In this document: positions 1 to 33,222 of the stretch, in pieces
Layout: each line of letters starts with the position of its first letter
Position numbering within the stretch: position 1 is the first letter of the stretch
From: Desulfobacteraceae bacterium
GTDB lineage: Bacteria; Desulfobacterota; Desulfobacteria; Desulfobacterales; JAJDOA01
DNA length: 33,222 nucleotides
Reading direction: 5' to 3'
Assembly: GCA_022340405.1 (NCBI GenBank)
Contig: JAJDOA010000044.1
Span: forward strand, 1-33,222
The notes under the pieces: generated by a model
Database searches by the model: none
Seen by the model: only the letters and a program-made list of their open reading frames with translations
What the model was told of the DNA's origin: nothing
Program-made: the position numbers and the translations under genes

Positions 1-197
1 ACCGCCAGCTCCGACCCGTTGATGTGATCCACCCCCGGCCACTTATCGACCTCGTCGGACATGACCACCAGTCCTCCGGGAACGGCTTTATCGACGAGGA
101 CGGTGCGCAGCGCCGCCCGCATGGCGTAAATGCCGGCGGTCAGGCCGCCGGGGCCTCCACCGATGATGATGAGATCATAGATTTCCGATTCAGACAT
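1..197 (-). CDS. trxB: Thioredoxin reductase / FAD-dependent pyridine nucleotide-disulfide oxidoreductase, N-terminal part (truncated by window edge)
   Basis: Reverse strand reads MSESEIYDLIIIGGGPGGLTAGIYAMRAALRTVLVDKAVPGGLVVMSDEVDKWPGVDHINGSELA; Rossmann GGGPGG motif and TrxB-like context. Confidence 0.85.
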   Translation of the reverse strand, partial: MSESEIYDLIIIGGGPGGLTAGIYAMRAALRTVLVDKAVPGGLVVMSDEVDKWPGVDHINGSELA

Positions 198-268
198 AAC
201 ATACCTCGTGGCTCGCTGTTTCGATGGCATCGGCATTCCGGTGTTCCAGGAAAGGCCGCCCTCCCGCG

Positions 269-1747
269 TCATTTTTTCCGTTCTTTACGATGCATGGCCT
301 GTTGCAGCTTCTCGGCCAGCAGGCCCATGGAGCGCCCCCCCTCTCCGGAGGAAGGAGAATACCGCTGCCAGTCTCCGGCCTCCTGGGCGTCACCGGGGCC
401 CAGCGTGATTTTTCGATCGGCGGGGTTGATTTCCTCCACCACCACAACCAGACGCTCCCCTTCTTTCAGCGATTCGATCCGGCCCGGATCGGAAAATCGA
501 TGGAGCTTGGACTTGGGCAACAGGCCGGTGATGCCCGGCTCCAGCCGAACGAAGAGGCCGAAAGGTTGCCTTTTCTCGACGGTCCCCGTTACGGTCCGTC
601 CCACGGTGTATTTGTCGGCAACCTGCGCCCACGGATCCCCTTCCGCATCGCGAATGCTCAGGGAAATCCTCCGCCTTTGGGCATCCACCTCCTTGACGGC
701 GACCGATACAAGCTGTCCGGCATGCACCACATCTTCGGGCTTGTTCACCCGGCGAACGTAGCTCATCTCGCTGACATGCACCAGCCCTTCCACACCGGGA
801 AAAATTTCCACAAAGGCCCCGAAATCCACGCAGCGGGTTACGGTTCCCTGCAGCCGATCCCCTTCCCGCACCTTTTCTCCGATATTCTCCCATGGATCGG
901 ACTGGAGCTGTTTTCGGGAGAGCGAAATTTTCATTTTTGCGGATTCCGGGTCCGTTTCGATGCTCTTGATCTGGACGCGGATGCGCTCTCCTGTCTGGAC
1001 GACGTCTTCGGGTCGGCCGACCCGGGACCAACCCAGTTCGGATACATGCACCATCCCCTCCACTCCCGGCACCAGCTCGACAAAAGCCCCGTAGGGCATG
1101 ATACGGGTCACAGTCCCCTCCAGGACATCCCCCTCTGCAGCCGTCTGGCGGAAGGCGGCGACGGCCGCTTCCTGCTCCCGCTCCAAGACCCTGCGCCGAG
1201 ACACCACGATGTTCCGCCCCCGGTTCTCGATGCGCTCGATGAGGAAATCGTAGGTTTCTCCCACAAAAGCTTCGGGGTTGTCCACATACCGGAGATCCAT
1301 CTGGCTCACCGGACAAAAGGCCTTTCGGTGCATCGTCTCCACGCGAAACCCACCCTTGCAGGTTTCGATAACCTTTCCCTGCACCGGGATCCCGGACTGC
1401 CGGGCCTGCTGGAGCTCCTCCACCCCCCCGGCGCCGGTCATCGCCCGTGACAGCCGGATTTCGGACTCGCTGGCCGCGACCACAAAGAGGGTCAGGTCGT
1501 CGCCGACGGCATAAGGAAGGTTTCCCTCTCCGTCGAGCAGTTCCTGGGCATCCACGGCGCCGTCGATCTTGGTCCCGGTGTCCACGAAAACGCTTTCATC
1601 GGAAATGGAGAGTATCTTTCCGTTCACCTGGTCGCCCACTCGGAGCGTTTCGCTCATCCGGTCGGTGTAGGATTCCAGCATCTGAGCGAAGTTTTCCTCC
1701 TCCTCGGGGGGGGTATCCTCCGGGCGGGTCTTTTCACCGTCGTTCAT
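269..1747 (-). CDS. S1 RNA-binding domain protein (30S ribosomal protein S1-like, multiple S1 repeats)
   Basis: Repeated S1 motifs (GTVTRIMPYGAFVELVPGVEGMVHVSEL, GTVTRCVDFGAFVEIFPGVEGLVHVSEM, GTVEKRQPFGLFVRLEPGITGLLPKS); start MNDGEKTRPED preceded by AGGAGGAG. Confidence 0.9.
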   Translation of the reverse strand: MNDGEKTRPEDTPPEEEENFAQMLESYTDRMSETLRVGDQVNGKILSISDESVFVDTGTKIDGAVDAQELLDGEGNLPYAVGDDLTLFVVAASESEIRLSRAMTGAGGVEELQQARQSGIPVQGKVIETCKGGFRVETMHRKAFCPVSQMDLRYVDNPEAFVGETYDFLIERIENRGRNIVVSRRRVLEREQEAAVAAFRQTAAEGDVLEGTVTRIMPYGAFVELVPGVEGMVHVSELGWSRVGRPEDVVQTGERIRVQIKSIETDPESAKMKISLSRKQLQSDPWENIGEKVREGDRLQGTVTRCVDFGAFVEIFPGVEGLVHVSEMSYVRRVNKPEDVVHAGQLVSVAVKEVDAQRRRISLSIRDAEGDPWAQVADKYTVGRTVTGTVEKRQPFGLFVRLEPGITGLLPKSKLHRFSDPGRIESLKEGERLVVVVEEINPADRKITLGPGDAQEAGDWQRYSPSSGEGGRSMGLLAEKLQQAMHRKERKK

Positions 1748-1801
1748 GGGTACTCCTCCTGATGGAAAACCGGAACCGGCGATAGGAGGCACCGGCCTCC
1801 T

Positions 1802-2641
1802 TCAGTGGGCGTCCGCGTAGCGCTCCGTATACCTCCGGAACGCCTCCATCAGACGCCGGGTGTTCGGTCCGGGAGAGCCGCTGCCGATGACGTTTTCGTC
1901 CACCTTCACGACCGGAACGACGCCCTTGCTGGTTCCGGTGATGAACACTTCCTCGGCGTCCATCAGCTCTTCTTTGTTCAAATCTCTGATATCGATAGGA
2001 AAAAGAGTTTCCGCGATCTCAAGGGTTACCCGCCGTGTGATGCCCGAAAGGATCCCCTTGCCAGGCGTGATCAGCATCCCGTCCCGAAACAGGAAAAGGT
2101 TGCTGGTGGTGCCTTCCTGCACCCGGTTTTCCCGATCGACATAGACGGCTTCCACCGCCTGGCACCGCCGGGCCTCCTCCAGAGCCATGGTGGCGGCCAG
2201 GTAGTTGATGCTTTTGGCATCGGTGATGAGCCGGTCGAAGTGGAAGGTGATGATCTTCACACCCGCGGAATACCAGCTGTCCGGAGGCGCTGCAAGCGGC
2301 GTGACCATCACCAGCAGGCGAGGTTTTCCCTGGGGTGTGAGAAAATCCGTGCTGGCGCCGCCGGTGGCGACGATGCGAATACCGGATTCTTCATGACGGT
2401 TGCGTCGAAGCGTCTCGTGAACGATGCGAATGATCTCCGCAGCGGCCCAGGGCAGTGTCAGCCCGATGCGCCGGGCCGAGTTCTCCAGTCGCTCGACGTG
2501 TTCCTCCAGATGAAAGGGCTTGCCGCGGTAAGTGCGGAGGAAATCGAAGACGCCGTAGCCCCGCAGTACGGCCAGGTCGTTGACGGGAATGCAGGCATCT
2601 GCGGCATCGACGAATTCGCCGTCCACATAGTAGACATCCAT
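1802..2641 (-). CDS. Class IV aminotransferase (branched-chain / D-amino acid aminotransferase family)
   Basis: MDVYYVDGEFVDAADACIPVNDLAVLRGYGVFDFLRTYRGKPFHLEEHVERL...EGTTSNLFLF...GILSGITRRVTLE; typical fold-type IV PLP enzyme motifs. Confidence 0.88.
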   Translation of the reverse strand: MDVYYVDGEFVDAADACIPVNDLAVLRGYGVFDFLRTYRGKPFHLEEHVERLENSARRIGLTLPWAAAEIIRIVHETLRRNRHEESGIRIVATGGASTDFLTPQGKPRLLVMVTPLAAPPDSWYSAGVKIITFHFDRLITDAKSINYLAATMALEEARRCQAVEAVYVDRENRVQEGTTSNLFLFRDGMLITPGKGILSGITRRVTLEIAETLFPIDIRDLNKEELMDAEEVFITGTSKGVVPVVKVDENVIGSGSPGPNTRRLMEAFRRYTERYADAH

Positions 2642-2881
2642 GGGAGTCAACCGTCCAGTTCCATCGTTGCGCGTGGGATCCGCCGCACAGTGGTCTTGCC
2701 GGCTCCCGGCGCATCCGGCACCCAGCTGCCTCTGTCCGTACGGTCGGAGCCGATCAGCACCGCCATACAGGCAACCCGCCCCCGTGTCAATGCGAAAGCC
2801 TATGTCGGCCGCGGGGATCCGCCGCAGGAGAGGATCAATTTTTCTTTGCTTTTGTCCCCGTTGTTTTTCATAATACGGGAA

Positions 2882-3925
2882 ATGGAACCGGCATTCCGAC
2901 GAACCCGACAGCGCCCCTCCAGCACGGAAACGATGGTGGGCATCCTGATTCTGGCGGTCCTGGCTGCTGTGGGGGCCGGGGTTCTTCACTCCCAGCAGAC
3001 CTTTCACCCCCCCGTGCAACTGAGCCGTTCCCTGCACGAATCGCCCCAGCGGAAAGATCCGCAGGGTGACCCCTCCGCAACGGTGCCCGGTTTGATCCAA
3101 TCGCCTCCATCGGGCATCGATTTGGTGGGAAAAACGGAGGCCTTTTCCCCCACGACGCTTTCGCAAAAAATCGACGGAAAGGCGGAACTGTACCTGTCCG
3201 CCGGCTTCCAGGGGCTGCGGACCCAGCGGTTCGCACCCGAGGGGGAGCGTTCGTGGTGGGCGGAGCTGTTCGCCTACGACATGGGCGGCAGCGCCAACGC
3301 CTTCTCCGTTTTCAGCACGCAGCAGCGCGACACGGGTCGGCCGGCCGACCTCGCCCGCTACGCCTACCATACCGAAAACGCGCTTTTTTTCATTCACGGG
3401 CCCTATTACGTCGAGGCGGTGGCCTCGACGGCTTCAGACGCCGTCCGGCAGGACTTGTCGAAAATGGCCCGGCGCTTCATGGAAGAAAATCCGGTCCGGA
3501 CGGAAGCGACGGCGTCGGAGATCCCCTCCCTGTTTCCGGAGCAGGGCCTCATCGAGCGGAGCATCGAGCGCATCGCTGCGGATGCATTCGGCTTCGACCG
3601 CCTCGACAACGTATATACGGCACGCTATCTCACGGCGGGGGGAGAGCAGACGCTGTTTCTGTCGCGCAGGACATCGCCCGACGAGGCCGCAGCGCTTGCC
3701 GATGCCTATATCGAATTTTTGCTGCAGTTCGGCGGAAAACGCCTTCGACCGGAGGCAGAGGGGGGCCGGCATGGGGACGTGGTCATCGTGGAAATACTGG
3801 GCGCCTTCGAGGCGGTATTTTCCCACGGACGCCACCTGGCCGGCGTGCACGAAGCTCCCTCGGCCGACGCGGCCGCGGAACTGGCGGAACGGATAGAACG
3901 GCGTCTGGAGAAGGGCCCCTCATGA
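2882..3925 (+). CDS. Conserved hypothetical protein, DUF6599-like, with N-terminal TM segment
   Basis: In-frame ATG at 2882; MEPAFRRTRQRPSSTETMVGILILAVLAAVGAGVL...; stop overlaps next start (ATGA at 3922-3925). Confidence 0.7.
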   Translation: MEPAFRRTRQRPSSTETMVGILILAVLAAVGAGVLHSQQTFHPPVQLSRSLHESPQRKDPQGDPSATVPGLIQSPPSGIDLVGKTEAFSPTTLSQKIDGKAELYLSAGFQGLRTQRFAPEGERSWWAELFAYDMGGSANAFSVFSTQQRDTGRPADLARYAYHTENALFFIHGPYYVEAVASTASDAVRQDLSKMARRFMEENPVRTEATASEIPSLFPEQGLIERSIERIAADAFGFDRLDNVYTARYLTAGGEQTLFLSRRTSPDEAAALADAYIEFLLQFGGKRLRPEAEGGRHGDVVIVEILGAFEAVFSHGRHLAGVHEAPSADAAAELAERIERRLEKGPS

Positions 3926-4911
3926 AAAAAGAAGACACCGCCGAGGCCATCGACCGCCGCGCCTTTCTGATCCGGGTCGCCAAAGCAGGGGCCTGCGCTG
4001 CGGCTACCGGTGCCGGAGCCTGGCTGCTGCACAAGGAGGAAGTTCGCACGCACACCGCAGAGGATGCCGGCGCCGCGATCCCCGATTATTCCCTGACCGG
4101 CCGGAAACCGGCCCTGGTGGTGGTCCGCGGAGCGAGCCGCGAGCGTACACTGCAGCGCGCCGTTTCGGGTCTCGGGGGCATTGAAACCTTCGTCTCACCG
4201 GGCGATCGCGTGTTGATCAAGGTGAACGCCGCGTTCGCTTCCCCGCCGTCGCTGTCGGCCACGTCCCACCCGGATCTCGTAGCCGCGGCGGTCCGGATGT
4301 GCCGTAAGGCGGGCGCCGCTTCGGTGTCCGTCACCGACAATCCGATCAACGACCCGGCCAGTTGTTTTGCCCTGACGGGGATCGAAGCGGCTGCGCGCTC
4401 GGCTGGAGCCGAAGTGATCCTGCCCCGCGAGAAGAGCTTTGCCGCCTATACGGTTCCGGGGGCGACCCTGATTCGGCGGTGGCCGGTGCTGATCGAACCC
4501 CTGCTGGCCGCCGACAAAGTCATCGGTTTGGCGCCGTTGAAGGATCACCACCGCAGCGGCGCTTCCATGACCCTGAAGAACTGGTACGGCCTGCTGGGAG
4601 GCAGAAGAAACATTTTCCACCAAGACGTGCACACCGTCATCAAGGAGTTGGCCATGATGATCCGCCCGACGCTGGTGGTGCTGGACGCCACCACTGCCAT
4701 GGTGAGCAACGGCCCCACGGGCGGATCACTCTCGGATCTGAAGCGGCTCGACACGCTGATTGCAGGCACCGATCCGGTGGCCGTGGACGCCTATGGCGCC
4801 CATCTTCTCGAAAGACCGATCGCCGAGCTGGCGTTCATCGCTCTGGCCGAACAGGCCGGGCTGGGCACCGCGGACTGGCGGTCGCTGCACCCGGATGTCA
4901 TGGACTTGTGA
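3922..4911 (+). CDS. DUF362 domain-containing protein with Tat-type signal
   Basis: MKKEDTAEAIDRRAFLIRVAKAGACAAATGAGAWLL (RR motif) then ALVVVRGASRERTLQRAVSGLGGIETFVSPGDRVLIKVNAAF...HHRSGASMTLKNWYGLLGG, characteristic of DUF362. Confidence 0.85.
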   Translation: MKKEDTAEAIDRRAFLIRVAKAGACAAATGAGAWLLHKEEVRTHTAEDAGAAIPDYSLTGRKPALVVVRGASRERTLQRAVSGLGGIETFVSPGDRVLIKVNAAFASPPSLSATSHPDLVAAAVRMCRKAGAASVSVTDNPINDPASCFALTGIEAAARSAGAEVILPREKSFAAYTVPGATLIRRWPVLIEPLLAADKVIGLAPLKDHHRSGASMTLKNWYGLLGGRRNIFHQDVHTVIKELAMMIRPTLVVLDATTAMVSNGPTGGSLSDLKRLDTLIAGTDPVAVDAYGAHLLERPIAELAFIALAEQAGLGTADWRSLHPDVMDL

Positions 4912-5005
4912 CCCTCCACCGGATTGGAAAGCAAGAGAGGCCGAGGATGCCCGATGGGGAAGGAATCCTGATGAAAAGCACCGATAATGCAGTTGCGGTA
5001 ACGCC

Positions 5006-6943
5006 ATGTCCATTCGAACGGTCCGCCGCATAAGCCAGGTCTTTTTCCTGTTGCTGTTTCTGTGGTTCTGCGTGGCCATGAACCTCGGGGACCGGTGGTG
5101 GCAGCTTCGCGGCTGGCCGGTAAACTGGTTCCTGCACCTGGACCCGCTGGCCGCGCTGGCCACGGTGCTGACCACCGGCGTGCTCTACGCCGGATTGCTG
5201 TGGTCCGTGGTGTCCTTGGTTCTGACCCTGCTGCTGGGTCGGTTTTTCTGCGGGTGGCTCTGCCCCCTGGGGACCCTGCAGCAAGGAATCGGCTGGCTCG
5301 GGCAGCGGCACCGAACCCGGCAGCGACAGCTGGAGAAGAACCGACCGCACCGGGCCCAGTGCGTCAAGTACGTCCTTCTCACGGTGTTGCTGTCCGCGGC
5401 ATCCGTGGAACTGCTCAGGGCGGCGCTGCGCGCGCCGTGGGAGCACACGACGATCTTCGTGCCGGCTGCGGCGGCGGGCGTTCTCATGGCCCTGGCCGCG
5501 GCCGGCAGATCCGGAGGTCGAAAAACGGCGGTGGGCATCCTCCTGGCCACGGTGGTGTTGTGGGCCGCCCTCGGGGCCGTCGTCCCTTCCGGCGCCCTGG
5601 TGGCAGGCTCCCTGCACACCGGGCTGCTGGATCCGATTCCCCTGGCCTATCGATCGGTGAACCTGGTGCTGCTGCCTGCGGCGGATCATCAGCTCCAGAC
5701 GCTGTCTCCGGTTCCCCGCTACTATGCGGGTGCGGCCTTGATCGGAATGCTGTTTGCCTCGATATTGCTGTTTTCTCTCTGGATTCCACGGCTGTACTGC
5801 CGGTTCCTCTGCCCGCTGGGAGCGCTCTTCGGCGTTGTGGGGCGATACGCCGTGTGGCGCATCGGAAAAACCGGAGGCGCCTGCACCGACTGCAGGCAAT
5901 GCGACCGTTTTTGCGAGGGCGCCTGCGATCCGGCCGGCCGTATCCGCCAGGGAGAGTGCGTGCTGTGCGTCAACTGCCTGTCGGGGTGCCGCCAGGCCGA
6001 AATGGGTTACCGAACATCCGTATCGCAGGGGGGGGAGATCCTGTCTCCGGATCTCTCCCGGCGCGGGTTCCTGCTCTCGCTGGCTGCGGGGGCCTCGGCG
6101 ATACCCATGCTGCGCCTGGACGGCTCCCTGGCCGCCAACTGGCCGGCCGACAAGGTCCGCCCCCCCGGCGCCCTGATCGAGCCGGAATTTCTTCGCCGCT
6201 GCATCCAGTGCGGCCAGTGCATGCGCATCTGCCCGACCAATGTCCTCCAACCGGCGGGTCCATCCTTCGGGCTGGAGTCGCTATGGACCCCGGTTCTCAA
6301 CTTCCGCATCGGTTCCAGCGGTTGCCAGTTCCACTGCATCGCCTGCGGCCATCTCTGCCCGACAGGGGCCATCCGGCCGCTGGAGCTGGACGAGCGGATC
6401 GGGCGGGGGGAATACGCCCGGAAGGGGCCGATTCGCATCGGCACGGCCTTCGTGGACCGGGGCCGGTGCCTTCCCTGGTCCATGGACCGACCCTGCATCG
6501 TCTGCCAGGAAAACTGCCCGGTGTCCCCCAAGGCCATTACCACGATCGAGGATTTTCGGACGGCGATTGGAGGGGATCTGACCCTGCTTTCGGCCGATCC
6601 AACCGTGCTGGAGTTCCCTCCGGGGTCCCTGGAGACCGGACGCTTTGCCACCGGAGACTTCCGCGTCCGTGTGACGGGCCCGGCCGGTTCCCGTTTGCGA
6701 ACCATCGTGTCCAACACGGACCGCTTCGTCCAGATCACGGAATCCGATCCGTTGGATCCGGTCCCCGCAGCCGGGACGGTCGTCCAAATCCTGATCCGGC
6801 TGCAAAAACCCGTGGTGGAGCCGCATCGATGCATCGGATGCGGCGTCTGCGAACATGAGTGTCCGGTCAAGGGTCTGAGAGCCATCCGCATTACCGCCGA
6901 AAACGAAAGCCGGAATCCGGCACACGGGTTGCTGCTTTCCTGA
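5006..6943 (+). CDS. Polyferredoxin: NapH-like integral membrane part fused to NapG/MauM-like multi-[4Fe-4S] part
   Basis: N-terminal TM helices with FCGWLCPLG and YCRFLCPLG motifs; then CTDCRQC, CIQCGQCMRICP, CIACGHLCP, CIVCQENCP and CIGCGVCEHECP motifs; internal SRRGFLLSLAAGASAI. Confidence 0.88.
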   Translation: MSIRTVRRISQVFFLLLFLWFCVAMNLGDRWWQLRGWPVNWFLHLDPLAALATVLTTGVLYAGLLWSVVSLVLTLLLGRFFCGWLCPLGTLQQGIGWLGQRHRTRQRQLEKNRPHRAQCVKYVLLTVLLSAASVELLRAALRAPWEHTTIFVPAAAAGVLMALAAAGRSGGRKTAVGILLATVVLWAALGAVVPSGALVAGSLHTGLLDPIPLAYRSVNLVLLPAADHQLQTLSPVPRYYAGAALIGMLFASILLFSLWIPRLYCRFLCPLGALFGVVGRYAVWRIGKTGGACTDCRQCDRFCEGACDPAGRIRQGECVLCVNCLSGCRQAEMGYRTSVSQGGEILSPDLSRRGFLLSLAAGASAIPMLRLDGSLAANWPADKVRPPGALIEPEFLRRCIQCGQCMRICPTNVLQPAGPSFGLESLWTPVLNFRIGSSGCQFHCIACGHLCPTGAIRPLELDERIGRGEYARKGPIRIGTAFVDRGRCLPWSMDRPCIVCQENCPVSPKAITTIEDFRTAIGGDLTLLSADPTVLEFPPGSLETGRFATGDFRVRVTGPAGSRLRTIVSNTDRFVQITESDPLDPVPAAGTVVQILIRLQKPVVEPHRCIGCGVCEHECPVKGLRAIRITAENESRNPAHGLLLS

Positions 6944-7061
6944 GACCGCAAATTTTTCGAGACAGGCGCATCCATTGCGCCATAGGGGGCGCAGCGCTCC
7001 GTAGGCGGGAACCATCGCGGCTTTTGGAATCGCAATTGTCAAATCAGAAGAGGAATTTCTC

Positions 7062-8273
7062 ATGAACCGAAAATCCAACACCGGCTGGACCCGAAGACAG
7101 TTTCTTCATACCGCAGGCGCCGCGGGTGTCGGCGCCGTCATCGGCGGGGACCGATCGACGCAGGCGGCGGAGGAGGAACCGGTACGGGTTCCCCGACGCC
7201 CGTTCGGCAGATCCGAAAAAATGGTGTCGATCCTCTCGTTGGGGGGAATGTTCGACATCCCAAACAACCAGCTCCTGATGCGCCAGGCCCATCGCTGGGG
7301 GGTTACCTACTGGGATACGGCCGACTGCTACGGCCGGGGTCGCAGTGAGGAGGGAATTGGTAAATATTTTTCGAAATTCCCGGAACATCGGGCCGACGTC
7401 TTTTTGGTGACCAAATCCGACGACCGCGATCCGGAGGGTATGAGCCGGCTGCTGGAACGCTCCCTGCGGCGCATGAACACCGATTTCATCGACCTGTACT
7501 TCGTGCACGGTGTTCGCAACGTTCGACGCGAAATCGACGACGAAACGCGGCGATGGGCGGAAAAGGCCAAGTCGGAAGGAAAGATCCGGCTGTTCGGCTT
7601 CTCCACCCACTCCAATATGGAATCTTGCCTGGCGGAGGCGGCCGGGATGGGGTGGATCGACGGGATCATGATGACCTACAACTACCGCCTGATGCACGAG
7701 ACGGCCATGGCCGAGGCGGTACAGGCCTGTACCGAAGCCGGCATCGGGCTGACGGCCATGAAGACCCAGGGAGGCGGGCCGGTGACCACCGAGAGCGAGT
7801 CCGAGCTCGAGATGGCGGGCCGGTTCGTGAAAAAGGGGTTTACCGACCGGCAGGCGCGGCTCAAGGCGGTGTGGGAGGACCGCCGCATCGCCTCGATCTG
7901 CTCCCAGATGCCGAACATGACGATCCTGATGGCCAACGTTGCCGCCGCCGTTGATCGGACCTCCCTGTCGATGGAAGACCGCCGCCTGCTGCAGCGGCAC
8001 GCCAGGGAGACGGCTTCGGGATATTGTTCCGGTTGCTCGGACATCTGTGAATCGGCCGTCGCCGGGAGGGTTCCCATCGGTGACATCCTGCGCTATGTCA
8101 TGTATTATCACGAGTACCGCGAGCCGGAGCTGGCCCGTTCCCTGTATCGGCAGCTGCCGGAGGCGGTGCGGTACCGGATCCGCAACGGCGACTTCACCCG
8201 GGCGGAGAACCGATGCCCGCGCAGCTTGCGCATCGGGGCCATCCTCCACGAAGCGGACCGGTTGCTTTCCTGA
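7062..8273 (+). CDS. Aldo/keto reductase family protein with Tat signal peptide
   Basis: MNRKSNTGWTRRQFLHTAGAAGVGAVIGG; then AKR motifs (VTYWDTADCYGRGRSEEGIG, FIDLYFVHGVRN, IRLFGFSTHSN); C-terminal YCSGCSDIC. Confidence 0.85.
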   Translation: MNRKSNTGWTRRQFLHTAGAAGVGAVIGGDRSTQAAEEEPVRVPRRPFGRSEKMVSILSLGGMFDIPNNQLLMRQAHRWGVTYWDTADCYGRGRSEEGIGKYFSKFPEHRADVFLVTKSDDRDPEGMSRLLERSLRRMNTDFIDLYFVHGVRNVRREIDDETRRWAEKAKSEGKIRLFGFSTHSNMESCLAEAAGMGWIDGIMMTYNYRLMHETAMAEAVQACTEAGIGLTAMKTQGGGPVTTESESELEMAGRFVKKGFTDRQARLKAVWEDRRIASICSQMPNMTILMANVAAAVDRTSLSMEDRRLLQRHARETASGYCSGCSDICESAVAGRVPIGDILRYVMYYHEYREPELARSLYRQLPEAVRYRIRNGDFTRAENRCPRSLRIGAILHEADRLLS

Positions 8274-8288
8274 CGGAGCGCACAGAAG

Positions 8289-9014
8289 ATGTCACTGCGA
8301 AATGCAATCTACCCTGTTGTAGCGTGCTTGTGGCTGGCCGCGGTCCTGCTGGCGGGAGTCGCCGCCTGCACGTCGGACTCGGAAACGGCCACGGCACCCG
8401 AGCAGGAAGGCGGTGCGGCATCCTTCACCTTCTTGAACCTCGGGGTGAACACCCCTTTGAACGATGCGGTTCGAAAAAACCTGGAGTCCCATCTGGGCGA
8501 CGGCTACGCTGAAACCCGCGCCCCCGTCGATCTTACCCTGCGCCCCCGCGGTTTGCTGGAAAGCCGGATTCCAAAACTGTATGCCCTGCACCGGCGCTTT
8601 ATCAGCGATGTGGGTCACCGGGTGGAGCACAATATCACCCGCATCACCTATCGTTACCCGCGCCGGGAGGGTACGCCGTTCGTCTTTGTCCGAACGGTGT
8701 TTTCCAACTACAACCATCTTCCCCTGTACTTTCGCATCACGATGAACGAGGCTGGCGCTTCGGTGGTGGAAAAGCTGCGGGACAAGTATGGAAAGCCCGA
8801 CACCATCTCGATGCCGGGCGCAGAGGAAGTTTTCCACTGGGAAAAGAACGGAGATGCCCTGGTGGTGTCGCGAATGACCAACCGGTTGGGCAATCCAGAG
8901 TACGACGTGATGTTCTATTTCGTGAAAAACCTCACCGACCTGCTTGCCACCGAGGAAACCGAACGCCTCCGAAAGGAGGAAAAACTGCGCAAGGCCGGTG
9001 AAACGGCTTTCTAG
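8289..9014 (+). CDS. Hypothetical lipoprotein
   Basis: MSLRNAIYPVVACLWLAAVLLAGVAACTSDSE: signal peptide with VAAC lipobox; no family recognised. Confidence 0.65.
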   Translation: MSLRNAIYPVVACLWLAAVLLAGVAACTSDSETATAPEQEGGAASFTFLNLGVNTPLNDAVRKNLESHLGDGYAETRAPVDLTLRPRGLLESRIPKLYALHRRFISDVGHRVEHNITRITYRYPRREGTPFVFVRTVFSNYNHLPLYFRITMNEAGASVVEKLRDKYGKPDTISMPGAEEVFHWEKNGDALVVSRMTNRLGNPEYDVMFYFVKNLTDLLATEETERLRKEEKLRKAGETAF

Positions 9015-9086
9015 AAGCTGTTTCTATAGCAATTGTCAAAAATATGTTCCGATTGGAATGGCCTTTTTCTTGTCTTTCGTAGGGGA
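9012..9086. repeat. Composite intergenic repeat: palindromic TAGAAGCTGTTTCTA plus a partial copy of repeat family B
   Basis: ATGTTCCGATTGGAATGG at 9044-9061 is identical to 18579-18596, with flanking similarity (CAAAA upstream, CTTTTT downstream). Confidence 0.65.
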
Positions 9087-9935
9087 TCAACCCGCCAGGC
9101 GGATGGAAATGCCGGAGAAAACGGCCCAAGCGAGGGTCGCGGCGGTGGCCGCCACGCACGCAAATGCCAGCAGCCTGTGCAGCAGGTTTTCCCGCACCCG
9201 CTCCCCATAGCCGAGAACCATCCCCAAAATGGCCCCGGCGGCCATTCCGCCCCCATGCGCCCAGTTGTTGATTCCCGGCACAATGAAGCCGAAGAGAAAA
9301 ATCGTGATCGCCCACACCCCCACTTGGCGGTATACCGCCGTGCCGTAAACACCGCCCCGGCTCTTGCCGAAGTAGAGAATGGCCCCCATCAGGGAACAGA
9401 CCGCCGCCGAAGCGCCGATGGTGAAGACGACGCCTGCCAGGTAGGAGGCGAGAAACCCGATGGACCCGCCCAGCGTGTAGATAATCAGCATTCGGTAGCC
9501 GCCGTACTCTCTCGCGACGAAAGGGCTCAATTGGTAGAAGGCGATCATGTTGAAACCGATGTGCAGCAAATTGGCATGAAGCCAGTTGGCGGAAATCAGC
9601 GACCACCAGCGGTGGAACCGATCCACGGGGATGGTGCCGGTAGCCCCCAGCAGCAGCAGGCTCTGGTTGCTTGGCGCCAGGGCCGTCAGCGGGTTGAAGG
9701 AAGTGCCGCCCGATCCCGATTGGAGCAGTACCGACAGCAGGTACATGCCGACGTTGAGGATGATGACGGAGCGGATCAGACGGGCCGGGTCGCTGAAAAT
9801 GCGAAGCACGGGATGGCTCTTCCACCACGCGCCGGGACGCGAGAGGCCGCAGTAGGGACAGCGGGAATCGTCCAGACTGACCAGTCGTTGGCAGTTGGGG
9901 CAGAGTGTGGCGTTTCGTTTGGCAGATCGGTTCAT
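9087..9935 (-). CDS. Rhomboid family intramembrane serine protease with N-terminal zinc ribbon
   Basis: MNRSAKRNATLCPNCQRLVSLDDSRCPYCGLSRP (CxxC...CxxC) then TM helices with GASAAVCSLMGA (catalytic Ser) and NNWAHGGG (catalytic His). Confidence 0.87.
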   Translation of the reverse strand: MNRSAKRNATLCPNCQRLVSLDDSRCPYCGLSRPGAWWKSHPVLRIFSDPARLIRSVIILNVGMYLLSVLLQSGSGGTSFNPLTALAPSNQSLLLLGATGTIPVDRFHRWWSLISANWLHANLLHIGFNMIAFYQLSPFVAREYGGYRMLIIYTLGGSIGFLASYLAGVVFTIGASAAVCSLMGAILYFGKSRGGVYGTAVYRQVGVWAITIFLFGFIVPGINNWAHGGGMAAGAILGMVLGYGERVRENLLHRLLAFACVAATAATLAWAVFSGISIRLAG

Positions 9936-10005
9936 GCGTTTTCCGGGCTGGCCCCCGGTCCCCTTTCGGATGGTCGTGACGGTGGCTGCGGCGCCGGCGG
10001 CGGGT

Positions 10006-10293
10006 TCAGCAGCAGGCGTCGCCGCAGGAGGCCGCTTCTTTTCCGCGCAGCCAGGTTTGAATGATGTACGCCGCGCAACCGACGCCGGGCGTGAGCCCGA
10101 TGGCATGCACCGGGCAGTTCACGGCGCAGGCGCCGCATTCCATACATCCGTCCCGGTCTCCAACCCGGGCTTTTTTCTCCTCCAGGGTGAAGACCCGGTG
10201 GGGGCACACCTGCACACAGGCGCCGCAGCCGATACAGGCTTCGGTGTCCACTTTCAGCGTCGTTACATCGGGCAGATATCGAAACGTTTCCAA
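10006..10293 (-). CDS. hgcB: Mercury methylation ferredoxin HgcB (start uncertain: TTG at 10293 or TTG at 10326)
   Basis: CIGCGACVQVCP and CMECGACAVNCP [4Fe-4S] motifs, GVGCAAYIIQTW, C-terminal CGDACC, immediately downstream of hgcA. No in-frame ATG upstream; the TTG at 10293 gives 95 aa. Confidence 0.92.
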   Translation of the reverse strand: METFRYLPDVTTLKVDTEACIGCGACVQVCPHRVFTLEEKKARVGDRDGCMECGACAVNCPVHAIGLTPGVGCAAYIIQTWLRGKEAASCGDACC

Positions 10294-10315
10294 TTCTCCG
10301 TATGTCCTTTCGGCT

Positions 10316-11566
10316 TCATGCGGCAAAGGGTGCCGCGATCCAGGCCGCAGTCCCCGCCAGCAAGCATAGCATCTGCAACGGAAGGGCCGTTCGCATTTCT
10401 TTTTCCACCCCGGAAGGGGATGTGTAGGGGGTGGAGCCGGTGAAGTTCATGGCCATGAAGGAGCCCACCGCGACCGTGGCGGCCAAGACCGCGGCCGCGT
10501 TGAGAAGCGGCGAGCCGGGAATGCCGGCAACAACCCACATGGCGAGGATTCCCGCTGGCAGGCTCGTGAAAAGCCCTTTCACTGAAAATCGCCGGGTCGG
10601 AAGCCACGGCAGAAGCGCCGGCATAGCCACAGCGCCGGCGAAAAGCCCCATCAGGCAGGCGAACACCAGCGCCCATCCCCTTGTCCATGCCTGGGAGATG
10701 GAAAAAACATCCGGACCGATGCCGGAAAGAAAAAACGCGGCCGCAACGGCCACCATAGCGGGCTTGACGGCCCCGGCCAGCTCCACCGGAACCAGAACCA
10801 GGCGCTCTGCAAGAGAGAACGTCACCGTTCGCATCTCCTCCGAGGCGATGTTGTCCGCCCGGAGAAATGCGGGGATGTCCGCAGCCCTCACCGGTCCCCA
10901 CACGACATGGAAGCCGCAGGCCTTCCGCACCTCGTGGGCGGAGACACCGGTGGCGGACAGCTGCGGCAGAATCAGCCGACGGTGGCGCACCACCCGGGTC
11001 AGGTCAACGGCGCCGACTCGCCGCACCACCTCCGATGTGGAAAAAAGAGCCTTTCCGGCTGCGCACCAGACATTGACACCCCTTGTGTCGAGAACGAGGA
11101 TCCAGGCGTCCACGCCCTTCAGTGCCCCGCGAAGGGAATCGAAGCTGAGTTTGTAATTGGCCGACGCCATAACCGGGGCATCGGAATTCGGCCGGCCCAC
11201 CGCATACAGCCCGGGGGCGACCCGATAGCGGCTGCGAATGATGCCGATGCGTGCGCCCGCCGCACCCACCCGGTCTCGAAAATCGAACCGGGTGCGAACA
11301 CGGGGGACGGCTCCTGCAGGGGTTTCCACAAACGCCTCCACAAAAGGGCAGATGCGGTATCCGGGCCTTTCGCAAGCAGCGCTGGGTGGTCCGGGCGGCG
11401 GTCCGCAGCAGACGTCCCCGGAGCAGGTTTCGTCGCTGGAGGCAGGAACCGTTGCGGTTTCCGCGCCGATGGTTGAGGCCCCGTGCATGGGAAAGGATGT
11501 CGTCGGAGAACAGGCTCCGTCCTGGCAGCAGCAGGGGGTATCGATGGGTTTCGGGGTTTCGGTCAT
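10316..11566 (-). CDS. hgcA: Mercury methylation corrinoid protein HgcA
   Basis: NVWCAAGK cap-helix motif (11051-11074); corrinoid-domain signature RVRTRFDFRDRVGAAGARIGIIRSRYRVAPGLYAVGRPNSDAPV; about five C-terminal TM helices ending NFTGSTPYTSPSGVEKEMR. Confidence 0.95.
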   Translation of the reverse strand: MTETPKPIDTPCCCQDGACSPTTSFPMHGASTIGAETATVPASSDETCSGDVCCGPPPGPPSAACERPGYRICPFVEAFVETPAGAVPRVRTRFDFRDRVGAAGARIGIIRSRYRVAPGLYAVGRPNSDAPVMASANYKLSFDSLRGALKGVDAWILVLDTRGVNVWCAAGKALFSTSEVVRRVGAVDLTRVVRHRRLILPQLSATGVSAHEVRKACGFHVVWGPVRAADIPAFLRADNIASEEMRTVTFSLAERLVLVPVELAGAVKPAMVAVAAAFFLSGIGPDVFSISQAWTRGWALVFACLMGLFAGAVAMPALLPWLPTRRFSVKGLFTSLPAGILAMWVVAGIPGSPLLNAAAVLAATVAVGSFMAMNFTGSTPYTSPSGVEKEMRTALPLQMLCLLAGTAAWIAAPFAA

Positions 11567-11672
11567 ACCTTTCATCCTAAAGCGTCGTGACTTCCTGTCA
11601 AGCCGGCGCGGGAAAACAAGTGCCGGGCACCGAGCGGTTTGTGCGGCCGGCGTGCCGACGGCATTGCGTACC

Positions 11673-12665
11673 TCAGTTTCGCCCCGTCCGGGCATGATGG
11701 GCGGCAATGGCTTGTGCTTCCTTCTCGATCGACTCCCGAAGGGAAGCGGGCTCCAGGACGACGGCGTTGGCTCCCCAACTGAGCGCCCAGTGTTTCATGG
11801 CTTCGAGTCCGGCCACCCGCGCCTCGAAGATCACGGAGCCGTCGGCGCCCTCCGTGATCTTCTGGGTATCGTGCCACTTTTTTTCTCGGATGTAGCCCGC
11901 CGCGGGGGGGGTGAAACGAATGCGGACCGTGCAGGGTTCGCCCAGGTAGACGCCGAAGCTCTGGCGGATGCGCCTTTCGATGTCGAAATCCTCCGGCGCC
12001 TCGAAACTTTCTTCCAACCGCTTGAGGCTCCGGATCCGATCCAGCGCGAAGACCCGTATATCGCCGCGCACCCGGCAGAATCCGATCATGTAGAAAGCAT
12101 CGTCGAAGAACCAGATCTTGTACGGCGCGACCACCCGACGGGTCTCTTCGTCCCGGCTCATCACATGGTATCGGATGTCCAGGCATTTTCGCCTCTCGAT
12201 GGCCTCGCTGATCGATTCGATGAGATCCTGTACATCGCCGTGTTGCCGGTGCGGTCTGGGTGCGGCGACGATGCTCGCTTCCATGCGCTCCAAAAACTGC
12301 AAAACCGCTGGCTGCAGCGTGGACTTCACCTTGTCGAAAAGCGTGTCCAGCGATTCCTGGAAAACCCGTCCTTGCAGTGTTCGCAGCATGTGGCGGCTCA
12401 AGTACAGGGCGGTCAGTTCGGTCATATTCAGCGGAAGCGGGACGTGATGCTTGGCCGCATCAATGATCGCCCAGTGGTTCTTTCCCTCCCGGCGTTCCGT
12501 GTACAGGGGGAAGCCCGCCGCCTGCAACGCCTCCAGGTCGCGGTAGACCGTTCGGGGATGGCATTCGAGTGCTTCGGCCAGTTCGGCCACCGTCTTGCCC
12601 AGATGGGAAGACAGCAGCCGCTGGATGATTTTCCACTGGCGGCTGAGTTGATCCCCACGTGCCAT
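11673..12665 (-). CDS. YafY/DeoR-type HTH and WYL-domain transcriptional regulator
   Basis: MARGDQLSRQWKIIQRLLSSHLGKTVAELAEALECHPRTVYRDLEALQAAGFPLYTER (HTH); WYL-like core RRVVAPYKIWFFDDAFYMIGFC; GGAG RBS before the 12665 ATG. Confidence 0.88.
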   Translation of the reverse strand: MARGDQLSRQWKIIQRLLSSHLGKTVAELAEALECHPRTVYRDLEALQAAGFPLYTERREGKNHWAIIDAAKHHVPLPLNMTELTALYLSRHMLRTLQGRVFQESLDTLFDKVKSTLQPAVLQFLERMEASIVAAPRPHRQHGDVQDLIESISEAIERRKCLDIRYHVMSRDEETRRVVAPYKIWFFDDAFYMIGFCRVRGDIRVFALDRIRSLKRLEESFEAPEDFDIERRIRQSFGVYLGEPCTVRIRFTPPAAGYIREKKWHDTQKITEGADGSVIFEARVAGLEAMKHWALSWGANAVVLEPASLRESIEKEAQAIAAHHARTGRN

Positions 12666-12915
12666 GATCTTCTCCACATTTGCATCCACCACGACCCTGC
12701 GGCCCCGACTCCGAATGCCTCACGATGGAAACCGGCCGGCGTTTGGGGCGATATGAGGCGGGCGGTGCGGGCGCAGAAACACTCCCCGCAACCGGTGCAG
12801 GAGGGAGATCCTACGGTTGCAGAACCGGGGAACCTGTATGGCCACACCCGCGGAAACGGCCGGTTGCGGAGCGACCGAACGGAGGTACCAAACCGAGAAG
12901 CGATTTCGGTCGGGA

Positions 12916-13203
12916 CTACTGGTACTCGTAGATCTCGTAGGTGGTCTCTTCACCAAGCAATTCGTCGATGCGTCCCTGAATCTCCTGTCTCTCTTTGCTG
13001 AGCACCCAGGTTCGCCAGCTTTCGACGGACTGCCATGTGCTGATCACCAGACTCTGTCCGAGCACATCCACCCGATCCAGCGTTTCGCCGGAAATGTATC
13101 CGGGCTGAATCATCGTCAGAGCGCGCAAATGCTTGAGCAGCTTGCTCAACTCCTCGGATTTGTGTCCCGGCACCTTCCGCTTGATGAGGATCTTGACGGC
13201 CAT
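12916..13203 (-). CDS. Antibiotic biosynthesis monooxygenase (ABM)-type dimeric alpha/beta-barrel protein
   Basis: MAVKILIKRKVPGHKSEELSKLLKHLRALTMIQPGYISGETLDRVDVLGQSLVISTWQSVESWRTWVLSKERQEIQGRIDELL. Confidence 0.82.
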   Translation of the reverse strand: MAVKILIKRKVPGHKSEELSKLLKHLRALTMIQPGYISGETLDRVDVLGQSLVISTWQSVESWRTWVLSKERQEIQGRIDELLGEETTYEIYEYQ

Positions 13204-13240
13204 GTCTGCCTCCTTTGCGGTTGGCTGGTTTACGACTTGT

Positions 13241-13453
13241 AGAAGCGATCTCAAAATTCGGATTTTCGTTCCCCGGGGTAAACCCGGGATCTTCGACAAG
13301 GTCAAGGAGGATCCGAGTTTCCAGCCGCCCCGGTTGCACCGGGATCCGCGACAGTCATACGGCTGGTTTTTAAGGACTGGAAACGAGGACCCGACATCGA
13401 GATTTACCCGCCCCTGGCGGGTTGGGCGAAAAGACAATTTTGAGATCGCTTCT
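13241..13453. repeat. Palindromic repeat family A, full copy A1 (213 bp)
   Basis: 18-bp perfect terminal inverted repeats AGAAGCGATCTCAAAATT (13241-13258) / AATTTTGAGATCGCTTCT (13436-13453); shared core CAAGGTCAAGGAGGATCCGAGTTT with A2. Confidence 0.9.
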
Positions 13454-13819
13454 AGAAAATTGTGCGGAATTTTCCGTTATCTGTCAAGGAGTTGTTCCCT
13501 AACATGCAAAAAAGGCGTCGTCCGAGAAAAAAAGCCTGCCAAAATGTCGAAGACCAAGCGCTCTCCAAAAGTCACCGGTGCTGACGATGTTCGGTCCGGA
13601 GGACTTCCGCCGCTTTTTGTTTTCCGCATTTGCCTTTTGCGGACGGTTTTTCGGCAATCCGGTTCGAAGCGATGCTGCCGGTTGCCCCTCCGTCGCGGAT
13701 TTTCCCGGAAGAGAGTCCGCCGCCATTTTTTCCTCCGGGTGTGACCGGATCTGTCAAACGCCTGCTGTAGAGTCGAAGTCACGATTGGAGAAAATCCCCT
13801 GCAAGGAAAGGGAAAAACC

Positions 13820-14005
13820 ATGGTGAGACACGTCGAAGAAGATTCCTACTCGGACAGGCTGGAGTACCACGGCTGCAACGTGATCGAGCGGGTGCGCACC
13901 CATCGTTTTCACTCCGAGGTCGTGCACGACTGGATGGTGTTCGATTCCGTGGAAGAGGCCGAGGATTATTTCAACGAGCACGGCTGGCCGCTTCCGCAGG
14001 CATGA
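13820..14005 (+). CDS. Small hypothetical protein (61 aa)
   Basis: MVRHVEEDSYSDRLEYHGCNVIERVRTHRFHSEVVHDWMVFDSVEEAEDYFNEHGWPLPQA; purine-rich RBS-like upstream (AAGGAAAGGG); ATGA overlap with next small ORF. Confidence 0.6.
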   Translation: MVRHVEEDSYSDRLEYHGCNVIERVRTHRFHSEVVHDWMVFDSVEEAEDYFNEHGWPLPQA

Positions 14006-14103
14006 ACATGACCCGATGGGCGGAAATGGCGCTGGACGCCCTGATGATGGTGCTGCTGCTGGCGATGGCCGTCGGGGTGACCCTGGTTTACGGGCTGCCG
14101 TGA
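14002..14103 (+). CDS. Possible 33-aa single-TM micropeptide
   Basis: MNMTRWAEMALDALMMVLLLAMAVGVTLVYGLP; ATG overlaps the TGA of the 61-aa ORF (ATGA, 14002-14005). Confidence 0.4.
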   Translation: MNMTRWAEMALDALMMVLLLAMAVGVTLVYGLP

Positions 14104-16106
14104 ACCGGGGTTTTTGGGGGGCGGAACCGCCGCACCGTCTTTTTCAGGCGGCGGAGGTGATATTCCGGATCCTTCGAGGCGTACCGTACCGCCACATAGT
14201 CCTGCGTCACCCGGCGAACGGTCTCGGAAAGATCCGGCCGTGTGCTGGTCACGATTTTGGCAAAGGCCACAGGCCCCTGATGCGGACTCCGCTCGATACC
14301 GACATCCGAGAGGCGGCGGCAGAACTGACGGTAGAGCCGCTGCACGGGGTCTTCGTGAACCGATTTCCGCTTTCGGATGCGCAGGAAAAAGAACAGGCCG
14401 TACAGCGCGGCCAGTCCGGCGACGGCGAGCACGGCCCAGGCCACCGCCTTCCACCGGGAGGCGTCCAGTCCGAAGGTATTGTACAGCATTCTCTGGCGGA
14501 AATAGTCATAGCCCAGCACCCATTTCTGCCAGCGGTTGTTGATGAGATCCAAACCGAAGAGCAGTGGTTTCCAATACTTGCTCAGCGGTCCCAGATAGGG
14601 GTTGCTGAAAAGGGCCTCGCGCTCCTCCGGGGTCAATGCCGCCGCCGTTCCCTGTTCGATACGTGCGGGCATGACCACGGACGTGGGATCCACGCGGGTC
14701 CACCCCCTCTCTTCCAGCCAGACCTCCACCCACGCATGGGCGTCAGACTGACGCACGATCAAGTAGTCGCCGTATGGGTTCCGTTCTCCGCCGAGATACC
14801 CTCCCACCACACGGGAAGGAATCCCGGCGGCACGCATCAAGAAAGCGAAAGCCGAAGCATAATGCTCGCAATACCCTCTTCGGGTATCGAAGAGCAGGGC
14901 GTCGATGGGTTCCTCCTTGGTTTCGGGCACCTGGAGCGAATAGACGAAGCGATTGCCGGCCAGAAAGGCGAGGGCCGCGTCGATGATCTCCTGCGGTGAG
15001 GAAAAATCGCGGGCCCACTGCTCCGCCAGGGCCCGCGATTTCGGATTGCCCTGCGGTGGAAGCCTTCGGGTGCGCAATCGCTCCCATCCCTGCAAGGGCC
15101 CGGTTCGGTATTGCAGGTACGACTTCAGCCGGTACTGATATGTGGCGTTCACTTTTCGCCATCGAATCAGCGTGTGATCGGCCAGTGGAATGCTGCCGAT
15201 GGGGTCGCTGAAGGGAATATCGAGGCCGAAGACCCAGCGCTGGCCGTGCGGTTCCAGAATGATGGAGTAGGACACGGTCTGGGCGCCCGTGGGATCCGTC
15301 CCTCTCCGGGGCGCACGGGAGGCCCGATACCATCGTTTCCCGTCGAAGTCCTGGAAAACGATCCCCCGCCAGTACAACCGGTCCGCCGGGGGGATGGACC
15401 CGTCGAATTCCACACGGAAGGCGATTTCCTGGTTCTGCACCAGGCGACTGACGCTGCCCGGCCGGATCTCGTCGCTGAGTCCGGTGGTGCCGGTGGACGC
15501 CTTGGGCGATCCCCACAGGCCGCTTGGAAGCCGCGGAAACACCAGAAACAGAATCGCCGCCAGCGGCAGGGCCTGCAGCAGGATGCGGCCCGACAGCCGC
15601 AGATGGGAAAGAAAAGGGCCGTCGGGGTTGTTGATCTGAATGAGCACGGCCGATGTAACCAGCACCGAGGCAAACATGTACAGCGCCATGAACAGATCGT
15701 TGTTGTACAGCAGGTTGGTGATGACGAGAAAGTAGGCCAGAAAGAGCGTGATCATCCGATCGCGGTGGGTCCGGATCTCCAGGGGTTTCAGCCCGAGCAT
15801 GATGGTGAGAAGCCCCACACCTACATCCAGGTCGAAGGAAAACCCGTAAAGGAACAACCCGCCGAACAGACCTGCAACCGTCAGCGCAATCCGTGTGCCG
15901 GGCTGCGGGCCGGCCCGCCCCCTCCGCTCCACCCAGTCTGCCCAGATCCACAGCAGCAGGCACCAGGCCACAACCCAGATGGGGAGTCGTCCGGCATGGG
16001 GGGCGATGGCCACCACCAGCGCCAGAATGACCTGCCGAAGCAGGCGGCTGCCGGGTCTTCCGCCCCAAAGAAGTTTGGCGAAGGGATCGGTGAGCGATGC
16101 GTTCAT
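14088..16106 (-). CDS. TgpA-like transglutaminase (DUF3488 membrane domain and transglutaminase core)
   Basis: N-terminal TM helices; catalytic region TRRGYCEHYASAFAFLMRAAGIPSRVVGGYLGGE...DAHAWVEVWLEERGWTRVDPT. Confidence 0.92.
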   Translation of the reverse strand: MNASLTDPFAKLLWGGRPGSRLLRQVILALVVAIAPHAGRLPIWVVAWCLLLWIWADWVERRGRAGPQPGTRIALTVAGLFGGLFLYGFSFDLDVGVGLLTIMLGLKPLEIRTHRDRMITLFLAYFLVITNLLYNNDLFMALYMFASVLVTSAVLIQINNPDGPFLSHLRLSGRILLQALPLAAILFLVFPRLPSGLWGSPKASTGTTGLSDEIRPGSVSRLVQNQEIAFRVEFDGSIPPADRLYWRGIVFQDFDGKRWYRASRAPRRGTDPTGAQTVSYSIILEPHGQRWVFGLDIPFSDPIGSIPLADHTLIRWRKVNATYQYRLKSYLQYRTGPLQGWERLRTRRLPPQGNPKSRALAEQWARDFSSPQEIIDAALAFLAGNRFVYSLQVPETKEEPIDALLFDTRRGYCEHYASAFAFLMRAAGIPSRVVGGYLGGERNPYGDYLIVRQSDAHAWVEVWLEERGWTRVDPTSVVMPARIEQGTAAALTPEEREALFSNPYLGPLSKYWKPLLFGLDLINNRWQKWVLGYDYFRQRMLYNTFGLDASRWKAVAWAVLAVAGLAALYGLFFFLRIRKRKSVHEDPVQRLYRQFCRRLSDVGIERSPHQGPVAFAKIVTSTRPDLSETVRRVTQDYVAVRYASKDPEYHLRRLKKTVRRFRPPKTPVHGSP

Positions 16107-17104
16107 TTCCGTCCCGAAAACTCCCCTGCGCTTTGTCGACCGGCGTTCTTTGGCTGCGCGGAAGCGGAATCCAGTCCATAGAGGGCGAGCGTTTCCAGGC
16201 AGCGCCGGCGATGCCGTTCTCCGCGACCGGGCTCAACGATGCCGGACGGAAGCCGCAGGCCGTATTTCATTCGACTTCGATGGCCCTGCTGCACCATGTC
16301 GCAAAGCCTGGACAACTTCGTTTCCACGTCGGGTTCGGGAAGGGCGTACCAGTCGAAAAGCGGTGAGATGCCCTCTTCGCCCGCAAATTGCTTGACCATC
16401 AGGCCCCGGCCCCGTGAAAAGGCTTTCCAGGAGACCCGATGCAGGCTGTCACCCGGCTGGTATCCGCGCATGCCGGTGAAATCCTCAGCGCCGGTGCCGG
16501 AAGGCTTTCCCCCGGCCCCGGGATCCCGTGCGTCACCGGCCGTAACCAGCGGCCCCGGAAGGGGTTTCGGATACACCAGACACGCGGCGTCGCTCCGGTA
16601 ATGCGTCCAGGCGCGGAACAGACCGAAGGGATAAACGCTGGACAGGACCACCGTCTCCAGCGGCTTCCTACCCCGATGCCGTGTGGGGACCGGCAGCGAG
16701 GCGGAGGCGCTGTTGTCCGGGCAAACACGCAGATCCCGGGCCCTGCCGGATGAAACGGCCAGGTGCACCGCTTCGGCGCAGCGCGATGCGCGGAGCCGGC
16801 ACTCGAACAGGGCCGGCTGGCCGGCAAAAACGGGAGCACAGCGGACGCCGTCGACGCGCACACCGGCAAGATTGTGGTGGGTGTGCACCGCGGAGACCAG
16901 CACTAGGCTCCCCAGCAGGAAGGTCAAAAGAAATCCCATGTTGTTTCCGTAGTTGGCGGAGCCCATCAGCATGGTCAGCAGGACGACGAGAAAAATGGCT
17001 CCGTAGCGCGTGGGGAAAACGTAAATGCGTCTGGCACGGTTTCGGCTGCCGAATCGGAAGCTAGCCGGAAGCGGAATTCCCGGCATTTTCAGAAGTTCGT
17101 CCAT
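16103..17104 (-). CDS. DUF58 domain-containing protein
   Basis: MDELLKMPGIPLPASFRFGSRNRARRIYVFPTRYGAIFLVVLLTMLMGSANYGNNMGFLL...EDFTGMRGYQPGDSLHRVSWKAFSRGRGLMVKQF; ATGA overlap with the transglutaminase start. Confidence 0.92.
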   Translation of the reverse strand: MDELLKMPGIPLPASFRFGSRNRARRIYVFPTRYGAIFLVVLLTMLMGSANYGNNMGFLLTFLLGSLVLVSAVHTHHNLAGVRVDGVRCAPVFAGQPALFECRLRASRCAEAVHLAVSSGRARDLRVCPDNSASASLPVPTRHRGRKPLETVVLSSVYPFGLFRAWTHYRSDAACLVYPKPLPGPLVTAGDARDPGAGGKPSGTGAEDFTGMRGYQPGDSLHRVSWKAFSRGRGLMVKQFAGEEGISPLFDWYALPEPDVETKLSRLCDMVQQGHRSRMKYGLRLPSGIVEPGRGERHRRRCLETLALYGLDSASAQPKNAGRQSAGEFSGRK

Positions 17105-17207
17105 TCGCCGATGACCTCTGCTCGTTTGAAGACTCCCCGCCGTTGCGGTTCCCGGGATTTCCGCTTCGCTCCAACAAGCGGCGGGGAATGCGCTCGCTGG
17201 CGCCGGA

Positions 17208-18161
17208 TCAGGGAACCGGAACGGAGCGGAAGATGGCGGCCAGCCGTTCCGCTGGTATCTCGGCGAAATGCTCCGCAGAGCGCAGCCGGTGACCGACAAC
17301 CCATGGAAAAACGGTCTGCAAATCTTCGGGCAGCCCGAATTTACGGCCGTTGAGATACGCCCATGTACGGGTGGCCCGCAGCAGCGCCAGACCGGCCCTG
17401 GGCGAGAGCCCCACCGCAAAATGCTCCGAGCGCCGCGTGAAGTCCAATAAATCCTGAGCATAATCCAGAAGGGCGTCCGACAGGTGCACGCCGGCGGCCC
17501 GCCGCTGGATGTTGAGCACGTCCGGGGGTTCGAGGCAGGAGGCTGTGTCATCGAAGATCGTCTTGGCATCGCCTTGCTGCAACAGCAATTTTTCCGATGC
17601 ACGGTCCGGATATCCCAGCGTGATCCGCATGAGAAAGCGGTCGAGCTGGGATTCGGGCAGCGGAAAGGTTCCGGACTGCTCCAGCGGATTCTGGGTGGCG
17701 ATCACGAAAAAAGGGGGTTCCAGCGGACGCGTGCTGCCCTCTGTCGTCACCTGACGCTCCTCCATGGCTTCCAGCAGCGCGCTCTGGGTCTTTGGGGTGG
17801 CCCGGTTGATCTCGTCGGCCAGGAGGACCTGGGTGAAAATCGGCCCGGGGTGGAATACGAAGCGGCCCGTTTTTTGTTCGAACACCGACGTTCCGAGAAT
17901 GTCGCCGGGAAGCATATCGCTGGTGAACTGGACGCGTCGAAACTGCAGGCCGAGACAGCGCGACAGCACCTTGGCGAGGGTTGTCTTGCCGATTCCCGGA
18001 AGATCTTCGATAAGAAGATGCCCCTCCGAGAAAAGGCATGTCAGCGCCAGACGGATCTGGCGCTCTTTACCCAGGACGATTCCACCGATCTGTTCGACGA
18101 TGGCGTCGAATTTTTCTTTCACACCCGAATCGCCGAAGGGTCGTTTCAGCGCCGTTGCCAT
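17208..18161 (-). CDS. MoxR-family AAA+ ATPase
   Basis: Walker A GIGKTTLAK; LLADEINRATPKTQSALLEAMEERQVT; ATQNPLEQSGTFPLPESQLDRFLM. Confidence 0.95.
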   Translation of the reverse strand: MATALKRPFGDSGVKEKFDAIVEQIGGIVLGKERQIRLALTCLFSEGHLLIEDLPGIGKTTLAKVLSRCLGLQFRRVQFTSDMLPGDILGTSVFEQKTGRFVFHPGPIFTQVLLADEINRATPKTQSALLEAMEERQVTTEGSTRPLEPPFFVIATQNPLEQSGTFPLPESQLDRFLMRITLGYPDRASEKLLLQQGDAKTIFDDTASCLEPPDVLNIQRRAAGVHLSDALLDYAQDLLDFTRRSEHFAVGLSPRAGLALLRATRTWAYLNGRKFGLPEDLQTVFPWVVGHRLRSAEHFAEIPAERLAAIFRSVPVP

Positions 18162-18229
18162 TGGGATGTTCCGTTTCCTGTGGTTTCGGCGTCCATCCGG
18201 TTCACGGCGGGCGCCGGTGTTGATAACGA

Positions 18230-18478
18230 TTAGCGACGGGTTCGGCAGAAGCAGCCGGACGAAGGAGACCGAAGCGGCGTCCGGCCAGAGGGCCAAAGCC
18301 CGGATGAGTCCACTCCTGTGTCGCCTCCTGCCGCATGCGAACGGCATACACTGCAGCGGTCGTCCGCGCAGTTCTGGCAGGAAAAGCAGTCCCGGCATGG
18401 ATGCTTCTTCGTTTGTGCCGAAGCGTCTTCCGGTACGTATACTTTTCCACAAAGACCGGAAATTCTCACAAACGGCAT
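18230..18478 (-). CDS. Small Cys-rich protein (82 aa)
   Basis: MPFVRISGLCGKVYVPEDASAQTKKHPCRDCFSCQNCADDRCSVCRSHAAGG...: CxxCxxCxxC plus CxxC cluster; GGGAG upstream; same strand as, and just upstream of, moxR. Confidence 0.6.
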   Translation of the reverse strand: MPFVRISGLCGKVYVPEDASAQTKKHPCRDCFSCQNCADDRCSVCRSHAAGGDTGVDSSGLWPSGRTPLRSPSSGCFCRTRR

Positions 18479-18567
18479 CTTGGATCGTCTCCCTTTTCCA
18501 TCGCAGTCCGCAATTCCAAGAGGCACCGGAATCGAATCTCCGGCGCAAAGCGCCTTCCCTGACACAT

Positions 18568-18666
18568 TTGCCAAAAGCATGTTCCGATTGGAATGGACTT
18601 TTTTGCCCTTCGCAGGAGATGGGTTCAAACGAAGGGCATTCCGGAGACGGAACGGAATTCTGGCAA
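18568..18666. repeat. Hairpin repeat family B, full copy
   Basis: Imperfect inverted arms TTGCCAAAAGCATGTTCCGATTGGAATGG... / ...CATTCCGGAGACGGAACGGAATTCTGGCAA with perfect inner stem GCCCTTCG (18605-18612) / CGAAGGGC (18630-18637); shares an 18-mer with 9044-9061. Confidence 0.75.
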
Positions 18667-18731
18667 TCGCTAGAGATTTATAAGATAGCGACGGAATGGC
18701 AAGGAGGCAAGTAATGGGGCAAGCCGTGCGT

Positions 18732-20096
18732 TCAGACCGCCGATACCTGCATGCGGTAGCCTGCGGCGTCCGCTGTTTCCGTGCAGGAGGCTGTCCCTTG
18801 GCTTTTCGGCGGCAGGGGCGACAGAAGGGGCACTTCCCCGTCGCCGAGCAATTCCGTTAGCAGTCCGTTCATCTGCCGGCGAAACGTGGTGTAGGAGAAA
18901 TGACGACGGGCAACGCTGTAGTTGGTTTCCACCATCTGCTCCCGGCGATCCCGAGACGACAACAGTTCCCGTACGAGGGCAACGGTGTGCCTGTTCAAGA
19001 AGCCGTCCATGACGGCCAGATCGAATCCCAGCGGTTCGATGTCCCGGACGAAGGTGGTGTAGCGGTTGATGAGCATCGGTTTCCGGAAGTAGATCGCCTC
19101 CAGAAACGCGTTGCCAAAGCCTTCGCAAAGGCTGGGGTAGGTGATGAAATCGGCATGGGGATACACGTCCCAGAGGGAATAGCGGGAGCAGCGGGACAGG
19201 GAGGTCCAGGGGCCCGCCACCGGCGCCGGGACCAGCCGAAGATCCACCCCGTGCTCGGCGGCGAAGTCCATCAGCCATTCGGCATATTCCATTCCCTCGT
19301 CGCCGGCCGGGTGGGAGACCACCAGTTTGTTGGCCGGATCCCCGAGGGCATGGAGCAGCTCCACGGCGTGCTCGATCCCCTTGCGTTGAACGATTCGAGT
19401 GGGCTGCAGGATCATGCGCTCGTGCGGTTTCAGCCCGATGGACTCACGGAAGCAACGGGTTCTCCGATTGTCGGGTTCCGGCGGGTTTTCGAAGTCCAGC
19501 ACGTTGGGCACCACCACCGCGGAGATGCCCGCACGATGGGCCAGGAGTTCCCGTGCTTCGGAGTTGATGACCACATGCCGGAGGTTGGGAAGGTTGGGCG
19601 GAAAAGCCATGCGCAAGTAGTCGTTGACGGCGTTCACCGAATAGCGAAGGCGTTCCCAGTGAAAATCGTGGTTGTGGGAAATGGTGGGGATCTGGGTTTC
19701 GGCCACCGTCTCGGTCAGCGCAAGCCCGAGTGGCACGTGCATCGGGATGGTGAGCACGTTTTCGGCGATGAGAAGCTGGATGTCGAAGCGGCGAACGAAA
19801 TGATGAAGCTCCCGTTTGAGCAGCGAGCGCAAGCGATGGATTTCCCGGGTGACGGCGGGGTGCCGAAGGGAACTTCCGAAAATGCGCTCATTGATCCACT
19901 GGTTGTCTTCATGCTGGAAGTGGGCTTGGGCGACGAGGTGGGATCGTTCCGGATCCCGGTCCAGCTCGCCGGCAAACCAGTAGCAGCTGTAACCGTTTTC
20001 CTCCAACACGGAAGCCCATTTACAGGACTCCAGGGAAACCCCGTCGGTGCCGGCGAATCTCGTGGAGACAAATCCGATCCTTTTTTCCGTGGGCAT
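18732..20096 (-). CDS. Glycosyltransferase, GT4/GT-B type
   Basis: MPTEKRIGFVSTRFAGTDGVSLESCKWASVLEENGYSCYWFAGELD...LQPTRIVQRKGIEHAVELLHAL...YPHADFITYPSLCEGFGNAFLEAIYFRKPMLINRY. Confidence 0.9.
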   Translation of the reverse strand: MPTEKRIGFVSTRFAGTDGVSLESCKWASVLEENGYSCYWFAGELDRDPERSHLVAQAHFQHEDNQWINERIFGSSLRHPAVTREIHRLRSLLKRELHHFVRRFDIQLLIAENVLTIPMHVPLGLALTETVAETQIPTISHNHDFHWERLRYSVNAVNDYLRMAFPPNLPNLRHVVINSEARELLAHRAGISAVVVPNVLDFENPPEPDNRRTRCFRESIGLKPHERMILQPTRIVQRKGIEHAVELLHALGDPANKLVVSHPAGDEGMEYAEWLMDFAAEHGVDLRLVPAPVAGPWTSLSRCSRYSLWDVYPHADFITYPSLCEGFGNAFLEAIYFRKPMLINRYTTFVRDIEPLGFDLAVMDGFLNRHTVALVRELLSSRDRREQMVETNYSVARRHFSYTTFRRQMNGLLTELLGDGEVPLLSPLPPKSQGTASCTETADAAGYRMQVSAV

Positions 20097-20295
20097 GGCC
20101 GGTCACCTTGATGGACCGCGCGACTCCTGCGGATCGGAAGGAGGACGCACGGCCGGCAATCGGAGTGGAAAGAGGCTGGATCGCCCGGAATCGGTTCCCC
20201 CATAATACAAGATATTGGTGTCTGTCAACCAAAACCATTCTATATCCTGTGGTATGGCGGCTTATTGGGTGCCAGAGGACTTGGGGCCGGATCCT

Positions 20296-22194
20296 TCAGA
20301 AAGCCTGATTCGGCGCCAAGCGGCTACGGCGCCGTACCGCCAGGCTGAGGTGTCGGCCGTTTTCCGAGAACATGAGCTTCTTTTCCTCCATCAGGGACAG
20401 GTAGGACCGGATGCTGCCGCTGTGCAACCGGGAAAACCGTTTTTCGATCTCCGCCAGCGAGCGGTGCTCCCGGCAGAACAGATAGATGTCCCGGCTGGCA
20501 CCCACCAGACGGTGCTGATCGGCAGGCGCATCCGGATGCCTCCGGTGCAGGAGGAGAAAGGTGCCGCCGTCGCGAAACCCCAGAACGGGTTCTCCCGGCA
20601 CTTGGCGCATCATCCTTTCGTAACGGTCGGTCCAGCGGTGCACGGCCCGGTAGACCGGCCGCCACAACTTCCGCTGCCGCACGCGGTCTCCCCGATACGA
20701 CAACAGCGGAAACCGTAACCGGCGCACAAGCTCGGCCGGTAGCAGGTGCCGGTAGTGGGGATGATTGAACACGGAGCGGACGCCGTAGGCCTCGGGGTGT
20801 CGGGATACCGCACTCCCCCTGCCCAGCCAGAACGGTACGATGTGCAGCGGGCGATACACCCGGGCGAAAGGCAGCACGCGAAGGGTTTCGGCCACGTCGT
20901 CTGCATCGCTTCCAGGAAAGTGGACGATGAGGTTGGCACGGTTGGCGATGCCGAGCTCTTCGCAGATTTTCATGATCTGCAGGCTCTGAATCGCCGTGGT
21001 ACCCTTGTTGAGCTTGTGCAGCAAGGAAGTGCTCAGCGCCTCGATCCCGGTCTGCACCTCTTCCACGCCTGCCCGGCGCAGGGCCGCGAGTTCCTGCCGG
21101 CTCACCGACGGCCGGATTTCGGCAAACAGGGAGTAGTCGCTTCCGTCCTCACCCAGCGGAGAGAAGGTTTCTACAATGCCGTCGGGCGGAAGTGCATTGT
21201 CCATGAAAGCCGCCGAGAGAACCCGATGCCGTGCACTGAGGTGGCGGAGCTCGGATCGGACGCGTTTTGCGCTTTTTGCCCGGTAGCCCTCCCACTGCAG
21301 GTTCAGGTTGCAGAAAGCGCATCCCCTTCCGGTCCCTGCGGCGTCCTTTTTTCGCCACCAGCAGCCGCGGGAGGCTTCAAGGCACAGTGTCGGGAAAAAC
21401 CGGTCGGCGGGCGGCAAACCGGCCAGGGTATGGAAATAATCGTCGAAATCCGGTGGGGGAAGTTCGTCCAGTCGGCGAATCTGTTCGAAGCCTCCCCTGC
21501 CGGCAACCCCCTCGGGGGTGCGAGCGAACAGCCCCGGAACCTCTTCGGGATCCGTCGCTCTCCCGGGCCGTCGGAGCCAGTCCACCAGCCGTGCCAAGGG
21601 TCTTTCCCCCTCTCCGACAACGGCGAAGTCCACCTCGGGCAAAGCGGTGAGCCAGTCCCGGACGAACGCCTCGTTGAGAAAAGATCCCCCGATCACGATT
21701 TTCAAGTGCGGATGGCGACGGCGCACGTAACGGACGGCATACAGCGTCGCCGTCAGCTGGCAGAGGCAGACGGAAAACCCCGCCAGGTCGTATCCGGACC
21801 AGTCGATCGCCTCCAACGCAGCATCGGTGGCCGAGCGCACCCGCCGGCACAGCGCGGGGAAATCCACGCTTTGCAGCTTCCGCCTGCCGGCAGACTCCTT
21901 CCGAAACACCGCCTGCGCTCGATCGGCCTTGTCCGGAAACAGCAGCGCCGCGTATACGCTCTCGGCCGGCCAGGTGCGTCGGGACACCTGCCGGTAGTCG
22001 TCATACCCGACCGACTGCGCCACCGTCAGGTAGAGATGGGCGGCATCCACCGTCAGCCCGGGATGCCGGTGCCGCAGATAGGCCTTCAGGGTGCCGAGTT
22101 GAATGGAGGGCCGGGTCACCATCGGCCACGGCATGGAAACCAGGATCACCCCCCGAAGCGGTTGGGACCGTTCAGTGGCTTTCGGATGGGTCAT
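20296..22194 (-). CDS. B12-binding-domain radical SAM protein, RiPP-maturation type
   Basis: RGVILVSMPWPMVTRPSIQLGTLKAYLRHRHPGLTVDAAHLYL; LEASRGCWWRKKDAAGTGRGCAFCNLNLQWEGYRAKSAKRV; NRANLIVHFPGSDADDVAETLRVLPFARVYRPLHIVPFWLGRGS. Confidence 0.85.
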   Translation of the reverse strand: MTHPKATERSQPLRGVILVSMPWPMVTRPSIQLGTLKAYLRHRHPGLTVDAAHLYLTVAQSVGYDDYRQVSRRTWPAESVYAALLFPDKADRAQAVFRKESAGRRKLQSVDFPALCRRVRSATDAALEAIDWSGYDLAGFSVCLCQLTATLYAVRYVRRRHPHLKIVIGGSFLNEAFVRDWLTALPEVDFAVVGEGERPLARLVDWLRRPGRATDPEEVPGLFARTPEGVAGRGGFEQIRRLDELPPPDFDDYFHTLAGLPPADRFFPTLCLEASRGCWWRKKDAAGTGRGCAFCNLNLQWEGYRAKSAKRVRSELRHLSARHRVLSAAFMDNALPPDGIVETFSPLGEDGSDYSLFAEIRPSVSRQELAALRRAGVEEVQTGIEALSTSLLHKLNKGTTAIQSLQIMKICEELGIANRANLIVHFPGSDADDVAETLRVLPFARVYRPLHIVPFWLGRGSAVSRHPEAYGVRSVFNHPHYRHLLPAELVRRLRFPLLSYRGDRVRQRKLWRPVYRAVHRWTDRYERMMRQVPGEPVLGFRDGGTFLLLHRRHPDAPADQHRLVGASRDIYLFCREHRSLAEIEKRFSRLHSGSIRSYLSLMEEKKLMFSENGRHLSLAVRRRSRLAPNQAF

Positions 22195-23296
22195 GGGCGT
22201 ATCCGTCGAAAAGAGAGCCTTTGGCGAAACGCCGGCTCACCGCGTCCGCCACGGCCATGCATTCCAGACCAAATGGCAGATAGCCGGCGAATCCCAGCAG
22301 CGGCATCTCGAAGATGGTAAACCGTTCGACATAGGGAACGCTGTACTGCCATCGGGCGAGGCTGTGGTAGTTCCACATCTCCCAGAACAGGCCGCAGACA
22401 AGGGCCGCAACGGCGGAACTCACCACCACGCGCCAATCTCCCCGCGCCAGATCGGAAAAGACGTGTCGCTGACGAAACAGCGCCTGGACAGATACCACGA
22501 TCAGCAACGGTGAAACCCACAGCAGCGGAAACAGCAGATCCGGCCAGATGCCGATTCCCCAAAGACCTGCACCGGCTGCCGCCAGCACGGCCCAGCACAG
22601 CAGGCGGGGGCGGGCGATAGCGATGGGCACAAAGTGCCCGAAGGCCCGGTCCAGCCGCGGCCGGTGCCGGATCCAGTCCCATGTGCTCGCCACCGCCGGC
22701 AGCACCGTCGAAAAGGAAAGGGTCGCCAGGGCGAAGTACATCCAAGGCCCGTATCGGGAGCCGGAATAGTACCAGTTCTGAACGAAACGGTTGAGGAACT
22801 CGAAAAACCACCAAAAGGCCGCGCTGACCGGAAACAGCGCCGCCAGTAGCCCCGTTCGGTGGGTGAGCAAACATTTTCCGCTGCTCCGGTGGGCGAGGGC
22901 ATTCACCACAACGATGTAGGAAAGCCACAGACCCGTGAAGGTGTGGGGCTGGAGGGCGGAAAACCACGGAAACCGGCTCCAGGCCAAAACCCAGGCCACG
23001 GCGGCGCTTCCCACCCCGGCCCATCCCCACCAGGGGAACAGCCGGGGCTCGGCGCGGCTTGGCCCCGGACGTCGGCTCCGAAACCACCGCACCAGAAACG
23101 GCGTCACCACCGCTCCGATGAAGGCGGCGTAGGCTGCGAACACCGACCAGCGAAAGGGGGTGTGACGGACAAATTCCGTCTGGGGTGGAAACTGCAAATA
23201 GGGCCCCGGCGGAATTCCCGCACTGTACAGCCCCGCCAGGGGAAGCCCCAGCAGCATGAGGGTCAATGTGACGATCAGCACCGCCGTTTGCGGCAA
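22172..23296 (-). CDS. Polytopic membrane protein of unknown function (probable TTG start)
   Basis: Many hydrophobic segments; AAGGAG RBS about 7 nt before TTG at 23296 (LPQTAVLIVTLTLMLLGLPLAGLYSAG); stop overlaps the radical SAM start by 23 bp. Confidence 0.7.
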   Translation of the reverse strand: MPQTAVLIVTLTLMLLGLPLAGLYSAGIPPGPYLQFPPQTEFVRHTPFRWSVFAAYAAFIGAVVTPFLVRWFRSRRPGPSRAEPRLFPWWGWAGVGSAAVAWVLAWSRFPWFSALQPHTFTGLWLSYIVVVNALAHRSSGKCLLTHRTGLLAALFPVSAAFWWFFEFLNRFVQNWYYSGSRYGPWMYFALATLSFSTVLPAVASTWDWIRHRPRLDRAFGHFVPIAIARPRLLCWAVLAAAGAGLWGIGIWPDLLFPLLWVSPLLIVVSVQALFRQRHVFSDLARGDWRVVVSSAVAALVCGLFWEMWNYHSLARWQYSVPYVERFTIFEMPLLGFAGYLPFGLECMAVADAVSRRFAKGSLFDGYAHDPSESH

Positions 23297-23404
23297 AGCA
23301 CACTCCTTGGCTGGCCGTCGGTGCCGCCGTAGGAAAGCCCCGCTATGCAGCGGCTCCGGCCAACCGTACCGCCGTCCCGCCTTTCGGGGCACTCCGGCGC
23401 GCAA

Positions 23405-26146
23405 CTAGGACCCGTTGCCCCTTTTCTCTTCGATGGCGGCGTGAGCCGCCGCCAGCCGGGCGATGGGCACCCGGAACGGTGAGCAGGAAACGTAGCTGAG
23501 ACCCAACTGGTGGCACAACTGAATGGACTGGGGCTCCCCTCCGTGTTCACCGCAGATACCGCACTCCAGATCGGACTTTACGGATCGGCCCTTCTCCACC
23601 GCCATGGCCATCAGAGCTCCCACGCCCTCGGCGTCGAGTGTGGCGAAGGGGTTGTCGTTCAGAATCTCTTCTTCCAGATAGATGAGAAGAAATCCCGCCT
23701 CCGCATCGTCCCGGGAAATGCCGAAGGTGGTCTGGGTCAGGTCGTTCGTGCCGAAGGAGAAGAAGTCGGCGTGGGCCGCAATCTGATCGGCGGTGATGGC
23801 GGCCCGGGGGATTTCGATCATGGTCCCGATCTTGTACGGAACCTCGATGTCCTTCTCCTGCATGACTTTTCGGGCTTCGGCTTCCAGCACTTCCCGTTGT
23901 TTCTTCATCTCGTTGACATGGCTGGTAAGCGGTATCATCACCTCTGGATGGACGTCCACCCCGTCTTTGGCAACAAGGCAGGCCGCCTCGAAAATGGCGC
24001 GCACCTGCATCAGGGTCAGTTCCGGCACCTGAATGCCCAGCCGAACGCCCCGAAGACCCAGCATGGGATTCTGCTCGTGCAAACTTTCGGCGCGGCTGAG
24101 TATCTGCTCCTTGGCCTTGACCTGTTCGATGAGCGCGTCCACCTCCTCGAGGTCGGCGGCATGCTGGAGCCGGATCTTCAGATCGGCCAGCTCCCGCAGC
24201 AGGTCCACATGATTGGGAAGAAACTCGTGCAGCGGCGGGTCAATGAGCCGGATGATCACCGGAAGCCCGTCCATGGCCTGGAACAGACCGATGAAATCCT
24301 CTCGCTGAAAGGGCAGCAGGGCGTCCAGGGCCTGCCGGCGCTCGACGGGTAGATTCGTCATGATCATCTTCTGCACGATGGGCAGTCGTTCGCTCTCGAA
24401 GAACATGTGCTCGGTTCGGCACAACCCGATGCCTTGGGCGCCGTACTCCCTGGCCCGCTCCGCGTCACGGGGGTAATCGGCGTTGGCCCAGACCCCCAGG
24501 ACCCGGAAGGTGTCGGCCCACTCCAGCAGCTTCATCAGCCACGGGTCCCGGATGTCGGGCACCATCGTGTCGATCTTTCCGACGTATACCTCTCCGGTCG
24601 TACCGTCCAGCGAGATCCACTCCCCTTCGCGGATGACCCTGTCGTCCACCGTCATCTGACGCCTTCCGATATCGATATGCAGAGCCGAAACCCCCACCAC
24701 CGCAGGTTTTCCAAACTGGCGCGCCACCAGGGCCGCGTGGCTGGTCCTTCCCCCACGGCTGGTGAGAATCCCCTCGGCGGCCAGCATCCCGTGCACGTCG
24801 TCGGGCTTGGTCTCCGGGCGGACCATGATCACTTCCTTGTCCTCCTTTTTCGCCCAGCTTTCGGCCAGATCGGCGTCGAAGGCCACCACGCCCACCGCCG
24901 CCCCCGGGGACACGTTGAGGCCTCTGGCCAGCAGGTCTCCCCGCTGCCGAACTGCTTTGACGGCTTCTCCGTCGAACTGCGGGTGCAGGAAAAAATCCAC
25001 CTGTTCCGGCGTGACCCGCATCACGGCTTCCTCTTTGGAGATCAGGCCTTCGTCGCCCATTTCCACGGCAATGCGAACGGCGGCCTGGGCCGTTCGCTTG
25101 CCGCTGCGGGTCTGGAGCATCCACAACTTGCCCTTCTCCACCGTGAACTCCATGTCCTGCATCTCGCGGTAATGGGTTTCCAGGATCCTGGCGATGCGCG
25201 TGAACTCCTCCCAGACCTCGGGCATGTCCTCTTTCATTTCCCAGACATCGCGTGTGGTCCGGATTCCCGCCACCACGTCTTCTCCCTGGGCATTGGTCAG
25301 AAAATCGCCTTCGATCCGGTTTTCGCCGGTCGAAGCGTTTCGCGTCATGGCCACGCCGGTGGCGCTGTCTTCGCCCATGTTGCCGAAGACCATGGTGACG
25401 ATGTTGACGGCCGTGCCAAGGTCGTGGGCGATGCCGGCGGCATTGCGGTAGTCCACCGCCCGCTTTCCGTTCCAGCTTTTGAACACCGCCTCGGTGGCCA
25501 TGAACAGCTGCTCGAGGGCGTCCTGGGGAAACGCGCGATGGGTATGCCTGCGGAAGAGTTGCTTGAAGGTTTCGGTGACCGACTGCCAATCTTCGGCCGA
25601 AAGTTGGGTATCGCTTTCCACACCGGCCTTTTTCCGGGCGGCGGCGAGCACCTCCTCGAAGGGTTCGTCCGGGATGCCCATGACCACGCTGCCGAACATC
25701 TGGATCAGTCGACGGTAGGCGTCGTATACGAAGCGGGGATCGCCGGTGAGCCGGGTCATGGCTTCCGCGGTTTTGTCGTTGAGTCCGATGTTGAGGACGG
25801 TGTCCATCATACCCGGCATGGAAAACTTCGCTCCCGACCGACAGGATACGAGAAGCGGATTCTCCGTTCCTCCGAAAACCTTGCCGGTTTTCTCCTCCAG
25901 GTTCTGGAGCGCCTCGAATACCTGCTCCCGCAGCCCGTCGGGGAAATGATTCCGCCCGGCCAGGTAAGCATTGCACGCTTCGGTGGTGACAATGAACCCC
26001 GGCGGAACCGGAAGACCAATACGCACCATTTCCGCAAGGTTGGCCCCCTTGCCTCCGAAAAGCCCCACGACGTCTTCCCATCGCCCGCCCACGGCTTCCT
26101 GCGCTTTATCGACGTCCGCAAATCGATACACCCACTGTTTCATCAT
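23405..26146 (-). CDS. ppdK: Pyruvate, phosphate dikinase
   Basis: 913 aa; GLFGGKGANLAEMVRIGLPVPPGFIVTTEAC; GILTSRGGRTSHAALVARQFGKPAVVG (swivelling His domain); C-terminal SFGTNDLTQTTFGISRDDAE. Confidence 0.97.
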   Translation of the reverse strand: MMKQWVYRFADVDKAQEAVGGRWEDVVGLFGGKGANLAEMVRIGLPVPPGFIVTTEACNAYLAGRNHFPDGLREQVFEALQNLEEKTGKVFGGTENPLLVSCRSGAKFSMPGMMDTVLNIGLNDKTAEAMTRLTGDPRFVYDAYRRLIQMFGSVVMGIPDEPFEEVLAAARKKAGVESDTQLSAEDWQSVTETFKQLFRRHTHRAFPQDALEQLFMATEAVFKSWNGKRAVDYRNAAGIAHDLGTAVNIVTMVFGNMGEDSATGVAMTRNASTGENRIEGDFLTNAQGEDVVAGIRTTRDVWEMKEDMPEVWEEFTRIARILETHYREMQDMEFTVEKGKLWMLQTRSGKRTAQAAVRIAVEMGDEGLISKEEAVMRVTPEQVDFFLHPQFDGEAVKAVRQRGDLLARGLNVSPGAAVGVVAFDADLAESWAKKEDKEVIMVRPETKPDDVHGMLAAEGILTSRGGRTSHAALVARQFGKPAVVGVSALHIDIGRRQMTVDDRVIREGEWISLDGTTGEVYVGKIDTMVPDIRDPWLMKLLEWADTFRVLGVWANADYPRDAERAREYGAQGIGLCRTEHMFFESERLPIVQKMIMTNLPVERRQALDALLPFQREDFIGLFQAMDGLPVIIRLIDPPLHEFLPNHVDLLRELADLKIRLQHAADLEEVDALIEQVKAKEQILSRAESLHEQNPMLGLRGVRLGIQVPELTLMQVRAIFEAACLVAKDGVDVHPEVMIPLTSHVNEMKKQREVLEAEARKVMQEKDIEVPYKIGTMIEIPRAAITADQIAAHADFFSFGTNDLTQTTFGISRDDAEAGFLLIYLEEEILNDNPFATLDAEGVGALMAMAVEKGRSVKSDLECGICGEHGGEPQSIQLCHQLGLSYVSCSPFRVPIARLAAAHAAIEEKRGNGS

Positions 26147-26309
26147 GATCTCCCCCTTCTTTTCGGATCAACATCTGGCATGACTCCAAAAAGATAGTAT
26201 AAGGGTATCGGCGGCCTGTTGACAAATTTTTTCCACCTTGACGGAACCGCGGCAGGCCGGTATCGTCCGCTTTTGCCCGAGGCGGCACGGAAAAACAGGA
26301 GCATTCTTG

Positions 26310-27218
26310 ATGAAAACCCGCACCCTCAAGGCCGACGCTTTGTTGATGGTCACGGCCATGATTTGGGGCTTTGCGTTCGTGGCCCAGCGGATCGGCATGG
26401 AGCATGTGGGGCCGTTTACTTTCAACGGCGTGCGGTTTGCCTTGGGCTGCCTGTCTCTGCTGCCGCTGCTACTGCGCGGAAACTCCCGCAACACGCCCCC
26501 CGGGCATCGGCTGCCGGCCGATGCCGCGGTGCTGCTGAAGGCCGGTGCGGCCGCAGGCATGGCACTCTTCATGGGAGCGTCCCTGCAGCAGGTGGGGTTG
26601 GTGTACACCACGGCGGGCAAGGCGGGCTTCATCACCGGTCTGTATGTGGTCATCGTCCCGCTGCTCGGACTGTTTTGGCGCCAGCAGCCGGACGCCGGCA
26701 CCTGGCTCGGAGCCGCGCTGGCCGCCGTCGGGCTCTATCTGCTCAGCGTCACCGGATCCTTCACGATTCAAATCGGAGACCTGCTGGAGCTGTTGGGGGC
26801 CTTTTTCTGGGCCGGCCACGTGCTGATCATCGGCCACTATTCACCCCGTATCGATGCCGTGCGTCTGGCGTTCGTTCAGTACGCGGCCTGCTCGCTGCTG
26901 AGTCTGCTCACAGCCGCCGCCGTTGAAACCATCACGATGCAAGGCCTCATCGGAGCGGCCGCTCCGATTTTCTACGGGGGCGTTCTTTCGGTGGGCGTGG
27001 CCTACACCCTTCAGGTCGTGGCGCAAAAGCACGCCCATCCGGCCCACGCCGCGATTTTGCTGAGCATGGAAGCGGTATTCGCCGCCTTGGGGGGTTGGAT
27101 GCTTCTGGAGGAGACGCTGTCCTTGCGGGGCATGGTGGGGTGCGGGCTCATGCTGGCGGGAATGCTGTTGTCCCAGTTGGACGCCTATCTGTTCAGACCC
27201 CGTCGTCTGCCGGCCTGA
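26310..27218 (+). CDS. EamA/DMT superfamily transporter
   Basis: MKTRTLKADALLMVTAMIWGFAFVAQRIGMEHVGPFTFNGVRFALG...; ten-TM pattern with repeat; AGGAG RBS before ATG. Confidence 0.92.
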   Translation: MKTRTLKADALLMVTAMIWGFAFVAQRIGMEHVGPFTFNGVRFALGCLSLLPLLLRGNSRNTPPGHRLPADAAVLLKAGAAAGMALFMGASLQQVGLVYTTAGKAGFITGLYVVIVPLLGLFWRQQPDAGTWLGAALAAVGLYLLSVTGSFTIQIGDLLELLGAFFWAGHVLIIGHYSPRIDAVRLAFVQYAACSLLSLLTAAAVETITMQGLIGAAAPIFYGGVLSVGVAYTLQVVAQKHAHPAHAAILLSMEAVFAALGGWMLLEETLSLRGMVGCGLMLAGMLLSQLDAYLFRPRRLPA

Positions 27219-27419
27219 CCGCGGCTTTCCGCAAGGGGCAGCGGTGCCTATGCCGGTTTTGCGTCGCAGGGGCTTTCACTTTGCTCAGAATGCCTTATAT
27301 TGAGAAATTACGGACGGCCTGCACGGAGGGAAAAACGCCCGGTTTGCAGCGTGGATGGAAATGACGTACGTTCGAGCAACCCCTTTGCGGCTGCTGAGGG
27401 GTGGTGGGAGGTGGAGCGG

Positions 27420-27755
27420 ATGAAAGTCGTGTTCGTTTACATGACGGCGGGCAGCGCCGAAGAGGCGCGGGCCATCGGCAGCGCTCTAGTGGCCTCCGGT
27501 CTGGCGGCGTGCGTCAACATCGTCGAGTCCATGAAATCCATCTACCGATGGGAGGGAAAAATCCAGGAGGACAACGAGGTGGTGATGATCGCCAAGACCA
27601 CCGACGGACGGTTGCCGGAGCTGACGGAAAAGGTCCGCTCCCTGCACAGCTACGATTGCCCCTGTGTGGTGGCGCTGCCGGCCGAGGGGGGGAACCCTGA
27701 ATTCCTGGCCTGGATTGTCGAACAGGTGGAGCGGACGCCCGCATCCGAGAAATAG
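27420..27755 (+). CDS. cutA: Divalent-cation tolerance protein CutA
   Basis: MKVVFVYMTAGSAEEARAIGSALVASGLAACVNIVESMKSIYRWEGKIQEDNEVVMIAKTT...HSYDCPCVVALPAEGGNPEFLAWI. Confidence 0.93.
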   Translation: MKVVFVYMTAGSAEEARAIGSALVASGLAACVNIVESMKSIYRWEGKIQEDNEVVMIAKTTDGRLPELTEKVRSLHSYDCPCVVALPAEGGNPEFLAWIVEQVERTPASEK

Positions 27756-27826
27756 GCCCGGACGAATTCCCGCAAACCCGGCAACCCGATGAACCCGCGC
27801 GCGGGACAAGACAGGAGGATAAGAAG

Positions 27827-28342
27827 ATGATGTACAACAAGACCGTGATGGACCACTTTCGAAACCCAAGGAACGTCGGGGTCATCGAGGATGCGAACGG
27901 CGTCGGAGAAGTGGGCAATCCGCTGTGCGGTGACATGATGACCATCTATCTCAAGATTGATAACGACCGCATCGAGGACATCAAGTTCCAGACCTTCGGT
28001 TGTGGTTCGGCCATCGCCGTGTCCAGCATGCTCACCGAGATCGCCAAGGGCAAATCCATCGAAGAAGCCAAGAATATCACCAACAAGGACGTGGCCGAAG
28101 CGCTTGAGGGACTGCCGAAAAACAAGCTGCACTGCTCGAATCTTGGAGCGGATGCCCTTCAGATGGCCATCAAGAACTATGAAAACCGCAAAGCCGGCGT
28201 CGAGACCCCGGAGCCTGTCCGGAAGGACAAGCACGAACACAACCACGGAGACGCGTGCTACTGCCCGTATTGCGACGTGGAGGTGAGCGAAGGGGCGTCC
28301 TTTTGCGAGGCCTGCCAGAGGGACCTGGACGAGGAACACTGA
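27827..28342 (+). CDS. nifU: NifU/IscU-type Fe-S cluster scaffold with C-terminal zinc-ribbon-like extension
   Basis: MMYNKTVMDHFRNPRNVGVIEDANGVGEVGNPLCGDMMTIYLKI...FGCGSAIAVSSMLTE...LHCSNLGADAL; tail YCPYCDVEVSEGASFCEACQRDL. Confidence 0.93.
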   Translation: MMYNKTVMDHFRNPRNVGVIEDANGVGEVGNPLCGDMMTIYLKIDNDRIEDIKFQTFGCGSAIAVSSMLTEIAKGKSIEEAKNITNKDVAEALEGLPKNKLHCSNLGADALQMAIKNYENRKAGVETPEPVRKDKHEHNHGDACYCPYCDVEVSEGASFCEACQRDLDEEH

Positions 28343-28366
28343 TTCCGGTTGGAAAGGGAAAATGGA

Positions 28367-29539
28367 ATGCGCATCGTTAATTTGGACCACATTTCTTCCA
28401 ATCCCCTGCTTCCGGAAGTGAAGCAGGCGATGATCGAAGCCATCGAAAAAGACTACGCCAATCCCTCCAGCCAGCACCAGCGGGGAGAAGAGGCCGCCCA
28501 GGCCTTGGCCGATGCGAGAGCGTCGGTGGCGGCCCTGATCGGAGCCGAATCGCCCAAGGAAATTATATTCACATCCGGCGGCACCGAATCGGACAACCAC
28601 GCCATCAAGGGCATCGCCCTGGCCAACGCCAAAAAGGGAAAGCACATCGTCACCTCCAATATCGAGCACAATGCCGTCATTCGAAGCTTGCGGCGCCTGA
28701 AGGGGCAGGGGTATACGCTGACTTCCCTGGGCGTGGACGAAACCGGTCGGGTCAACCCTTCGGATGTGGCCGATGCGATCACCGACGAGACGATCCTCGT
28801 TTCCGTCATGCACAGCAACAACGAGACCGGAACCATCCAGCCCGTCGAGGAGATCGGCGCAATCTGCAGAGAGCGGAAGGTGATCTTTCACACCGATGCG
28901 GTGGATTCGGTGGGGGTGGTTCCTTTCGACGTCAAGGAGATGAAAGCGGACGTGGTGAGTTTCGCCTCCAACCCCTTTTACGGTCCCGTCGGCGTTGGCG
29001 GCCTGTACGTCCGACGAGGAACGATGATCTGGCCGCTGCTGGACGGTGGTGTCCAGGAGCACAACAAACGAGGGGGAACGGAAAATCTCATCGGCATCAT
29101 CGGAATGGGCGTGGCCGCGGAAAAGGCCCGCACCGACATGGAGCAACGCCTGACCCATTTAAAGGGGCTCCGCGACCGGCTGCTTACAGGACTTCCCGAA
29201 CACATCGACGAGTACATCATCAACACCCACCCGGAACACAGTCTTCCCAATCTGATTTCCATTTCGGTCCAGTACATCGAGGGCGAGAGCGTGATGCTCA
29301 TGCTCGACGACGAAAACATCGCCGTCTCCACACGGTCCGCATGTGCCACAGGATCGCTGCGGGCTTCCCACGTGCTGCTTTCCCTGGGTTTGAGTCATTC
29401 GGATGCACAGGGAACGCTGGTGATCTCCTACGGCATCGACAACACAGAGGAGGACGTGGACCGGTTTGTGGCCTCGCTGGGCAAGGTGGTGAAGACGCTG
29501 CGGGATATATCGCCGCTGTATAAAAAAACACACTCGTGA
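28367..29539 (+). CDS. nifS: Cysteine desulfurase (NifS/IscS family)
   Basis: MRIVNLDHISSNPLLPEVKQAMIEAI...IIFTSGGTESDNHAIKGIAL...HTDAVDSVG...STRSACATGSLRASHVLLSLG; adjacent to nifU. Confidence 0.92.
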   Translation: MRIVNLDHISSNPLLPEVKQAMIEAIEKDYANPSSQHQRGEEAAQALADARASVAALIGAESPKEIIFTSGGTESDNHAIKGIALANAKKGKHIVTSNIEHNAVIRSLRRLKGQGYTLTSLGVDETGRVNPSDVADAITDETILVSVMHSNNETGTIQPVEEIGAICRERKVIFHTDAVDSVGVVPFDVKEMKADVVSFASNPFYGPVGVGGLYVRRGTMIWPLLDGGVQEHNKRGGTENLIGIIGMGVAAEKARTDMEQRLTHLKGLRDRLLTGLPEHIDEYIINTHPEHSLPNLISISVQYIEGESVMLMLDDENIAVSTRSACATGSLRASHVLLSLGLSHSDAQGTLVISYGIDNTEEDVDRFVASLGKVVKTLRDISPLYKKTHS

Positions 29540-30672
29540 ACATCGCCTGCTTCGTCAGCGCCCACGGATTCGGCCATGCCACGCGCACGGCGGCTGTGAT
29601 GGCGGCCCTGCACCACCGGCGTCCGGCGGTGCGCTTCGAGATCTACTCGGAAGCCCCTGCCTGGCTTTTTGAAGAGTCGGTGGGTGCAGGCCTCACCGTG
29701 CACCACGCGGTGAGAACCGACGTCGGACTCGTCCAGAAATCCCCCTTGGAGGAGGACCTGCCGGGCACCGTTGCGGCGCTGGAGGATTTTCTCCCCTTTT
29801 CCACCGCCCGGGTAGAGGCGCTGACACGGCAGGTTCTCGCCGCCGACTGCCGTCTCGTTCTCTGCGACATCTCTCCGTTGGGGATCGCCGTGGCCGAGGC
29901 CGCCGGCCTGCCCTCGGTTCTGGTGGAGAACTTCACCTGGGACTGGATCTACGAGGGTTACTTTCAGAGAGAGGCCGGGTTGCGGGAACCGGCCCGGTAC
30001 CTGCAGAGGCTGTTTTCATCGGCCGATCTCCACATTCAAACCGAACCCGTGTGCCGCCCCGAACCCGCCGCCATTAGGGTGGCCGAGCCCGTGTCCCGCC
30101 GCCCCAGGCAAAGCGCTGCCATCGTGAAGGCCCAGTTGGGTATCGCGGAGGCCGACAAGATGGTCCTGCTGACCGTGGGTGGGGTAGCCTACCGATGGGA
30201 GGGGCTGCACCGCCTGCAAGGGCTGTCGGGTGTTGTTTTCGTGGTGCCGGGCGCCGCCCCGGCCTTCGAGCGCAGAGACAACCTCGTCGCCATCCCCCAA
30301 CGCTCCGGCTTTTATCACCCCGACCTCGTGGCCGCCGCCGACGCGGTGGTGGGAAAGCTCGGCTATTCCACGCTGGCCGAAACCTACCAAGCCGGCGTAC
30401 CCTTTGCCTTCCTCGCACGGCAGGGGTTCCGGGAGACCGCCCCCCTGGCCTCCTTTGCCGAGAAAAAAATGGGCGCCATCCGTCTCCCCGACGACGCACT
30501 GGAAGACGGAGGCTGGCTGGAGGCTCTGCCGGGGCTTCTGGAAAGGTCCCCGGACGCAAAGGGGCCCGGAAACGGCGACGATGCCGTAGCGGAGATATTG
30601 GCATCCAAACTGCCCCTGGAAACGCCCCCCAGCGGATTGAACAAGACCGGATTGCAATCGTCCCCTCATTGA
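29536..30672 (+). CDS. GT-B/MurG-like glycosyltransferase family protein
   Basis: GTG start overlapping nifS stop (GTGA); MNIACFVSAHGFGHATRTAAVMAALHHRRPAVRFEIYSEAPAWLFE...ADAVVGKLGYSTLAETYQAGVPFAFLAR. Confidence 0.75.
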   Translation: MNIACFVSAHGFGHATRTAAVMAALHHRRPAVRFEIYSEAPAWLFEESVGAGLTVHHAVRTDVGLVQKSPLEEDLPGTVAALEDFLPFSTARVEALTRQVLAADCRLVLCDISPLGIAVAEAAGLPSVLVENFTWDWIYEGYFQREAGLREPARYLQRLFSSADLHIQTEPVCRPEPAAIRVAEPVSRRPRQSAAIVKAQLGIAEADKMVLLTVGGVAYRWEGLHRLQGLSGVVFVVPGAAPAFERRDNLVAIPQRSGFYHPDLVAAADAVVGKLGYSTLAETYQAGVPFAFLARQGFRETAPLASFAEKKMGAIRLPDDALEDGGWLEALPGLLERSPDAKGPGNGDDAVAEILASKLPLETPPSGLNKTGLQSSPH

Positions 30673-30715
30673 CCGGCCATACCATCGGCCCTATCTTGAA
30701 CCGTATGAACAGCCC

Positions 30716-30859
30716 AGAAGCCATCTCAAAATTCGGATTTTCGTTCAAGGTCAAGGAGGATCCGAGTTTTCAACCGGAAGAATACTGCTGTATTTCGAGG
30801 ATTGAAAACGAGAACCCGACGCCGAGACGGGGCGAAAAGACCATTTTGAGATGGCTTCT
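30716..30859. repeat. Palindromic repeat family A, full copy A2 (144 bp)
   Basis: 17-bp perfect terminal inverted repeats AGAAGCCATCTCAAAAT (30716-30732) / ATTTTGAGATGGCTTCT (30843-30859); inner stem GTTTTCAA/TTGAAAAC; core CAAGGTCAAGGAGGATCCGAGTTT shared with A1. Confidence 0.9.
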
Positions 30860-31649
30860 ATGCAAACGACTTGTTTCCCCTGCGCTCGCAATGACCGCCG
30901 CCTTGTGGATTGGGCTGTGCGGTTGCGTCGGGGAGCCGACCGCCCGGCAGGCGCACGAAGCCGGGCCCAGCGAGGTAGCCATGACCGTTCCTGCCATCGA
31001 CGAGGCCGCACCGGCCGTTTTCGAAACTGCCAGCTTCGGGCTTGGGTGATTCTGGGGTGAGGAATCCCGGTTCGGGATTATCGAAGGGGTGATTCGAACG
31101 CGTGTGGGGTATGCCGGCGGCCGGGCCCAAAACCCTACCTACCGGCGGATCGGCGACCACACCGAAACGGTGCAGGTCGACTTCGACCCCGCCCGGATAT
31201 CCTACGCCGCTCTATTGGAGGTGTTCTGGAGCGCCCACACCCCCACCGACCGGGCCCGCTCCGGCCAGTACATGCGGGCCGTGTTCTACTACGACGAAGA
31301 GCAGCAAAAAATCGCTCTCCGGTCCAAGGCCGCATTGGAAGAAAAACTCGGTCGGACCGTTCACACGCCCATTTTGCCGATTCGATCCTTCACTGCGGCG
31401 GAGGAATACCACCAGAAATACCTGCTCAAGCACCAGACGGACATTCTGCGGGAAATGCAGCGCATCTATCCCCGGCATGAGGAGTTCGTAGACTCGACGG
31501 CCGTGGCCCGCCTGAACGGCTATGCCGGAGGGTTCGGAACCGAGGAGCAGCTGGCCCGGGAAATCGGGAGCCTGGGGTTGAGCGCCGCGGCGCAGAAGGC
31601 GCTGGAGGAACGGGTGCGCCGTAGGTCCGGCCGGGGATTGTTCAACTAG
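30846..31649 (+). CDS. msrA: Peptide-methionine (S)-S-oxide reductase MsrA, predicted selenoprotein lipoprotein with in-frame TGA (Sec) at 31047-31049; start TTG 30846 or ATG 30891
   Basis: Continuous reading frame [54 protein letters not shown]...; TGA sits exactly at the catalytic Cys of the G-C-F-W motif; N-terminus RWLLCKRLVSPALAMTAALWIGLCGC is lipoprotein-signal-like. Confidence 0.88.
31050..31079 (+). promoter_or_regulatory. Putative bacterial SECIS element
   Basis: Perfect 6-bp stem AATCCC (31063-31068) / GGGATT (31074-31079) with loop GGTTC, stem starting 13 nt after the TGA. Confidence 0.7.
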
Positions 31650-31715
31650 GGGCTGTTTCTACATTGTCTTTTGGCCCAATCTCGGCGTCGGGTCCTCGTT
31701 TCTATTCCTCGAAAC
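31650..31715. repeat. Palindromic repeat family A, partial inverted copy A3
   Basis: Reverse complement TTTCGAGGAATAGAAACGAGGACCCGACGCCGAGATTGGGCCAAAAGACAATG... aligns to A2 TTTCGAGGATTGAAAACGAGAACCCGACGCCGAGACGGGGCGAAAAGACCATT... Confidence 0.75.
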
Positions 31716-31731
31716 ACGGGCCATCCTTCCG

Positions 31732-32331
31732 TCAGGGAAAGTACACCAGCTCCCGCTCCAATTTGTAGGTCCAGGGCGCTCCGGAATTCTTCCAGCCGTT
31801 GACGACCCGCTTGCCGTTGTCGTCGCTGGCGGGATCTCTCAGCGAATCACCCTCGAACCCGTCGATGATGTTGTACACCTTCTGAAATCCCGCCTGGGCC
31901 AGCCGGTTGACGGCCGCGGCGCTTCTACCCCCGGAGCGGCACATGACCAGAATGGTGTCGGACTCCTTGTATCGTGCTTTCACATCCGCGATGAAATTAT
32001 CGTTGAGCGGCATGTCCGGCCTCAATGTCACCGGATCCACTGTATTCTTCAGGAATGTGAACGGAATATTGACGGCCATGGGGGCATGGCCGACGAAAAT
32101 GTATTCCGCCGGGGTCCGCACGTCGAGAATGTGGACCGTGTCCGGGCTTTCGGACCATTTCTCCCACGCCTGACGTGCGCTCAGGTACAGATGCAAAAGG
32201 GTCTGCTTGCTTTCGGGAACGGGCATGTCCGCCCAAGCGGTGGATCGACACCCGATCGCCAGAAAGGCGACCAGAACCCACAGGAAAAATCGAGCCCTGT
32301 TGTTGAGGAGGCTTTTTTGTATTGGCAGCAT
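31732..32331 (-). CDS. Exported rhodanese-like domain protein
   Basis: MLPIQKSLLNNRARFFLWVLVAFLAIGCRSTAWAD signal; rhodanese core VHILDVRTPAEYIFVGHAPMAVNIPF...ILVMCRSGGRSAAAVNRLAQAGFQKVYNIIDGFEGD (catalytic Cys in CRSGGRS); GGAG RBS. Confidence 0.9.
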   Translation of the reverse strand: MLPIQKSLLNNRARFFLWVLVAFLAIGCRSTAWADMPVPESKQTLLHLYLSARQAWEKWSESPDTVHILDVRTPAEYIFVGHAPMAVNIPFTFLKNTVDPVTLRPDMPLNDNFIADVKARYKESDTILVMCRSGGRSAAAVNRLAQAGFQKVYNIIDGFEGDSLRDPASDDNGKRVVNGWKNSGAPWTYKLERELVYFP

Positions 32332-32365
32332 ACCGACTCCTTGTGGACTTGTCGTTTTGTATGGC

Positions 32366-32467
32366 AATCATGAAATGATAGTCGTTCATTTGGGCAATGA
32401 TTTTGGGTGCCCAGTGTTCAGAGAACTTGGAGAGCTTTTCCTGAAGATTGATGGGCTCGAGGGCCAT
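32366..32467 (-). pseudogene. Truncated cupin-type protein remnant (N-terminal ~34 codons)
   Basis: MALEPINLQEKLSKFSEHWAPKIIAQMNDYHFMI resembles the start of small cupin proteins, but the frame continues into out-of-frame rhodanese gene sequence with no cupin core. Confidence 0.5.
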
Positions 32468-32540
32468 ATTTTCCTCCATCCCTTTATCGGAAAACGGTGA
32501 ATCCGAGGGAAGCGTGCTGGATGCGCCCTTAAAGCGATGG

Positions 32541-32900
32541 TCATGGCTGCGTTTGGATCCATCCCTTTTCTTGCAGATAATCCGCGACGACCAATGCTTT
32601 GCTCCAGGCAAGTGTGCCTCCCATGCTTACGGCAACGGCACATACCTCGAAAATTTCGGCTGGCGTCGCACCCAATTCCAATGCCTTGGATGTCTGCGAG
32701 ATCATGCAGTCCTTGCACCCTGCCTGCACGGCCACAGCCAGTGACATCAACCTTTTCGTTTTGCGATCCAAGGCGCCTTCGCAGTAAACCGCGCTTTTGA
32801 CCGGGCCGTAGTACGCCTCGGAAAGATCGGGCATCTGCTCCTTGGATAGATCAAACAGTTCCCACATTTTTTCTTCGTATTGCAGGATCGACTCGCGCAT
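32541..32900 (-). CDS. Carboxymuconolactone decarboxylase / AhpD-like family protein
   Basis: MRESILQYEEKMWELFDLSKEQMPDLSEAYYGPVKSAVYCEGALDRKTKRLMSLAVAVQAGCKDCMISQTSKALELGATPAEIFEVCAVAVSMGG; CxxC motif; AAGGAG RBS. Confidence 0.92.
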   Translation of the reverse strand: MRESILQYEEKMWELFDLSKEQMPDLSEAYYGPVKSAVYCEGALDRKTKRLMSLAVAVQAGCKDCMISQTSKALELGATPAEIFEVCAVAVSMGGTLAWSKALVVADYLQEKGWIQTQP

Positions 32901-32935
32901 CGATTTCGACTCCTTTTCACCTTTTTGAAATCGCT

Positions 32936-33222
32936 TCACGTATCTTCCGGAGCCTTTGCACCGGATTCGTACAAGAAATCAAAAAAGTCACAAGCCGAGC
33001 CGCCGGTAAAGATCAGATAGTAGCAGAAATTTTCAATGGAACCGAATTGGCCCGGATGCGGAATGTACAGAAACGCCAACGACATGAATGATAGCAAAGC
33101 AAGCAGGTTCAGCAGTTCGATGTTCCGGTCCATGAACATGGAAACCTTGACGGCCAGAGAGAGAAGGAACCAGAGAATCACCAATGCCGAAAAGGATGGT
33201 GCGATGGCCCAGGACGAGTCAT
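32936..33222 (-). CDS. Small polytopic membrane protein, partial (continues beyond window)
   Basis: Reverse frame open to window edge: DSSWAIAPSFSALVILWFLLSLAVKVSMFMDRNIELLNLLALLSFMSLAFLYIPHPGQFGSIENFCYYLIFTGGSACDFFDFLYES. Confidence 0.65.
   Translation of the reverse strand, partial: DSSWAIAPSFSALVILWFLLSLAVKVSMFMDRNIELLNLLALLSFMSLAFLYIPHPGQFGSIENFCYYLIFTGGSACDFFDFLYESGAKAPEDT

Follow-up and report, generated by a model that had tools for sequence, protein, structure and literature searches.

A predicted mercury-methylation operon, hgcAB, with a cysteine-rich HgcA N-terminal tail in a Desulfobacteraceae bacterium

The question raised by this locus is whether two adjacent genes in the window (the whole stretch of 33 222 nucleotides that was analysed) are a true hgcAB pair, and whether their products would make methylmercury. 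The first-pass annotation had proposed hgcAB at 10006-11566; both genes are present there, on the minus strand, and both score above the curated cut-offs for their families (NF040863 and NF040864). The genes, the HgcA tail and the immediate neighbours are as follows.

10316-11566, minus strand: hgcA, encoding a 416-residue corrinoid/membrane protein (from NF040863, translation and tree)
11366-11566, minus strand: Cys-rich N-terminal tail of HgcA, residues 1-67 (from translation and Cys positions)
10006-10293, minus strand: hgcB, encoding a 95-residue dicluster ferredoxin (from NF040864 and Cys numbering)
11673-12692, minus strand: HTH-WYL-WCX transcriptional regulator (Pfam WYL 1.1e-20, WCX 5.1e-23, HTH_11 3.8e-11)
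9087-9935, minus strand: rhomboid-family membrane protein (Pfam Rhomboid 1.3e-22; start at ATG 9935 assigned by inspection)

On translation, hgcA runs from an ATG start at 11566 to a TGA stop at 10316, and neither its reading frame nor that of hgcB contains an in-frame stop. The protein matched the curated equivalog NF040863 with 429.8 bits (E 6e-129; cut-off 275 bits) over profile positions 1-324 of 325, the match beginning at residue 87, and HgcB matched NF040864 with 124 bits (E 2e-36; cut-off 99 bits), so that the HMM search suggested as a check on the annotation came out in its favour for both proteins. Equivalog-level matches at these E values exclude a chance origin. The cap-helix motif NVWCAAGK occupies HgcA residues 165-172, with the codon of Cys168, the equivalent of Cys93 in Pseudodesulfovibrio mercurii (Desulfovibrio desulfuricans) ND132, at 11065-11063. 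The C-terminal membrane domain, also noticed in the first reading, is seen as hydropathy segments within residues 256 to 412, a region spanned by the NF040863 match, and PYTSPSGVEKEM begins at residue 380 within this hydrophobic C-terminal half. An extension of hgcA 5' of ATG 11566, where the frame is open to TTG 11707, was not taken as coding, support for it not being found. A search for a sigma-70-like promoter before hgcA gave a single match, at 11601-11574, which equals the chance expectation.

The mechanically assigned start of the hgcB reading frame, TTG 10326, lies inside hgcA. The gene probably starts instead at TTG 10293, which we preferred because it agrees with both the family profile and the ND132 numbering; with hgcA ending at 10316, the two genes are then adjacent on the same strand, in the gene order found in relatives. 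Numbered from TTG 10293, HgcB has the two CxxCxxCxxxCP motifs ascribed to it (Cys20/23/26/30 and Cys50/53/56/60), and the remaining cysteines, at 73, 90, 94 and 95, include the additional Cys and the terminal CC pair that had been pointed out: Cys73, the Cys of GVGC, lies within GVGCAAYIIQTW, and Cys94-Cys95 form the terminal pair. With the exception of Cys90, the Cys numbers equal those given for ND132 HgcB (PMC7305189). The window system thus resembles that of ND132 in the cap-helix Cys, in the C-terminal membrane domain of HgcA and in a dicluster ferredoxin HgcB with Cys73, Cys94 and Cys95 at identical positions.

Two families of paralogs have to be weighed against this assignment. The large subunit of the corrinoid iron-sulfur protein (CFeSP; CdhD/AcsC family) of the Wood-Ljungdahl pathway shares the corrinoid-binding domain with HgcA: PF03599, common to both, matched the window protein with 45 bits over residues 114-233, and CFeSP large subunits (PDB 4djd, 2h9a) are its nearest solved structures, though for the corrinoid domain only, residues 115-240, which agrees with what has been published for HgcA. 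However, CFeSP has neither the cap-helix Cys nor the membrane domain, a comparison of the window HgcA with the CFeSP gamma model (cut-off 306) yielded no more than 67 bits, and separate CdhD/E-type genes lie on another contig of the genome (C162). In the phylogeny that had been proposed as a check, the window sequence grouped with 48 other HgcA sequences, and these 49 were split from the five CFeSP rows with support of 100/100. CFeSP paralogy is therefore refuted by tree and HMM scores together, and we give it a negligible probability. The second alternative, a paralog of the HgcA-like (HgcAB-like fusion) kind with no activity in mercury methylation, draws on a 199-bit match to NF043039 and on the occurrence of such paralogs in relatives, likewise with NVWCAA-type motifs. 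That score, however, is below the NF043039 cut-off of 285 and far under the 430 bits obtained with the HgcA model, and HgcB, with its Cys73 and CC, is encoded by a gene of its own. When three HgcA-like fusion paralogs were added to the tree, all 49 HgcA fell on one side of the split, with a lower support of 88/78. Disfavoured chiefly by the HMM scores, this identity too is very improbable, if marginally less so than CFeSP paralogy. The final tree omits the very long HgcA-like rows L108, L111 and L112; it was rebuilt without them because the first tree, which included them, gave a weak split (38/92) and long-branch warnings. Within Desulfobacterota HgcA it gives the window protein no fixed nearest neighbour, and the highest identity to any other HgcA in the set is 59% over the core (L084, from Deltaproteobacteria bacterium RIFOXYD12_FULL_57_12). 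The window pair is a bona fide hgcAB, a well-described two-gene system that is present in dozens of relatives and introduces no new mechanism; NF040863 matches above cut-off were found in 37 of the 96 same-order genomes searched when the rows are counted, or 36 by the search program's own total, the window's own included.

A third possibility concerns function rather than descent, namely that these are true hgcAB genes whose host shows no appreciable Hg methylation, owing to low expression or to another native substrate. What HgcAB does natively is a matter of debate (PMC10349881), the regulator gene upstream of hgcA is of the WYL type, where many methylators are described as having arsR, and measurable methylation is not universal among hgcAB carriers, eight of nine tested methanogens being positive in the account given in PMC5893877. 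Against this, the catalytic residues are all kept and there are no signs of decay, and we consider the possibility unlikely, although it carries more weight than either paralog. All residues shown to matter by mutagenesis in the ND132 papers cited here are present in the window HgcA and HgcB, and it is because of this that we infer the same function as that of ND132 HgcAB. Judged from its sequence, the window almost certainly holds an hgcAB operon of the usual kind, seemingly intact, which would make methylmercury.

The steps by which it would do so follow from published work on P. mercurii ND132 (PMC7305189, PMC11588087). HgcA, anchored in the membrane, would bind cobalamin, its Cys168 serving as the lower (Co-S) ligand, and the two [4Fe-4S] clusters of HgcB would reduce the cobalt to Co(I). 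The Co(I) would then take a methyl group from S-adenosylmethionine, the donor identified in vitro in 2024 (PMC11588087), and the resulting methyl-Co would methylate Hg(II). Delivery and removal of the Hg would fall to HgcB Cys73 and Cys94/95; in ND132, Cys73 and the terminal pair are required for activity, and a shuttle of Hg or methyl-Hg has been proposed (PMC7305189). The host genome contains dsrA (533 bits), which fits a dissimilatory sulfur metabolism, and dsrA together with CdhD/E-type genes is a common background of anaerobic methylators. A search for merB gave no match, but its positive control gave none either, and the result carries no weight. It is reasonable to predict, as the first-pass annotation did, that the host is a Hg methylator, and the locus would then extend the list of predicted methylmercury producers by a sulfate-reducer-type lineage, which is useful for environmental surveys.

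The most test-worthy part of the locus is the N-terminal tail of HgcA, which falls outside the NF040863 match. It contains cysteines at positions 12, 13, 14, 19, 48, 53, 54 and 65, with a CCC at 12-14 and a CCG pair at Cys53-54; the CCG tail motif recurs in L084 and other Desulfobacterota relatives (QDEPCCGLPPGPPSS), in which hgcB likewise lies downstream. Among relatives whose sequence extends far enough, the stretch preceding the HgcA core carries 3.8 Cys/Sec per 53 residues, compared with 1.2 per 97 residues between this stretch and the NVWC motif, and a C-C or C-U pair occurs in the pre-core stretch of 72 of 91 relatives. HgcA and HgcB are known to include selenoproteins (listed in a table of PMC13188914; Haft and Gwadz 2023, as cited in PMC11588087). 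Of 100 loci, 19 have an in-frame TGA as the second codon of the HgcA pair (CUG; for example L016, L022 and L071), and the GVGC of HgcB is GVG-TGA (GVGU) in 23 loci among L007-L106 (for example L024, L033 and L069). No locus within L007-L106 has Sec in both proteins; because the two states fall largely in two clades, this exclusion is no independent statistic. These Sec sites align with Cys54 of HgcA and Cys73 of HgcB in the window, which, unlike the selenoprotein forms, has Cys at both; selenocysteine is ruled out here, as in-frame TGA is absent from both genes.

A similar pattern is found in Pseudodesulfovibrio (the genus of L059), where all 20 uncut hgcA loci (within L123-L143) have an in-frame TGA after a Cys, exactly 110 codons before NVWC, the codon at this site being always TGA and never TAA or TAG. 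This is consistent with a Cys-Sec pair and with an hgcA start upstream of that implied by the Cys93 numbering. If ND132 is like its genus, its annotated HgcA starts after the Sec position, because its cap-helix Cys is numbered 93, which suggests that the standard ND132 numbering begins after the tail. Whereas the tail of the window HgcA, about 67 residues long, is in frame and all-Cys, the Cys93 numbering of ND132 implies a much shorter annotated N-terminus. The conservation of the CC/CU pair suggests that the tail is functional, and it probably helps to bind Hg or thiols or to handle their redox chemistry. This part of HgcA is left out of the curated model and apparently precedes the published numbering. 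More tentatively, it could be a working part of the methylation machinery itself, for Hg(II) capture or thiol/redox exchange, whose function would have escaped testing because numbering in the model genus starts downstream; we regard this fuller proposal as a serious one, if somewhat short of an even chance.

Immediately upstream of hgcA, in the same orientation and ending 106 bp before it, lies the gene for the WYL protein, whose product is a possible regulator of hgcAB. In this the window differs from ND132, where the upstream regulator is ArsR-like; published upstream regulators comprise ArsR-like, PrlF/MazE-like, GntR and MarR types and one unnamed putative regulator (PMC10349881 among the sources), and our literature search, judged by titles and abstracts, found no published link between a WYL regulator and hgcA. 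A related WYL gene is absent from the fetched flanks of L084 and the other Desulfobacterota relatives, tblastn giving no match near hgcA in relatives, although many of these flanks are short and the rarity is indicative only. On the other side, the rhomboid-family gene lies directly 3' of hgcB both in the window and in L017 (near 6537). Further along the window, a NapH/NapG-like polyferredoxin membrane protein is encoded at 5006-6943 on the plus strand, next to genes for a TAT-signal aldo/keto reductase (7062-8273), a DUF362 protein (3253-4911) and a DUF6599 protein (1805-3925). The minus strand also carries a cluster of a TgpA-type transglutaminase and a MoxR-type AAA ATPase at 14088-18548 and, about 9 kb from hgcA, a radical SAM protein at 20296-22194 with a sub-threshold match to a B12-binding domain.
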